Of a DNA stretch of 64,000 bases, positions 1 through 64,000 are shown in pieces (position 1 is the stretch's first letter; each line of letters starts with the position of its first letter). The DNA is from Calditrichota bacterium (GTDB taxonomy: Bacteria > Zhuqueibacterota > Zhuqueibacteria > Zhuqueibacterales > Geothermadaptataceae): contig QQUE01000002.1 in the NCBI GenBank assembly GCA_008501765.1, positions 804,336-868,335 on the forward strand, written 5' to 3'. The notes beneath the pieces were generated by a model. That model saw only the letters and a program-made list of their open reading frames with translations. It searched no databases and was not told where the DNA came from. Both the position numbers and the translations under genes were made by a program.

Positions 1-1
1 T

Positions 2-586
2 CCATTCACCGGATATTGGCGGGATGTCGGCACGCTCAAAGCTTATTGGCAAACCAACATGGACATCCTTGATCCGCAACAGCCATTGGATCCCCAGGAT
101 TGGGATGTTTTTACGGCAGTAAATGAGGGAGCGCGAATCGGAGACCGGCCCCCGACCTATATTGGCGCCAAATCAAATATTGAAAATAGTCTCGTTTCGC
201 AGGGATGTATTATCGAAGGGGAGGTCATTAATTCAGTGCTTTCACCGGGTGTGTGGGTGCAAGAAGGCGCCATTCTGCAAGATTGCGTTTTGATGAATAA
301 TTGCGAAGTGGGGGAAGGAGCACAGCTCAAACGGGTTATCGCGGATAAAGAAGTGAGTATCGGAAGTGAAGTTTCGATCGGCATGTCCGATGACAGGCGG
401 CAAAACAGTGCTTACCCCCTCCTTTTGCAGGATGGTTTGACAGTTATCGGAAAGACGGCCAGAATTCCCGACCGCTGCCGCATTGGGCAACACTGCATCA
501 TCGATAGCGGTGTGGAAATCAAACCAACCATCACAACGAACTATGAAAGCGGTTCGACACTTTTAATGAAAAATGGAGTAGCTTGA
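2..586 (+). CDS. glgC: Glucose-1-phosphate adenylyltransferase, C-terminal part
   Basis: This is the 3' end of a gene cut by the left window edge. The frame is open from base 2, upstream of the first ATG at 59, and reads GYWRDVGTLKAYWQTNMD, which matches the end of the nucleotidyltransferase domain of GlgC. The remaining ~170 residues form the left-handed beta-helix domain, seen as hexapeptide-like turns such as SVLSPGVWV, CEVGEGA and RIPDRCRIG. GlgC makes ADP-glucose from glucose-1-phosphate and ATP for glycogen synthesis, and the C-terminal domain normally carries allosteric and subunit contacts. A hairpin terminator follows. Other sugar-nucleotide transferases share the fold, but the GYW-DVGT motif favours GlgC. 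Confidence 0.86.
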   Translation, partial: PFTGYWRDVGTLKAYWQTNMDILDPQQPLDPQDWDVFTAVNEGARIGDRPPTYIGAKSNIENSLVSQGCIIEGEVINSVLSPGVWVQEGAILQDCVLMNNCEVGEGAQLKRVIADKEVSIGSEVSIGMSDDRRQNSAYPLLLQDGLTVIGKTARIPDRCRIGQHCIIDSGVEIKPTITTNYESGSTLLMKNGVA

Positions 587-618
587 AGAACAGCCTGAAT
601 TGACTTTTTAATATTGTG

Positions 619-664
619 AAGCCATAATCGGATTTTTTATCATTTCTGACTATGGCTTTTTTTA
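619..664 (+). terminator. Intrinsic terminator after glgC
   Basis: AAGCCATA (619-626) pairs with TATGGCTT (651-658), followed by a T-run. The loop is long (24 nt). It sits 33 nt after the glgC stop. Confidence 0.65.
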
Positions 665-766
665 TGAAATAAAAAAAAACTGGGGGATTCGCGATACTAT
701 TTCGTTCTACCGTTGAAATAGATTTATGCGATGGAAATTAACTCAAATCAATAAAGGGTTTGCATA

Positions 767-1174
767 ATGCAATTTTTCAGCCGTTTGCTTTTAACTTTCC
801 TGAAAATATTTATAGTTGGTTTATTTCTGTCTGCATTGTACGGTTTTCCGACGAGTTGTGATGATAATGTTACAGATACTGAGGACATCACAGCCAATTG
901 TCATTATGAAGTTGAAGAAGAAGGGATGATTTTTCAAAAACATTTGGATGATTATCATCCGTGGGCTTTTCGAGTTAAAAAAGACGGCTATGATCTTATA
1001 TGGGATCTTACAAATCCTGGGTTTGTTCCGGATGGGAACTTGCCAAATATGTATAAAATTGATAGTTTACGTGTACGAATTACAGGTGTGCGAGCGCCAG
1101 AAAATATAGATAATGTCGTTCGGCTTTGGGCATGGCCATTTATTATATTACGTATTGAAATAATTGAAAATTGA
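767..1174 (+). CDS. Small exported hypothetical protein
   Basis: A 135-residue protein of no recognised family. Residues 1-28 are a signal peptide or membrane anchor: a short basic start, then a long hydrophobic stretch ending near FPTSCDD. The Cys could be a degenerate lipidation site, but the preceding residues do not fit a good lipobox. The mature part is acidic and has several aromatic residues, with a WDLTNPGFVPDG stretch and a C-terminal RLWAWPFIILRIEI strand. It stands alone, between the glgC terminator and a bidirectional terminator. Function unknown. Confidence 0.55.
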   Translation: MQFFSRLLLTFLKIFIVGLFLSALYGFPTSCDDNVTDTEDITANCHYEVEEEGMIFQKHLDDYHPWAFRVKKDGYDLIWDLTNPGFVPDGNLPNMYKIDSLRVRITGVRAPENIDNVVRLWAWPFIILRIEIIEN

Positions 1175-1196
1175 TTTAAATTTTGAACCGTATAAT

Positions 1197-1230
1197 AAAA
1201 GCCCGGCATTTTCACAGCACCGGGCTTTTT
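1197..1230. terminator. Bidirectional terminator between convergent genes
   Basis: AAAAGCCCGG (1197-1206) pairs with CCGGGCTTTT (1220-1229) around a 13-nt loop, with A- and T-runs on both sides, so it can serve the + gene ending at 1174 and the - gene ending at 1234. Confidence 0.85.
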
Positions 1231-1233
1231 CGT

Positions 1234-2766
1234 TTAAATATCGAACTTGATTCCCTGAGCCAGTGGTAATTCTTTACCGTAATTTATCGTATTCGTCTGA
1301 CGGCGCATGTATGCTTTCCAGGCATCTGAGCCGGATTCGCGGCCACCACCGGTTTCTTTTTCACCGCCGAAAGCGCCACCGATTTCGGCGCCCGACGTGC
1401 CGATATTGACATTGGCGATACCACAATCAGAGCCGCGGTGGGAGAGGAAGAATTCGGCTTCCTGCATATTGTCGGTAAAAATAGCCGAAGACAGTCCCTG
1501 AACGACGTCATTGTGAATGGCAACTGCGTCAGAAACATCACCGGAATATTTGATGAGATAGAGCAACGGCGCAAAAGTTTCTTCCTGCACGATATCGTAA
1601 TGGTTTTCAACTTCCGCAATGGCCGGTTTCACGTAACAGCCGGATTCGTATTCTTTACCAGAGAGAATTTCACCACCGCAAAGAAGTTTGCCGCCTTGTT
1701 TTTCTACGGCAGTGATAGCATCGACAAACATTTGTGCCGCGTCCTGATCGATTAGGGGACCAACATGATTTTTTTCGTCCATCGGCGATCCAATTTTCAA
1801 GCCGCTGTAAGCTTTAAGCAGGGCTGTTTTTACTTTTTTATAAATTGATTCATGAATGATGAGCCGGCGTGTTGAAGTACATCTTTGCCCGGCTGTGCCC
1901 ACGGCACCAAAAACAATGGCCGGAATGGCCACTTTAAGATTGGCGTTTTCCGTTAAAATAATGGCGTTATTACCGCCAAGCTCGAGGATAGCTTTGCCGA
2001 AACGCCCGGCAATAATTTTTGCCGCATGCTGTCCAACACGCGTTGAGCCGGTGATTGAAATCATCGGGATGCGTTTGTCGTGTAACATTTTTTCGCCGAT
2101 CGAAGAACCTCGGCCAATAATCAGGCTAAAAACACCCTCGGGCAGGTTGTTGGATTTAAGCACATCGTGGATAATATTTTGACAGGCTATGGCCGTGAGG
2201 GGTACTTTCGATGAGGGTTTCCACAAATTCACGTTGCCGCAAACGGCTGCAATCATTGCATTCCACGACCACACTGCTACCGGAAAATTGAAGGCAGAAA
2301 CGGTCGTCACAATACCAAGCGGGTGGTACTGATCGTACATGCGGTGTTCGGGCCGTTCCGAGTGCATCGTAAATCCGTACATTTGCCGTGACTGACCGAC
2401 AGCAAAATCGCAAATATCGATCATTTCCTGCACTTCACCCAATCCTTCCTGCAATGATTTTCCCATCTCAAAGGATACGAGGTGGCCTAAGGGTTCTTTA
2501 AATTCGCGCAGTTTGCCACCAAGCTGGCGGACAATTTCTCCACGCTTGGGACCGGGAACCTGTCGCCAGACAAGAAAAGCCTCTTCTGCTTTTTTGATTA
2601 CATGGTCATAATCCGACTCAGACGCCAGGTAGACGGAGCCAATAAGTTTGCCGGTTACCGGAGAAATGCTTTGAATTTCACCCTGATCTGTCGTGGCTCC
2701 CCATTCGACACCAGTCGATGAGCCAAAGTTTTTTTCATTTACACCAAGAGCTTGTAAGAAATCCAT
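1234..2766 (-). CDS. ALDH7-family aldehyde dehydrogenase (aminoadipate-semialdehyde type)
   Basis: A full-length 510-residue aldehyde dehydrogenase. VSAFNFPVAVWSWN, the Glu motif in ELGGNNAII and the catalytic Cys in GQRCTSTRR are the signatures of the ALDH7 (antiquitin/AmaB/Pcd) branch, which oxidises alpha-aminoadipate semialdehyde to aminoadipate with NAD(P)+ in lysine degradation. The start is supported by a good ribosome site (AAAGGAA) a few bases before ATG. It is monocistronic, with a strong terminator right after the stop. No other lysine-pathway gene is in the window, so the substrate is inferred from the family; other semialdehydes are possible. Confidence 0.88.
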   Translation of the reverse strand: MDFLQALGVNEKNFGSSTGVEWGATTDQGEIQSISPVTGKLIGSVYLASESDYDHVIKKAEEAFLVWRQVPGPKRGEIVRQLGGKLREFKEPLGHLVSFEMGKSLQEGLGEVQEMIDICDFAVGQSRQMYGFTMHSERPEHRMYDQYHPLGIVTTVSAFNFPVAVWSWNAMIAAVCGNVNLWKPSSKVPLTAIACQNIIHDVLKSNNLPEGVFSLIIGRGSSIGEKMLHDKRIPMISITGSTRVGQHAAKIIAGRFGKAILELGGNNAIILTENANLKVAIPAIVFGAVGTAGQRCTSTRRLIIHESIYKKVKTALLKAYSGLKIGSPMDEKNHVGPLIDQDAAQMFVDAITAVEKQGGKLLCGGEILSGKEYESGCYVKPAIAEVENHYDIVQEETFAPLLYLIKYSGDVSDAVAIHNDVVQGLSSAIFTDNMQEAEFFLSHRGSDCGIANVNIGTSGAEIGGAFGGEKETGGGRESGSDAWKAYMRRQTNTINYGKELPLAQGIKFDI

Positions 2767-3302
2767 GGATTTCCTTTCTGGATATTTGTGTGATCTGATT
2801 TGCGTGATCGATTTCCAAGTAAATTAATAAAAAGTGTTGGAACTTTAATCATCTGTATTTGCAGCAATTAGCACTTTTTTATTAGATATCTGTTCATTGA
2901 CTCCAATAAAACGAGTCCGAAACTTTTCACATGACCACGTAATTAACAGTTATTTTTAATCGGGTTTTAAATAAAATCTCAACCAACCGATTTAGCCTAT
3001 CGCTATGATAAAAATTACACAATAAAAAGCAACTTTTAAGCATCGATTGCAAAATATTTTTATTAAATAAATTTATCTGCTCTGATAAAATACGATTTTG
3101 CGCTTAAAAACAAGTACGGTTCAAGATGATTTGCCTAATTTTACCATCCGAAACATCTATAGAACAATCGTTGTTTCACCTTGACTTTTGAGGGTTGAAT
3201 AGTTATTATGGTAGATTGTTTTAAAAACTGTAAACTCTTGAATTTGACCTGCCATTTTTTCGTATTTTAGCTCAAAATCAAGGTACCCAAATCAATATAG
3301 AG
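2767..3302. other. AT-rich intergenic region between divergent genes
   Basis: About 540 bases with no convincing gene on either strand. It should hold the promoters of the - strand dehydrogenase and of rsmI. A clear rsmI promoter candidate is listed separately. Nothing else structured was seen. Confidence 0.6.
3181..3209 (+). promoter_or_regulatory. Sigma-70-type promoter for rsmI
   Basis: TTGACT at 3181-3186, a 17-base spacer, then TATTAT at 3204-3209. Both hexamers are close to consensus and the site lies ~95 bases before the rsmI start. Confidence 0.6.
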
Positions 3303-4034
3303 GTGTGGGAAACGGAAGAAAAATCACCAATTGGCACTCTCTTTGTTATAAGCACACCAATTGGAAACCTGAAGGATATAACTTACCGGGCTGTCGAAAC
3401 ATTACAGTTAGTCGATACGCTTGCTGCGGAAGACACACGGCACAGTGGCAGGCTGTTAAAACATTATAACATAAAAACGAATTTGCGCAGTTTTCACGAG
3501 TTTAATAAGGAAAAACAGCTTCCCTTTCTACTTCATGAGTTAAAAAGTGGAAAAAACGTCGGAATTATTACCGACGCAGGTACGCCCGGAATTTCCGATC
3601 CGGGTTTTTCTTTGATAAGAGCAGCAATAGAATCGGAAATTTCAATCGTGCCAATACCGGGTTTAACCGCTTTTGTGCCTGCCCTTGTTGTTTCTGGTTT
3701 GCCGGTGCATCGCTTTGTGTTTGAGGGTTTTCCTCCGGTTAAAAAAGGAAGAAAGGCGTTTTTTGAGAAATTGGCGCAGGAAGAGCGAACGATCATTCTC
3801 TATGAATCGCCACACAGGTTAAACAAAACGGTTAAGGAAATCGGCGAGTACTGGGGCAAAAGGCAACTTGTGATCGCGCGCGAGCTCACAAAAATATTTG
3901 AGGAATTCCTGCGCGGATCGGTGGATGAAGTGCTATCCGAGATAACGGAAAAACCAAGAAAAGGCGAAATAGTCATCGTGATCGAAGGCCGAAAGCCGGA
4001 ACCGAGAAAGAGAAAAGAGAGAAATGAAATTTAA
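3303..4034 (+). CDS. rsmI: 16S rRNA (cytidine-1402-2'-O) methyltransferase
   Basis: 243 residues, normal for RsmI. The N-terminal STPIGNLKDIT, the AAEDTRHSG loop, ITDAGTPGISDPG and the C-terminal YESPHRL and ARELTK motifs are family signatures of this tetrapyrrole-methylase-fold enzyme. It methylates the 2'-OH of C1402 in the 16S rRNA decoding centre using SAM. The start is GTG; no in-frame ATG lies before the conserved STPIGNL segment. The Lys/Arg-rich C-terminus overlaps the next gene by 11 bases, so the two are probably translationally coupled, although their functions look unrelated. Confidence 0.93.
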   Translation: MWETEEKSPIGTLFVISTPIGNLKDITYRAVETLQLVDTLAAEDTRHSGRLLKHYNIKTNLRSFHEFNKEKQLPFLLHELKSGKNVGIITDAGTPGISDPGFSLIRAAIESEISIVPIPGLTAFVPALVVSGLPVHRFVFEGFPPVKKGRKAFFEKLAQEERTIILYESPHRLNKTVKEIGEYWGKRQLVIARELTKIFEEFLRGSVDEVLSEITEKPRKGEIVIVIEGRKPEPRKRKERNEI

Positions 4035-4689
4035 TTTTTTATCAAAGGGTTTAAAGGATTGGTATCTCAGGTTTACGCAACCTCTTGTTGATATTTTTAT
4101 CGAGCTTGAGCTGAATCCAAACTTTTTTACGACGATCGGCTTTATTATCAGTATCATCGCGGCCTATATGTTTGCTCTGGGAAATTTACGTTTTGGTGGC
4201 GCACTTGTTCTGCTTTCGGGAACATTCGATATCATTGACGGCCGCGTAGCCCGTGCGACGAACCGGGAGACTAAATTTGGGGCGCTGTATGATTCGACGC
4301 TTGATCGCTATGCGGAAGTCATTATGTTTTTTGGATTGGCCTATTTTTTCATTTTCCAGGCCTGGCATCAGGAAATGAACGAAGTGATTGCTTTCATCGC
4401 CGCCATCGCGGTCAATATCGCACTTGGTGGATCAGTTATGGTCAGTTACGTCCGGGCGCGGGCAGAAGCATTGGGATTTGATTGTCAGGTTGGACATATG
4501 CAGCGGCCGGAACGAATTGTGTACATTGGGTTTAGTGCAATTTTTCAGAAATATATTTTAATTCTTGCGATTCTGCTGATCGCCGTGATGGCCAATTATA
4601 CAGCCATGCAACGGCTTTATTATATTTGGGATCAGGAGCGTCGGCAAAAATTAAGCAAAGACAATCCCGTGGGGGACACGGAGGGTTGA
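4024..4689 (+). CDS. CDP-alcohol phosphatidyltransferase, probable phosphatidylinositol-phosphate synthase
   Basis: An integral membrane enzyme of 221 residues with the complete CDP-alcohol motif D-G-x2-A-R-x8-G-x3-D-x3-D (DGRVAR at ~75, then GALYDSTLD). These residues bind two metal ions and CDP-diacylglycerol. About six hydrophobic segments are visible. The later VSYVRARAEALG and RPER elements resemble the inositol-phosphate branch (actinobacterial PIP synthase, archaeal archaetidylinositol-phosphate synthase). The next gene, inositol-3-phosphate synthase, would supply the soluble substrate, so transfer of inositol-phosphate to CDP-diacylglycerol is likely. Glycerol-phosphate or another alcohol remains possible. 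It overlaps rsmI by 11 bases. Confidence 0.82.
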   Translation: MKFNFLSKGLKDWYLRFTQPLVDIFIELELNPNFFTTIGFIISIIAAYMFALGNLRFGGALVLLSGTFDIIDGRVARATNRETKFGALYDSTLDRYAEVIMFFGLAYFFIFQAWHQEMNEVIAFIAAIAVNIALGGSVMVSYVRARAEALGFDCQVGHMQRPERIVYIGFSAIFQKYILILAILLIAVMANYTAMQRLYYIWDQERRQKLSKDNPVGDTEG

Positions 4690-4717
4690 TTGCTCAATAC
4701 GTTCATTTTGAGCAATC
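4688..4717. repeat. Perfect 10-bp hairpin between two inositol-lipid genes
   Basis: GATTGCTCAA (4688-4697) pairs with TTGAGCAATC (4708-4717) around a 10-nt loop. It begins within the phosphatidyltransferase stop codon and has no T-run after it, so an mRNA end or stability element is more likely than a classic terminator. Confidence 0.5.
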
Positions 4718-4824
4718 TATAAGAATAATATTTAATAATAGTTAGAATTGCTTATGTCGCAGATAGTTTAATAATCTGGTGGAATAGTTGATTCTATCAA
4801 ACATTTTATGAAAGGTATTGAAGA

Positions 4825-6138
4825 ATGAAAAACGGAGTTGAGATCAAACCAGCAACTGGTAAACTTGGTATTCTCACACCGGGTATGGGCGCTGTAGCAA
4901 CCACATTTATTGCTGGTTGCCTGGCCGTGCAAAAAGGCATTGGGAAGCCCATTGGCTCCCTGACACAGATGGGTAGTATTCGATTGGGTAAAAGAACCGA
5001 GGACCGAAACCCGCTTATTAAGGATTTTGTGCCTTTGGCCGACTTAAATGATCTGGTTTTTGGGGGTTGGGATATTTTTGAAGACAATGTTTACGAAGCT
5101 GCGCTGAATGCAGGTGTTTTGAGTAAAGATTTGTTAGACGAAATCAAAGCAGATCTTTCCGCAATCAAGCCGATGAAGGCAGTTTTTGATCCAGCGTATG
5201 TGAAAAAACTGGACGGCACCTGGGTTAAAAAGGGCCAGACAAAAATGGATTTGGCAGACCAACTGCGGGAAGATATTCGTAATTTTAAGTCTGAAAATAA
5301 ATTGGATCGAATTGTTATCGTTTGGTGTGGCAGCACGGAAATTTATTTGGAGCCGACAGCGGCGCACAAGTCTTTGCCTGCATTGGAAAAAGCCATGCGT
5401 GAAAATGATCCGGCCATCGCGCCGAGCATGATTTATGCGTACGCCGCCCTTAAAGAAGGCGTTCCCTTTGCCAACGGCGCTCCGAATTTAACAGTTGACT
5501 TTCCCGCGATTCAGGAATTGGCCAAAGAAATGAAAATGCCAATTAGTGGTAAAGATTTTAAAACAGGCCAGACTTTTATGAAAACCTTGCTCGCGCCGGG
5601 TTTTAAAGCCCGTTTGTTGGGACTTTCGGGTTGGTTTTCTACCAATATTCTCGGAAACAGAGACGGTGAAGTACTCGACGATCCGGAGGCTTTTAAAACA
5701 AAAGAAGTCAGCAAGCTGGGTGTTTTAGAATATATTTTGCAACCGAAAGTTTATCCTGATTTGTACAAGGAACTCTACCACAAAGTGCGAATAAATTATT
5801 ATCCACCACGTGGTGACAATAAAGAAGGCTGGGATAATATCGATATTTTTGGCTGGTTGAATTATCCGATGCAGATAAAAGTAGATTTTCTCTGTCGTGA
5901 TAGCATTTTAGCAGCCCCACTGGTGCTTGATCTCGCCTTGTTTTCAGATTTAGCCTTGCGCACCGGAATGCATGGGATCCAGGAATGGCTGTCCTTTTAT
6001 TACAAGAGCCCGATGGTTCCAAGCAATCTCTATCCGGAACATGATATCTTTATTCAGTTGATGAAACTGAAAAACACCCTGCGTCATATGAAAGGTGAGG
6101 ATCTCATTACGCATCTCGGGCTTGAATATTACGATTGA
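4825..6138 (+). CDS. ino1: Inositol-3-phosphate synthase
   Basis: 437 residues, the length of bacterial myo-inositol-1-phosphate synthases. The NAD-binding N-terminus LGILTPGMGAVATTF, the IVIVWCGSTEIY strand and the conserved block KTGQTFMKTLLAPGFKARL followed by GNRDGEVLDDPE mark the family; Lys residues in this block act in catalysis in characterised members. The enzyme converts glucose-6-phosphate to inositol-3-phosphate through an NAD+-dependent oxidation, aldol cyclisation and reduction. Its position after the phosphatidyltransferase suggests the product feeds inositol lipids rather than only osmolytes. A terminator follows the stop. Confidence 0.93.
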   Translation: MKNGVEIKPATGKLGILTPGMGAVATTFIAGCLAVQKGIGKPIGSLTQMGSIRLGKRTEDRNPLIKDFVPLADLNDLVFGGWDIFEDNVYEAALNAGVLSKDLLDEIKADLSAIKPMKAVFDPAYVKKLDGTWVKKGQTKMDLADQLREDIRNFKSENKLDRIVIVWCGSTEIYLEPTAAHKSLPALEKAMRENDPAIAPSMIYAYAALKEGVPFANGAPNLTVDFPAIQELAKEMKMPISGKDFKTGQTFMKTLLAPGFKARLLGLSGWFSTNILGNRDGEVLDDPEAFKTKEVSKLGVLEYILQPKVYPDLYKELYHKVRINYYPPRGDNKEGWDNIDIFGWLNYPMQIKVDFLCRDSILAAPLVLDLALFSDLALRTGMHGIQEWLSFYYKSPMVPSNLYPEHDIFIQLMKLKNTLRHMKGEDLITHLGLEYYD

Positions 6139-6155
6139 TAAATGAAATAAATTCG

Positions 6156-6197
6156 CCCCGGTTTTTGATGCACTTTTATGCAAGCCGGGGTTTATTT
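6156..6197 (+). terminator. Intrinsic terminator after ino1
   Basis: CCCCGG (6156-6161) pairs with CCGGGG (6185-6190), with an inner TGCA-containing stem, followed by TTTATTTTT. Confidence 0.75.
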
Positions 6198-6214
6198 TTA
6201 TATGGCGTAACAGA

Positions 6215-7552
6215 TTGAATCGAAAGTCTCCCTTAAAATCAATCCTGAAAACATCTTTGCCTGCCGTGATCGATTTGTCATCGCAAACGATCATGTGGAC
6301 GATAGAGACTATTTTGATTGGGCAAATCAGTGCAGCCGCGTTTGCCGGCGTTGGAATGGCAATACAGATTCTTGTGGTCTGCATGACCATTTTGCTCACT
6401 TTTATAGTCGGTGCCTCGCTTATTTTAACGCGGCATCTCGGGGCTGGCGATAGGTGGCAAGCCAATCATGTTCTTGGTCAAACTGTAATGATGGGCGTTA
6501 TCCTCAGTTTCGTACTTGGGTTGACGTGGTATTTTGGAGCGCCCTGGTTGTTGGCACTAATCCGCGAAGCAAGCGGCGAGGCGCGCAACGCCGGAGTCAC
6601 TTATTTGCGCACCGTGGCTTATTTCGCCCCGATTATTATTACCAATTTCGTCGCGGTCGGCGTTATTCGCGGCTCCGGTGATACCATACATTCAATGATT
6701 ATCAATCTGACAATCAATTCTATAAATGTTATTTTAGCACCCACTTTGATTTTTGGCTTGTTTGGCGCGCCGCGACTTGAAGTCTTTGGTGCAGCCATCG
6801 CGGTTGGGATTTCCCATTCAGTCGGTTTTTGTATCACAACCTATTTGTTGCGCAGTCGAAAAATGACACTGTTTCTTTCTCTGCGGGAAACGACAACACC
6901 CAACTGGCAGACATTTAAAAAACTTTTCAAGGCTGGATTGCCGACGACGGTGGAGCAATTGGCCTGGTCCGTTGGATTGCTCGTCGTTTCAATGTATGCC
7001 GCCATTCTCGGTGTAACAACACTGGCGGCCCATCAAGTGTTTTTGCGGATTCAGGCCATTCTTTCCATGTTTTATTTTGGCTTTGGCATGGCAGCGATGA
7101 CACTCATGGGCAAAAACCTTGGCGCCGAGGAGAAAAAATTGGCCCAAAAAACAGCCGAAATGACTGGCTGGGTCGTCTATGTTTTTGTGATGATCGTGGT
7201 CGCAGTCACTATTTTCTTTTCCAAGAATATGATCACGGTTTTTACCGATGATCCGCAGGTGGTAAAAATAGGCTCAACCGTGGTTTTGGCTTTTGCCCTT
7301 GTACAAATTCCCAAGGCGGTTAATGGCGTGGTCATCGGCAACTTGCGCGGTGCGGGTGACCTGAAATGGCTCATGTGGACAACGATGGCCGGAGTCATGT
7401 TTTTTGAAATAGGCAGCACCTGGGCATCCGTTTTCATTTTTAATTTGTCCCTCTGGGGATTATGGACGGTCCATATGATTGATGAAACAACCCGTTTGAT
7501 TTTTAATTATTGGCGATTTCGTGGCGGCAAATGGAAATTTATAGATTTATAA
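6215..7552 (+). CDS. MATE-family multidrug/sodium antiporter
   Basis: A 445-residue inner-membrane protein with about twelve hydrophobic helices in two similar halves, typical of MATE exporters. The repeated pattern is visible in GVGMAIQILV...ASLILTRHLGAGD (first half) and LAAHQVFLRIQAIL...MTLMGKNLGAEE (second half), and in the twin segments VGVIRGSGDT and NGVVIGNLRGAGDLK. MATE proteins export cationic drugs or metabolites using Na+ or H+ gradients. The start is TTG with no clear ribosome site; no ATG occurs before the first helix. It begins just after a terminator and is followed 10 bases later by tmk, so it may share a transcript. Substrate cannot be deduced. Confidence 0.87.
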   Translation: MNRKSPLKSILKTSLPAVIDLSSQTIMWTIETILIGQISAAAFAGVGMAIQILVVCMTILLTFIVGASLILTRHLGAGDRWQANHVLGQTVMMGVILSFVLGLTWYFGAPWLLALIREASGEARNAGVTYLRTVAYFAPIIITNFVAVGVIRGSGDTIHSMIINLTINSINVILAPTLIFGLFGAPRLEVFGAAIAVGISHSVGFCITTYLLRSRKMTLFLSLRETTTPNWQTFKKLFKAGLPTTVEQLAWSVGLLVVSMYAAILGVTTLAAHQVFLRIQAILSMFYFGFGMAAMTLMGKNLGAEEKKLAQKTAEMTGWVVYVFVMIVVAVTIFFSKNMITVFTDDPQVVKIGSTVVLAFALVQIPKAVNGVVIGNLRGAGDLKWLMWTTMAGVMFFEIGSTWASVFIFNLSLWGLWTVHMIDETTRLIFNYWRFRGGKWKFIDL

Positions 7553-7562
7553 TGGCATCACA

Positions 7563-8219
7563 ATGAGTGGATTTTTTATAACATTTGAAGGCATTGACGG
7601 GTGTGGAAAAACAACCCAGGCAGAAGCACTCATCGAGCGATTTTCTCAAATTCAGGTTGAGTATTTATATCTCCGCGAGCCGGGAGGAACGTCTATTTCA
7701 GAAAGTGTTCGAGAAATTTTGCTTGATAAGAACAACACAAAAATGTGCGACCGGACCGAAATATTACTGTACGCTGCGGCGCGGGCACAGATAGTAGAAG
7801 AAATTATAAAACCTGGTTTAAATGATGGTAAAATTGTTGTTTGCGATCGATATGCAGATTCGACGGCAGCCTATCAGGGATATGGCCGCCAATTGGATAT
7901 TTCAATCGTGGATGCGGCAATCGAATTGGCAACGGGCGGCTTGCAGCCACATCTCACATTTTTTTTTAATCTAAGTTTGGAAACAGCAACGCGGCGTCGC
8001 ACTGAAAACGGGAAGGGTGAAGATCGCCTGGAAGCTGAAGGCGTCCGTTTCTACCAACGCGTCAGCGATGGGTACCTGCAATTGGCACAGCGTTATCAGC
8101 AACGGTTTGTAACAATCGACGCTGAAAAATCACGAGGAGAACAGCATGAACAGGTATGGGAAATCACCAAAGCACGAGCACTGAAGATGGGCTTGAGTAT
8201 GGAGGCCTTCAATGGGTAG
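7563..8219 (+). CDS. tmk: Thymidylate kinase
   Basis: 218 residues, normal length. The P-loop GIDGCGKTT is at residues 10-18, the REPGGT motif follows, and the DRYADSTAAYQGYGR segment carries the dTMP-binding Asp-Arg pair. The enzyme phosphorylates dTMP to dTDP for DNA synthesis. The lid region after TRRR reads ENGKGEDRLE, as in E. coli-like lids. Its last codons overlap the S41 protease start by 8 bases, so translation is likely coupled. Confidence 0.95.
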   Translation: MSGFFITFEGIDGCGKTTQAEALIERFSQIQVEYLYLREPGGTSISESVREILLDKNNTKMCDRTEILLYAAARAQIVEEIIKPGLNDGKIVVCDRYADSTAAYQGYGRQLDISIVDAAIELATGGLQPHLTFFFNLSLETATRRRTENGKGEDRLEAEGVRFYQRVSDGYLQLAQRYQQRFVTIDAEKSRGEQHEQVWEITKARALKMGLSMEAFNG

Positions 8220-9912
8220 AAAAAAACAGATTTATTTACGTATTGCTATTGCAATAATTGCCGGCTTTGCCTTGACCGGCTGGCTCTCAAGTGAGAAGGG
8301 CAAAGAACAGCTTGATTATCTCGGCAAAGTACATCAAAATATCATCTTTTTTGGTAAAGTTTATAAAGAAGTCGCAAATAAATATATCGATGTAATCGAT
8401 CCCGAAAAATTTATGAATCTTGGGCTCGATGCCATGCTCGCCGCTGTGGATGATTACACGGTTCTGGTCGAAGGCGAAGAAAATGCGCAATTGGAAATAA
8501 TGACAACAGGGCGCTATGGCGGCCTCGGAATGGTCATTGGAATTCGAGAAAAGTGGCCAACAGTGATGGAGCCTCCTTATGACGATACACCGGCATTGCG
8601 CGCCGGTTGCCGCGAGGGAGATCAAATCATTGAAGTTGATGGTATTTCGACAGAAAATATGACCGTCAACGATGTGGCCAAACACATGCGCGGCGAAATT
8701 GGAACAGCCGTCAATATTTCCATTCGCCGGGCAGGCTCTGATCAGCCGATAAATTTTCGCCTGGTGCGAGCGGAAATAGTGGTGAAGGATGTTGTTTTTT
8801 CAGAAGTAATAGCCGATAGTGTGGGCTATATAAAATTATCACGCTTCTCCAAAAATGCGGTACACGAAGTACGTAAGTCAGTTCTCGATTTAAAAAATAA
8901 AGGGATGAAAAATCTGATTCTCGACCTTCGTAACAATCCTGGCGGGCTGCTGGAATCTGCAGTTGGAGTTGCTGATATTTTTCTGGCGAAAGGCCGGTTG
9001 ATCGTATCGACGAAGGGGAGAACTCCGGCAACAATGCAAAAGTATTACAGTGAAAATGATCCGATTTTGGTAAACGAACCGCTCGTTATTCTGGTGAACA
9101 GGTTCAGTGCCTCCGCCTCCGAAATCGTCGCCGGTGCAATTCAGGATTTGGACAGGGGCATAATTTTAGGTCAAACAACTTTTGGTAAAGGGCTGGTTCA
9201 AAGTATAATTCAGTTAAACCGCAATTCACGATTGAAATTAACAACGGCAAAATATTATTTGCCAAGTGGCCGCTTGATCCAGCGTGATCGGCGGACACCA
9301 AAAGAGAAAGAAAAAATTCTATTCTCGGCTGCCGAACGACAATCCCGCAAAGATGATAGTTTGAAAGTATACAGCACAACAATTGGCCGCGAGGTGCATG
9401 GCCGTGGCGGAATCGTTCCGGACATGGTAATTGCGGCTGATTCCTTAACAGGTTATCAACAAAGCCTGTTGCGTCAATCGATGATTTTTAATTATGCCGT
9501 AGATTTTATCAATACCCTTGAACAGGTGAATAAAATCCCTGAGGTGACTGATGCTGTATTGGCCGATTTCGAATTGTTTTTACAGCAAAGAAAGTTTAAA
9601 TATGAGTCTGAAAGTTATAAAAAGTTGACAGAGCTTAAAAATATTCTCAAAGTCGAAGGATACCTGGATAAAACACAGCCGCAGATGGCAAGCCTGGACA
9701 CAGCAATTAACAATCTTTTTGCAGATGAATTCTCGAAAAACAAAGATTTCATTCAGCACCAACTCAATCTTGAATTAGCGGCAAAATATGGTGGAACGCA
9801 GGCAAAAATCAGAATCGGTTTAACCAAGGATGAAGAATTAAAAAAGGCATTGAACCTTTTGCAAAACTTACCGGAGTTTTCATCGATATTGCAACCTGAA
9901 AGTGAAATTTAA
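8212..9912 (+). CDS. S41-family carboxyl-terminal processing protease
   Basis: 566 residues. An N-terminal membrane anchor or signal (residues ~9-25) is followed by a PDZ domain (~95-185, including the GLGMVIGIRE carboxylate-binding strand) and the tail-specific protease core. The catalytic Ser lies in NRFSASASEIVAGA (~300) and the general-base Lys in TTFGKGLVQ (~325). Such CtpA-like enzymes cut unfolded or tagged proteins in the periplasm. The last ~170 residues after the protease core are helical and charged, longer than in minimal CtpA. It overlaps tmk by 8 bases and precedes ppdK by 43 bases. Confidence 0.9.
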   Translation: MGRKKQIYLRIAIAIIAGFALTGWLSSEKGKEQLDYLGKVHQNIIFFGKVYKEVANKYIDVIDPEKFMNLGLDAMLAAVDDYTVLVEGEENAQLEIMTTGRYGGLGMVIGIREKWPTVMEPPYDDTPALRAGCREGDQIIEVDGISTENMTVNDVAKHMRGEIGTAVNISIRRAGSDQPINFRLVRAEIVVKDVVFSEVIADSVGYIKLSRFSKNAVHEVRKSVLDLKNKGMKNLILDLRNNPGGLLESAVGVADIFLAKGRLIVSTKGRTPATMQKYYSENDPILVNEPLVILVNRFSASASEIVAGAIQDLDRGIILGQTTFGKGLVQSIIQLNRNSRLKLTTAKYYLPSGRLIQRDRRTPKEKEKILFSAAERQSRKDDSLKVYSTTIGREVHGRGGIVPDMVIAADSLTGYQQSLLRQSMIFNYAVDFINTLEQVNKIPEVTDAVLADFELFLQQRKFKYESESYKKLTELKNILKVEGYLDKTQPQMASLDTAINNLFADEFSKNKDFIQHQLNLELAAKYGGTQAKIRIGLTKDEELKKALNLLQNLPEFSSILQPESEI

Positions 9913-9955
9913 GCTTATTTTAATAATAATATTAATCTATAATACGGAGTTTTAA

Positions 9956-12664
9956 ATGTCGAAGTTAGTTTATAGTTTTGGTGGCGGCAAGGCAGATGGC
10001 CGGGCCGACATGAAAAATTTGTTGGGCGGAAAAGGAGCCAACTTAGCTGAAATGGCGAACCTGGAAATCCCTGTTCCTGCCGGTTTTACAATTACGACGG
10101 AAGTATGCACCCTCTATTATAAAAACAATGAATCTTACCCTTCGGAACTTGACGGCCAGGTAAAAGAAGCAATCGGTGGCATCGAAAAAGTGATGGGCGC
10201 TAAATTCGGCGATTCAGAAAACCCACTCCTGCTTTCGGTTCGCAGTGGCGCGCGGGTTTCAATGCCCGGCATGATGGACACAATTCTAAATCTTGGCTTA
10301 AATGATGTTACCGTTGAAGGCTTGGCAAAACGAACAAACAACACGCGTTTTGCATACGATTGCTATCGTCGTTTTGTGCAAATGTATGGTGATGTAGTGC
10401 TCGATCTTAAGCCTAAAACAAAAGACGACATCGATCCCTTTGAGGAAATTCTTGAAAAGAAAAAAGAAACTCGCAACGCAAAATACGACACAGATTTAAC
10501 CGCAGATGATTTGAAAGCATTGGTCGCCGAATTTAAAGCTGCCATCCTTGAGCATACGGGCAAAAATTTTCCTGAGGATCCAATGGTTCAGCTCTGGGGC
10601 GCAGTTACGGCGGTTTTTGGTTCATGGAATAATGAACGCGCCAGTATTTATCGTCGCTTGAATGGATTTTCCGATGACTGGGGCACGGCAGTGAATGTTC
10701 AGGCGATGGTTTATGGCAATATGGGGGATGACTGTGCCACAGGTGTCGGTTTCACGCGCGATCCTGCAACCGGCGAAAACAAGCCTTATGGTGAATATCT
10801 TGTCAATGCCCAGGGTGAGGATGTTGTGGCCGGTACAAGAACACCGGAACCTTTTGAAAACATGCATAAGTTTTCGCAAGCTTCCTACGATGAACTTGTT
10901 GCAATCGCCATTCGCCTGGAAAACCATTATAGCGATATGCAAGATTATGAATTTACTATTCAGAACGGCCACCTGTGGATGTTGCAAACCCGGGTTGGAA
11001 AACGGACAGGTTTTGCTGCTATAAAGATAGCTGTCGACATGGTGGAACAAGGGTTGATTTCCAAAGAAGAAGCTTTGATGCGCGTCGATCCCAACATGCT
11101 GAACCAATTGCTGCGCCCGGTTTTTGATTCCGCAATAAAAGATAAAAATATCAAAGAAAAAGGTTTGTACACGAAAGGATTAAACGCAGGGCCCGGCGCT
11201 GCAACTGGACGCATCGTTTTTAATGCGCCGGATGCGGTTGAGTGGAAAGCGAAAGGCGAAGATGTCATTCTCGTACGAATTGAAACATCGCCTGAAGATA
11301 TTCAGGGAATGCACGCAGCGGAAGGAATTCTCACGGCTCGCGGCGGCATGACTTCCCACGCAGCACTCGTTGGCCGTCAAATGGGCCGCGTTTGTGTTGT
11401 TGGTTGCGAATCGTTGCAGATCGACTACAAAAAACGTCAGTTATTGGCCAATGGTAAATTATTGAAAGAAGGCGACTGGATTTCGTTGGATGGTTCAACA
11501 GGTGAGGTGATGGAAGGTCACGTGACCACAAAACCTTCAGAAGTCTTGCAGGTGCTGCTCGAAAAATCGATGAAACCGGAAGAGTCCGATACTTATCATA
11601 CGTACGCCAAGCTGATGGAATGGGCTGATGAAGTGCGCAAAATGAATGTGAGAACAAATGCTGATCAGCCAGACCAGGCAGCAACGGCCATCGCTTTTGG
11701 CGCCGAGGGCATCGGCCTGACCCGGACAGAACACATGTTTTTCGAAGGGGATCGCATCGATTCAGTTCGTGAAATGATTCTCTCCGACGATTTGCAAGGC
11801 CGCCGGAAGGCTCTCGCGAAATTACAACCGATGCAAAAAGAAGATTTTGTCGGAATTTTCAAAGCCATGGCTGGCAAACCGGTGACAGTGCGTTTGCTCG
11901 ATCCTCCTTTGCACGAATTTCTGCCGCATACCGACAAAGAAATCGAAGAACTGGCAAAAGATATGGGCGTTGCAGCCGCCACTTTGCACACAAAAGTTGA
12001 GCAATTGCACGAATTAAACCCAATGCTCGGCCACCGTGGTTGCCGTCTCGGCATCGTTTATCCGGAGATTACCGAGATGCAGGCGACAGCCATTCTTGAA
12101 GCCGCTTGTGAGGTAAAAAAAGCCGGCATCGAAGTATTGCCCGAAATCATGGTGCCGCTCGTTGGCAACGTAAATGAACTAAAAAATCAGGAACAATCAA
12201 TTAGAAAGATTGCTGCTGAGGTATTCGCCGCACAGGGAATCGAAGTCGATTACATGGTCGGAACGATGATCGAACTGCCGCGGGCTGCCCTCACCGCCGA
12301 CGAAATCGCTGAAGTTGCCGAATTTTTTAGCTTTGGCACCAATGATTTGACACAAACGGCCCTTGGAATATCCCGTGATGATGCCGGAAAATTCTTGCCA
12401 TATTATGTCAACAACGATATCATCGAGGCCGACCCATTTGAAAAATTGGATCAGCGCGGTGTTGGCCAACTGGTCGAAATGGGTGTGCAAAAAGGTCGCT
12501 CCACACGTGATGGAATGAAAATCGGTATCTGCGGTGAGCATGGTGGCGAGCCATCATCGGTCAAGTTTTGTCATCGCGCCGGAATGAACTACGTAAGTTG
12601 TTCGCCATTCCGGGTTCCAATTGCGCGTTTGGCAGCAGCACAAGCTGTGCTCGAAGAAAAATAG
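9956..12664 (+). CDS. ppdK: Pyruvate, phosphate dikinase
   Basis: 902 residues, full length. The N-terminal ATP-grasp domain starts with [12 protein letters not shown]. The swivelling phosphohistidine domain has [15 protein letters not shown] (His near residue 465; the adjacent Thr is the regulatory phosphorylation site in characterised PPDKs). The C-terminal PEP/pyruvate barrel has [17 protein letters not shown] and the catalytic Cys in [12 protein letters not shown]. The reaction interconverts pyruvate + ATP + Pi and PEP + AMP + PPi. It can run as a PPi-saving glycolytic or a gluconeogenic step. A GGAG ribosome site precedes the ATG and a strong terminator follows, so it may be transcribed alone or at the end of the tmk operon. 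Confidence 0.96.
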
Positions 12665-12694
12665 CATCCGCTATTAAAATTCAATTATAAATCA

Positions 12695-12725
12695 AATCGC
12701 CCTTGCTTCATCGGGGCGATTTTTT
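12695..12725 (+). terminator. Intrinsic terminator after ppdK
   Basis: AATCGCCC (12695-12702) pairs with GGGGCGATT (12713-12721) followed by a T-run. Confidence 0.8.
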
Positions 12726-12758
12726 GTGGAATATGCAACGCTGGCAGGGACCCAAGCC

Positions 12759-12879
12759 CTGTTGAAACTGTCGAAAATCATCGAAATTTGGACCCTGAGC
12801 TTGTCGAAGGGCCCAAATTTGGGGGTAACGCTGGGCGCTTCGACAAGCGCAGCGACCGGTTTACCTGCTTTTTCAACAG
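12759..12879. repeat. Nested palindromic element (REP/MITE-like)
   Basis: Several inverted repeats are nested here. CTGTTGAAA (12759-12767) matches TTTCAACAG (12871-12879) at the edges. CTTGTCGAAG (12800-12809) matches CTTCGACAAG (12838-12847). AAATTTGG (12784-12791) pairs with CCAAATTT (12813-12820) in one hairpin, and GCGCTTCGACAAGCGC (12835-12850) forms another. The CTTGTCGAAGGGC core resembles repetitive extragenic palindromes common in environmental genomes. It lies between the ppdK terminator and the next gene, and any reading frame through it is incidental. Confidence 0.65.
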
Positions 12880-12913
12880 CCTCGTTAGCGTTAGTTTTAT
12901 TGTTGAGAATTAA

Positions 12914-13579
12914 ATGGAAAAAAACTGGCACATCTTTTCGGATTTTGACGGCACCATCGCAATGAACGATGTTGGTGCACAGTTATTTATTAATTATGGC
13001 GATCAGGAAAAGTGCAGAACGGCAGTCGATGACTGGATGGTTGGCAGCATTTCATCGTGTGAAATGTACCGGCGGGAATGCGCAACCGCAGCGGTGACGA
13101 CAGAACAATTGATTGAACTGGCTCATCAGCAAAAGATCGATCCCTATTTTTTAGAATTTTATCAGTTGTGTTCACGAAAAAAATATGACACGACAATTTT
13201 GAGTGATGGATTTGAGATTTACATCCACTATATTCTTGAAAAGTACAATATTTCCAATCTGGAAGTACGGGCCAATGATATTCGTTTTTTAAATGGAACG
13301 CAAATTACACCCGTTTTTCCATATAATGAGCACAGCTGTGGCCGTTGTGCGAACTGCAAAGGTTACCATATCCGTCAATTTAGAAAAAAACATCCACAGA
13401 CGCAGGTGATACTGATTGGCGATGGATTCTCCGATCGATGTGGTGCTGAAGAAGCCGATATTGTTTTTGCAAAGGATGATTTACTTCAATATTGTCAGAA
13501 CCAAAATTTAACTTACACTTCATTTGAGAATTTCGCAGATGTCATTGAAAGTTGTAAAAAACTTAGAATCCTCGATTGA
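12914..13579 (+). CDS. HAD-superfamily phosphatase, MtnX/phosphoserine-phosphatase-like
   Basis: 221 residues. The HAD nucleophile motif SDFDGTIA is at residues ~9-16, motif II Ser in TTILSDGFEIYI, and motif III/IV in LIGDGFSDRCGAEEAD. A four-Cys loop CGRCANCKGYH in the cap region is typical of the MtnX-like group, which in some bacteria dephosphorylates a methionine-salvage intermediate. No other methionine-salvage gene is adjacent, although metK and ahcY lie 8 kb downstream, so the substrate is open; phosphoserine is an alternative. Its 3' end overlaps the following nucleotidyltransferase by 41 bases. Confidence 0.75.
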   Translation: MEKNWHIFSDFDGTIAMNDVGAQLFINYGDQEKCRTAVDDWMVGSISSCEMYRRECATAAVTTEQLIELAHQQKIDPYFLEFYQLCSRKKYDTTILSDGFEIYIHYILEKYNISNLEVRANDIRFLNGTQITPVFPYNEHSCGRCANCKGYHIRQFRKKHPQTQVILIGDGFSDRCGAEEADIVFAKDDLLQYCQNQNLTYTSFENFADVIESCKKLRILD

Positions 13580-14966
13580 TAATAGCAATCGGGAATTATT
13601 AAAAACAATCGGCAAAATTGCTGCTGACGTGGGGGTGGAAGTTTATGCTGTCGGTGGATTTGTTCGGGATTTCTTTTTAAAAAAAGCCGTAAAGGATATC
13701 GATTTTGTGGTCGTTGGCGACGGAATTGCGTTTGCGAAATTGGTTGGCGGCCGCCTCAATTCGAACCGCGTGGCCGTGTATAAAAAATTTGGCACAGCGA
13801 TGGTTGGGATTGAAGATTACGAGCTTGAATTTGTCGGTGCACGCAAAGAAAGTTACCGCGGCGATTCACGCAAACCTGCTGTGGAGCCGGCAGATTTGAT
13901 GGCAGATTTGGCACGCCGGGATTTCACAATTAACGCGATGGCTCTTTCTCTGCAGAAGGATTCATTTTTTGACCTGGTTGATCCTTTTCATGGCAAGAAA
14001 GATTTACGAGCCCGAATTATTCGAACGCCACTCGATCCGGAGGTTACATTTGCCGATGATCCATTGCGGATCATGCGGGCCATTCGGTTCAGCGCTCAGC
14101 TTAAATTTGATATTGAAGAAAAAACCAAAGCTGCTATTTCTGCAACTGCCGACCGGTTGAAAATTATTTCCCAGGAACGGATAACGGATGAATTTATCAA
14201 AATAATCTCAGTGATTAAGCCGGGAAAAAGTTTTTTTCTCATGGATGAACTAAGAGTTCTTCCTCAATTTTTACCGGAGTTTTCAAAACTTAAAGGTGTC
14301 GATGAAAAAGATGGTTATGCGCACAAAGATGTATTTTCTCATACCTTGAAAGTACTCGATAATATTTCTGAGAAAACGGATAAAACTGAACTGCGGCTCG
14401 CGGCTCTTTTTCACGATATTGCCAAACCCCAAACAAAGAAGTTTGTTGAGGGAAAAGGCTGGTCATTCCACGGCCATGAGGAGTTGGGAGCGCGCATGAT
14501 TCCGCGGATATTTAAAAACTTACGTTTGCCACGTGACTGGCAAAATTATGTGCAAAAGCTGACGCGTTTGCACTTGCGGCCCATAGCTCTCACTGAGGAA
14601 GAATGCACCGATTCGGCGTATCGTCGTTTATTATTTCAAGCGGGTGGTGATTTGGAAGATTTGCTCACCCTGTGCCGTGCCGATATCACGAGTCGAAATG
14701 CCCAAAGACGAAAAAAATACCTGCAAAATTTTGAGTTTGTAATTCAGCGGCTCAATGATGTGGAGGCAAAGGACAAAATGCGTTCCTTCCAATCTCCTGT
14801 GCGAGGCACAGAAATTATGGAAATTTGCGGCATTCAGCCGGGGAGAATGGTTGGCAAAATAAAAAACCGCATCGAGGAAGCTATTCTCGACGGTGAAATT
14901 GAAAACGACTATGAAGCAGCTAAAAAGTATCTCCTCGCGATAAAAGATGAATTTGTAACTGAATAG
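13539..14966 (+). CDS. cca: CCA-adding enzyme / tRNA nucleotidyltransferase with HD domain
   Basis: A class II nucleotidyltransferase of ~475 residues. The motif GGFVRDFFL, the metal-binding pair in KDIDFVV, RRDFTINAMA, ADDPLRIMRAIRF and the RNA-binding ERITDEF segment define the poly(A)-polymerase/CCA-enzyme family. A C-terminal HD domain is present (HKDVFSHTL, LAALFHDIAKP). The role is addition or repair of the CCA end of tRNAs; from sequence alone an A-adding or poly(A) polymerase role is not excluded. I chose ATG at 13539 rather than the upstream TTG at 13524; the 41-base overlap with the phosphatase gene remains either way. Confidence 0.88.
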   Translation: MSLKVVKNLESSIDNSNRELLKTIGKIAADVGVEVYAVGGFVRDFFLKKAVKDIDFVVVGDGIAFAKLVGGRLNSNRVAVYKKFGTAMVGIEDYELEFVGARKESYRGDSRKPAVEPADLMADLARRDFTINAMALSLQKDSFFDLVDPFHGKKDLRARIIRTPLDPEVTFADDPLRIMRAIRFSAQLKFDIEEKTKAAISATADRLKIISQERITDEFIKIISVIKPGKSFFLMDELRVLPQFLPEFSKLKGVDEKDGYAHKDVFSHTLKVLDNISEKTDKTELRLAALFHDIAKPQTKKFVEGKGWSFHGHEELGARMIPRIFKNLRLPRDWQNYVQKLTRLHLRPIALTEEECTDSAYRRLLFQAGGDLEDLLTLCRADITSRNAQRRKKYLQNFEFVIQRLNDVEAKDKMRSFQSPVRGTEIMEICGIQPGRMVGKIKNRIEEAILDGEIENDYEAAKKYLLAIKDEFVTE

Positions 14967-15372
14967 TACTCATGCAGAGTACGCAAGGATGTGCTTATAA
15001 TTAATTGTTTTTTTTGCGCACACAGCCTGGAGATTATTCAAGATAAAATGTATAAACCGGTGCTTTGGTTTCAGAAATTCTGTACTAAATTGATGTCCGG
15101 AATTATTATCAAACCCAATTTTAATTTTTTATTTAAACACAAGGTTATATTTTCAATCTATTGTTTTGCGATATTTACATTTTGAGTTGAGAGAAATTGT
15201 TTTCGTGCGAAACTTTTTTATGGCACTCCCGTTTCTGATTACAGCTAAATCATAAAATGAATCTGGAGTACCCCTTCCAGGCTGTGCGAGCACTGGCACC
15301 AAATGGGCACTTGAAATCATGCCATTTGTGATCACTAATATTCATATAAGTTTTTAAAAGGAGGAAATCGAA
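14967..15372. other. Intergenic region before tolC-like gene
   Basis: About 400 AT-rich bases without a supportable gene. A short perfect hairpin GTACTC/GAGTAC lies at 14966-14982, right at the end of the cca stop. The last bases hold the strong ribosome site of the next gene. Confidence 0.5.
15357..15364 (+). promoter_or_regulatory. Ribosome binding site fixing the GTG start
   Basis: AAAAGGAGGAAATCGAA directly precedes GTG at 15373. This near-perfect anti-SD match fixes the start codon and gives a proper signal peptide. Confidence 0.7.
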
Positions 15373-16743
15373 GTGACAGCACATCGATTTGCAGTAAAGG
15401 TTTTGGTTTTTACAACTCTATTCGGAGTGACGATCCAATCCGCTATTTCCCAGAACAAACCTTTAAATTTAAAGCAGTGCGTTGATATTGCACTTGAAGG
15501 CAATTCACAGATTAAGACTTCCCAATACCAAGTTAAGATTGCAGATGCCAACGTTACATCTCAGAGGTCGGCACTGTTGCCTACAATTACCACAAATTTG
15601 TACTCCGGCCAAACACGTGTTGGCCCGAGTGAATATTTGGACAGAGTGCCAACAGGCCTGGACGAAAATGGCAACGTTGTCTATGATATTAAAAAGGCTG
15701 TGTCAGAGGAAATTAATTACAATTCCAACAATATGTCCTTCCGCTTGAGCCAGCAAATTTTTGATTTTGGTCAAACATACAATAATATCAAACAGTCCAG
15801 TGCAAGCCGTGAAGCGATGAGGAATTCTCTTCGATCAACAACACAATCGACAATTTATAACGTACATAACGCCTATTATAGTTTGCTGAAAGCCCAGCGA
15901 CTTGTCGAGGTTTATGAAGAATCAGTCAAACAATATGAGGAGCAGTTAAAACGCACGCAGAGCATGTATGAAATTGGCTCCGTTGCTCAGGCAGATGTTT
16001 ACAAGTCAGAATCTTCATTGGGAACGGAAAAAATTAAGCTAATCAGTCAGAAGAATGTGGTGCAGGAAGCACAGGGAAATTTAAATGTCATTCTTGGAAG
16101 AAAAGCGGATACTCCTGTTGATGTTGTTGATTTACCAGATGTTACACAGCCAAAACTGTATTCAATGACAGATGTACTAAACAAAGCAGTTGCGACCAAT
16201 CCTGATTTACAGCGGTACAAATCAGAAATGGCCGCCGCCAACCATGGCCGCAAGAGCGCCAGGATGGCCTATTTGCCCACGATTTCCGCATCGGCTTCTT
16301 ATCAACGAAGGAATGATGAAATTAGTCGTGTTTATAGTGGTTTTGATAAAGATTGGACGCTTGCTTTTGGCATCAGCCTTGACTACAATTTATTTTCTGG
16401 CATGCGTGATATGGCTGATGTTACCCGCCAGACTTACAATTACCGCATCGCCTCCGAAAATCTGGAGTATACTCGCAGAGATATAAAACGTAGTGTGATC
16501 AACGCGTTAAATGGCCTTGAAGCCTACCGTGAAATTGCGAATATCAACCAAAGTAACCTAATTGCTTCCCAGGAAGACTTACGATTGGCGCAAGAACGTT
16601 ACCGTGTTGGTGCCGGCACCCTTTTAGACGTGCTAACAGCGCAATCGAGCTTGACGAGTGCAAAAAGTACTTTGGTGCGGGCAAAATACGACATGAAAAT
16701 CTATGAAGCCCAGTTGGCTTCATTGACTGGTGAATTGCAATAA
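15373..16743 (+). CDS. TolC-family outer-membrane efflux protein
   Basis: 456 residues. The signal peptide (1-~27, ending near AISQ) is followed by two TolC/OEP repeats: [20 protein letters not shown] opens the first and [17 protein letters not shown] the second. The coiled-coil arms show the usual pattern, e.g. [23 protein letters not shown] near the C-terminus. It should form the trimeric outer-membrane channel of a type I secretion or efflux system. The next gene is an ABC ATPase 29 bases downstream, but no periplasmic adaptor or permease gene is nearby, so those partners must be encoded elsewhere. Confidence 0.9.
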
Positions 16744-16772
16744 TTCTAATCATAATCTACAACGGAGTTGCT

Positions 16773-17480
16773 ATGCTAATCGAAGTCAAGGAATTGCACA
16801 AAATATATATGATCGGTGAAATCGAAGTGCGTGCTCTCGATGGCGTCGACTTTGATATTGATAAAAATGAATATGTTGCCATAATGGGCCCGTCTGGTTC
16901 TGGAAAATCGACACTGATGAATGTTCTCGGATGTCTCGATACGCCAAGTTCCGGGGAATACCATCTGGCTGGCGAACGCGTGAGTGAGATGAATGACGAT
17001 CAACTGGCTTCAATTCGAAATCGCGAAATTGGGTTTGTTTTCCAGACGTTTAATTTACTGCCGCGGGCGACAGCGCTGCATAATGTTGAACTCCCCCTGG
17101 TGTATTCTGGTATTTCGGCCACTGAAAGAAGGCAAAAAGCAGTTGCTGCTCTCGAAAAAGTAAGTCTCACCGACCGTATGCACCACAAACCGAACGAACT
17201 TTCCGGCGGCCAGCGCCAGCGCGTTGCCATAGCGCGTGCTTTGGTCAACAATCCTTCGATAATTTTAGCAGATGAGCCAACCGGTAACCTTGATACGAAA
17301 ACCGGTGATGAAATTATGGAAGTCTTTGAACGATTACACCAAAATGGCCATACGATAATCGTGGTTACACACGAAGAAAGCATCGCCGCGCAGGCAAATC
17401 GAATCGTCCGACTGCGGGATGGCAAAATTGAAGAAGATATAAAAACGGATAAGGGCGCTAAGGTCCTGCAACCTGTATAA
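16773..17480 (+). CDS. ABC transporter ATP-binding protein, MacB/LolD type
   Basis: 235 residues. Walker [10 protein letters not shown] (~39-47), Q-loop [11 protein letters not shown], signature [15 protein letters not shown] and Walker [13 protein letters not shown] with the H-loop VVTHE are all intact. The LLPR/NVELPL wording is that of the MacB/LolD/FtsE branch, whose members drive mechanotransmission for efflux or lipoprotein release rather than import. It follows the TolC-like gene with a GGAG ribosome site and is closed by a terminator. The cognate permease is missing from this locus. Confidence 0.9.
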
Positions 17481-17510
17481 TTCGAAAAATTGCGACAAAT
17501 TTCTCTAAAT

Positions 17511-17543
17511 AAAGAGGGTGCATAAAGCGTCCTCTTTTTTTTT
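17511..17543 (+). terminator. Intrinsic terminator after ABC ATPase gene
   Basis: AAAGAGG (17511-17517) pairs with CCTCTTT (17531-17537), followed by an unbroken T-run. Confidence 0.8.
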
Positions 17544-17627
17544 GCCTTCCAATTCTGTGAGGCCATTTTTGTACTTAACACGCAAAAAAAGATATTCCTG
17601 CGTGCTTATTAAATCGGGAACTTTCAC

Positions 17628-17656
17628 TTGACTCTCTGATCGATTTTGATTATTTT
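17628..17656 (+). promoter_or_regulatory. Sigma-70-type promoter for prenyl synthase gene
   Basis: TTGACT (17628-17633), a 17-base spacer, and TATTTT (17651-17656), 66 bases before the coding start and after a terminator. Confidence 0.55.
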
Positions 17657-17721
17657 TACTGCTCGATTTTAGAAGTGAATGAGCAGTTTTCTGCCAGCTT
17701 ACATAATAATATGATTGTGCA

Positions 17722-18729
17722 TTGAAAGAAAAGAAAATTCTTCAAACAACGGTAGAATTATCAGACAAGTTCGCCCATTATAAAAAACGCGTCCATGAGT
17801 ATTTATCTGTAAAAATCAATCCTCGCCGTCCTTTCAACTTATATGATCCCATTTATTACACGATGTCGGGAGACGGGAAAAGGCTGCGGCCGGCATTAAC
17901 AATGCTGACGGCCGAAGCATTTTCGGGATCAATTGATGATGCTCTTCCGGCAGCAGCAGCAATCGAATTATTGCATAATTTTACGTTGGTTCATGACGAT
18001 ATTATGGATCGTGATGACACCCGGCGGGGAAGAGCAACGGTCCACAATAAATGGGATATTAATGTTGCTCTTCTTGCGGGCGACGGCCTTGTGGCCCTGG
18101 CTTATGAAACATTGTTAGAAACACCTTCTGACAAAATCTTGGCAATGAGTAAATTGTTTACACAGGGTTTAATCGAAGTCTGCGAGGGGCAGGGCCTCGA
18201 TATCGAGTTTGAAACACGCGATGATGTTTTGGCCGATGAATATCTCGATATGATTGGCAAAAAAACAGCGTGTTTGTTGAGTATGTGTACCCAAATTGGC
18301 GGGCTGGTGTCGAATGCGAGCCCGGCTGACATTGCCCTTTTAAAAGAATTTGGCTGGAGCCTTGGTATTGCCTTTCAGATTCAAGATGATTTGCTGGATA
18401 TCACAGCAGATCAAAATGTGCTTGGAAAAGATTTTGGCAGTGATATAAAACAGCATAAAAAAACCTATATTTTAATACACGCACTGGGAGCCGGCACGCC
18501 AGCTCAGGTACATATGATTCGTGATATTTATAAAAAAGATTATATGCGTGATGAAGATATTCTCAAGGTAATTGATATATTTTCCGAAATTGGCGCGTTG
18601 AAACATACCGAAGACCTGGCAGCTAATTATTTTTCAATCGCCAAAAAATCTCTTGCAGATTTGAGCAGTGAGGCAGATACAACTTATTTAGAGCAATTTC
18701 TAAATCTCGTTTTGAATCGAAAAGCGTGA
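17722..18729 (+). CDS. Polyprenyl (probable geranylgeranyl) diphosphate synthase
   Basis: 335 residues with all trans-prenyltransferase signatures: GDGKRLRP, first Asp-rich motif DDIMDRDD, the GDGLVALAYE helix and second Asp-rich motif DDLLD with the following Lys (LGKDFGSD). The enzyme condenses isopentenyl diphosphate units onto an allylic primer. The fifth residue before the first Asp motif is Phe (FTLVHDDIMD). In archaeal-type C20 synthases an aromatic residue here limits chain length, so a C15-C20 product is my inference rather than a long quinone tail. The start is TTG; no in-frame ATG precedes the conserved region. Confidence 0.88.
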   Translation: MKEKKILQTTVELSDKFAHYKKRVHEYLSVKINPRRPFNLYDPIYYTMSGDGKRLRPALTMLTAEAFSGSIDDALPAAAAIELLHNFTLVHDDIMDRDDTRRGRATVHNKWDINVALLAGDGLVALAYETLLETPSDKILAMSKLFTQGLIEVCEGQGLDIEFETRDDVLADEYLDMIGKKTACLLSMCTQIGGLVSNASPADIALLKEFGWSLGIAFQIQDDLLDITADQNVLGKDFGSDIKQHKKTYILIHALGAGTPAQVHMIRDIYKKDYMRDEDILKVIDIFSEIGALKHTEDLAANYFSIAKKSLADLSSEADTTYLEQFLNLVLNRKA

Positions 18730-18781
18730 TTTAACAGGAATTTATATTTTGCTAAAAACAATAAAGTGGTGATAACAGGTA

Positions 18782-19048
18782 ATGAAAGAAGTTAAACTTC
18801 GAATAAAAAACAAACTTGGATTGCATGCCCGACCGGCAGCACTTTTCGTGAAAACGGCGGCGAAATTCAAATCCGATGTGTTCATTCACCGCGATTCTCA
18901 AGTTGTAAATGGCAAGAGCATTATGGGTGTAATGATGCTTGCGGCTGAAATGGGAGCGGAGTTGGTCATCTCCGCAAATGGAGATGATGCCGAAGACGCA
19001 TTAAAAATGATTTCTGAATTGTTTGAGCGGAAGTTTGATGAAGAGTAA
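18782..19048 (+). CDS. ptsH: Phosphocarrier protein HPr
   Basis: 88 residues, standard size. His15 in LGLHARPA is the site phosphorylated by enzyme I, and Ser46 in NGKSIMGV is the site used by HPr kinase in other bacteria; both are present. HPr passes phosphate from enzyme I to sugar permeases or regulatory partners. Its last codons overlap the ptsI start by 11 bases. No EII sugar permease gene is visible in the window. Confidence 0.94.
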   Translation: MKEVKLRIKNKLGLHARPAALFVKTAAKFKSDVFIHRDSQVVNGKSIMGVMMLAAEMGAELVISANGDDAEDALKMISELFERKFDEE

Positions 19049-20810
19049 ATCCCAGGGAAAAAATAAAGAGTATTCTATCCAGGGAATACCCGTTTCTCCC
19101 GGAATTGCCATCGGCAGGGCTTTCGTACTTGAAGGGGTTCACGTAAAAATTGCCAAAAAAAATATTGCTGCTGCAGAAGTTGATATTGAAATCGAAAAAT
19201 TTCATGAGGCAATTAAAAACGTAAAAAAACAACTCAGTTCCGATATATCTTCCACAAAACGAAGGATTGGCGAAGCTAACGCACAAATTTTTGATACGCA
19301 CCTGCTGATCCTTGATGATCCGATGCTCACGCAAGAGACCATCGAAGCAATTCGCCAGGATTTAAGGTCAGCAGCTTTTGCTTTTTATAGTATTTTAGAA
19401 AAATTCCAGAGCCAGTTAGCTTTGACAGATCAGGAATATTTTCGTGAAAGAGCTGTTGATTTACGAGATATCAGGCGCCGGGTCGTTCGCTGTATTCAGG
19501 GAGATAAAACCGATTTTTTAAAAAGCCTCGAAGGTGCGGCAATCGTCATTGCTCATGACCTGGCGCCATCCGACACTATTACCCTGGATCGGCATAAAAT
19601 ATTGGGATTTGCGACGGATGTGGGGGGTAAAACCAGCCACTCGGCTATTCTCGCGAGATCCTTCCGTGTTCCGGCGAGCGTGGGCCTCCGCTATGTTACA
19701 AAATACGTCAAAAGTGGGGATCGGCTGATTCTCGATGGCAGTGCCGGGAAAGTTTTAATAAATCCCAGTGAGACGACGCTGAAGAAATATTACAAAAAGC
19801 GGGAACAAATTGATGAGATTAATATCAAGCTTACCAAAATCAAGGATTTGCCGGCTCGCACCCTCGATGGCAAGGACATTGAATTAGCTGCAAATATCGA
19901 ATTTACAGATGAAGCTGAAAATGGCATCAAATATGGCGCCCGCGGAATTGGACTTTTTCGCTCGGATTATCTATATCTGGCACGAAATGACCTGCCTACG
20001 GAAGAAGAGCAATTCATCGAATACCGCAAAGTGGTAGAAAAAATATATCCTTACCCGGTTATCATCCGCACTTTGGACGTGGGTGGTGATAAAGAGCCAC
20101 AAAATATTCATATTGAAAGCGAAGCAAATCCATTTCTCGGTTACCGGGCCATTCGGATAAGTTTGCAGGAACCGGATATTTTCATTCCACAGCTCAAAGC
20201 GATTTTACGCGCCTCGGTTTATGGCAATGTAAAATTGCTTTTTCCCATGATCTCAAGTATGACTGAGCTATATGAAGCAAAGGCCATGCTTGAAAAAGCG
20301 AAATCGGAACTAATTAAAAAAAATAAATCTATTCAGTATAACCTGGAAGTCGGGGCGATGATTGAAGTACCGGCAGCCGCTTTGATAACCGACAAAATAT
20401 CCGAAGAAGTCGATTTTTTAAGTATCGGGACAAATGATCTTATCCAATATATGCTGGCAGTTGATCGGGGGAACGAGCGTGTTGCCTATCTCTACAAAGA
20501 TTTACACCCGGCTGTTTTACGGATGATAAAAGAGATTATTCTTGCTGCGCATCAAAAAGGAACGTGGGTTGGAATGTGTGGTGAAATGGCCGGAAATCCA
20601 CTCGCGACTTTGATACTGATTGGATTGAGCATCGATGAGTTGAGCGTCAGTCCGATGCTGTTACCAGAAATTAAGAAAATCATTCGCGCAACAGATTTTA
20701 AAGAGGCTGCAAAGCTTGCAGAAAAAGCACTTACTTTTTCAACAGCAGTCGAAGTGGAAACATTTATGCTGCGCTATATGCGCCGGAAATTTAAGGATCT
20801 GATTTTTTAA
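19038..20810 (+). CDS. ptsI: PTS enzyme I (PEP-protein phosphotransferase)
   Basis: About 590 residues. The N-terminal HPr-binding part starts at IQGIPVSPGIAIGRAF, the phosphorylated His is in GGKTSHSAILARSF (~196), and the PEP-binding barrel shows GIGLFRSDYLYLA, RTLDVGGDKEP, SIGTNDLIQYMLAVDR and the catalytic Cys in GMCGEMAG. It moves phosphate from PEP to HPr. I place the start at ATG 19038, preceded by GCGGAAG inside ptsH, instead of the TTG at 19023. Together with HPr it may serve regulation only, since no sugar-specific EII is nearby. Confidence 0.94.
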   Translation: MKSKSQGKNKEYSIQGIPVSPGIAIGRAFVLEGVHVKIAKKNIAAAEVDIEIEKFHEAIKNVKKQLSSDISSTKRRIGEANAQIFDTHLLILDDPMLTQETIEAIRQDLRSAAFAFYSILEKFQSQLALTDQEYFRERAVDLRDIRRRVVRCIQGDKTDFLKSLEGAAIVIAHDLAPSDTITLDRHKILGFATDVGGKTSHSAILARSFRVPASVGLRYVTKYVKSGDRLILDGSAGKVLINPSETTLKKYYKKREQIDEINIKLTKIKDLPARTLDGKDIELAANIEFTDEAENGIKYGARGIGLFRSDYLYLARNDLPTEEEQFIEYRKVVEKIYPYPVIIRTLDVGGDKEPQNIHIESEANPFLGYRAIRISLQEPDIFIPQLKAILRASVYGNVKLLFPMISSMTELYEAKAMLEKAKSELIKKNKSIQYNLEVGAMIEVPAAALITDKISEEVDFLSIGTNDLIQYMLAVDRGNERVAYLYKDLHPAVLRMIKEIILAAHQKGTWVGMCGEMAGNPLATLILIGLSIDELSVSPMLLPEIKKIIRATDFKEAAKLAEKALTFSTAVEVETFMLRYMRRKFKDLIF

Positions 20811-20871
20811 ATAACTATAAGTTCATATATATTCATATTTTTATGCTTAACAACATGGGAAAGGAAATTTC

Positions 20872-21999
20872 ATGGCATCCCAACTCTATTCTTCAGAATC
20901 GGTTACAGAAGGACATCCAGATAAAGTTGCAGATCAAATATCTGACGCCGTACTTGATGCGGTACTTAAAGACGACCCCTTTGGACGTGTTGCTTGTGAG
21001 ACATTTGTCACCACGGGTTTAGCGCTCGTAGGTGGAGAAATTACCACAGAAACATACGTTGATATCCCCTCCTTGGTGCGGCAAACAATAAAAGACATTG
21101 GCTATACTGATGCGCAGTATGGATTCGATTATGAAACATGCGCGGTGCTCACAAGTATCGGCCAGCAGTCACCGGATATCGCGATGGGTGTCGATAAAGC
21201 AGGAGCAGGTGACCAGGGAATGATGTTTGGTTATGCGAGCAATGAGACGGATGAGTTAATGCCGTTACCAATCATTCTTGCACACAAACTTGTACGCCGC
21301 CTTGCAGAAGTTCGTAAAAATGGCGCATTGCCATATTTACGCCCGGACGGCAAATCGCAGGTAAGTGTTCGTTACGAAGATGAAAAACCTGTCAGTGTCG
21401 AAACGGTCGTTATTTCTACGCAACACGATGCAGATGTCAATAATAAAGACCTGTATCAGGATATAATTGAAAAAGTAATCAAACCGGTTATCCCTAAAAA
21501 GTATATTACAGGGAATATAACTTATCATATCAATCCAACTGGCCGGTTTGTTATTGGCGGTCCTCAGGGTGACGCCGGTTTGACCGGGCGAAAAATTATT
21601 GTTGATACTTACGGTGGCCTTGGGCGCCACGGTGGTGGTGCCTTTTCAGGAAAAGATGCCACAAAAGTTGATCGTTCAGCCGCATACGCAGCCAGATATG
21701 TCGCAAAAAATATTGTGGCAGCTGGAATGGCCGAGCGCTGCGAGATTCAGCTCGCTTACGCAATAGGAGTTGCTGAACCGGTATCCATTGCAGTGAATGC
21801 CTTTGGTACTGGAAAAATCTCTGACGAAGAAATTGTAAAAGCGATCACGAAAAACTTTGATTTAACACCAGCAGGAATTATTGAAACATTGCGGTTGCGG
21901 AATCCAATTTATTTAAGAACGGCTGCCTACGGCCACTTCGGTAGAAATGAAGAAGGTTTTTCATGGGAGCAAACAGACAGGATTAATGACTTGAAATAA
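20872..21999 (+). CDS. metK: S-adenosylmethionine synthetase
   Basis: 375 residues. The N-terminal [19 protein letters not shown] (ATP/metal His and Asp), the [13 protein letters not shown]-loop-like motif and the [16 protein letters not shown] signature are all intact. It makes SAM from methionine and ATP. AAAGGAAA precedes the ATG. It is followed 54 bases later by ahcY, giving a compact SAM-cycle pair. No SAM or SAH riboswitch-like fold was recognised in the short leaders. Confidence 0.97.
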
Positions 22000-22053
22000 G
22001 CTGTTAACCGGGCATGTTATAGATAGGAAAGCAAAAAACAAAAGGAAATAATA

Positions 22054-23436
22054 ATGACATCAAGTTCAGCAGAAGTTGCAACTATAAGTGGAAATGGCGC
22101 TGCGGCACAACGATTTGAAGATTATAAAGTATGCAAAGCCGCCATGGAAGATCCAAAAGTCTTTGCAGATCTCGCCCGCTGGGGCCGAATGGAAATAAAT
22201 ATCGCCGAGGGCGAAATGCCCGGATTAATGGCGCTGCGGAAGGAATACGGGCAAACCAAACCCTTGGCCGGCGCCCGAATTTCGGGTTGTTTGCATATGA
22301 CGATTCAAACGGCTGTGTTGATCGAAACACTGATCGAATTGGGGGCGGACGTACGTTGGTCCTCATGCAATATTTTTTCTACACAAGATCACGCCGCGGT
22401 TGCCATCGCGGCTGCAGGCATTCCAGTTTTTGCCTGGAAAGGAGAAACGGAAGAAGAATATGAATGGTGTATCGAGCAGACAATCGATGGCTGGGGCGAC
22501 GAAGGATTTACTCTGATTCTCGACGATGGCGGTGACCTGACAAACGTGATGCACGAAGAGCGCTATGCCGAGCAGATGAAGAAAATTATTGGCATCTCTG
22601 AGGAAACAACGACAGGGGTGCATAACCTGGAAAAAATGCACCAAAAAGGCCTGCTAAAAGTACCGGCAATTAACGTCAATGATTCGGTAACAAAATCGAA
22701 GTTTGATAATCTGTATGGCTGTCGTGAATCCCTCGCCGATGGAATCAAGCGTGCAACGGATGTGATGATCGCCGGGAAAGTGGTTGTTGTTGCGGGTTAC
22801 GGTGATGTCGGAAAAGGATGTGCCCATTCCATGCGATCTTACGGTGCCCGTGTGCTGATAACAGAAATTGATCCCATTTGTGCACTCCAAGCCGCTATGG
22901 AAGGTTTCGAAGTGTTGACAATGGAAGAAGCGGCCGCCACAGGCGATATTTTCGTCACTACAACCGGATGCTGCGATATCATCACTGAGAAGCATTTCAC
23001 CGCGATGAAAAGCGGAGCTATCGTTTGTAATATTGGCCACTTTGATATTGAAATCGACATGGACTGGTTGAATCAAAATTCCAAATTGGAAGAAATCAAG
23101 CCGCAAGTTGATATGCATACACTTGCTAACGGTCATAAAATCATCATTTTAGCTAAAGGACGACTGGTAAATCTTGGCTGTGCAACCGGCCATCCGTCTT
23201 TCGTGATGAGCAACTCTTTTTCAAATCAGGTTTTGGCACAGATGGACCTCTATAATAACCGCGATAAATACCAGAAAACAGGCGTCTATCATTTACCCAA
23301 AGAGCTTGATGAAAAGGTGGCTGCTTTGCACCTGGAGCAAATCGGAGTTCGTTTGACAAAACTTTCAGACAAACAATCCAAATACCTCGGGTTAAGTAAA
23401 AATGGTCCGTTCAAGCCGGAATATTATCGCTATTAA
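22054..23436 (+). CDS. ahcY: Adenosylhomocysteinase
   Basis: 460 residues. The substrate domain shows [20 protein letters not shown] and [13 protein letters not shown], the NAD-binding motif is [14 protein letters not shown], the catalytic region [13 protein letters not shown] contains the active Lys, and the C-terminal tail ends KPEYYRY as in bacterial enzymes, with the Lys and Tyr that reach the partner subunit's NAD. It hydrolyses S-adenosylhomocysteine to adenosine and homocysteine, relieving product inhibition of methyltransferases, and fits with the adjacent metK. It ends at a strong terminator. Confidence 0.97.
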
Positions 23437-23452
23437 ACGCAATTCTTTCTAT

Positions 23453-23488
23453 AAAAAGCCCGTCATTCTTTGATGGGCTTTTTTTTTC
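23453..23488 (+). terminator. Strong intrinsic terminator after ahcY
   Basis: AAAAAGCCCGTCA pairs with TGATGGGCTTTTT (one G-T pair) around a 5-nt loop, followed by a T-run. Confidence 0.88.
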
Positions 23489-23858
23489 TGCGCGCAACTT
23501 TTTCTTTTCAAATTAAGTTCGCCCATTCAGGGGCGATAAATATATCAGTATTTAACCTGAATAATTCTCACACAAAGGCACTAAGTCCGCAAAGAAAATA
23601 TTTAAATACTCATAAAACTTAATTTTGTGGGCTCCGTGTCTTTGTGAGAGATAATTTTAATAAAAAATTTAGTTTTTCTGAACATTTTATCTCAAATATT
23701 GAATTATCAATAGGTTATAATATTTTAATAAATGTATATGAATAAAGCAGGTAAAATAGTCTAATTTGTGATTTGAATTTTTTGATAAGTTTGAACTCAT
23801 TTTCGGGACTTCATAAATATAGTTCTATGTTGGTTAAAATTCTGAACAGGATCAAAAA
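23489..23858. other. Intergenic region with an imperfect inverted repeat and a promoter
   Basis: About 370 bases without a gene. An imperfect inverted repeat spans 23566-23653: the left arm TCTCACACAAAGGCAC mirrors GTGTCTTTGTGAGAG with two inserted bases and one mismatch. A promoter candidate lies close to the 3' end. Confidence 0.5.
23791..23819 (+). promoter_or_regulatory. Sigma-70-type promoter for lipoprotein gene
   Basis: TTGAAC (23791-23796), 17-base spacer, TAAATA (23814-23819), 40 bases before the start codon. Confidence 0.5.
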
Positions 23859-25919
23859 ATGAAAAGATTAACAAGAGATGGGCACTTTTTCAACACGCCT
23901 TTTTTTTATTTAACACTGGTTTTCGGTTTGTTCCTTGCCTGTAATCTGCCGGAACCGAGCGCGCCATCCTGGGATATGGATGTTAATATCCCGCTTATAA
24001 ATAAAACTTACGACATCGAAGAATTTCTTGATGATGCGGATGAATTAAAAGCCGATAGCCTCGACAATGTTATTTTTGAGTTTGCGGATGAACTGGAATC
24101 TTTTTCGGCAGAAAACCAACTTAAGGTTGCCGGCCTGAACCAGGGCTTTGCGCAAACATTGGGAAGCTTTACAATCGATTCCCCCGGCGGCGAGAATGTT
24201 AGTATAGCATTCCGTGATATTTTTGCACAGGCAGATGTTTTGCATGGTCAAACGACAATCGTTCCTCCATTTACAATTGATCCGCTCACGAAATCCTTGC
24301 CCATTTACGAAGATTTTAATTGGGTTGAAATAGCGCAGGGTGCGATTGATATTTCCATTGAAAATAATTTGCCAATTCCGTTAGGAATGCCGATTACGAT
24401 CGAAGTCCGCAATGCGGTGACGAATCAGCTTGTTTCTTCGGCGGTTTTTAATCAGCTTGTCAATCCCGGAAACGTTGCAATCGAGCGGTTGGACTTACAG
24501 GGAAAAAGGCTGAATAGCGAACTGGAGATTATCGTTTCCGGTTCTTCCCCCGGTAGTAACGGCGACCTTGTGCAAATCGATGCTTATGCCGGATTTACTA
24601 TAACAGCTCTGTTTACGGATTTAACCGTAAGCGCCGCATCGGCAAAAGTAGCTGAACAAGTCATTTCCCAGGCCGACCAATTTACAATTCAGGATTCGGT
24701 TGTTTTGACTGAGGCCTGGATTCGTGAAGGCTCTTTCAGCGTTGCAATGTCCGGTGATTTCCCGGTGAATACCCAGGTGCTGGTCAGTATCCCGGGATTT
24801 AAAACACCGACGGGTGCGGCATTTATTGATTCCCTTGTCATTCCACAAGGCGGTTCTAACAACTTATTTGTTGATTTAGCAGGCTATTCTTTTGTGCCTG
24901 CGGGGGAAGACTTTGGCCAACAGACCGTTGATTTTTCGTGGGAAGTAAAAACGCTACACAATCCGGATATCCCGATCGAAATTTACGCGACGAGTAATCT
25001 TTCAGCAGAATTTGTATTGAGTGAACTCATCTTTTCTGAAATTAGCGGCAAATTTGCCAGTAAGTGGATTGATATACCGGAGCAATTCTTTGCCCTGGAT
25101 CTTGTAGAAAACCTGGACAGCCTGGCTTTTCTTGATGCAAACCTGCACCTTACTTTATACAGCCAAATTGATTTTCCGACAACGACTGACTTGCACCTGC
25201 TGGGAGAAAATGAAAATGGTGAAAGTGTGGAAGTTGTAATTCAGGAGGTTGTGAACGGCGGAGTTGATGGCGCCGTGGTTAAAAATGACATAATTCTCAA
25301 TGGTTCCAATAGCAACATCGTTGATTTAATCAATATAATTCCTTCCTCCATCAAGGTATCAGGACGAGTGCGTGTGGGAGATCCACAAACTTTGGGATCA
25401 ATTCGCGAAACAGATGAAGTTTCCGGTGATGTTTTGTTCAGCGCACCGCTTGCATTTATGTTGCCGGCACAAAGCTACGAAAGCGAAGTTTCAGAAATTG
25501 ATATCGATGATGATTTGAAAGATGAGCTCGACTCCAATCTTAATTCCGGATCGATAACGATGCTGATAAACAGCCACTTACCCGTTGGCGCCAGCCTGGA
25601 GATGCTTTTTGCCGAGACGGATTCCACTGTTTTTACAAATCCCGGTCTCATTATCGGCCCGGTTTCTTTTGAGAGCGGAGAAATAGATCCGGTCACGGGA
25701 TTGGTGATAGCTCCCGTAATGAGTCATATCGAAATTGAGCTCTCGGAGCAGGAAACCAACTATTTTACCAGCGATTCTCTTTTCTCTGCCACAAGGTTAA
25801 TATTTCCCGGAACCGATGGAAATATTGTCAAGTTGTTGACCACGGACTATATTGATGTGCGTGCCAATATAACGTTGTCTGTACATGTGGAAGATTCAAG
25901 CAAGGAAGGTGCAAAATGA
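23859..25919 (+). CDS. Large exported putative lipoprotein, unknown family
   Basis: 686 residues, no family recognised. A hydrophobic signal segment (~15-27) ends in FLFLAC-type residues LFLACNLPEP, so Cys28 is a plausible lipid attachment site, although Phe at -3 is unusual. The mature protein is acidic, poor in Cys and rich in beta-strand-like stretches; similar motifs recur (VQIDAYAGFTITALF, VDLAGYSFVPAGEDF, IIPSSIKVSGRVRVG), suggesting several beta-sandwich domains. Its stop overlaps the start of an outer-membrane protein gene (ATGA), so the two are translationally coupled and probably work together at the cell surface. Confidence 0.6.
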   Translation: MKRLTRDGHFFNTPFFYLTLVFGLFLACNLPEPSAPSWDMDVNIPLINKTYDIEEFLDDADELKADSLDNVIFEFADELESFSAENQLKVAGLNQGFAQTLGSFTIDSPGGENVSIAFRDIFAQADVLHGQTTIVPPFTIDPLTKSLPIYEDFNWVEIAQGAIDISIENNLPIPLGMPITIEVRNAVTNQLVSSAVFNQLVNPGNVAIERLDLQGKRLNSELEIIVSGSSPGSNGDLVQIDAYAGFTITALFTDLTVSAASAKVAEQVISQADQFTIQDSVVLTEAWIREGSFSVAMSGDFPVNTQVLVSIPGFKTPTGAAFIDSLVIPQGGSNNLFVDLAGYSFVPAGEDFGQQTVDFSWEVKTLHNPDIPIEIYATSNLSAEFVLSELIFSEISGKFASKWIDIPEQFFALDLVENLDSLAFLDANLHLTLYSQIDFPTTTDLHLLGENENGESVEVVIQEVVNGGVDGAVVKNDIILNGSNSNIVDLINIIPSSIKVSGRVRVGDPQTLGSIRETDEVSGDVLFSAPLAFMLPAQSYESEVSEIDIDDDLKDELDSNLNSGSITMLINSHLPVGASLEMLFAETDSTVFTNPGLIIGPVSFESGEIDPVTGLVIAPVMSHIEIELSEQETNYFTSDSLFSATRLIFPGTDGNIVKLLTTDYIDVRANITLSVHVEDSSKEGAK

Positions 25920-27184
25920 TTGGCAAAAAAATGCATTTAATTAGTTACGGGTTTCTACTTTTCGTTTTCTTGAGTTTTGAGATAAATGCTCAAACACGTT
26001 ATGCTAATGCTCGCAGTATGGGCGTGGCCGGAGCCTATGGCGCTGTGGCACGTGGATTTGAATCCACAGCGTGGAGTCCGGCCAATCTGGGCCTATCCGA
26101 TAATCCGAACACCTCATTTCATTTTCTCAGCCTGGGTGTTGGAGTTCAAAACAATGCCTTCAGCATAGGCGATTATAAGGAATACAATGGTAAATATTTA
26201 ACAGATTCAGACAAGCGAAATATTTTGGACAAGATTCCCGACGATGGAATAGGCGCGTTTGGAAATTTTGGAACGGATATTTTCGGTATCTCGATAAATA
26301 ATTTTGCCTTTTCCGTCTCCGCAGGCGCCGCATCCAGTTTGCATTTTGCAAAAGAGTTCGTCGATTTGGCTTTTTACGGCAACGCGTTAGATCAGGTATA
26401 TGACTTATCCAATACACGAGGAGCAGCTTTCGGATTTTCGAAATTCTCCTTCAGCTATGGCCGGCCAATTAAAGTTGATCTTTTTAAAGAGTTTAGCGTT
26501 GGCGGAACATTTCACTATATTCGCGGGCTTGGTTACGCAGAAGTCTTACGCTCCAACAGCAGTGTGGCTACAACCCTCGACGGAATCGAAGTCTTGTCTG
26601 AAATGGAATTGCGGACAGCTCTCGGTGGTAACGGGTTTGCATTTGACCTCGGTTGTGCCGCACAAATTGATAAAAATATTGGCGTTTCCTTCTCGTTGGA
26701 TAATCTTGGCTCCATCAAATGGACGAATGAGGTTAAAATATACCGCTACGGCGCCTCGGCAGATTCGCTAACAGCAGAAAAAATTTCTGAAACTGATTCA
26801 GATAGTTTATTTGATGATTATGATGAAGAGTTGGACGGGAAGGATTTCTCCTCATCCATGCCTGCAAAAATGCGGGTTGGATCGCTGTATAAAACCAGAG
26901 CATATATTTTTTCAGCCGATTATATTCAGGGTTTCAGCGACAAACCCGGTGTGAGCACAACGCCGCAAATGGCGTTTGGAATGGAATATATGGGTTTTCA
27001 TTTTCTCCCACTGCGTGTCGGGTTTGCTGTCGGCGGGGATGAATCATTTTTAAGCGCCCTTGGTTTCGGCCTTAAGTTCGGTTCATTCTCGATGAATATT
27101 GCCACCTTGGCACACCAGTCGCTTTTTCCGGGATTGGGCTCAGGCATGGGTTTTGCGTTTGATATGAAAGTCGGAACACGATAA
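25916..27184 (+). CDS. PorV/DUF5723-like outer-membrane beta-barrel protein
   Basis: 422 residues with a signal peptide (cleaved near INAQ, residue ~25). The mature start TRYANARSMGVAGAYGAVARGFESTAWSPANLG is the hallmark of the FadL/PorV-like barrels of FCB bacteria, and the rest alternates polar and hydrophobic residues in strands ending FAFDMKVGTR. PorV-like proteins act in type IX secretion or as other outer-membrane assembly factors, but many paralogues of unknown role exist. The ATGA overlap with the upstream lipoprotein gene implies a joint complex. Exact function unknown. Confidence 0.68.
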   Translation: MIGKKMHLISYGFLLFVFLSFEINAQTRYANARSMGVAGAYGAVARGFESTAWSPANLGLSDNPNTSFHFLSLGVGVQNNAFSIGDYKEYNGKYLTDSDKRNILDKIPDDGIGAFGNFGTDIFGISINNFAFSVSAGAASSLHFAKEFVDLAFYGNALDQVYDLSNTRGAAFGFSKFSFSYGRPIKVDLFKEFSVGGTFHYIRGLGYAEVLRSNSSVATTLDGIEVLSEMELRTALGGNGFAFDLGCAAQIDKNIGVSFSLDNLGSIKWTNEVKIYRYGASADSLTAEKISETDSDSLFDDYDEELDGKDFSSSMPAKMRVGSLYKTRAYIFSADYIQGFSDKPGVSTTPQMAFGMEYMGFHFLPLRVGFAVGGDESFLSALGFGLKFGSFSMNIATLAHQSLFPGLGSGMGFAFDMKVGTR

Positions 27185-27967
27185 GTAATTTTATCAGATA
27201 TGTGACTAATTTTTGCTGACCACTCGTTTTGGGGTGGTCTTTATTTTTGAGTTACGACATGTAATTTCTCAAATTGAATTGGTGACCGGTTTATTTATCC
27301 TCATCGCCTTATTTATTATTTGCCTTTCAATCCTCCATAGTTCCTGCCAAAAGATACCGTTCATTTCCTTCAAAAAAACTGGGAGTGTTTTGTCAAGTCA
27401 AAACTTGTGAATGGCTATCTGTTTTGAAAATTTTTATTACAAAGTGCCTTTAATCCAATTCGGTGCACTCGGAGTGCAATCCCTTCATGAATTGCTGTGC
27501 ATTGCATGAAGGCAATGCACGCCAAATCTACAAATTAAGACTTGACAAACCAGTAGTGATGTCCGTCACGGGCTATAGGAATGATAATTCGCAACTCTCG
27601 AAAAATAATAACTTTGGGGGTGTGAAATTGGCTTTGTTACCGCTATTGTAATGCTATTAAAAAGCTTGCTTTTCGTTTGTGTAATAATTAACATAACTGC
27701 ACCTTGAGATTGTGCGTTGTTTTAACGCTAATTTCATGTTAAACCAGCAACTAAAACTACCGCCCAATACCCATTTCGAGACTATAATCACACCCATCCA
27801 AGTTGTAAGGCCAATTTTTATAACAGAGGAATAAAAGAAAGTTTTACAATAAATTATGCGTTTAATGAGTTTTTCAGGTATATAAAAGGAGCCAGGATTC
27901 ATCGCACAGCAAAAAACACCAAGACAACCACAATTGAAGCCAGGCGCTTATAGGGAATTTAAGCGGA
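27185..27967. other. 783-base intergenic region with clustered palindromes
   Basis: No convincing gene. The notable part is 27464-27520: TGCACTC/GAGTGCA with a one-base loop, then CCTTCATG (27482-27489)/CATGAAGG (27505-27512) and GTGCATTG (27497-27504)/CAATGCAC (27513-27520). The last two stems overlap in space and cannot both form. The small frames crossing this area have no family match I can recognise. Confidence 0.5.
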
Positions 27968-28729
27968 ATGAATAAAAAACAAATAGTGAGCAGGTTGGCC
28001 AGGGTTGGCCTCATTTCTTTTTCTCTCCATCTTTTGAGTATGCATCTACATGCTCAGGACGCCTCCCCGATTTTTGTTTTACCAGCCCATACACCAGAAA
28101 TTGGTGTGCAAAAAAGCCTTGAAATTGCCCGGGAACTATCAGCATATATTGTCACCCGTAATGAATTTGTCGAAAGCAAAACGGATTCGATTAATCCATT
28201 TTTAGCCGGGGATTCGATCAAGTTGGCCCACGATGATGGCGAATTGCAAACACTTGGTGCGAGAATCGGTGCTGACTTTTTATTCATCCCGGTGGTGCAG
28301 AAAAATGAAAATTCAGCTGAGTTTAAAGTTTCTATTTTCGATGTCAAAATTGGATTTATCACAAAAGTTGTCGTGCAAAATTGTGATTGTGATAGCGAAA
28401 ACATATCCGGATTTCCATTTCGGAAAATCGTTGAACTGCTGTTTGAGGCTCCGGATTTGGAATTGGTCGGGGAATCAAGTCAAACGGATCCGCCATCGAT
28501 GCTTCCTGAAATGCCTGCCATCCTCACTTTATCCGACACCTCGAATGTTGCAACGGACACGGCCGGTTTAAGCGAATCAACGAAACGAAAAAGATCTTGG
28601 AAAAAATATGTGGCCTCGGCCGTGGTTGCCGGGGGCGGGGTTTTATATCTTACCGTTATAAAAAAATCGGACAAAGGCGGTTCGGGTGTTAAGCTGGATG
28701 ATCCGCCGGATCCCCCGGGTAGCAATTAA
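27968..28729 (+). CDS. Exported hypothetical protein with C-terminal membrane helix
   Basis: 253 residues. Signal peptide 1-~30 ending HLHAQ. The ~130-residue mature domain has the pattern GVQKSLEIARELSAYI...LGARIGADFLFIPVV, reminiscent of small envelope nucleotide- or stress-type domains that look up host factors, but no family is certain. A low-complexity linker leads to a C-terminal hydrophobic helix YVASAVVAGGGVLYLTVI and a Gly/Pro/Asp-rich tail. Signal at the start and helix at the end suggest an inner-membrane protein with its main domain outside the cytoplasm. It precedes the large surface protein gene by 20 bases and likely shares its operon. Confidence 0.5.
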   Translation: MNKKQIVSRLARVGLISFSLHLLSMHLHAQDASPIFVLPAHTPEIGVQKSLEIARELSAYIVTRNEFVESKTDSINPFLAGDSIKLAHDDGELQTLGARIGADFLFIPVVQKNENSAEFKVSIFDVKIGFITKVVVQNCDCDSENISGFPFRKIVELLFEAPDLELVGESSQTDPPSMLPEMPAILTLSDTSNVATDTAGLSESTKRKRSWKKYVASAVVAGGGVLYLTVIKKSDKGGSGVKLDDPPDPPGSN

Positions 28730-28749
28730 AAATTTAAAGGTTTCATCGT

Positions 28750-31700
28750 ATGTACCCTAAAAGTCCAAAACAGATTTTTTTGATTATAAACCTGCTATCA
28801 TTCCTTTGGGCATTTTCGAGCTTAGCCCAAACGATAAACAATGTTCCTGTTCAAACCAAAACAGGCGAACAAACTGTGCCGCAATCTGTAGCTGTCGGCG
28901 CCGATGCATTTATAGTCTGGATCGACAGCGGCGTGGGAGGGGACAAAATTGAGTTTATGAAGCTCACATCCATCGGTATGCCGGATTCTTCGACCAAAGG
29001 TGAATTAGGCGTTCCTTCCGCCCGAATACGGCACTTTGATTTGGCATCAGAATCAGATGAAAGTTTTTTTATTGCCTGGGATAGTTTTCAGGGAAATCAA
29101 TATGCGGTTAATATCACCAAGATAGACAAAAACGGCCTGTTCTTATGGGATGCTCCGGTTCAATTTACTGAGAATGCGTTGAATTTTCGTATGCCGTACA
29201 TCACGCCTGATTTTGCGGATGGTGTTTATGTTGTCTGGCAGCAAAGTGCACAGGCCAGCGGCGACAACCCGGACGATATTGATCTTTATGGCCAGCATTT
29301 AGATGCGAATGGCGATAAAAAATGGGGCAGTAAAAATCTCATTATTAATAAAAAAGGCAAGCAAATTCTCGGTGAAATCGTCGCCTCGCAACAAGCGTTA
29401 GTTGTTGCCTGGGAAGATGTCGATTCACGTGATGTCCGGTTGGGTGCCTATGATGTCAACTCCGGCGCTGCGCTTGCCGGCGAGGATGGCATTGCTCCGG
29501 GCTCCGGAGTTTCGCTTTATAATCCCAAGCTTATCCAGGTAAAAGCCAGCGCGACCGATGTCCGCGATGCTGTCATTGTAGTTTGGGAAGAAGCTGGTAT
29601 ATTTGGTACCAACAAAAATATTTATGCCCAGGAAATTGATTTGCAAGGCAATTCGCAATGGAGCAGTGGTGGAGAACCGGTTTCAATAACAAGCTCCGAT
29701 CCGCGTTTGCCACAAATTTTTTCCGATGAACAGCGCGGTGTAATTGTCGTCTGGCAGGAACACGCCCTCACTTTACGTGGAATTTATGCGCAAAGGCTGG
29801 ATAGAAACGGCGATCGTCTCTGGGGTGGCAGCGGTGTGAAATTAGTTGGGGCAAGCGGATACAATGCTCCATTCAAGGTAGTGCATGATAAAAGCCAGGG
29901 TGTGTACTTGACCTGGGCCGATGCAGGGTCAGGTGATTTTGATATCTGGGCGCACTATTTAAATAAAGATCAGAAAATGATTTGGGGAAATACCGGTAAA
30001 TTCATTTCGCAGCATTCCAACGACCAAACCCAGCCATTTGCAGTTTCTTTTGGCGATGAACTCTTGGTCACATGGCAAGATGATCGGGCCGGGAATAACG
30101 ATATTTACGCTCAGACGATACTTAAAAGTGGGGAGCTTGTAAATTTGGCGCCGGTTATTTACTCGCAACCTGTGGTAGACGGCGTGGCGGGTAATAATTA
30201 TGCCTACCAGATTGTTGCGGCGGATATAGATATGGACATCCCATTATCTTATGCGATGACCAGCGGCCCTGATTGGTTGTCGGTTGATGCTGCGGGATTG
30301 CTTTCGGGAATTACGCCGGTAAAACCGGGGACGACAATTGCGATAATCGAGCTTGAAGTAGCTGATTTTCGTGGAGCGACGGCAGAACAATCATTTAAAC
30401 TCACAATAAATTCCAACAACAATCCCCCGCAATTCACCAGCGATCCTGTAATTGAAGTGAACGAAGATGCGACTTATGAGTATTTTCCGATCGTTGAAGA
30501 TACAGATGGAGATTCAATTCGAATTGAAGCAATAACGACGCCTGCATGGCTAAGTTTTGATACCAGCAAAGCTGTTCTGCAAGGCGTACCGCTAAATGAA
30601 AACGTAGGTGACACGGTCGTCGTTTTACGGGCAATAGACGCGTTTGGCGCATTCGATGAACAAAGTTTTAAATTGACGGTTTTAAATACCAACGATGCGC
30701 CAACTATTACTTCCACTGCGCCGCCGGCCACTGTTTTTGAAGACTCACTGTATTCATTTCTGGTTACAGCTGATGATGAAGATGCAGGCGATCAATTGTC
30801 TTTTTCGTTGCGGAAAGCGCCACAGTGGCTAAAAATTGATGCAGTGGCAGGCCTTTTAAGCGGCCGGCCCGCAGCGGAGCACGTGGGAACTGATTCAGTA
30901 ATCGTTGTCGTAAGCGATCTGGCCGGAGCGACAGCAGAACTGGGATTTAACCTCACCGTGACGAACACAAATGATGCTCCGGAGTTTATCAGTGTTCCGA
31001 TCACAAGTGCGTTTGTAAATATCCAGTATCAATACAATATAAACGTCGTCGACCCTGATTCCGGAGATGTCGTCACTTTGTCCCTGCAAAAAAGCCCATC
31101 CTGGTTGGAATTGGTTGAAAATATCCTCCAGGGGGTTCCGCCAGCTTCCGCCAACGGCAGCCTGGATTCTGTTGTGGTACGGGCTGAAGATAACATCGGT
31201 AGTTTTGCGGTGCAACTCTTTCAAATAGAGGTGAGTGACATTCCGGATACAGTGGCTCCTGCAGCCATGCTTGAAGCGTTTGTTGCCAATTCGCAGTGGA
31301 CAACCGTGGATTCATTTGTCGTCAAATGGAAAATGCCTGCGGACAGTGGCAGCGAAATAAAAACACTCTATGTCAAGTACGGCACACCACCAACAGATAG
31401 CCTGGATTTTGACTCACAACTCTTGTTTACCAATAGTGGCGAGTTTCTTGAAACACGAATCACGCCAACTTTGCAGGGCAGGGTTCCCTTTTACTGTTGG
31501 CTTGCTGATGCGGCGGGCAATCATGATTTTCATACGGCGGTTGCGCTGGAATACCGGTTGGACCGGACAGCGCCGTTGCCGGCTAAACCAGTTTTCCCCG
31601 ATGCCTGGGCACGGGCGGATACACTGGTGTTTAAGTGGATTGCCGCCACGGACACTGTTTCCGGTATTGAAAAATATGAAATCCATCTCGACACCGGTGA

Positions 31701-33450
31701 AAACATGACATTTCCAGTGGAGACTTTTTCAAGCGCTGGTGATACTTTAAGCGCTTCTTTTGCCGTCCAGTTGGAGGGAAAGCTTTTCCATTGGTATGTG
31801 GACGCAGCGGACAGTTCCGGGAATCGGGTTTCGAGTACGCCGTTATTTTTTACGATTGACGCCGTGAAACCCTTCCTGCAACACGGCCTGATTCAGTCGG
31901 CTCCAGCAACAGATGATTTGGAATTTATTGCTCACGTGACGGATGGAATTTCCGGAGTTGGCCGTGTGGCGCTGATGTATCGGCTTCCGGGGCAATCCTT
32001 TTCAGAAGTAGAAATGACCGGATCGGGTACAAATTCTGAAACATTCAAATATATTCTTGCTGCAGCATTGATGAATACAACCGGCCTCGAATATACGATT
32101 TATGCTGATGATCAGGCTGGAAACAGGGCATGGCTTGAAGAACCCAATACAGGGTTAAATTATAAAAGTGTGGCAATCGCCAGTACCGGCAACGTGGCCC
32201 CAAAATCCTTAAAAAATCAGTATCAGCTTGTTTCAATCCCCTTTGAATTAACCGATGGATTGCCACTGAGTTTCTTTGAAACGACATTTGGAAAACACGA
32301 TGATACCGAGTGGCGCATTCTAAAATACCTGAATGAAAATTACATTGAAATTAATGATGCCGCCTTTACAAGTTTACAACCGGGTCATGGTTTTTGGCTG
32401 ATAACGCGTTCTGAAAAAGCATGGAAGACTGCCGCAGTTCGCTCTGTCCCGACGGATAAAGTCGCCGAGATTGCGCTCAATCCAGGCTGGAACATTGTTG
32501 GCTCACCTTGGGCCTGGGCTGTTAATTCGGAGGCAATTACAATTCCTGAAGGTGTGGAAAATGCGTTATGGCAATGGGACAATGGCTACTCTCTCGCCAA
32601 CACCGGGCTGGAACCCTGGCGAGGCTATTTTATAAACAATGGCACGCAAGAAGTTCAGAAACTTAAAATTGATATAACAAATAAAACCAGCATCGCCAAG
32701 ACCAAACCCCACATTCAAAACGGTACGCATGATTGGGTGTTGCAGCTTTCGGTAAATTCCGGACAATTTAAGGATGAATCGAATTTTTTCGGTGTCTCTC
32801 AAACAGCATTGATGGCATCTGAGCCACCGGAATTTTCAAAAGCACCACGCCTCTATTTTAAGGAAAAAAATCAACAAAACCCGCTGGCAGTGGCTATTCG
32901 TGATCAGGTGGAAGCAACGAATTCCTGGAATATACGCGTTGATAATTTACAGCCGGGCATGGTTGAATTCCATTTAAAAGAAATGCAGGCATTGCCAGAT
33001 TCATTTACAGCAGTAATTCTGGACCACGAGGCGGGCATAAGTCGAAAGTTTGCTGCAAAAACGCCTTATCAGTTCAGGGTAATTTCAGAGGGTGACAGTC
33101 GGTCTTTTACAATTGAAGTTGGACCAGAAAACCAGGTAAACTCAGCATTAGTCCCTGCGAAGCTGACGTTGGAAAATACGTGGCCAAATCCATTTCGGCT
33201 GTCTGAAGGTGGACAGGTCAGAATTCGTTTCTCCGTTCCGCGCGAAGCAGATGTTGAATTGCGAATATTCAATATTCTTGGTCAGGTTGTTTGGCAATCT
33301 TCATTTGAAGGCTCCTTTTCCCCGGGAAAACATGCTGTGATGTGGGACGGGCGTGCTCATTCCGGCAGGCCGTTGGCGAGTGGTGTATATTTTATGAAGA
33401 TGTTTGATGGTGTAGAGATAGCGCAGAAGAAAATGATACTCGTGCGCTAA
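28750..33450 (+). CDS. Giant modular surface protein with cadherin-like domains and C-terminal sorting tail
   Basis: 1566 residues. After a signal peptide (ending SLAQ), residues ~30-450 contain repeats of the type VVWQ/VWEE...DIYAQ...G..W, probably a beta-propeller. Residues ~465-830 hold four putative-Ig/cadherin-like domains, recognisable by the recurring LTVTNTNDAPEF-type boundary and PxWLxxD...GLLSGxP cores. Fibronectin-like modules follow (~835-1130), then a ~300-residue region, and finally a FlgD/type IX-like tail with NTWPNPFRL, RIFNILGQVVW and LASGVYFMKM. It should be secreted and kept at the surface, perhaps for adhesion or binding polymers. No enzyme domain was recognised. Confidence 0.78.
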   Translation: MYPKSPKQIFLIINLLSFLWAFSSLAQTINNVPVQTKTGEQTVPQSVAVGADAFIVWIDSGVGGDKIEFMKLTSIGMPDSSTKGELGVPSARIRHFDLASESDESFFIAWDSFQGNQYAVNITKIDKNGLFLWDAPVQFTENALNFRMPYITPDFADGVYVVWQQSAQASGDNPDDIDLYGQHLDANGDKKWGSKNLIINKKGKQILGEIVASQQALVVAWEDVDSRDVRLGAYDVNSGAALAGEDGIAPGSGVSLYNPKLIQVKASATDVRDAVIVVWEEAGIFGTNKNIYAQEIDLQGNSQWSSGGEPVSITSSDPRLPQIFSDEQRGVIVVWQEHALTLRGIYAQRLDRNGDRLWGGSGVKLVGASGYNAPFKVVHDKSQGVYLTWADAGSGDFDIWAHYLNKDQKMIWGNTGKFISQHSNDQTQPFAVSFGDELLVTWQDDRAGNNDIYAQTILKSGELVNLAPVIYSQPVVDGVAGNNYAYQIVAADIDMDIPLSYAMTSGPDWLSVDAAGLLSGITPVKPGTTIAIIELEVADFRGATAEQSFKLTINSNNNPPQFTSDPVIEVNEDATYEYFPIVEDTDGDSIRIEAITTPAWLSFDTSKAVLQGVPLNENVGDTVVVLRAIDAFGAFDEQSFKLTVLNTNDAPTITSTAPPATVFEDSLYSFLVTADDEDAGDQLSFSLRKAPQWLKIDAVAGLLSGRPAAEHVGTDSVIVVVSDLAGATAELGFNLTVTNTNDAPEFISVPITSAFVNIQYQYNINVVDPDSGDVVTLSLQKSPSWLELVENILQGVPPASANGSLDSVVVRAEDNIGSFAVQLFQIEVSDIPDTVAPAAMLEAFVANSQWTTVDSFVVKWKMPADSGSEIKTLYVKYGTPPTDSLDFDSQLLFTNSGEFLETRITPTLQGRVPFYCWLADAAGNHDFHTAVALEYRLDRTAPLPAKPVFPDAWARADTLVFKWIAATDTVSGIEKYEIHLDTGENMTFPVETFSSAGDTLSASFAVQLEGKLFHWYVDAADSSGNRVSSTPLFFTIDAVKPFLQHGLIQSAPATDDLEFIAHVTDGISGVGRVALMYRLPGQSFSEVEMTGSGTNSETFKYILAAALMNTTGLEYTIYADDQAGNRAWLEEPNTGLNYKSVAIASTGNVAPKSLKNQYQLVSIPFELTDGLPLSFFETTFGKHDDTEWRILKYLNENYIEINDAAFTSLQPGHGFWLITRSEKAWKTAAVRSVPTDKVAEIALNPGWNIVGSPWAWAVNSEAITIPEGVENALWQWDNGYSLANTGLEPWRGYFINNGTQEVQKLKIDITNKTSIAKTKPHIQNGTHDWVLQLSVNSGQFKDESNFFGVSQTALMASEPPEFSKAPRLYFKEKNQQNPLAVAIRDQVEATNSWNIRVDNLQPGMVEFHLKEMQALPDSFTAVILDHEAGISRKFAAKTPYQFRVISEGDSRSFTIEVGPENQVNSALVPAKLTLENTWPNPFRLSEGGQVRIRFSVPREADVELRIFNILGQVVWQSSFEGSFSPGKHAVMWDGRAHSGRPLASGVYFMKMFDGVEIAQKKMILVR

Positions 33451-33751
33451 GCTTAAATTAAACTGCAATAAAAGCAGGGTGTCGAGATTATTGTATTGCT
33501 TTTCCTCTGCACATATTTTATTATAATAAGCTTTGTTTTAGCGTCAGATCATGTTAGCTGTGTGCTAAACGCGGCTTTTTCCTGATCTAAATATAAAAAG
33601 AAGTTCTGATGCGCCAGAATTTTTGTTTGATTGAAAATCCACATTTTAGTCCATTTCTTACTTAATAATAAGAAATTAAGTTGGTCATTGAACACTTGAG
33701 TCTTTCTTTTTTTTTCGAGAGAAAGCAGTGAATTATCGAATCTATTAATTT
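33451..33751. other. Intergenic region before kinase gene
   Basis: About 300 bases with no gene. AGATCA and TGATCT enclose a small TTAGC/GCTAA hairpin at ~33546-33588, with a T-run after the inner stem. It could be a terminator of the surface-protein operon; the pairing is weak. Confidence 0.35.
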
Positions 33752-36319
33752 GTGATTAAGAAAAGATTAACAATTTCGATTTTTATTTTTTTATTGGCCT
33801 GGTTGCCAATTGATAATCTACGCGGACAGACGAACGATGATTTTAACCGGTTATCGCAAGTAACGCAATTGCCAGTGCAGCAGCGAATACCGGCTTTGAA
33901 GGAATTGTTGCGCGCGTACCCGGACTGGATTGTCGCCCGCTACGCCCTTGGCGTTGCTTATTATAGCATTAAAGAATTTCAACTGGTAATTCCAAATTTC
34001 ACAATCGTTTTGGCCAGTGGACAGCAAATTGAGAACGTAAATATATCCGAATATCTTGCGGTTGCCCATCATGAAGTGGCTAAAAAACACATCGTCGCCA
34101 AACGCCATAAAGAAGCAATTCCTCATTTAAAGGCAGCTATAAAATTAGTTCCATCCAACTCGTCTTTTTATACCAACCTCGGCATCTGTTATTACAATAC
34201 CGGCGATTACAATTTGGCGAAAAGTGTCACCCAGCGGGCCATTAAACTGGCTGAAAATTCACCCAATGATCAGGGCCGGGGTTATTATTATCTCGGGCAT
34301 ATTTATAATGCCCTGGGTGATTTTGAAGTGGCTTTAAATTCTTATAAACGCGCGACTGAGCTTAATCCAAAACTGAGCAATGCACAGAAATATATCCAGC
34401 GCATTGAAATGGAGCAGGAAATTGCCCGGTTATTTGCCAAGGCCAGTATGTTTATTGAAACCGGAAATGCAGCGGACGCAATCGCTTTGTTGCAACAGGT
34501 AATCGAGTATGATCCCAATCATCTTGAAGCAAAACGCCTGATGAATGATGCTTACGCACATATCCGCACGTCTGAAATCGCTGCGAGTAAAGCCCAGCCG
34601 CCCGCCCGGAAACCGGAAGAGAAAAAAGCGATCGTTGTACGGAATATACCGCGCAATAATCCGGTCGTAAAAAAAACACCGACACCTGAGGAGCTGCGCG
34701 CGGAGCAACTGGATGGCCGGCGTCTCGAAGCCATTTCTTTTTTTAATAAAAAAGACTTTCAACAGGCGAAGGTATTATTTGGCAAACTGTTAAAAGAAGA
34801 TCCGCGCGATAAAATATCAAAAAACTACCTCGCCCGGCTCGATTCAATCCAGATTGAGAATAAGCCGAAATTGTTGGCAAGCAAAACCAATGATATCATC
34901 ATTGATAATCCTGCTGTAAGAAGCCCCGATTCGGCTGCACGGGCCGACGCTTCAAAACAGGATGTTCAGCATCCTCGGCGTGGAAATGAAATCGAAAATC
35001 CGGATACCGGCTTTGACAGAACATCATTTTTGCCGTTCTTTTTCGGCGGTGCATTCTTTTTACTCATCGGTATCGCTGCTTTCTATTACTTCAATCAAAA
35101 GAAAGAAAAGCCCAAGTTTACCATCACCGAAGAGGAAATGCGCGCTTTTGAAAGCCGGATTGACCAATCGGGAATTTATGATGAGCAGAAAGTGGGCGCA
35201 GTAGCGAGTAAGAAAAAAGCAGCGGAAGATGATCCGTCGGTTCATGCGGCGAGCACACATGAGCAAGCCATTGTCGATGTGGTCGAAAAACCGGATGCCG
35301 ATGAAAAGTCGGCACAGGAAGAGGACCCCAATGTTTTTACTACCTCTTTTAGCGCGCAAGATGAAGAAGATTTTCTCAAGCTGGTCAACGATGAGAAATC
35401 ACGGCCGGTTGATTTTCAGCACGAAGAAACAGGGGGTTCCGACAATGAATCTGACCACACACAAACACTGGAAATGTCTCAATTTCAGGTTAAAAAAATC
35501 GGCCGCTACGTAGTTGAAAAAGAAATTGGCCGTGGTGCCGCAGGCCGGGTTTACAAAGCCTGGGATCCCAAATTAGACCGTACGGTGGTCATCAAAACAG
35601 TATCCTACAGTTTGACAGCCACAGCGGAAGAAATTAAACGGTTGAAAGCTCGTGTTTACCGTGAAGCCCGCGCTGCCGCAAAGTTGAGCCACCCTAATAT
35701 TGTTATCGTTTATGACGTGGAAGATGAGAGTTCATTTTCGTACATCGTAATGGAGTATATTCAGGGAACCGACCTCTCCATGATGTTGGATAAACGGCAG
35801 GAAATTGATCGTGAATTGGCGGTAAAACTCGTGCTGCAAACGTGCAAGGCGCTGCAATTTGCCCACAGTTCCGGTGTAATCCACCGGGATATTAAACCTT
35901 CAAATATAATGATTGTCGAAAAAAATACCGTAAAAGTTACCGATTTCGGTATTGCAAAAATAACCAACAACCTGACGCTGACACAAACGGGCCGGGTCGT
36001 TGGAACGCCGAGTTACATGGCACCGGAACAAATTGAGGGGAAAGAGGTCGATGGCCGGGCCGATGTTTTCTCCCTCGGTATTGTCCTGTATGAATTGCTG
36101 ACCGGGCAGCGCCCGTTCACCGGCGATACGCTGGCTTCTCTTGCCTATAAACTGGTGCACATTGATCCGCCGCCACCATCGCGAATTAACGAGAAGCTGC
36201 CGAAAGTGTTTGATGAAATTATAAGCAAAAGCATCTGCAAGGACCCCAACGATCGCTTTCAGTCTGCGGATGAGTTTTATAGCGCCCTGGTTAAGGCAAA
36301 AGCCAATATAGTCTCATAA
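33752..36319 (+). CDS. Receptor-like Ser/Thr protein kinase with exported TPR domain
   Basis: 855 residues. A signal-anchor or signal peptide (1-~25) leads to TPR-like repeats (~30-290, e.g. AIKLVPSNSSFYTNLGICYYNTGDYNLAK and AIALLQQVIEYDPNHLEAKR, each as shorter helical pairs). A linker precedes a membrane helix (~425-447, FFFGGAFFLLIGIAAFYYF). The kinase lies at the C-terminus (~580-855): Gly loop IGRGAAGRV, Lys in VVIKTV, HRDIKPSN catalytic loop, TDFGIAK and SYMAPEQ. This order is the reverse of common PASTA kinases, whose kinase domain is N-terminal. TPRs outside and kinase inside suggest transmembrane sensing. Start is GTG. The next gene encodes a matching phosphatase. Confidence 0.85.
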   Translation: MIKKRLTISIFIFLLAWLPIDNLRGQTNDDFNRLSQVTQLPVQQRIPALKELLRAYPDWIVARYALGVAYYSIKEFQLVIPNFTIVLASGQQIENVNISEYLAVAHHEVAKKHIVAKRHKEAIPHLKAAIKLVPSNSSFYTNLGICYYNTGDYNLAKSVTQRAIKLAENSPNDQGRGYYYLGHIYNALGDFEVALNSYKRATELNPKLSNAQKYIQRIEMEQEIARLFAKASMFIETGNAADAIALLQQVIEYDPNHLEAKRLMNDAYAHIRTSEIAASKAQPPARKPEEKKAIVVRNIPRNNPVVKKTPTPEELRAEQLDGRRLEAISFFNKKDFQQAKVLFGKLLKEDPRDKISKNYLARLDSIQIENKPKLLASKTNDIIIDNPAVRSPDSAARADASKQDVQHPRRGNEIENPDTGFDRTSFLPFFFGGAFFLLIGIAAFYYFNQKKEKPKFTITEEEMRAFESRIDQSGIYDEQKVGAVASKKKAAEDDPSVHAASTHEQAIVDVVEKPDADEKSAQEEDPNVFTTSFSAQDEEDFLKLVNDEKSRPVDFQHEETGGSDNESDHTQTLEMSQFQVKKIGRYVVEKEIGRGAAGRVYKAWDPKLDRTVVIKTVSYSLTATAEEIKRLKARVYREARAAAKLSHPNIVIVYDVEDESSFSYIVMEYIQGTDLSMMLDKRQEIDRELAVKLVLQTCKALQFAHSSGVIHRDIKPSNIMIVEKNTVKVTDFGIAKITNNLTLTQTGRVVGTPSYMAPEQIEGKEVDGRADVFSLGIVLYELLTGQRPFTGDTLASLAYKLVHIDPPPPSRINEKLPKVFDEIISKSICKDPNDRFQSADEFYSALVKAKANIVS

Positions 36320-36351
36320 AATTTCGACCCTAACCTTTACGCCAATGCAAA

Positions 36352-38028
36352 ATGAAATGTGACCATTGCAATAAAGATAATTTTAAAAATGTCCTCTATT
36401 GTGAGCATTGCAATCAGCGCATGTTTCGCGCAAAAGTCCGCCTGGTAGACAATTCAGGCAGCGACAATACGTTGTACGTTTTCACTCACGATTACTACAT
36501 TGGCCGTGAACCTTCCTCAGAAATTTTTCTCGATGATCTCGCCGTCTCCCGCAAGCATGCCCGAATTTACTATCAGGACGATATCTATTATATCGAAAAT
36601 TTGAAAAGTAAAAATGGGGTATTGGTGAATGGCGAACAAATCAGCCATTGCCGCTTAAAAAATTATGATATCATTCAGATCGGCGGCGCCACGCTGCATT
36701 TTTATTATTCCGAGGGTGAATTTCCGGAAGATCAGATTATTTCACGAACAGGGGAATTTCTCCAGGAAACACTGCTGAAAATATCCCGTGAAATACAGAG
36801 CAAAAATATGCTCGATGAAGTGTTGAACACCATTCTCGATGGATTGGTTGCCATGACGAACGCCAACGACGCCATGCTCTGGCTACCGGATGATGCCGGA
36901 GATTGGCAATTACATCTCTCCCGCAATTTGCGATTATTTGGCGAAGATAGCAGCTTGCGCAGTGAAGCCCAAAATTTGGTTATAAAAATGGCGGGCAATG
37001 CCAAACACTACGTTTTTCATAAAAATGAAAAACAGGAATTTGTTGAAAATCTGGAAGAAATTGTTGGGCTGCCGTACCGGATGTTGGCGATGGCTCTACG
37101 TTCCCGAAAATTGGTTGACGATGAAACCGGCCCCAGAAAAGTACTCGGCGTGATCGTCATGCGTGTTTTTAAACGTGGCCGCCGGCTGGATAAACGCAAA
37201 GTGAATTTGCTCGAAAGTTTGCTCAGCCAGACAGTTGTTGCCATTGAAAACACCTATTTATACAGCGAAGCGTTAGAGAAAAAGAAAATCAACAGCGAAC
37301 TTCTGTTGGCCGAAAAAATTCAAAATCGTTTATTGCCGCGGGAATTGATAAAAACCCCAAAAACAGATATGGCCGCCTTCTCCCGGGCGCAAAGTTATGT
37401 TGGCGGTGATTATTACGACGTCCTGCGAGTCAGCGATGATGCCCTGGCGATCGCCATCGCTGATATTGCCGGAAAAGGGATTGGCGCCGCTCTGGTGATG
37501 TCGAGTTTGCAGGGAAGTTTGCGGGCGCAGATTTCCTACGAACAAAATCCGGAACAAATTGTTGCCAACATAAACCAGTTGATCGGTGAATGCACGGCAG
37601 AGGGACTTTTTGCCACGTTCTTTTTCTGTATTTATAATTATGAAAAACTTGAACTTAAATATGTCAATGCCGGCCACAATCCCCCCCTGCTTTTAAAAAA
37701 AGACGGCGGATTTGAATTCTTTAAAAGCAGTGCCACCGCGTTAGGAATTTTAGAGGAAAACCGTGGTAAGGAAAAGACAGCACAGCTACAAATTGGCGAT
37801 GTGGTTATATTTTATACCGATGGTGTTACCGAAGCGATGAATCAGGAAATGCGGCAACTGGGACTGGAAAAAATTCGCATTGCGGCGCAGGAATTTATCA
37901 AATCGAAACCAAAAGCAACAGCTGATGAGATTTTAAAATGCATTCTGAAACGAATAGAGGAGCACACTGAAGGACAACAACAGCATGATGATCTTACCAT
38001 ACTCATCCTGAAAATTTTGAAAAAATAA
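36352..38028 (+). CDS. Zinc-ribbon/FHA/GAF/PP2C (SpoIIE-type) phosphatase
   Basis: 558 residues. A two-CxxC zinc ribbon (C3, C6, C17, C20) is followed by an FHA domain (~26-120) with GREPSSE, SRKHAR and KNGVLVNG phosphothreonine-binding motifs, a GAF-like sensor (~140-310) and a SpoIIE/PP2C phosphatase (~330-558) with GGDYYDV, ADIAGKGIGAALVM, TDGVTEA and HDDLTILIL metal-binding residues. It follows the receptor kinase by 32 bases, so the FHA domain may dock to kinase-made phospho-Thr and the phosphatase may reverse it, or it may act in an anti-sigma partner-switch. A strong terminator follows. Confidence 0.88.
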   Translation: MKCDHCNKDNFKNVLYCEHCNQRMFRAKVRLVDNSGSDNTLYVFTHDYYIGREPSSEIFLDDLAVSRKHARIYYQDDIYYIENLKSKNGVLVNGEQISHCRLKNYDIIQIGGATLHFYYSEGEFPEDQIISRTGEFLQETLLKISREIQSKNMLDEVLNTILDGLVAMTNANDAMLWLPDDAGDWQLHLSRNLRLFGEDSSLRSEAQNLVIKMAGNAKHYVFHKNEKQEFVENLEEIVGLPYRMLAMALRSRKLVDDETGPRKVLGVIVMRVFKRGRRLDKRKVNLLESLLSQTVVAIENTYLYSEALEKKKINSELLLAEKIQNRLLPRELIKTPKTDMAAFSRAQSYVGGDYYDVLRVSDDALAIAIADIAGKGIGAALVMSSLQGSLRAQISYEQNPEQIVANINQLIGECTAEGLFATFFFCIYNYEKLELKYVNAGHNPPLLLKKDGGFEFFKSSATALGILEENRGKEKTAQLQIGDVVIFYTDGVTEAMNQEMRQLGLEKIRIAAQEFIKSKPKATADEILKCILKRIEEHTEGQQQHDDLTILILKILKK

Positions 38029-38108
38029 TCTGCATTTACCTGAATTGCACCCTAAATATTTAATAGCCCAGGGGACAACTTTTGGGGAGCGGATGGACCA
38101 CTCGCATT

Positions 38109-38143
38109 TTAGCCTTGATGGCATTGCCGTCAAGGCTTTTTAT
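38109..38143 (+). terminator. Intrinsic terminator after phosphatase gene
   Basis: AGCCTTGA (38111-38118) pairs with TCAAGGCT (38130-38137), with an inner GGC/GCC pair, followed by TTTTTATT. Confidence 0.8.
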
Positions 38144-38165
38144 TGGTAAATTTAACGAAATGATC

Positions 38166-38267
38166 ACTTGACTGAAGGGCTTTCAGAGCACAGTTTGTCT
38201 TGACTAAATCAGGTTTTTAATAGTTGCAAAAAAATTCTGTATTTCAAAATTTGCCCTTCAGTCAAGT
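38166..38267. mobile_element. MITE-like element with perfect 15-bp terminal inverted repeats
   Basis: ACTTGACTGAAGGGC (38166-38180) and its exact complement GCCCTTCAGTCAAGT (38253-38267) enclose 72 AT-rich bases. The length and perfect ends fit a non-autonomous miniature element or a long hairpin. No target-site duplication is evident. It ends 21 bases before the stop of the TIR-Hsp70 gene, at the border between core genes and the accessory island. Confidence 0.5.
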
Positions 38268-38288
38268 ATATTAAGAACTAGGCCATAT

Positions 38289-41150
38289 TTAAGAATGTTT
38301 TTTTGATAACGTCAATAAACAATTACTGTTATATAGCTTGTTTGCAGACATTTGTCTTTTTGCATTGAACTTATTATAACTATCTTCAACAGAAGTTTTT
38401 AGTTCAGTGTAATTTAGAAGATTAAGTGCAATTAAAAGATCCTCATAGTCATCTGCATCCATGCTTTTATTATCATTTTGAAATTTTGCATATAAACTTG
38501 AAAATACTTCTCCCACTTTACTCCTTCCTTCTGGGTTATTACTCTTAATAAGAACCTGTGCAAGGTTGATTTTTGCACTTATATTTCCCATCTTTGCTGC
38601 AATTCTCATATATTTTTCATATTCTTCCGAGCTTTCGCTGTATTCTAATGCCAAGTTATAAGCACTTATTTCGTTGGGATCATTTTTAAATGCTTTAATC
38701 GTATATTCCGTGCCTATTTCATCAAGTCCGGCACAATTTGCGTAGTAGGCAATATCACCATAATTACTGGGGAAATACTTAATTGTGCACTCCATTGCGT
38801 CTTTAAAGTTATTCCACTCCGAATGAATCGTTATTAAAGATTTCACCAGAGATTTGACTTTTTGATCATGAATGGAAAGACCACTCGCTAGACTATTGTT
38901 TATTTCTTTTTCAGTTTCCTTTACTGCCTTTCGATAGGTTGACAAAACTTCGTTTGCATAAGGACTAATCTGCTGAGTTTCCAATTGTCTACCGTTACAA
39001 AATACTTTAATTGTTACCATTTTGTTGTTGTCAATTTCAGATGTAATATGAAAAGTATCATTTTTGTGGAAAGAAGTTGCACTTGTAATTTTAATATTTG
39101 CTAACATTTTTTTATTTCCAGAAACAAATAACGGCATTTCTATTAAATGTTGAGGCTCTTTCGGAATTTGTAATTTCTCTGATATTTCCTTGAAGTGTGG
39201 AATTTCTTCACCTTCATTAATAATTGGAAGAAAATAGTTGTCGTTTAATTGTAAAGAGATTGTTTCACTAACAATTGGTGCGATAGGAGGATTGTTTAAA
39301 CCGAGAGAAAGTAGGGCATTAATTGCAGTACCTTGGGAAACTTGAGTTTGCAAGTCAGATGGAATTAAAAAATTTGAATTCGTAAAAACTTCTCGTAGTG
39401 ACTTTTCAATTAAAGGATTTTTACAGGAACCACCAACCAAAAGAACATTGTCAATATCTTTATAATCCATTTTTGCCTTTTTGAGAGCAGAATCTATAAC
39501 ATAAAAAATTGAAAACTCATTGTTTTTTTCTCTTTTGATAAAAGGATGCATAATTTCAACGAATTCCTCAACACACAGTGTCGGAGATTCGAAAAGGTAT
39601 TGTTTATTTTTCAAATTAATACTCACGGAGTCGTTTAATAAAACACTCAGATTTTTTTGTTTCAGATTTTTTTTGAACAATATTCTCAATTGATCACAGC
39701 ATGTTATTTTTAATGATTCTGCAAGATATTTTAATTTCCCATCTAAAAGGTCAGAATATTCGACATCACTAATAGTTTTTATCTCTAAATCAAATGAATC
39801 ACAAAATTGAGGGAATAATATTTTTTTTGCAATTTTTTTATCAATATCATCACCACCTAATTGTTCGAATTTAGATATCGCAATGTTTTTAGAATAGAAA
39901 CCACTAGTCTTTAAACCAAACTCTAAAATTGATACATCACAAGTTCCAGCCCCAAAGTCAAATACTAATGTGTATTGACGATCGTAGGTATTTATTGCCA
40001 GGTTATTCGGATTTTCGTGAATGAAGTTTAAGAATGCGGCATTCGGTTCATCGATGAATGTATAACTATTTGTATTGATCCCCGCATTTGCAACTGCTTC
40101 AAGAAGGTCTTGTCTCTGATTGGCTTCAAAGGAAGCAGGAATACTTATACAAATCTGTGTTCTTATACTTAGATTATTAAAATTTAAATATTCATCTATA
40201 CGTTCTTTTAAAAGGCCGAAAAATACTCGAGTCGCATCTTTAGGATTCAATATAATATAGTCACTTTCATTCTTGATAAGTGAATCTATAAAAATGTCTC
40301 CTTCATCTTTGCCAAGGTGCATTTTAAACGAAGACCAAAAATTCACACCATCTCTTGAGCTGTCATGATTCTTTCGTTTTTTAGCCTCATAGCCAAATTG
40401 TATATTATTATCATCCTGGGAATAATAGAGTACCGAAGGAATTAAGGATGATGATTTTTGACCGCTACTTTCGAGGTAGAATTCAATAGGTAACTGTTCA
40501 ACTGCAATTGTGTTTTGTAATCTGTTCCACTTTACGACACTTATTATTGATGTTGACGTTCCAAAATCAATTCCCCAGAAACTATTATTTTCGAGAATGT
40601 GACTATCAATCAGTAACTCATCGCCGCCAATTGTAAATTTGACTTTTTGGTCTTGGGGAAGATCTTTACGTTTTGAAATTTTTAGGTTATGTGCATTGAT
40701 TACACTTTTCAAGCCTTCAGTAACATTTAAAAAAGCTGCATCTTCATTTTCCCAATAATTACTGTAAATTGGATTTGCATCCTTAGGGAGACATTGTAAT
40801 TCCACAAATTGTGCAATTTGCCATTGGCAGTATCTTATAATTACAGGAACGACAACAGCTTTTTCATCTTCATGTAGTTGCAGCGCTTTTTTAACTTCAA
40901 TATCGTAACAATAATTTGAAGCTAAAAAGTCTGGACTAACTAAAAAAAGTATAATATCTGAATCCTCAAGCGCAGTATTTATTTTTCCGGCCCATTTTTC
41001 GCCCGGAATTATTTTTCTGTCATGCCAAGTTGATATAAAACCAGCCTTGTTCAGCATCGCTAAATGAATTTCCAGTTTTTGTTTTATTTTCTCATCCGCA
41101 TGGGAATAGGAAATAAATACTTTTAGCATGTTCTGTTTTTTTTGCTTCAT
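38289..41150 (-). CDS. TIR-Hsp70 fusion protein, candidate immune sensor-effector
   Basis: 953 residues in four parts. A TIR domain (~9-150) starts VFISYSHADE; its helix SNYCYDIEVKKAL places Glu85 at the site of the NADase Glu. Residues ~190-620 form a complete Hsp70 ATPase: phosphate-1 WGIDFGTSTS (D195), SFKMHLG (K276), DEPNAAF (E368), phosphate-2 VFDFGAGTCD (T403), LGGDDID and adenosine motif LVGGSCKNPL. Residues ~628-735 resemble an Hsp70 beta substrate-binding domain (TFHITSEI, ITSATSF). The helical tail (~736-953) is TPR/Sel1-like. My inference: Hsp70 senses misfolded or foreign protein and releases TIR to consume NAD+. Start may be Met8 (41129); neither start has a good ribosome site. 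Gene is visibly AT-rich. Confidence 0.85.
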   Translation of the reverse strand: MKQKKQNMLKVFISYSHADEKIKQKLEIHLAMLNKAGFISTWHDRKIIPGEKWAGKINTALEDSDIILFLVSPDFLASNYCYDIEVKKALQLHEDEKAVVVPVIIRYCQWQIAQFVELQCLPKDANPIYSNYWENEDAAFLNVTEGLKSVINAHNLKISKRKDLPQDQKVKFTIGGDELLIDSHILENNSFWGIDFGTSTSIISVVKWNRLQNTIAVEQLPIEFYLESSGQKSSSLIPSVLYYSQDDNNIQFGYEAKKRKNHDSSRDGVNFWSSFKMHLGKDEGDIFIDSLIKNESDYIILNPKDATRVFFGLLKERIDEYLNFNNLSIRTQICISIPASFEANQRQDLLEAVANAGINTNSYTFIDEPNAAFLNFIHENPNNLAINTYDRQYTLVFDFGAGTCDVSILEFGLKTSGFYSKNIAISKFEQLGGDDIDKKIAKKILFPQFCDSFDLEIKTISDVEYSDLLDGKLKYLAESLKITCCDQLRILFKKNLKQKNLSVLLNDSVSINLKNKQYLFESPTLCVEEFVEIMHPFIKREKNNEFSIFYVIDSALKKAKMDYKDIDNVLLVGGSCKNPLIEKSLREVFTNSNFLIPSDLQTQVSQGTAINALLSLGLNNPPIAPIVSETISLQLNDNYFLPIINEGEEIPHFKEISEKLQIPKEPQHLIEMPLFVSGNKKMLANIKITSATSFHKNDTFHITSEIDNNKMVTIKVFCNGRQLETQQISPYANEVLSTYRKAVKETEKEINNSLASGLSIHDQKVKSLVKSLITIHSEWNNFKDAMECTIKYFPSNYGDIAYYANCAGLDEIGTEYTIKAFKNDPNEISAYNLALEYSESSEEYEKYMRIAAKMGNISAKINLAQVLIKSNNPEGRSKVGEVFSSLYAKFQNDNKSMDADDYEDLLIALNLLNYTELKTSVEDSYNKFNAKRQMSANKLYNSNCLLTLSKKHS

Positions 41151-41514
41151 AATTTAATAAAATAATGAATTTAATATTTGCTGTCCTACCAAGTTTCTCG
41201 TAGACGGCATGTGTGGAACCCTATAGATCGCAACTCAGTGTTGTGTAATACACCCAATGCTAACCTATAAAAAATATAAATTTATTGCAAGAAAAACCTG
41301 TTTCAGACAGGGTGTATACACAATTCACACGGCTAGCCCATTGAAGTTCTAATTTCCCACTTTCCATTTTGAATCCAACCTATTTAGCATTAACTTACGG
41401 CCAGAAATGAAACTCTTGCCTCTCCAATGACTTTAAATCCCAACAATGAGATTACAGGGGAGATGCAAGCACTTACACATCGGTTACGTTTTTATCAAAT
41501 AAAAATCAATAAAT
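41151..41514. promoter_or_regulatory. Divergent control region with near-identical inverted repeats
   Basis: Separates the - strand TIR-Hsp70 gene and the + strand JAMM-DinG gene. TTGTGTAATACACCC (41241-41255) mirrors GGGTGTATACACAA (41310-41323), differing by one base; a CCTGT/ACAGG hairpin (41297-41311) adjoins the right copy, whose core GTGTATACAC is itself palindromic. These could bind a dimeric regulator of both genes. No clear -35/-10 pairs are assigned. Confidence 0.4.
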
Positions 41515-44049
41515 ATGGCTTTAAAAATAGAAAAATACCTTTCGCCTGAGACTTGTGCCCAAATTCAGCAAGAAATTGCCGATGCTGAAAATAATGAGGT
41601 CTTTTTCATCGGCAAGAGCAATGAGAAAAAAATCGTCGATGAAGTTGCTGTTATGGCCCGCGGCAATAAAACAGCCGTGCCGGCCATAATTGCAAATTGC
41701 AAGAAAGGCGATATTCTCATTCACAACCATCCTTCCGGCAATCTGTCTCCGTCGGCAGCCGACAACTCGATTGCCAGTCAGGTTGGCAACGACGGCATCG
41801 GCTTTTATATCGTCAACAATCAGGCCGATGAAATTTACGTGGTCGTGGAGCCTGCCAGCTTTGAAGAGCTGCAAAAAGTGGATGTCGCCAAGTTGCAGGA
41901 ATTCCTCGATGATTCTGGCCCGTTATCGCACCACCTGGATAATTACGAAAAGCGGGCGCCGCAATTGGCCATGCTTGCAGCCGTGGCCAACGCGTTCAAC
42001 GATGAAAAAATAGCCATGATTGAGGCGGGAACCGGCACCGGAAAAACGCTGGCGTATCTTTTACCGGCCATTGCCTGGGCATTGGCCAACGGCAAACGCA
42101 TCGTCGTTTCGACAAATACAATTAATTTACAGCAGCAATTGATCGATAAAGATATCCCTTTGCTGCAATCGATTTATCCGGAAAAATTTCGTGCCGAATT
42201 GGTAAAAGGGCGTTCAAATTACATCTGTTTACGAAAATTAAACGACCTGGTAAACAAACCAGCCAGCTTTGATTTTGATGGCTCAGCAGATGAAATAGAA
42301 AAACTGTGGAAATGGGCGCAAAAGACCCGGGATGGCAGCCGCGCTGATTTGCAGCGCCCGCCAAATCAGCAGCTTTGGGAGTCGATCCAGTCGGAAAGCG
42401 ATACCACCCTGAAAAAACGCTGTCCTTTTTTTCATAAATGCTTTTTTTACAATGCCCGCCGCCGGGCCTCCACCGCCGATGTTTTGGTCGTAAATCATCA
42501 CCTGTTATTCGCTGATATTTCTGTGCGCTCCGCCATCGGCAGTGCCAGCGAAGTGGCGGTTTTGCCAAATTACGACCGGGTAATTCTGGACGAGGCCCAC
42601 AATCTTGAGGACATCGCCTCCCGCTATTTTGGTGTTATTGTTACCCACCTGGGCATGCTGCGCATGTTAAACAGATTGCATCGGGTCAAAGGCAAAAAGG
42701 CCACCGGATTGTTCGCCTCACTGGCCTTTTCGTTAAATAAACTGGCCAACAAAATACCTGCAGATTTGCAAAAAGAACTTTACGATTTGGTGAATAACGA
42801 TGCAATTGAATGCTTGACAAAAGTTCGTGAGCAATTGCATGCAGTGACGGAACGCGTCTTTTACTGGACGCTGAAAACCGAAAATTCATCCTTCAAAGAA
42901 GTAAAAGTCAGGCTCACCGAGGAGATTCGCAGCAGTCAGGAGTGGCAGGATACGATTGAAGGGATTCCATTTCTGATAAAATTCTTGCACGAACTGGCTG
43001 AGGTCATTCAAAAAATCATTCCCCGGATTTTAAAAGCGAAACTGGCTTTCGGGGAAGAATCTCTATCACTTGTTGTCGATCTCAAGGCGCAGGTCGATCG
43101 CATAATCGGCACAACACGGGATTTGAACACAGCGGTTTTGCAGGACGATGAACTCAACGTCCGCTGGATTGAGGCAAAAGACAGCCGGTTCGGGCAAATC
43201 GTCCGCTTTTGTACAGCGCCGATCGAAATTGCCCCAATCTTAAAAAATGCCGTTTTCGATAAAATCCAAACAGTGATCATGACCTCTGCAACGATGGCTA
43301 TCGGTGGTGATTTTAAATATTTTTCGCACCGGTTTGGACTCGACATGCTCAAACCGGAAAAATGCCTGTTCAAACTTTTAGCTTCCCCGTTCGATTTTAA
43401 GAAACAGGCGATGATTTGCATTCCCACCGATATTGCAGAACCCAATGAGAACAGTTTTACAGCCCAATTGCGCGATTATCTGTTGCAGGCCATCGTGTCG
43501 GCGCATGGCAATACATTTGCGTTGTTCACTTCCTATTTTTTGATGAATCAAATGTATGAAGATTTGAGTTTGCAGCTTGGGCAAAAAGGGATGCCTTTGT
43601 TAAAACAAGGCGATCAGAGCCGGCATTTGCTGTTAAACCGTTTTCGTACGGAAAATGGTTCTTCCCTTTTTGGTACCGACAGTTTTTGGGAAGGTGTCGA
43701 TGTGCAGGGCAAGGCGCTGGTGCAGGTAATTATTCCGCGTTTGCCGTTTCGCGTGCCCAACGAGCCGATTATCGAAGCCCGGGTTGAGGCTATTGAAGCG
43801 GCGGGAGGCAACTCCTTCATGGAATATTCAGTCCCGCAGGCGGTGCTGAAATTCAAACAGGGATTTGGGCGGCTCATTCGCACAAAAACGGATACCGGTG
43901 TTATTCTTGTGCTCGACAAACGTATTATCAGCAAATATTATGGCAAGTTATTTCTCGCTTCATTGCCAAATTGCAAGGTTGTCGTCGGCAAGGGCAGCGA
44001 GTTGTTTAATGAAATATCCCGGTTTTTAGAGGGGCAGCAAAAAAGTTAA
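41515..44049 (+). CDS. JAMM/RadC-like domain fused to DinG/XPD-type helicase
   Basis: 844 residues. Residues ~1-115 carry a JAMM-like motif: Glu28, then H70-x-H72-P, S80 and D83 in HNHPSGNLSPSAAD, as in RadC/JAB1 metallo-domains. The rest is a DinG/XPD superfamily 2 helicase: Walker A AGTGTGKT (~171-178), STNTINLQQQL, DEAH box LDEAHNLED (~359), and helicase C-terminal motifs GTDSFWEGVDVQG and QGFGRLIRT. In the iron-sulphur region I see Cys238, Cys303 and Cys309, but a Thr sits where a fourth Cys is usual, so the cluster may be absent. DinG helicases unwind DNA or R-loops. Base use is like core genes, unlike the neighbouring TIR-Hsp70. Confidence 0.85.
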   Translation: MALKIEKYLSPETCAQIQQEIADAENNEVFFIGKSNEKKIVDEVAVMARGNKTAVPAIIANCKKGDILIHNHPSGNLSPSAADNSIASQVGNDGIGFYIVNNQADEIYVVVEPASFEELQKVDVAKLQEFLDDSGPLSHHLDNYEKRAPQLAMLAAVANAFNDEKIAMIEAGTGTGKTLAYLLPAIAWALANGKRIVVSTNTINLQQQLIDKDIPLLQSIYPEKFRAELVKGRSNYICLRKLNDLVNKPASFDFDGSADEIEKLWKWAQKTRDGSRADLQRPPNQQLWESIQSESDTTLKKRCPFFHKCFFYNARRRASTADVLVVNHHLLFADISVRSAIGSASEVAVLPNYDRVILDEAHNLEDIASRYFGVIVTHLGMLRMLNRLHRVKGKKATGLFASLAFSLNKLANKIPADLQKELYDLVNNDAIECLTKVREQLHAVTERVFYWTLKTENSSFKEVKVRLTEEIRSSQEWQDTIEGIPFLIKFLHELAEVIQKIIPRILKAKLAFGEESLSLVVDLKAQVDRIIGTTRDLNTAVLQDDELNVRWIEAKDSRFGQIVRFCTAPIEIAPILKNAVFDKIQTVIMTSATMAIGGDFKYFSHRFGLDMLKPEKCLFKLLASPFDFKKQAMICIPTDIAEPNENSFTAQLRDYLLQAIVSAHGNTFALFTSYFLMNQMYEDLSLQLGQKGMPLLKQGDQSRHLLLNRFRTENGSSLFGTDSFWEGVDVQGKALVQVIIPRLPFRVPNEPIIEARVEAIEAAGGNSFMEYSVPQAVLKFKQGFGRLIRTKTDTGVILVLDKRIISKYYGKLFLASLPNCKVVVGKGSELFNEISRFLEGQQKS

Positions 44050-44263
44050 GTCCAACCCATTCTCTTAATTCATCGCAAACCTGAATGCGTGTTTTCCTCC
44101 GAATGATTTTTATATCATATTCAATCCACTATGTACAAAGTTGCCTAACTTATTATAAAATCAATGCTTTCTTGTTGTGGTTTCTGCACAGCTTTCCCGG
44201 CTTTTTTTAGTGAGCACACAAAACGCTTTGCATTTTTATTAATAAAGTATATTTTGTTTTATT

Positions 44264-45946
44264 ATGGAACATACCCCTACTTTTTTCAGTTATGCCCGTT
44301 CTGATTCAGAATTTGTCCTGCAGTTGGCGAAAGATCTGCGAAAAGCTGGTGCCGATGTGTGGCTGGATCAACTCGATATCAAACCGGGAAGCCGCTGGGA
44401 TCTCTCGATTGAACATGCATTGAAGGCTTCCGGGCGAATGATCGTAATAATCTCACCGGATTCGATCTCCTCCAACAATGTCATGGACGAAGTTTCCTTT
44501 GCGCTCGAAGAGGGGAAGGAAGTCGTCCCTGTTTTATTTAAACCCGCTGATATTCCATTTCGGCTGCGCAGGTTGCAACATGTCGATTTTACAGCTAATT
44601 ACAACGAAGCCCTGCACAATTTATTTTCCGCTTTAAATCTGGGAACTGGCGGGGTGCCGGCAGAAATTGGAAAATCACCCGAAAACGAAATCGAAAGCCA
44701 CCGGCCGGAAAAAGTCAGTAAACAAAAGGCTGCTTCCCCTGCTTCGATTAAGCAGGAAAAACCGGGGAGTGATCCGGATAAAGCGACCGCAACAACAACT
44801 CCGAAAAAATCTGGATACAAATTAGCAGTTATTTTTGTCGGGATAATCGCTGTATCGTCTTTTGTCCTGTGGAGCCAGTATAACAAGAATGACGGGAGCG
44901 TTGTTCAGGGGGATATCGAGTCGGACACACGCGCGTTGCCACTTGAAAACCAGCATGAGTGGGAATCAGCTTTATCCTCAAATACTGTCGCTGCCTATCA
45001 AAATTACCTGAAAAAATATCCCAATGGCACGCATGTGGGCGATGCCTGGAAAAAAATCGATGCTTTGAATAATCAGCGTCAAATAATTGGTGCGGACAAT
45101 AAAGAGTGGAAAAACGCGACTGCTGTGAATACTATTGCGAGTTTTAAACAATATTTAAAGCTCTTTCCAACCGGGGAGAACCACGAACAAGCCCACAAAA
45201 GGATCGATTATTTAGAAAAGCAGTTGCAACTGGCTGAAGAAGAGAATGCCCGCTGGAATGAAGCGCAAAGAAAAAATACCATTCAAGGTTACAAAGAATA
45301 TTTAAGCAAATATAGGCTTGGCAGATATTCCAGCGACGCTGTGAGCAGAATTAACGAGTTGACTAACAAATCCAACTCTGAACAACAAAAGCAAATTGCC
45401 GCAGATTTTGATGCAAAATTTGCAGGAAATTGGTTTAATACAGCAGGGACCTGGCTCTATGGAATTTCCAGGGATTCGCGCGGAAAATATATACGAACCG
45501 GCAATGTGTTGTATTACTATGCGCCGGACGATGTGGCTGAATTGAGTGCCGGGTTTTACAAGGTGGCGGCAAAATCAACGAATAATGCCCGGCGGAATTT
45601 TCATCTCAAACAGGGCGCAGATAAAAACAGCATGTCCATTTCCGGTTCGGCAACTTCGGGTTTTAATTCCTATTGGCGGGTTGTTGGCCGATCCGTGCGG
45701 CGCGTCACATTTAGCGACGGCTCTTTTGCTCATGCCGGTGGGAAAAGATGGATCGAGAAAGATGCTGCCGGCACTGTTAAATATACATTTAACGAGACTG
45801 GCCGCGATGACTGGTCGGTCTATCTGCAAGATACCGCTGGCAGGGGATTGCTGCAAATCGATATCCATCGAAAAACGATATGTTGGACACCGACCACGGG
45901 CAAAAAAATAGACCTGTACCGAATGACTGGCTGGTATAATAATTAG
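44264..45946 (+). CDS. Membrane-anchored TIR protein with tandem repeats
   Basis: 560 residues. An N-terminal TIR domain (~5-120) starts FFSYARSDSEFV; Glu76 in NVMDEVSFALEEG lies where TIR NADases have the catalytic Glu. A Pro/Lys-rich linker leads to one membrane helix (~184-204). Three repeats of ~38 residues follow (~232, ~281, ~331) with the pattern W-x2-A-x3-NT...YL...P-G...A...I, as in repeats attached to bacterial caspase and kinase proteins. A ~170-residue C-terminal domain, rich in aromatics, follows. The TIR should be cytoplasmic and the repeats outside. TIR proteins act in immunity by depleting NAD+ or making signal nucleotides, but a receptor role is also possible. Confidence 0.8.
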   Translation: MEHTPTFFSYARSDSEFVLQLAKDLRKAGADVWLDQLDIKPGSRWDLSIEHALKASGRMIVIISPDSISSNNVMDEVSFALEEGKEVVPVLFKPADIPFRLRRLQHVDFTANYNEALHNLFSALNLGTGGVPAEIGKSPENEIESHRPEKVSKQKAASPASIKQEKPGSDPDKATATTTPKKSGYKLAVIFVGIIAVSSFVLWSQYNKNDGSVVQGDIESDTRALPLENQHEWESALSSNTVAAYQNYLKKYPNGTHVGDAWKKIDALNNQRQIIGADNKEWKNATAVNTIASFKQYLKLFPTGENHEQAHKRIDYLEKQLQLAEEENARWNEAQRKNTIQGYKEYLSKYRLGRYSSDAVSRINELTNKSNSEQQKQIAADFDAKFAGNWFNTAGTWLYGISRDSRGKYIRTGNVLYYYAPDDVAELSAGFYKVAAKSTNNARRNFHLKQGADKNSMSISGSATSGFNSYWRVVGRSVRRVTFSDGSFAHAGGKRWIEKDAAGTVKYTFNETGRDDWSVYLQDTAGRGLLQIDIHRKTICWTPTTGKKIDLYRMTGWYNN

Positions 45947-46063
45947 CTTCGATTGTTATTTTGGGTGTTTTTAGCGGGTCTCAGGGGAAATCGATTTATC
46001 GTACATGGCCTGAATTTAGCGACCGGTGTGACCGCTACGGTGATTTGTTGGGCAAATAATTTA

Positions 46064-46069
46064 TGAGGA
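46064..46069 (+). promoter_or_regulatory. Ribosome binding site fixing a TTG start
   Basis: GAGGAG, six bases before TTG 46076. The overlapping ATG at 46063 is out of frame, so the TTG start is preferred. Confidence 0.55.
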
Positions 46070-46075
46070 GCGACA

Positions 46076-47119
46076 TTGGAGTTCAATACAGTTCTTTTAA
46101 TTGCAGGACTCGCCATACTTCTGTTAGGATTGATTGGGCGAATAAAAGTCAAAGACATTGAACTTGGCGCCGAGAGTCTTTCCATTAGACTAATTGTTGG
46201 ACTGTTGGGGCTTGCTTTTGTTTCAGCGGCACTTGTAAATGCCAAATACGATATATTTGCAAAACCAGAATCTAAGGTGGCCAAATTAAAGAATGAACTC
46301 AAAGTCATAAACCAAAAAAACGATAGTCTAACTCTTCAAATCGATAGCCTCCAACAGGTTATACTAAAATTCGAGAAGCAATTGGTTGCTAACAAGGACG
46401 GCATCATTAGTGATCCAGACAATCTCGGACAAGTATTAAAACTTAGGACGGAAGAAATCGATTCGTTAGCCAACGAAATTCTAAGGGTTCAACAAAAAAA
46501 CAAAGAACTTGAGAAAAGAGTAGGCAATCTTCAAAGAAAAAATATCCGCTTAAAGTCGCTCGACAAGAGTGCTCTGCAACCACAAATTGACTCGTCGTTT
46601 TCAGATAGAAGCGTTGAGAGAACCCTGAGCTTTGAGGCTGACAAAGAAATCAAAATCTTAATTACTGATACCGGTACCCTTCTAAACGGTATTCGGTTTT
46701 TTCATATAAATGGGAGTAGAAGATGGCCGGATAAATACCAATATGGTAAAAATTCCCTCAAAGAATTCACAATTAATGTATCAGGAACCAGCGTGGATAT
46801 TGATCCATTGGATATTACCGGTATAAATATCATATCCATTGTTATAAAAAAAGGAGAGTTTTATAGTGGGAAAAATATGCCGGAAGGAGTTGTTCTTAAA
46901 GTAAGAACATCCCGAAATGTATACATAGGAAAAGTTCCGATTCATTCTCTTTATCTTTATATACTTTTGCCCACATCATTCGATGTTTCAAAATTAGACC
47001 AGTACTTTAAGCCCGGAATCGGTTATGATACATACGACATAAAGTATAAGGAGATTACAGGATTTCCTGTTTTAAGAATTCCTCTTAATCGTCTAGAAAG
47101 TGTTGAGTTTAGTCAATAA
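46076..47119 (+). CDS. Membrane coiled-coil protein of unknown family
   Basis: 347 residues. Two hydrophobic helices at the N-terminus (~5-22 and ~38-58) form a hairpin anchor. A long coiled coil (~66-165) follows, with heptad-like KLKNELKVINQKNDSL and LRVQQKNKELEKRV. The C-terminal ~170 residues are rich in beta strands (RSVERTLSFEADKEIKILI, NIISIVIKKGEFYSG) and match no family I know. It starts at TTG. It lies 130 bases after the membrane TIR gene and may be its partner: both would be anchored in the inner membrane. It is also relatively AT-rich. Function unknown. Confidence 0.6.
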   Translation: MEFNTVLLIAGLAILLLGLIGRIKVKDIELGAESLSIRLIVGLLGLAFVSAALVNAKYDIFAKPESKVAKLKNELKVINQKNDSLTLQIDSLQQVILKFEKQLVANKDGIISDPDNLGQVLKLRTEEIDSLANEILRVQQKNKELEKRVGNLQRKNIRLKSLDKSALQPQIDSSFSDRSVERTLSFEADKEIKILITDTGTLLNGIRFFHINGSRRWPDKYQYGKNSLKEFTINVSGTSVDIDPLDITGINIISIVIKKGEFYSGKNMPEGVVLKVRTSRNVYIGKVPIHSLYLYILLPTSFDVSKLDQYFKPGIGYDTYDIKYKEITGFPVLRIPLNRLESVEFSQ

Positions 47120-47148
47120 ATATTTAGTAGAATCCCAAAATAAACAGG

Positions 47149-47283
47149 TGCATCAGCCTAACTTTTCGTGCTCCTGACTCGGTTTTACTATGGTTCGTAG
47201 AAGTGGCGAAAAATCGTGGTATTGCTGAAGTGTATGGAGGATATCCGCTCGGCAGGAGACGACGGCGTTCGGTGGCTGATGGC
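47149..47283 (-). repeat. attC-like imperfect palindrome, degenerate
   Basis: Imperfect palindrome of ~135 bases just after the VOC gene on the - strand. Edges TGCATCAGCC and GGCTGATGGCA match; inside, CGTGCTCCTG mirrors CAGGAGACG with a bulge. On the - strand it ends in GTTAGGC (47162 to 47156), a perfect GTTRRRY core; the partner RYYYAAC arm is interrupted. It shares ATCAGCC and CTAAC with the palindrome at 48559. Confidence 0.45.
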
Positions 47284-47295
47284 AGCAGGCACGAA

Positions 47296-47649
47296 TCATT
47301 TGTCTGACCAAACTGCCAACTCGTGTCCCGAAGGATCGCGGAAATGAAAACGCCTGCCACCCGGGAAATCATAGGTTTCTTTAATTACTTTTCCACCATT
47401 AGCAGTAATGGCTTCCTCAATGCCCGCGAGGTCAAGCGCATAAAGAACAACGAGCGGCCCGCCGGTTTTGACTGTTCCGGCCTTGGCAAAACCACCGTTT
47501 AGTCTACCGTCGGTAAAACTTGTGTATTCCTGACCCCAGTCCTGAAACACCCAACCGAACACTTTTGAGTAAAAGTTTTTTGCGGCATTGATGTCCAGTA
47601 CTGGAAACTCTATGTAGTCTATTCTTCGGTCTTGTTCTTTCTGTGTCAT
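47296..47649 (-). CDS. VOC-family protein (glyoxalase/bleomycin-resistance fold), single domain
   Basis: 117 residues. RIDYIEFPVLDINAAKNFY and the C-terminal FRDPSGHELAVWS are family signatures; the first His position is Glu (YIEFPV) and Glu105 lies in GHELAV. VOC proteins bind metal ions in a paired beta-alpha-beta3 fold and act as glyoxalases, dioxygenases or drug-binding proteins; which one cannot be told here. AAGGAA precedes the ATG. It is 80 bases downstream of the second VOC gene on the same strand and is followed by an attC-like palindrome, so it may be cassette cargo. Confidence 0.8.
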   Translation of the reverse strand: MTQKEQDRRIDYIEFPVLDINAAKNFYSKVFGWVFQDWGQEYTSFTDGRLNGGFAKAGTVKTGGPLVVLYALDLAGIEEAITANGGKVIKETYDFPGGRRFHFRDPSGHELAVWSDK

Positions 47650-47728
47650 GGAATTCCTTCCAATATTTTGAGAATTATGTGATTTTTATTCAGTCAGCCT
47701 GAACGGGCCCTGTTTAGGCCGCTGCACC

Positions 47729-48493
47729 TCACTGCCACGCCTGCAAGGCAATACATACGCCGACTGGGTCTTGAACGATGGCGTACTTTGCCTCAGACAT
47801 TTCTTTTAGGATTTCACCACCGTTCGACCGGACACGTCGAAGGCTTTCCTCAAAGTCATCGACAGGCAGGCTGAGCAGCCAGACGTGTGGGATGCCCGCA
47901 TAATCGGCGCTCGCGTGGCAAATCTCGGCTGCCGAGTCCCCATTGCTCATCTGCATCTCGTAGCCAGTGTGCTGCCCTTCTCCATCCTCGACCACAACGG
48001 GCTTCGCCGACCAGCCGACAACGACTTTGTAGAAATCCTGACTGGCAACAGTGTCGGAAGCAATCAACGATAGCCACGTTATACAACCGGCGCGTTGGAT
48101 CTTGTCTATGGCCGATTCCGAAGGAACGACAGGTATGAGACCGAACGCAGCCCCACCCTGGTCCGTGAGAACAGCCCATTGACTCTGCCCGTCATCGTCC
48201 TTGCCGTGCATTAGCTCTTTTCCGCCGAGTTCGAGCGTCCGCGCAACACTGGTCGCAATATCAGCGACCTGGAAATGTGGCATCCATTGTAGCGGAAGCG
48301 CTTCGTATTCCGGTAAACGCACCCCCAAGCCAATGATTGGTGTACCGGTGTTGTTGGTCAGGTCTTCACGCCAAAGAGGGTCGATTCCCGTCGTCAGAAT
48401 CTGCGAATAGAAGGCGACCTCTTTCTTGTGGTCTGGTACGGCGATGTCAGCGCTGAGGACTCCGCCGACGCGGTGGGCAAATGGTTTTCGCAT
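47729..48493 (-). CDS. Two-domain VOC-family protein
   Basis: 254 residues, two VOC modules in tandem. The first runs from VLSADIAVPDHKKEVAFYSQIL to GAAFGLIPV, the second from ITWLSLIASDTVASQDFYKVVVGW to AIVQDPVGVCIALQAW. Tandem VOC enzymes are often glyoxalase-like or extradiol dioxygenase-like, or small-molecule binding proteins; the metal-ligand pattern here is incomplete, so binding rather than catalysis is possible. The start is ATG 48493 with AAGGAG five bases before it, rather than the TTG at 48496. Base use looks more GC-rich than its neighbours, which fits transfer. It is probably a cassette gene. Confidence 0.82.
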   Translation of the reverse strand: MRKPFAHRVGGVLSADIAVPDHKKEVAFYSQILTTGIDPLWREDLTNNTGTPIIGLGVRLPEYEALPLQWMPHFQVADIATSVARTLELGGKELMHGKDDDGQSQWAVLTDQGGAAFGLIPVVPSESAIDKIQRAGCITWLSLIASDTVASQDFYKVVVGWSAKPVVVEDGEGQHTGYEMQMSNGDSAAEICHASADYAGIPHVWLLSLPVDDFEESLRRVRSNGGEILKEMSEAKYAIVQDPVGVCIALQAWQ

Positions 48494-48558
48494 CAATTCT
48501 CCTTATATTTTGAGTCAACCGGCAATTTAGGTCAGCAATTAACAAGCGCGACCCATCT

Positions 48559-48688
48559 GGTCTAACAACAGCATCAGCCGTTGAAACCGCTGTGGGATGA
48601 ACCGTTAGAATTGAAGTTAAATTTGAATCAACTCAAGAGCGCTTTAAAACAACGGCGGTTTCAATCGGCTGAATGCAGTGTTAGAACC
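48559..48688 (-). repeat. Candidate integron attC site
   Basis: A 130-base imperfect palindrome with ~38-base arms. The left arm begins GGTCTAAC, the right ends GTTAGAACC. The arms share AGCCG, TTGAAACCGC and ACAGCAT blocks, differing by a few bulged bases, as in attC folding. On the - strand the R' core is GTTAGAC (48566 to 48560), a perfect GTTRRRY, and R'' is TTCTAAC (first base deviates). It starts 30 bases after the hydrolase stop and ends 66 bases before the two-domain VOC start, the position expected of a cassette boundary. Confidence 0.6.
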
Positions 48689-48717
48689 AAAAGACCATGT
48701 AATCCCAATCACGATTT

Positions 48718-49608
48718 CTATTTTTCAAGAGTGATTGCTTCAATCCAATTTATTATAGTCCGCACCAACCCAGCTCTGGATTGGGTGAACGCATGATTGT
48801 CCTGAAATGTAACTATTTTGACATTTTGTGCTTGATACTTTTTCAGGGTGCGATACAAGGGCAAAATGTGATGATCCATTGTCACCATTACATCATCCCA
48901 AGCGCCAACCAGCAAAATATTTTTTTGTGCAAGTAGTGGGGCGCTTTTTCTCAAATCAATGGTGGAGTCTCCATCTGCAATCATTTGCTCAGTAACATCT
49001 TTCGGCATTTCTCCTTTTGGAAATCGAACGGGTCCAGACGGAGCTGCGAGTTGTTCAAACATAGTGTCAATCATTTGTTTGAATCCGGGGTTGCGCCTGT
49101 ACTCTCTAAAAAATTCGCCATGATCAGTTCCTGCGATAGAAAAAACATCAGAGATTTCTGGATGATTGGCAGTATAGGTCAGTGCCATCCCACCGCCATA
49201 ACTCCATCCACCTAAATAGATACGAGTTGTGTCCACTTTGTATTTGCTGATATTCTCGGGCTGGTGAACAAATTGAAATGCTGCCTGGATATCCTTTTGA
49301 GTATTTTCAAAATTATTTTGACCCTGACTTTTGTAAGTACCACTGTAGTTAAATGTCACGACATTAATGCCTGCCTCCGAGAGTTTGGCTCCAAGGCCAA
49401 GAACATCTATTTCATTTCCAGGCAAGCCGTGTAGCAATATTACGGTAGGAAACTTTCCTTCTCCTTCTGAAATATATAACTTACCCTTAAGAAGCACGCC
49501 GCCACGAGTTATGGTAATAGCTGCAGGAGCTGATGTCTGGCTGTGGGCCACAACGGCAAATGTCCAAAATAGCAGAATCGTATTGAACATTCTCGAAATT
49601 TGTCTCAT
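48718..49608 (-). CDS. Exported alpha/beta hydrolase
   Basis: About 296 residues. A signal peptide (cleaved near AHSQ) precedes an alpha/beta hydrolase: oxyanion segment LLHGLPGN, nucleophile Ser in GGWSYGGGMAL, acid Asp in VGAWDDVM and His in QDNHAFTQ form a complete triad. Such enzymes cut esters or peptides; the substrate is unknown. I place the start at ATG 49608, with AAGGAG eight bases ahead; an upstream ATG at 49641 lacks a ribosome site and would spoil the signal peptide. GTTAGAA (- strand, 49661 to 49655) lies just before the gene and a candidate attC follows it, so it may be a mobile cassette. Confidence 0.85.
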   Translation of the reverse strand: MRQISRMFNTILLFWTFAVVAHSQTSAPAAITITRGGVLLKGKLYISEGEGKFPTVILLHGLPGNEIDVLGLGAKLSEAGINVVTFNYSGTYKSQGQNNFENTQKDIQAAFQFVHQPENISKYKVDTTRIYLGGWSYGGGMALTYTANHPEISDVFSIAGTDHGEFFREYRRNPGFKQMIDTMFEQLAAPSGPVRFPKGEMPKDVTEQMIADGDSTIDLRKSAPLLAQKNILLVGAWDDVMVTMDHHILPLYRTLKKYQAQNVKIVTFQDNHAFTQSRAGLVRTIINWIEAITLEK

Positions 49609-49815
49609 TAGGTTATCTCCTTTTATTGACGAGATGCTCACTATTTTTCGGTAGTTCTAACACACCATTATCATTTTATTCTATGAAAATTAACTATTTA
49701 ATGCAATTGAAATTCAACCAAAACGGGTTGTTACACAAGCGTGTAAACACCCAGGTACCATGTTTCAAGAGAGACTAATTTTTACTACGCTCAGTTCCTG
49801 ACAGAAACTTCCTAT

Positions 49816-50895
49816 TCACTTGTCCGCAGCCGGTTCCATCGCCGGGCTATCAAAATCCAGATCAAATAATTCCGGGTCTTTTTGCTGTTTAATACCGCGA
49901 TAGTAAATATCGCATAAATCAGCGAGCAAAGCCGAGGCTGTATTCTGTTTTGTTGGGGATTTGGTGGTCAGAGTCAATTCCCCCATGGTATCACTTTCCA
50001 GAGTTATGGCGTAATCGCTGGCCTGCAAATGAAAAAACGGATCGCCTTCCGAAATTACCTGCAATCGCACCGAGGCTTTCACTTCGTTGTTGGCATTTTC
50101 AATATGCACAATTTGGCGGACTTTATTGGCGCTGCGTTGTGTGCGTTTGATTATTTCACCGGCCCGAGACTGAAATTTATCGCGGAAAACAGCCTCAACT
50201 TCCAGCTTTTGCATCAGTACATTTGCTAAAATAGCGCTTTGAATGGCGCCATCCCAGCCGTCTAAATCGAGGTGCGGCGAATACTCGCACATTCCAGCGG
50301 CCTGGGCTTCAGCAACAGCTTGCATTTCCGGCACTCCTTCTTGCATGCGCGTCAGCACATAATTTGTCGTCGAGTTGAGCTGCGCACGAATACTGGAGAA
50401 TTGTGCTGTCGGCGAGGCGTAGCGTTTTAGCGTAAAAACGGGCAACCCTTTGCCAATTGTTGCACCGAAGAGGAAGCATAATTTGTTCTGCAACGCCAAT
50501 TGGTTGAGCGTGTCAAAGTGAAAAGCGATGGGCCCCTTGTTTGATGAAATAATATGGATTCCCCGGTTTATTGCGGCTCGCAAATATCCCGCAGCGGGTT
50601 CTCCGTTTTGGATATTGAGTGGCGTAAGTTCAAGCAAAACATCGGCATTGATTTTTTTTATAAACCGCGATACGCCGCCTGTGATGGAATGCATTGGCGG
50701 CGGCGTTTCGATGAATTTTTCCAACAGCAGGGCTTTTCCGTGCAGGCCATGAAAACCATGGTCTTTGAAAATCACTCCGGATATGGCAGCTGTAAATGGG
50801 AGTAAATTTCGTTTTTCGTAGAGAAGAGCCAAAAAAGCATGGGCTGCTGTTCCAAATCCAACCAGCGCAATTTTTATAACCGGCCGATGTGCCAT
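49816..50895 (-). CDS. Homoserine dehydrogenase-like oxidoreductase
   Basis: 359 residues. The NAD(P)-binding motif ALVGFGTAAHAF, the catalytic Lys of HIISSNKGPIA, the substrate loop LNSTTNYVLTRM and LDLDGWDGAIQSAILANV identify homoserine dehydrogenase, the step between aspartate semialdehyde and homoserine. In family members the second conserved Lys sits four residues after the Asp of G-x-D-A; here that position is Gln (GWDGAIQ). It also lacks the usual C-terminal ACT domain. It may thus act on another substrate or be slow. No threonine-pathway gene is adjacent. yajQ lies just upstream on the same strand, 7 bases apart. Confidence 0.75.
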   Translation of the reverse strand: MAHRPVIKIALVGFGTAAHAFLALLYEKRNLLPFTAAISGVIFKDHGFHGLHGKALLLEKFIETPPPMHSITGGVSRFIKKINADVLLELTPLNIQNGEPAAGYLRAAINRGIHIISSNKGPIAFHFDTLNQLALQNKLCFLFGATIGKGLPVFTLKRYASPTAQFSSIRAQLNSTTNYVLTRMQEGVPEMQAVAEAQAAGMCEYSPHLDLDGWDGAIQSAILANVLMQKLEVEAVFRDKFQSRAGEIIKRTQRSANKVRQIVHIENANNEVKASVRLQVISEGDPFFHLQASDYAITLESDTMGELTLTTKSPTKQNTASALLADLCDIYYRGIKQQKDPELFDLDFDSPAMEPAADK

Positions 50896-50902
50896 GATTT
50901 TA

Positions 50903-51391
50903 TTATTTCATGTTGACGAATTGCATTGGCGTTTCAATCCGGCTTGCTTTCAAATGCTGGATAACTTGTTGCAAATCATCGATTTTTTTCCCGTTAACAC
51001 GCACCTGATCGTCCTGAATCGCGGGCTGTACTTTGAGTTTGAGAGACTTAATTTCTTTGACGATAGCGCGGGCCTCATCTTTATCAATTCCCTGCATAAT
51101 TGAAGCCGTTAATTTTAAGTGCCCTTTGGTTGTGGCCTCGGGATTCCCAAATTTGATACTTTTCGGATTGATTTTCCGCTTCGAAAAAGCAACAGACATC
51201 ATTTCCTTTACTGCCCGGATTTTCATATCATCTTCGGCGATAATGGTTATTGTGAGCTCTTTTTTGTTGAGTTCAAGGGAGGTGTGGGAACCCCGGAAAT
51301 CGTATCGGGTGGATATTTCTTTCAAGGTGTTATTGATGGCATTATCCACTTCTTGTTCATCAACTCGATTAACAACATCAAATGACGGCAT
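50903..51391 (-). CDS. yajQ: YajQ-family nucleotide-binding protein
   Basis: 162 residues, normal size. MPSFDVVNRVDEQEVDNA, STRYDFRGSHTSLEL, KLTASIMQGIDKDEAR and the final RVNGKKIDDLQQVI segment are diagnostic. YajQ proteins have two ferredoxin-like domains; some bind cyclic di-GMP and others ATP/GTP or RNA. The homoserine dehydrogenase-like gene starts 7 bases after its stop, so they form an operon. Confidence 0.94.
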   Translation of the reverse strand: MPSFDVVNRVDEQEVDNAINNTLKEISTRYDFRGSHTSLELNKKELTITIIAEDDMKIRAVKEMMSVAFSKRKINPKSIKFGNPEATTKGHLKLTASIMQGIDKDEARAIVKEIKSLKLKVQPAIQDDQVRVNGKKIDDLQQVIQHLKASRIETPMQFVNMK

Positions 51392-51764
51392 TCTTTTGTC
51401 CTCGTTTTGTTTTTTATGAATTTACTGTGAATTAATACATAATTTGAGCTTAAAAAGCAAGTGAAATTAACGGAAGAATTCTTGTCAACATATTGATTTC
51501 TTAGTCGTTTAGGCCTGTTAGCCATGTCGAAAATATAGGTGTTCCGTACTTACGCTGATTTTTTAATGAATTTTTCATATTTGAATGGCAAAATTGTTTT
51601 TTTTGCCGAATTACTATTACATAATTGAAACCAGCTTTGCTATTGTCCCTGCTATCTGCTTTCTTCAGCACTGAGACAACCTCCTGATTTCAATTTAGTT
51701 GGCTTATCATCGTTGGATTTTGGCATAAATATTGTCATAAAAAACAGCGAACACGCAATATGAT
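51392..51764. other. Intergenic region between divergent yajQ and fibronectin-type gene
   Basis: About 370 AT-rich bases. A small hairpin GGCAAAA/TTTTGCC spans 51587-51607. No gene and no strong promoter pair could be assigned. Confidence 0.4.
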
Positions 51765-51806
51765 ATGACGACGGAACTGGAATTTACTGGAATTGGAGAC
51801 GGAAGC

Positions 51807-52970
51807 ATGTTCACCACAAAACGTATCATTACCTATGTATTACTATTAATCTTCGTGGGGATTTTTTCGGGGCTTTCAGTAGTTCAGGCTGGATCAATTA
51901 ATATATCGTGGGATGCCAACAGCGAAACCGACCTTTCGGGCTACCAAATTCGCTACGGTTTGAGCAGCTCTGACCTTACAAAAATTGTCAATACCGGCAA
52001 AAATACCGAACACGAATTCACAAATCTTGAGCAGGGCAAAACGTATTATTTTGTTGTTGTCGCAATTGACTATTCAGGAAATGTCAGTGATCCCAGCGAA
52101 ATGGTGAGCGCTAAAATGCCGGAAACGCCGGGAGGTGGCGGAGGTGATCCCCAGCCAACAGCGTTTTTCAATAAAATAGCCGGACAACATTTGGTGCTGC
52201 CTGCAATCAGTTTTGTGGCGAAACAAGGCATCGGATCGATTCGTGATAGCCTGTATTTCTTTTGGGATAACGGCTCAATTATCTGGAATGTACATTTTGA
52301 CAGCTCCGCGACTTATTATTTTGGATTTCTGGCAAAAACAAACGAATTGATCGATCAGGAATGGAGTCAGCTTGAAGTCCGGCTTGATGACGTGCCTCTC
52401 GAGGTTTTAGCTGTTGATTCATTGGAATTCAAATATTTTTCCCGGGTGTACGACATACCGGAAGGAATGCATGAATTAAGGATATCTTTTCTGAATGATA
52501 TCTTCCGGCCAGGCTCGGGACAGGATCGCAATTTGATCGTCGATTATCTTGAAATTACCGACTTTGCAGTCTCACAATCAGGGGAAGATAAAGAGGATGA
52601 GGACGAAGAAGACACGGGCGGTGATGATGAAGAAGATACCACCGAAATTACGAAAGTATTCAAATTGCGGCAGAATTACCCCAACCCCTTCAACCCGAGT
52701 ACGACTATCGCATTTGAACTCGGCCATAAATCGTATATTCAGCTTTCTATTTTTAATGTGGTCGGGCAGCGAATTAAGACAATTTACGCCGGAGAATTGG
52801 CAGCGGGCGGCCATGATTTTAAGTGGAACGCACGTAATGATTTTGGGCAGCAAATCAGCAGTGGCGTGTATTTTTACCTGCTCGAAGCTCTCAGTGTTGA
52901 AAATTTTGAGGGGGAGTTGGCCTTAAAATCAGCGCAACGGGAAACGCGGACGATGACTTACACGCGATAG
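51807..52970 (+). CDS. Secreted fibronectin-III protein with type IX-like sorting tail
   Basis: 387 residues from ATG 51807, which has GGAG at suitable distance and yields a clean signal peptide (cleaved near VVQA); the ATG at 51765 would add a hydrophilic leader. A fibronectin type III domain (SINISWDANSETDLSGYQIRYG) is followed by a ~140-residue beta-rich, carbohydrate-binding-like module and an acidic Asp/Glu linker. The C-terminal tail has QNYPNPFNPSTTIAFEL and SSGVYFYLL, the FlgD/type IX-type sorting signal of FCB bacteria. It should be exported to the surface or medium. The binding target is unknown. A strong terminator follows. Confidence 0.82.
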   Translation: MFTTKRIITYVLLLIFVGIFSGLSVVQAGSINISWDANSETDLSGYQIRYGLSSSDLTKIVNTGKNTEHEFTNLEQGKTYYFVVVAIDYSGNVSDPSEMVSAKMPETPGGGGGDPQPTAFFNKIAGQHLVLPAISFVAKQGIGSIRDSLYFFWDNGSIIWNVHFDSSATYYFGFLAKTNELIDQEWSQLEVRLDDVPLEVLAVDSLEFKYFSRVYDIPEGMHELRISFLNDIFRPGSGQDRNLIVDYLEITDFAVSQSGEDKEDEDEEDTGGDDEEDTTEITKVFKLRQNYPNPFNPSTTIAFELGHKSYIQLSIFNVVGQRIKTIYAGELAAGGHDFKWNARNDFGQQISSGVYFYLLEALSVENFEGELALKSAQRETRTMTYTR

Positions 52971-52994
52971 TTTTTCTGTTCCATTAATTCCGTC

Positions 52995-53031
52995 AAAAGC
53001 AGGAACAGTGTGTTGTTCCTGCTTTTTTTTT
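52995..53031 (+). terminator. Strong intrinsic terminator
   Basis: AAAAGCAGGAACA (52995-53007) pairs perfectly with TGTTCCTGCTTTT (53013-53025) around a 5-nt loop, followed by a T-run. Confidence 0.9.
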
Positions 53032-53125
53032 ATGACTATATCAGCGAAAAAAACTTAGCTTAGCCTGAATAATTTATCTGTGTTTGTCACAAAGAAGGAC
53101 CTTTTCAATTACGATTTTGTGCGTT

Positions 53126-54127
53126 TTAGCTGCGATCCGGTGGCGGTGTTGTTGAACTCGACGGCGGAAGAATTGGATACTGAATTGCTGGCTGTTCACC
53201 CGTCAAAGTTTTTAAAAATGAAACGATCTTTCCTTGCTCTTCTTTGGAAACTTCGAGTCCAACCTGGTATTCAGCCATAATCTTTACGGCTTCTTCGAGA
53301 TTCCAGGTGCTTGCGTCATGAAAATAGGGGGCTGTCAATTCAATATTTCGTAATAAGGGGACTTTGAAGAAATATTTGTCTTCCTCGTTCTGCGTAACAT
53401 TAAAACGCCCGAGAGTTTCGGTGTCATTTTCGTAGGTTTTAACAACGCCAAATTTTTGATAAGACTCACCACCCACGCCGGCGCCATTGTGGCATGCCAC
53501 ACAACCTTTTTCTTTGAAAAGAGCGTACCCTTCTTTTTCTTTGGCAGTGATGGCGTTTTCATCGCCGCGCAGCCATTGGTCGAAGCGGGAGTTGGGCGTT
53601 GTTAATGTTTCTTCAAATGCTGCGATGGCATCAGTGACCTCTTCGATAGTAATTTCATCGACGTTATAAACATTCTTAAATAACTGCACATATTCCGGAA
53701 TTGATTGCAGAATATCGATGGCTAAAACATGGGTTGACGCCATTTCTCCGGGATTTGCGATCGGGCCGGCGGCCTGGTCTTTCAGGTCTTTGGCGCGTCC
53801 ATCCCAAAATTGCGCCAGATTGAACTTTGCATTGAGAACCGTGGGGGAATTGATCGGGCCTAACTGCCATTTGTGGCCGATGGAACTTGGTAAATTGTCG
53901 GCGCCACCGGTGGATAGGTTGTGGCAAGAATTGCAGCTTATAAAACCGGACTTTGACAGCCGGGGCTCAAAAAACAACATTTTCCCTAAGTCTACTTTTT
54001 CTTTATCGACAACAACAGAGACCGGAATCGGCTTGATTGGTTCATCCCGGCTTATTTTTTCTTCTTTCGAACAGGCACTGAGAGCAACGGCGAACAATAC
54101 AAAAAGCACAGTTTTAAATGAGCGCAT
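53126..54127 (-). CDS. Di-heme cytochrome c peroxidase
   Basis: About 333 residues. The N-terminal signal ends in LSACSKEE, a lipobox, so this is an anchored periplasmic lipoprotein. Two CxxCH heme motifs are present: CNSCH (low-potential N-terminal heme) and CVACH (C-terminal electron-entry heme), with the spacing usual for CcpA/MauG-type peroxidases. The segments FFEPRLSKSG, WDGRA and NPGEM are typical of these peroxidases. It reduces H2O2 using electrons from cytochrome c or a quinol. The start is ATG 54127, since the alternative ATG at 54139 overlaps the ribosome site GGAGGA. Confidence 0.93.
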   Translation of the reverse strand: MRSFKTVLFVLFAVALSACSKEEKISRDEPIKPIPVSVVVDKEKVDLGKMLFFEPRLSKSGFISCNSCHNLSTGGADNLPSSIGHKWQLGPINSPTVLNAKFNLAQFWDGRAKDLKDQAAGPIANPGEMASTHVLAIDILQSIPEYVQLFKNVYNVDEITIEEVTDAIAAFEETLTTPNSRFDQWLRGDENAITAKEKEGYALFKEKGCVACHNGAGVGGESYQKFGVVKTYENDTETLGRFNVTQNEEDKYFFKVPLLRNIELTAPYFHDASTWNLEEAVKIMAEYQVGLEVSKEEQGKIVSFLKTLTGEQPAIQYPILPPSSSTTPPPDRS

Positions 54128-54325
54128 GGACTCCTCCATTTGAAAAAATTTATAAAAAGAGTTTTGATGATAGAATTATTATCTGTTTAGATTAAGCGGC
54201 TCAGAAATTTGGTCACCCTAATTCAATTATATTACACCCCGGTAAAGCTGAGTTTTATTTTTTAATAAACTATATTTGGCTCTGATCCACAAATATATGA
54301 ATTCTGAATGGCATATTTACTGAAC

Positions 54326-55189
54326 TTAAAATCCAATTGGATGCCACACAGTTTTGTATTCCACAAAAGCTAAAATATGCTCGAGTGTGAAATCCGGCTG
54401 TGGTTTAACGATAGCTCTTTTTAAATTGTGGATTGCTTCTTCTTTGATGCGCGCACGAATTTTTTCATTTTTGCCATCAAAGCAGATGGAATCGAGCTCC
54501 ATGTGTCCGGCCATGTGTTCATAAAGTTCGCTTGTAAATCCACTGAGTAGATTTATAACCCCATCGGGTAAATCGGAGGTCGCGAAAACTTCTGCGAGCG
54601 GTGCAAGAACGGCCGCACCTTCTTCTGCCAACAAAATGACCAGCGAATTCCCGGGACAGGTGATAGCCGCAATTTGTGCAATCATGTGGCTAAAATCGAA
54701 TTCTTCGCGGCACAATAGCCCCACAACTCCGACTGGTTCCGGAGTGGTAAAATTATGGTGCGGCCCGCTAACGGGATTCACGGCACCAATCAATTGTTGG
54801 TATTTATCAGCAAATCCCGCGTAATAAACTAAAGCATCAATGGCGCGATCAACTTCCAAATTTGCTCTTTCGGGAGAATAACCCAATGTTTGCACGAAGG
54901 TCTCGACAAACTCATTTCGTTTGCCCTCTGTCATTTCTGCCATGCGATAGAGAATTTGTGCGCGATTGTAGGCCGATCGATTGCACCACCCGGATTGTGC
55001 CGATTTCGCGGCAGCGACCGCATTACGTAAATCCTTCCGCGAGGCCCGGCATAAATTGGCATATATTTTTTTTGAATTAAATTTATGCAGCGGAAAACTT
55101 CGCCCCGATTCCGTTCGCGGAAAAGCGCCATTTATGTAGAGTTTTATGGTTTTTGCTATCTGCAAATTGCTATCATTCAACCCAGCCAT
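54326..55189 (-). CDS. Aldehyde dehydrogenase-like pseudoenzyme without catalytic domain
   Basis: 287 residues. It aligns by motif with the NAD-binding half of aldehyde dehydrogenases (LYINGAFPRTESGR, EPVGVVGLL, LPDGVINLLSG, LDSICFDG), then jumps to the family's C-terminal tail (FVEYKTVW). The catalytic-domain segment with the Cys is missing, and the tail is intact, so this is an internal loss rather than truncation. Its ATG overlaps the stop of the active dehydrogenase gene (TAATG). Two-domain ALDH16 enzymes carry a similar inactive second domain in one chain; here it may be a separate subunit that steadies or channels the active enzyme. Confidence 0.72.
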   Translation of the reverse strand: MAGLNDSNLQIAKTIKLYINGAFPRTESGRSFPLHKFNSKKIYANLCRASRKDLRNAVAAAKSAQSGWCNRSAYNRAQILYRMAEMTEGKRNEFVETFVQTLGYSPERANLEVDRAIDALVYYAGFADKYQQLIGAVNPVSGPHHNFTTPEPVGVVGLLCREEFDFSHMIAQIAAITCPGNSLVILLAEEGAAVLAPLAEVFATSDLPDGVINLLSGFTSELYEHMAGHMELDSICFDGKNEKIRARIKEEAIHNLKRAIVKPQPDFTLEHILAFVEYKTVWHPIGF

Positions 55190-56676
55190 TATTTCACCTC
55201 CACATAAGGTAACAATCCATGTCTTCCGCCTTCGCGGCCCCAGCCACTTTCGTTATAGCCGCCAAACGGGCTGGCCGGATCAAATTTATTATAGGTATTG
55301 GCCCAAATTACCCCGGCTTTTAAAGCTTGAGCTGTTTTATGTATTTTGGCTCCTTTTTCCGACCAAATCCCGGCGGCGAGGCCGTAGGGCGTGTCATTGG
55401 CTTTGCTGATGGCCTCAGCCGGAGTGCGAAATGTCTGGATAGCCAAAACCGGCCCAAATACTTCCCGCCGGCAAATATTGGCGCTGGAGGCCACATTATT
55501 GAAAAAACATGGTTTTATGTAGTAGCCTTTTTCGGGAATTGATGTCAGTTCTGGTTCGAAGTATTCATTGCCTTCAATTTGCGCTTGAGCGATCAATTTT
55601 TTAATTTTATCAAGTTCATTTTTAGAATTGATGGCGCCAATGTCTGTGTTTTTATCCATCGGATCACCAACCCGCAGGCTGCGCATTCTTCTTTTTAATT
55701 TATGGACAAAAACTTTGGCGATCGACTCTTCGACGAGCAAGCGTGAGCCGGCGCAGCAGACGTGGCCTTGATTGAAATAAATGCCGTTTACCACAGCTTC
55801 CACAGCTTGCTCGATGGCGGCATCCTCGTAGACGATATGCGCTGATTTGCCGCCCAATTCAAGGGTGAGTTTTTTCTGGCTGGCAACAGTGCTCCTGGCA
55901 ATTATTTTTCCCACTTCTGTGGAACCGGTAAATGCAATTTTATTGACGTCCGGATGATTTACCAAAGCGGCTCCGGTCGCCCCGGCGCCGGTTATTATAT
56001 TGACAACGCCGGGCGGTAAACCGGATTCTTCTATTATTTCCGCGAGCAGCAATGCGGAGAGGGATGTTGTTTCAGCCGGTTTTAAAACGACGCAATTGCC
56101 AGCCGCCAAAGCAGGTGCAATTTTCCAGGAGGCCATTAACAGCGGGAAATTCCACGGAATAATTTGGCCTGCAACACCCAGTGAGCGCACAGATTTTCCA
56201 TTAAATAAATAATCCAGTTTGTCAGCCCATCCGGCATAATAGAAAAAATGGGCAGCAACCAGTGGCACGTCAAAATCGCGGCTTTCTTTGATGGGTTTGC
56301 CGTTGTCCATCGTTTCCAAAACAGCAAGCTCGCGTGAACGCTCCTGAATGATCCGCGCAATGCGAAATAAATAACGACTGCGTTCCTTGCCTGAAAATTG
56401 CGACCATTGCCCCGTGTACGCCTTTCTCGCGGCTTTTACAGCGCGGTCGACATCATCGGGGCTGGCTTCAGTAATCTCCGCTAATTTCTCACCGGTGGCC
56501 GGATTGATGGAATCGAAGAATTGGTTGTTTTTGCCGCTGACCCATTTCCCGTTTATGAAAAGCTTGTTCTGTTTTTTAATTTTGACCATGTCCGTGGCTT
56601 CCGGTGCTGGTGCATATTCAAATTTAAAATCACTATTTATTTTGACATTATTTGTATTTTTTATTTGTGCCATCAT
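55189..56676 (-). CDS. Aldehyde dehydrogenase, deoxyribose-operon type
   Basis: 495 residues, full length. INPATGEKLAEI, the NAD-binding IPWNFPLLMASWK, AFTGSTEVGK, the Glu in ELGGKSAHIVY and the catalytic Cys in NQGHVCCAGSR are all present. In an operon with deoC, it probably oxidises the acetaldehyde released from deoxyribose-5-phosphate to acetate, giving NADH. Another small aldehyde is possible. AAAGGA precedes the ATG pair. Its stop overlaps the next gene by one base; deoC lies 19 bases upstream of... the start in transcription order. Confidence 0.9.
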   Translation of the reverse strand: MMAQIKNTNNVKINSDFKFEYAPAPEATDMVKIKKQNKLFINGKWVSGKNNQFFDSINPATGEKLAEITEASPDDVDRAVKAARKAYTGQWSQFSGKERSRYLFRIARIIQERSRELAVLETMDNGKPIKESRDFDVPLVAAHFFYYAGWADKLDYLFNGKSVRSLGVAGQIIPWNFPLLMASWKIAPALAAGNCVVLKPAETTSLSALLLAEIIEESGLPPGVVNIITGAGATGAALVNHPDVNKIAFTGSTEVGKIIARSTVASQKKLTLELGGKSAHIVYEDAAIEQAVEAVVNGIYFNQGHVCCAGSRLLVEESIAKVFVHKLKRRMRSLRVGDPMDKNTDIGAINSKNELDKIKKLIAQAQIEGNEYFEPELTSIPEKGYYIKPCFFNNVASSANICRREVFGPVLAIQTFRTPAEAISKANDTPYGLAAGIWSEKGAKIHKTAQALKAGVIWANTYNKFDPASPFGGYNESGWGREGGRHGLLPYVEVK

Positions 56677-56695
56677 TTTTCCTTTTGGAAATAAA

Positions 56696-57658
56696 TCAAT
56701 CTAATGAAAATGACTTGTCATAAGCGTAGCGTCCGGTGAACTGTTTGTAAATTTGTTTTAAAATATCATTCAGCAAGCTGCTGGCGCCGAAGCGAAACAA
56801 TTCCGGAGTCAACCACATGGATCCCATAACTTCGTTGACCATGCAGAGGTAATGAACTGCCTGTTTGGCGTTGCGAATGCCGCCCGCCGGTTTCATCCCG
56901 ATAATTTTACCGGTGCGATCGTAAAAATCGAGAATTGCCTGCAACATAACAAGAGTGACCGGCATTGTGGCCGCCGGTGCAACTTTGCCGGTGGACGTTT
57001 TGATGAAATCCCCACCGGCCTCCATGGCTATTTCCGAGGCAAGCCGAACGTTGTCGAAAGTTGCCAGTTCCCCGGTTTCGAGAATTACTTTCAAATGGGC
57101 GCTGCCACAAACTTCTTTCACCTGGATAATCTCGTCATAAACGGTTTGAAAATCTCCGGCGAGAAAAGCGCCCCGGTTTATCACCATATCAATTTCATCT
57201 GCACCAGCGGATACGGCATCTTTCACATCTTTCAACCGTGTTTTGAGCGGCACTTGTCCGGCGGGGAAAGCGGTTGCAACGGAGGCGACGCGAATTTTCG
57301 TCCCTTTGAGTGCTTCCCGTGCTGTTGCAACCATCGACGGATAGACGCAAACAGCGGCCACGCTGGGGATCGGCTGAAAATTTTTATATCGGGCTAATTC
57401 CTCCGCGAATTCTGAGGTAACCGGAAAACGGGCTTTTGTGCAAAGTTGTTTGACTTTGCCAACTGTGTCGGCGCCTTCAAGCGTCGTTAAGTCGATCATT
57501 TCAATACATTTGTAGAGTGCATCCAGCTTGGATTGCTTTTTAATGCTACGCTTGGTAAATGAGGTTGCACGTTCGATGACCATCACTTCGTCGATAGGTT
57601 CTGTTAAAATCGGAAAGCTTACCCCACCATGTTTTTGTATAGTAATTCCGTTTGGCAT
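56696..57658 (-). CDS. deoC: Deoxyribose-phosphate aldolase
   Basis: 320 residues, longer than the ~220-260 of E. coli DeoC because of an N-terminal extension of ~65 residues (up to TLEGADTVGKV). The class I aldolase barrel has VCVYPSMV, DEIDMVINRGAF, the Schiff-base Lys in FIKTSTGKV and the proton-relay Lys in IIGMKPAGGIR. It splits 2-deoxyribose-5-phosphate into glyceraldehyde-3-phosphate and acetaldehyde. AAAGGAA precedes the ATG. It is first in an operon with two dehydrogenase-family genes, which fits nucleoside or DNA sugar breakdown. Confidence 0.94.
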   Translation of the reverse strand: MPNGITIQKHGGVSFPILTEPIDEVMVIERATSFTKRSIKKQSKLDALYKCIEMIDLTTLEGADTVGKVKQLCTKARFPVTSEFAEELARYKNFQPIPSVAAVCVYPSMVATAREALKGTKIRVASVATAFPAGQVPLKTRLKDVKDAVSAGADEIDMVINRGAFLAGDFQTVYDEIIQVKEVCGSAHLKVILETGELATFDNVRLASEIAMEAGGDFIKTSTGKVAPAATMPVTLVMLQAILDFYDRTGKIIGMKPAGGIRNAKQAVHYLCMVNEVMGSMWLTPELFRFGASSLLNDILKQIYKQFTGRYAYDKSFSLD

Positions 57659-57854
57659 AGATTTCCTTTATTTGAAAAAGTAGTTTTTAATATCTCAGAG
57701 ATTGTATTCACTCGATGATTATACTGATTTTGAGCCTATAAATAAATACTTATTTATAGTGAATTGATAAAAAATATTTGCTGTTCGCCATCAAATTTTG
57801 ATAATACAAAAATTTTTTTGGAGAAGAAATCTTCCAAACAATCCTTATTGCACG

Positions 57855-59108
57855 TCATTTCTTCTTTTTAGGCTTCTTTATTTTCTTTTTTACTTTCTTT
57901 TTGGGCAGGATTTCATTTTCCTCGATTAACTTTTGTACCGGATCCGTCCCCTGATCGGCGGATGTCGTCAGGGAATAGGATTTTTTGCTAACTTTAATTG
58001 GTTCGATTTTTTTGCTTAAAAATGTCTGAATTTCTTCAAGGCGGTCCTGTTCCTCTTTGGCGCAAAATGATAACGCGATGCCCTTGTTAAATCCACGTCC
58101 GGTCCGACCAACACGATGCACGTAATTTTCAGCTTCATCGGGTAAATCATAATTAATAACGTAGCGAATATCAGGAATATCAATACCGCGCGCGCTGACA
58201 TCGGTCGCAATAAGAATCTGGCTTTCTCCCTCTTTAAAATTTTTCATTACGTCGGTGCGTTCAACCTGCTCCTTGTCGCCATGAAGCGTGCTGGTGTCGA
58301 TATTCACTCTTTTCATGGCTTTCGCTACCCTTTCTGCCCGCACCCGTGTGCGGACAAAAACCAAAATTTTACGATTTGGATTCTCTTTGATGAAACGCTC
58401 AAGAAAAAAGCGCTTGTCGTCCATTTCAACGAACATGACGAAGTGAGAAACATTTTTTGATACCGGGTCTTTGGGTGAAATTTGAATGCGAATCGCCGAA
58501 CTTTTAACCTGGGAAAAGGCAAGTTTTTTAATTTCCGGATTTATCGTGGCTGAAAAGAAAAGCGTCTGGTGTTTCTTTTTTAATATACGTTTTATGAATT
58601 TGATGTCTTCGATGAAACCGAGATCGAGCATGCGGTCGGCTTCGTCGAGAATCAGGGTTTCAATGTTGTTCAATCGTAAGTGCTTTTGATGGATGAGGTC
58701 AAACATCCGCCCGGGAGTTGAGATCAGCACATCGATGCCGTCCTGCAATTTTTTAATCTGCGAGTCCTGCTCGACACCACCGTAGAGCGCAAATGTCTTC
58801 ACTTTGGTGTGCCGGGAAAGTTTATTGAAAACCTCACCAATTTGCATTGCCAACTCACGTGTCGGCACCATGACGATACATTTAATTCCCACAGAACGCC
58901 GGCTGCTTTTTGCGCTGTGAATTTTATCAATGACCGGAATTGCGAAAGCAGCCGTTTTGCCGGTGCCAGTTTGGGCCACCGCCAGAACATCTTCTCCATC
59001 CATAATTGACGGAATAGATTTGTACTGGATGTCAGTCGGTTTTTTGAACCCGAGCCGGGTCAAATTGTTTTTGATTTCTGGCGTAATATTGTATTGAGTA
59101 AATTTCAT
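57855..59108 (-). CDS. DEAD-box RNA helicase (RhlE-like)
   Basis: 417 residues. The Q motif (GFKKPTDIQYKSIP), motif I AQTGTGKT, PTRELAMQIG, DEADRMLDLGF, SAT, and the C-terminal ARGIDIP and HRVGRTGRG motifs are all present. The tail is a Lys-rich stretch KKKVKKKIKKPKKKK, typical of RhlE-type RNA-binding tails. It unwinds RNA in ribosome assembly or mRNA turnover. It has no strong ribosome site. Confidence 0.94.
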   Translation of the reverse strand: MKFTQYNITPEIKNNLTRLGFKKPTDIQYKSIPSIMDGEDVLAVAQTGTGKTAAFAIPVIDKIHSAKSSRRSVGIKCIVMVPTRELAMQIGEVFNKLSRHTKVKTFALYGGVEQDSQIKKLQDGIDVLISTPGRMFDLIHQKHLRLNNIETLILDEADRMLDLGFIEDIKFIKRILKKKHQTLFFSATINPEIKKLAFSQVKSSAIRIQISPKDPVSKNVSHFVMFVEMDDKRFFLERFIKENPNRKILVFVRTRVRAERVAKAMKRVNIDTSTLHGDKEQVERTDVMKNFKEGESQILIATDVSARGIDIPDIRYVINYDLPDEAENYVHRVGRTGRGFNKGIALSFCAKEEQDRLEEIQTFLSKKIEPIKVSKKSYSLTTSADQGTDPVQKLIEENEILPKKKVKKKIKKPKKKK

Positions 59109-59141
59109 TTTGTCTTTATTAGATTTATGCGTGTCTTGTTT

Positions 59142-60086
59142 TTACCACGGCAACTGACTCAAGTCGACGTTGCCCCCGGAAATTATGATACCGATGCGTT
59201 TGCCTTCGCAGGGAATTTTCTGTTTGATTGCCGCAGCGACCGGCACGGCAGAAGACGGCTCGATAATTATTTTCATTCTTTCCCAGACAAAACGCATCGC
59301 TTCGATTATTTCGTTTTCATCCACCGTGACAATATCATCGACAAACTCACGGATGCAGGCAAAAGTTTTGTCTCCCAGCGCGGTTAAAAGACCGTCGGCA
59401 ATTGTTTTGGGTGGAAATGGCGGCTGTAATTTTCCGGTTCTGAATGATTTTGCGGCATCAGCTGCGAGGGCCGGTTCGACACCGATAACTTTTGTTTTTG
59501 GAGAAATGAAATGTGCCGAAAGCGCTGATCCACTGAGTAGTCCGCCTCCGCCCACGGGTGCTAAGATGATATCAGGGAGAGGGACATCTTGCAAAAGTTC
59601 AGCCGTCGCAGTACCCTGCCCGGCAATAATTCGATAATCGTTGTAAGGATGAATTACCGTTGCATTCGTTTGATCGACTACTTCTTCCAAAGTCGCTTCC
59701 CGGGAAGCGAGCGTTTTTTTGCAGAATTTGATTTGCCCGCCATAGCCTGCGACGGCATTTTTTTTCACTTCCGAGGCAGTTTTCGGCATCACAATATAAG
59801 CCGGAATGCCGCGTATTTGGGCTGCCAAAGCCAAGGCTGCCGCATGATTTCCAGAGGAATGTGTCGCAACACCGTTTTGGGCTTCTTTATCCGAGAGGGA
59901 AAAGACCGCGTTGCAGGCCCCGCGAAATTTGAACGCCCCGACTTTTTGCAGATTTTCGCATTTTAAAAATACGTGCCCTCCAACCATTTTATCGAGCGCC
60001 TTTGATGTGAAAACAGGGGTGCGGTGCGCATAGGGCCGAATTCGTTCGGCCGCATGATGTATATCTTCCAATGTCACCGGAAACAT
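59142..60086 (-). CDS. PLP-dependent threonine/serine dehydratase or serine racemase
   Basis: 314 residues, without the regulatory ACT domain of biosynthetic IlvA. The PLP Lys lies in GAFKFRGACNAV, with SSGNHAAALALAA phosphate cradle and the GGGGLLSG loop. Size and motifs match catabolic threonine dehydratase and the related serine racemase/3-hydroxyaspartate dehydratase group, which cannot be separated by sequence here. It converts L-Thr or L-Ser to a keto acid and ammonia, or racemises Ser. GGAAGGA precedes the ATG. No operon partner. Confidence 0.88.
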   Translation of the reverse strand: MFPVTLEDIHHAAERIRPYAHRTPVFTSKALDKMVGGHVFLKCENLQKVGAFKFRGACNAVFSLSDKEAQNGVATHSSGNHAAALALAAQIRGIPAYIVMPKTASEVKKNAVAGYGGQIKFCKKTLASREATLEEVVDQTNATVIHPYNDYRIIAGQGTATAELLQDVPLPDIILAPVGGGGLLSGSALSAHFISPKTKVIGVEPALAADAAKSFRTGKLQPPFPPKTIADGLLTALGDKTFACIREFVDDIVTVDENEIIEAMRFVWERMKIIIEPSSAVPVAAAIKQKIPCEGKRIGIIISGGNVDLSQLPW

Positions 60087-60195
60087 ATTTTATCCTTCCT
60101 GCAGGTGGATAATTGGATGTTGAAATTAGGAACTAATGTAGGAAACACGCGAAGTGGAAGCAACTGGAAAATGGCCTGCAAGAATATAGGTTTGC

Positions 60196-61137
60196 CTATT
60201 TTGTCTGATAATTTTTATTACTCGCAAGTTGAGCATCAAGATGGATAAGTGTTGTCAAAATGAATTGGGCTGCCTGAACGAAAAAACGGTGATTTAAATT
60301 TTCAAACGTATCTGTTGATTGGTTGTGATGAGCGTGATCCTCAACCCCGAAATATAAAAAAGGAATCTTTGCCCGATGAAAGGCAGCATGGTCGGAAGCG
60401 AGTGTCCAATCCTGACTTCCGAGTTCCGGCGTATCGTGCCCCCAAAGAACTTTGAGCTGATCTTGCGAATTTACAATTGGGTTGACTTGTCTCTTCAAAA
60501 ACGGTGAATGATAGGCTCCGGCAATGTACAATTCATTGCGCAGACTCACGCCGATCATGTCGATGTTGATATCAAGCAAAATAGAATTCTTAATATCAGG
60601 TAGAATTTTTACAAAAGATTTTGAGCCCAGCAGCCCTAATTCTTCGGCATCGAACGCACAAAAAATGAGATCGTGCTTTGGCTGGTTTTTGGCAAAGTAA
60701 CGGCCAATTTCGAGCATTGCCGCCACGCCTGAGGCATTGTCATCGGCGCCGTTAAAAATTTTCCCATTTTGGATTCCTTCGTGATCGTAATGGGCTGAAA
60801 TGACGATCGATTTGTTTTTCGTTGCTGTTCCTTCGATTGATCCAATGAGATTGACCGCCGAATCGCACTTAACTCCTCTCTCGTCGACAACAAATTTTTG
60901 TTGATAATTCTCAAAAAATGGTATCAGGCCCACGGATTTGAAATGGTTTAAAATGTAGTTCCGCGCTTTTGCAGCCCCGGGCGCACACGTGCGTCGTCCT
61001 TCGAGGGAGTCTGCGGCCAATATCTTTACATGATTGAGCAGCTGACCGGTATCAATTTTTTGGGCCTGCAGTTTTTGTGGAAGGATGGATAGCAATAAAT
61101 AAACGAAGGTTAAAACGGCGAAGTTTATTTTAATCAT
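60196..61137 (-). CDS. M28-family aminopeptidase, secreted
   Basis: 313 residues from ATG 61137, which overlaps the upstream stop by 8 bases (ATGATTAA) and exposes a clean signal peptide ending KLQAQ; a longer reading would overlap 50 residues of the upstream gene. The zinc ligands are in ISAHYDHEG, NGADDNASG and AEELGLLGS, with further ligands in IDMIG and a C-terminal His (DHAHHNQSTD). This is a metallo-aminopeptidase fold that trims N-terminal residues of peptides outside the cytoplasm. It forms an operon with another M28 gene. Confidence 0.88.
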   Translation of the reverse strand: MIKINFAVLTFVYLLLSILPQKLQAQKIDTGQLLNHVKILAADSLEGRRTCAPGAAKARNYILNHFKSVGLIPFFENYQQKFVVDERGVKCDSAVNLIGSIEGTATKNKSIVISAHYDHEGIQNGKIFNGADDNASGVAAMLEIGRYFAKNQPKHDLIFCAFDAEELGLLGSKSFVKILPDIKNSILLDINIDMIGVSLRNELYIAGAYHSPFLKRQVNPIVNSQDQLKVLWGHDTPELGSQDWTLASDHAAFHRAKIPFLYFGVEDHAHHNQSTDTFENLNHRFFVQAAQFILTTLIHLDAQLASNKNYQTK

Positions 61138-62629
61138 TTTTATAAAGCTCGCTGGCTGCGGCCTGGTATTTTTCACCATCGACCCATTCAGGTTTGTTGT
61201 CCATATTCGCGATTGCTTGCGCTGCAAATGCGTAGGCCAGGCTATATTTGTGCAAATAGTCGATGGAAAAATCAGCATCCACCTCATCGTTCACTTTGTG
61301 ATATTTTTCACTAAGCGCACCACTAAATTGATGGAATCCCGGACTCATGGTTGTCGCGGGAATGCCGAGTTTCGCGAAGCTGATATTGTCAGAACGTTCG
61401 AACAGGTTCATGTGTGGTACGGGGTCCGAAGCAGCCAGCAGTCCCGCCTGTTTTACTCCCTGACGAATCGCTTCTTTTGCGGTTGTTTTTTCAAAACCGA
61501 CCAGAGTTGCAATTTTGTCGTCGGTCATTCCGGCACCGTCGTTGTTAAGAGCAAAGACAATATTTTTCAATAGAATTGGGCTGTTTGTCGTAAAAAAGCG
61601 GCTGCCCTGCAACCCACTCTCCTCTGCTGTGAGGGCGAGTACGAGAACAGGTCTCTGTGCCGGGTTCTGTGCTAAATGTTTTGCTGCTGCCAGCAACGCC
61701 ACGACACCCATTCCATTATCCCGGGCGCCGTTGAAAATACTGTCTGCTACGCTGGCGCCTCTTTTATGGAGCCCGGCGCCAATATGATCATAATGCGCAC
61801 AAAGAACAATAAATTCATCGCTTTTTTCTGGATTTGTGCCCGGAATAAATCCCATAATATTGCTCGAATAAAAGCTGTCAGATGCAAAGCCGGGCGTGTC
61901 GATGCGTATAGCTCCATCGCTGTTGTTTTTTAATTTTTCGGTAATTTTTTCTTCGGGGTCTGATAAATAAAAATGGGGTATTTCGCTTCCCTTACTTTCC
62001 GGATTGCTCAGGATTGTTCGCGTGTGGCCAAAATAAGACGCTAACCCGTTCCAGTCAAAGGTATTTGCAGGAATCTCGATCAGCGCCAGAGCCCCATTTT
62101 GTTGGGCCAGTATGTTCTTCTCATCGCTGAAATTGAATATACTGCGTCCAGTCAGGCCGGGGCCGCCCAATTTTGTGATAAGAATTTTGTTTTTTAGCGA
62201 AATACCTGCATATTCCTCGGCTGTCGCAGCATAATCAAGATAGACGAATTCTAAATTTTTGGTCAGCGAAGGACCGGCAATCTGGATCAAGTTCTCATTC
62301 TGCCTGAAATCAGAATTTAAAAAAGAAAGGCTCGCCTCGTGTGGTGGAGCTGCTTTCTCAAATTTTATTTTTTGGAAATAGCTGCTGGTCGCCGGAATGA
62401 TTTTTACGCCATAAGATTTGAATTTTTCAGTAATATAATTGGCTGCCTTTTCAATTCCGGGATGGCCTGGTTCGCGTCCCATTAATTCGTCGGAAGCCAG
62501 GTATTCGATGTTGGATTTAATTTCTTCAACCGTGATATTCGAATTTTTATATGATATCCCGTTTCTCGTGCAAGTGAATAAGCCGCTTGCCAGAAAAATT
62601 ATGAAATATGAGAATATGTTGTTGCCCAT
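61130..62629 (-). CDS. M28-family aminopeptidase lipoprotein with PA-type insert
   Basis: About 499 residues from ATG 62629; the preceding GGGAAA and the signal segment FLASGLFTCTRN (Cys as possible lipid site) support this start over the upstream ATG at 62686. Zinc motifs are CAHYDHIGA, GARDNGMGV, TAEESGLQG, NNDGAGM and YHKVND. Between ~135 and ~260 lies an insert with a PA-domain-like EEYAGISLKNKILI. It likely cleaves peptides or modified amino acids at the envelope. It is first in the operon and its end overlaps the second M28 gene. Confidence 0.88.
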   Translation of the reverse strand: MGNNIFSYFIIFLASGLFTCTRNGISYKNSNITVEEIKSNIEYLASDELMGREPGHPGIEKAANYITEKFKSYGVKIIPATSSYFQKIKFEKAAPPHEASLSFLNSDFRQNENLIQIAGPSLTKNLEFVYLDYAATAEEYAGISLKNKILITKLGGPGLTGRSIFNFSDEKNILAQQNGALALIEIPANTFDWNGLASYFGHTRTILSNPESKGSEIPHFYLSDPEEKITEKLKNNSDGAIRIDTPGFASDSFYSSNIMGFIPGTNPEKSDEFIVLCAHYDHIGAGLHKRGASVADSIFNGARDNGMGVVALLAAAKHLAQNPAQRPVLVLALTAEESGLQGSRFFTTNSPILLKNIVFALNNDGAGMTDDKIATLVGFEKTTAKEAIRQGVKQAGLLAASDPVPHMNLFERSDNISFAKLGIPATTMSPGFHQFSGALSEKYHKVNDEVDADFSIDYLHKYSLAYAFAAQAIANMDNKPEWVDGEKYQAAASELYKND

Positions 62630-63027
62630 TATTTTTCCCGTTTTTGCAAATAAACCTGGACGTTCTTCCTGTAATCCTGCTGTCATTTTAGACTGATTTA
62701 CTGCGAGATCGTTCTATTTTCAGCCTTCCGAAAAAGACTTGAAAACACCCGCTGTTTCTGATAAAATACCGTGAGTTCGATGAAAACTGTAACATTCTTT
62801 ACCAAGCATAATTAAAATAGAGCGAAGGCGTCTCGCCGAGCGTTTCGTGCGTTATCCTCGGCGGGACGCCTTCGGACTATATCCTATAATTAATTCGTTT
62901 TGTCCCAATTCTTCATTATATCGAACTCGCGTTAAAATAAGTTTTGTAGAAAAGAACTATAGTTCTATTTCTATAAAATAAAAAGCCCCTTGGCGGGGCT
63001 TTGAAATGTACAAGTTTTTGGGGAAAT
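62630..63027. other. Intergenic region with a long hairpin repeat
   Basis: About 400 bases without a gene. CGAAGGCGTCTCGCCGAG (62823-62840) and its near-complement at 62857-62874 (one mismatch, 16-nt loop) form an 18-bp stem, GC-rich in an AT-rich setting and thus REP-like. AGAACTATAGTTCT (62953-62966) is a perfect 14-base palindrome. A terminator lies at 62982-63002. Confidence 0.6.
62982..63002 (-). terminator. Intrinsic terminator of the mlaD-like gene
   Basis: AAAGCCCC (62982-62989) pairs with GGGGCTTT (62995-63002). On the - strand the stem is followed by a T-rich run, so it serves the - strand gene ending at 63028. Confidence 0.8.
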
Positions 63028-63993
63028 TCAGAAAACTTTGACCTGAAAGTATTTTTGCGGATATTTTTGCATATCCTGTAAAATCAGGTTGAGTTCTTTG
63101 AGAATACCTTCGAGATTTTTGTGAGCTGCATCCTCATTTATCAATTTACCTGCGGTGCCCTGGCCAGCATTAATTTTGCGCATTATCGAATCGGTATTCG
63201 CAGTGGCATTCTGCAGATTTTTATAAAGTGTTGAATCAGCCACAAGTTTACCGATGGTGCCTTCACCCTTGTCAATTTTGCGGAGAATCTGATCGAGATT
63301 TTTCGTCAGGCGGTCGAGGTTGTCGTACAAACTGCTCGAGTGGATCAGTTTGCCGAAACTGCCTTGTTTATTATTCATCGATGCCGTTAAGGCAGCAAGG
63401 TTGGCCAGACTCGAGTTGAAACTTTGTGCGGTCACTGAGTCATTTAACATCATTGCCATCGTTCCGGGGCCACTCTGTAGTTTTTGCAACAACGATTCGA
63501 TTGAAGTCAAAACAAGAGGGATTGTATTGGCAGCCTGCTCGGCTTTTGGTAGTAAAGACTCAAAATCGAACGGCGGGTTTGCTGGAATATAATCGTTGTC
63601 TTCCAGCGCTTTTTCGTTTGCAAGGCCAAGGGAAATTTCGACATATTTATCACCGAGCATACCCAGTGTTTTTATGGTCGCTTTGCTGCTGGTTGTCACC
63701 CATTTTTTAAATCGATGTTCTACAAACAGCGAAATGTGTACTCCAAATTTACCTTCCCGCGTCGTGTATTCGAAGTCGCCGATAGTCCCGGCTTTAATTC
63801 CTGCTATCGTAATGTAAGCACCCGGGTTAAGGCTAATCACGTTTGGGACAAAAGTGTGTAATGTATATTTTGAAGTAAATTTGCGTGTGTTTGTCCCAAC
63901 GACAAGAATGATGAAAAACATGAACGCCATGCCGACAAATATAAAAATGCCGACGCGCACATCTTGCCATCTCAAGTTTTTTCTGTCACTCAT
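63028..63993 (-). CDS. mlaD: MlaD/MCE-family lipid-transport protein
   Basis: 321 residues. The N-terminal membrane anchor (~15-33, VGIFIFVGMAFMFFIILVV) is followed by the MCE domain (~40-125, VISLNPGAYITIAGIKAGTIGDF...KTLGMLGDKYVEISLG). The C-terminal ~190 residues carry repeats of the type GTIGKLVADSTLYKNL, which in related proteins form helical barrels. MCE proteins shuttle lipids between inner and outer membrane with an ABC transporter (MlaEF). The partner genes would lie beyond the right window edge, upstream on the - strand. A terminator closes the gene. Confidence 0.88.
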   Translation of the reverse strand: MSDRKNLRWQDVRVGIFIFVGMAFMFFIILVVGTNTRKFTSKYTLHTFVPNVISLNPGAYITIAGIKAGTIGDFEYTTREGKFGVHISLFVEHRFKKWVTTSSKATIKTLGMLGDKYVEISLGLANEKALEDNDYIPANPPFDFESLLPKAEQAANTIPLVLTSIESLLQKLQSGPGTMAMMLNDSVTAQSFNSSLANLAALTASMNNKQGSFGKLIHSSSLYDNLDRLTKNLDQILRKIDKGEGTIGKLVADSTLYKNLQNATANTDSIMRKINAGQGTAGKLINEDAAHKNLEGILKELNLILQDMQKYPQKYFQVKVF

Positions 63994-64000
63994 TTTGTTT

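Follow-up and report, generated by a model that had tools for sequence, protein, structure and literature searches.

A hydrolase gene cassette with its attC site, and a probable second cassette, apart from the integron of a Calditrichota bacterium

Is a group of genes lying between housekeeping genes of a Calditrichota bacterium a cluster of integron cassettes without an integrase, and how could it have come there? The window, i.e. the whole stretch of 64,000 nucleotides analyzed here, had been described in a first-pass annotation as holding an integrase-free array, in which genes for two VOC proteins and one hydrolase alternate with two attC-like palindromes. The three genes are indeed present on the minus strand, namely VOC2, VOC1 and the hydrolase reading frame 48718-49641 (Table 1). 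The draft genome comprises 21 contigs, and the integron and the window are on different ones. For comparison, 82 genomes of the phylum were used.

The attC site of the hydrolase cassette

A covariance model was trained on 18 attC sites, of which 17 came from intI-bearing relatives and the remaining one from the genome's integron; the window site was excluded. The arms covary strongly: both sides change in 16 of 21 pairs, and the covariation score is 0.60 versus 0.19 in shuffles. The first model (R1) had two-base loops and was dropped, since such short loops cannot span long sites like the 127-nt site of the window. It was rebuilt as model R2 with random loops of 55 bases. In two whole-genome searches, 150 candidates each, out of 881 and 1386, received a score, and the window site was not among the hits; absence in these searches is thus not evidence of absence, and 1.264 Mb of contig C8, which carries the window, were scanned directly. 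The only matches at E<=10 in these 1.264 Mb are 48560-48686 and 47156-47273.

The covariance-model search proposed in the first-pass annotation gave 37.7 bits for the held-out site 48560-48686 on the minus strand, with an E-value of 3.5e-7 in the 64-kb window that is rough, because the model derives from 18 sites with artificial loops. The plus strand reached 28.1 bits, so the gene-sense strand is preferred. The palindrome 48559-48688, called attC-like before, folds with a z of about -6 against dinucleotide shuffles (0 of 200 as good). Among the R''/R' arm matches of the 64 kb it also ranks first, with a score of 23; six shuffles of the whole window did not exceed 16.

Read on the minus strand, the site starts with R'' TTCTAAC (48686-48680), followed by a spacer of 8, L'' CAGCCG, an extrahelical A, 8 paired bases and the central loop. 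Behind the loop follow 8 paired bases, L' CGGCTG, a spacer of 8 and R' GTTAGAC (48566-48560). R' fits GTTRRRY perfectly, as had been pointed out, and R'' deviates from RYYYAAC in its first base only. In the gene-sense strand, the extrahelical base is found on the L'' side (CAGCCG-A / CGGCTG), where automatic parsing also places it for 17 of the 18 model sites. The box layout is that of the attC sites of relatives. Cleavage would be expected between G48566 and T48565.

An intergenic position and a palindromic shape would also suit a terminator or a hairpin of another repeat family. This origin is highly improbable: an Rfam scan of the window returned no match, and the boxes, the extrahelical base and the polarity all fit an attC, with an exact cassette end present at 49661. 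Further copies in the genome, for which the earlier annotation suggested looking, were not found in a DNA search with this palindrome; it matched only itself. Judged by its sequence anatomy, 48560-48686 is a textbook, genuine integron attC, and mobility of the cassette is predicted.

In a gene cassette, R'' of the attC has its complement in the first gene-side bases (TTRRRY) of the same cassette. The motif GTTAGAA, noted before just upstream of the hydrolase, is located at 49661-49655 on the minus strand and is the exact complement of R'' TTCTAAC; compared with TTRRRY, the last base of TTAGAA is A, not Y. The insertion junction expected near 49661 reads GGTGTG|TT. From sequence reading, the gene starts with the ATG at 49608 after AAGGAG, while the listed reading frame begins at 49641.

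Among the 82 phylum genomes the hydrolase has one close homologue (G024, 65%), outside its own family, whose other members, those of the own genus included, lack the gene. In G024, G|TTAGAA precedes the start by 51 nt, compared with 52 nt in the window. An attC-like element before the G024 gene scored 9.4 bits only and is not claimed as attC. A search of a genome-contig collection found no relative of the hydrolase, and plasmids gave remote matches only, with 27-33% identity. Because of the genuine attC and the exact cassette ends, the hydrolase is considered a mobile gene cassette away from its integron, the mobility being predicted.

Table 1. Features in the window and stray cassettes elsewhere in the genome
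Feature	Location	Strand	Characteristics
attC of hydrolase cassette	48560..48686	-	covariance model R2, box layout, fold
Complete hydrolase gene cassette, 1095 nt	48566..49660	-	5' junction G49661|TTAGAA, 3' end G48566
Secreted-type alpha/beta hydrolase gene	48718..49608	-	Pfam Abhydrolase_1 2e-11
VOC1, two-domain glyoxalase-like gene	47729..48496	-	Pfam Glyoxalase_6 and Glyoxalase
VOC2, single-domain glyoxalase-like gene	47296..47649	-	Pfam Glyoxalase 9e-10
Degenerate attC, probable, opposite orientation	47156..47273	+	covariance model R2 14.9 bits
Probable cassette with + gene 46076-47119	46048..47267	+	5' junction G46047|TTGGGC
C11 cassette pair	L124 (G000:C11:143000-157000) 6230-8243		
C5 stray cassette, exact ends	L110 (G000:C5) 6664-7560	-	273-aa 2-oxoacid dehydrogenase acyltransferase-like gene
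C10 probable two-gene stray cassette	L125 (G000:C10) 5121-7095	+	closed by 33.6-bit attC

The VOC genes and the weak second site

VOC1 adjoins the hydrolase attC, with the 5' junction G48566|TTAGAC 72 nt before its ATG; VOC2 has no cassette-type 5' junction. One close homologue of VOC1 was found among the 82 genomes (G019, 65%), again outside the own family, and the rest of the own genus and family lacks the gene. The G019 homologue has G|TTAGGC 70 nt before its start. This junction is preceded by a 188-bp repeat, of which a 94% identical copy lies directly before an attC-bearing methyltransferase cassette. VOC1 therefore looks like a cassette gene with a lost attC: the junction recurs in G019, and the repeat precedes an attC-bearing cassette. 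The repeat copies are situated at 6804-6989 and 10145-10332 of L123 (G019:C9), each directly before the G|TTAG junction of a different cassette. Possibly an attI-like or promoter segment was duplicated here; the copies do not match the flanks of two IntI loci of G019.

Model R2 found no attC in the window behind VOC1 or VOC2 in their own minus orientation. The strict alternation of genes and palindromes is consequently not observed, as no attC separates the two VOC genes. Between them, at 47697-47719, there is a near-perfect 23-nt palindrome, GCCTGAACGGGCCCTGTTTAGGC, with the appearance of a collapsed R''/R' pair and no attC score.

The other palindrome, 47149-47283, had been taken as attC-like on the minus strand, ending in GTTAGGC. 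Its attC-like character is weakly supported: R2 matches 47156-47273 with 14.9 bits (E 0.27 per 64 kb), but the palindrome is not significant in folds against shuffles (z -0.75 on the minus and -1.05 on the plus strand). The match is restricted to the plus strand, opposite to the proposed orientation, so the site would close the plus-strand gene 46076-47119, not VOC2. The motif ATCAGCC common to both palindromes adds nothing. On the plus strand, the boxes are R'' GCCTAAC, L'' CTCCTG, an extrahelical A, L' CAGGAG and R' GTTCGGT. The coiled-coil-like gene ends 37 nt before the site, and 29 nt before its start lies G46047|TTGGGC, which differs in a single base from an exact complement of R'' GCCTAAC. 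No homologue of this gene was detected at E<=1e-5 among the 82 phylum genomes. The two attC matches face each other at a distance of 1.3 kb, and the chance of two matches being so close is about 0.2%. The weak site is probably a second attC closing gene 46076-47119. The expected sequence without 46048-47267 reads GTGATTTG|TTCGGTGG.

The integron integrase and cassettes at other loci

The locus was called integrase-free, which is correct locally: TIGR02249 detected no intI fragment within the window. It does not apply to the genome. The search for intI on the chromosome yielded matches on C16, C12, C14 and at C8:905826, the last about 37 kb beyond the window end. The only full intI, at C16:2424-3515, encodes a complete IntI (448 bits versus a cutoff of 265), and no intI is near the window locus. 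On C16, IntI is followed on the same strand by a gene of 265 amino acids, an attC (48.7 bits) and a methyltransferase gene.

Lone attC sites were also detected on C5, C10 and C11 (33.6-35.7 bits). Exact R''-complementary 5' ends precede the genes on C5 (GTTATAT, 8 nt), C11 (GTTAGAA, 11 nt) and C16 (GTTAGGT, 51 nt), with a chance of an exact match within 60 nt of 0.0005-0.003 per case. One mismatch occurs at C10, as for the plus-strand gene of the window. An attC-like inverted repeat with R boxes at G000:C3:473490-473580 (25.7 bits) lacks the extrahelical base and was not counted.

On C11, a moxR/bat-like operon is interrupted by two cassettes; in five relatives, the genes on either side of them are direct neighbours, separated by tens of bases. 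By its ends and the empty site, C11 represents a clean case of cassette insertion outside the integron in this genome. The second C11 cassette carries a 139-aa gene; in its attC-like site, near 8117-8243, R'' TTCTAAC corresponds to the 5' end and R' is damaged. On C5, a RibD_C-type gene starts about 35 nt past the cassette R' and has no recognized attC of its own, as VOC1. The C10 cassette genes encode an HTH regulator and a D12-class adenine methyltransferase.

In this lineage, cassettes also occur outside the integron. Genes closed by an attC are present at no fewer than four such loci, a lower bound because the whole-genome searches scored part of the candidates. Exact cassette ends occur at three outside loci (C5, C11 and the window hydrolase), one of them with an empty site in five relatives.

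Origin of the locus and known systems

The place of the window locus is variable, since relatives carry other genes between the conserved flanking genes. A relative of the same genus differs downstream of a conserved gene, where other genera have PEPCK. An attG-type empty target is clean at C11; for the window locus, the relatives with conserved flanking genes did not yield an exact empty site. The same variable spot includes a TIR-domain gene (44264-45946, plus strand), which resembles anti-phage TIR proteins (PADLOC; weak Thoeris matches).

Of the two attC of the locus, one is certain and the other weak; intI is missing from the window and present on C16. The locus is probably a small cassette cluster (CALIN) that arose from insertion by IntI outside attI, of the attG type, the second attC, the role of IntI and the activity of the sites being presumed. 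It is a SALIN if the weak site remains uncounted. The idea of an attC cluster without integrase stands for the hydrolase and probably for the locus, without extending to VOC genes separated by attC sites. In the proposed mechanism, the bottom strand of 48560-48686 would fold into a hairpin with extrahelical bases, which an integron integrase would recognize and cut at G|TT of R'. The hydrolase cassette and then the VOC1 segment would have been inserted in minus orientation between the housekeeping genes, with a second cassette carrying gene 46076-47119 probably inserted alongside in plus orientation. The integrase would most likely be the resident C16 IntI or its ancestor, acting on a non-attI (attG-type) G|TT.

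It is possible, though doubtful, that the hydrolase is the sole cassette (SALIN), the weak plus-strand site and the VOC genes being chromosomal sequence with no relation to it. The weak score and fold of 47156-47273 and the missing attC behind VOC1 and VOC2 are in agreement with this. Against it, no other sequence in 1.264 Mb reaches E<=10 than these two attC matches, which lie 1.3 kb apart; the boxes of the weak site are arranged as in an attC, with the extrahelical A, and its gene and G|TTGGGC are well placed; and the 5' junction of VOC1 is shared with the G019 homologue. CALINs have been proposed as degraded integrons (PMC9024848), and the locus could accordingly be the relic of a complete integron after deletion of intI and most cassettes. 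Such a relic is unlikely: the window has no intI fragment, the other stray cassettes are on separate contigs, and on C11 the cassettes interrupt an operon found undivided in relatives. Moreover, the attC sites are opposed, whereas cassettes of one array share their orientation. With insertion of cassettes outside attI, the preferred explanation, off-target insertion would be recorded naturally in this genome. The cargo, a secreted hydrolase and proteins of the glyoxalase type, is usual for environmental cassettes. As a reasonable though tentative extension, the resident integrase may routinely scatter cassettes to non-attI chromosomal sites in either orientation, including opposed pairs and operon splits. 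If so, natural attG use would be readable from exact cassette ends together with the empty sites of relatives.

Stray integron cassettes are already known. Clusters of attC sites and single attC sites lacking an integrase are established as CALIN and SALIN, which are classes of IntegronFinder (PMC9024848, PMC12690207). The window resembles them in having attC cassettes without adjacent intI while the genome has intI elsewhere, and differs in that its attC sites are convergent instead of in one orientation and that the second is degenerate. CALINs apart from intI occur in Xanthomonas, with attG insertion cited (PMC12444791, PMC12901181). The attG insertion of cassettes itself has been tracked in experiments with E. 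coli (Loot et al. 2024 Nat Microbiol, cited in PMC12901181 and PMC12444791). In comparison, the insertions in the present genome are natural and old, belong to an uncultured lineage and have a presumed integrase action; the likeness consists in cassettes that end at G|TT within normal chromosomal sequence, at several loci and once inside an operon. In the sedentary chromosomal integron on C16 (C16:1-3515), in contrast to the window locus, intI adjoins and the cassettes are located downstream of it on the same strand. Both have cassette genes, on C16 after IntI, and share the attC box layout with the extrahelical A (48.7 bits on C16).
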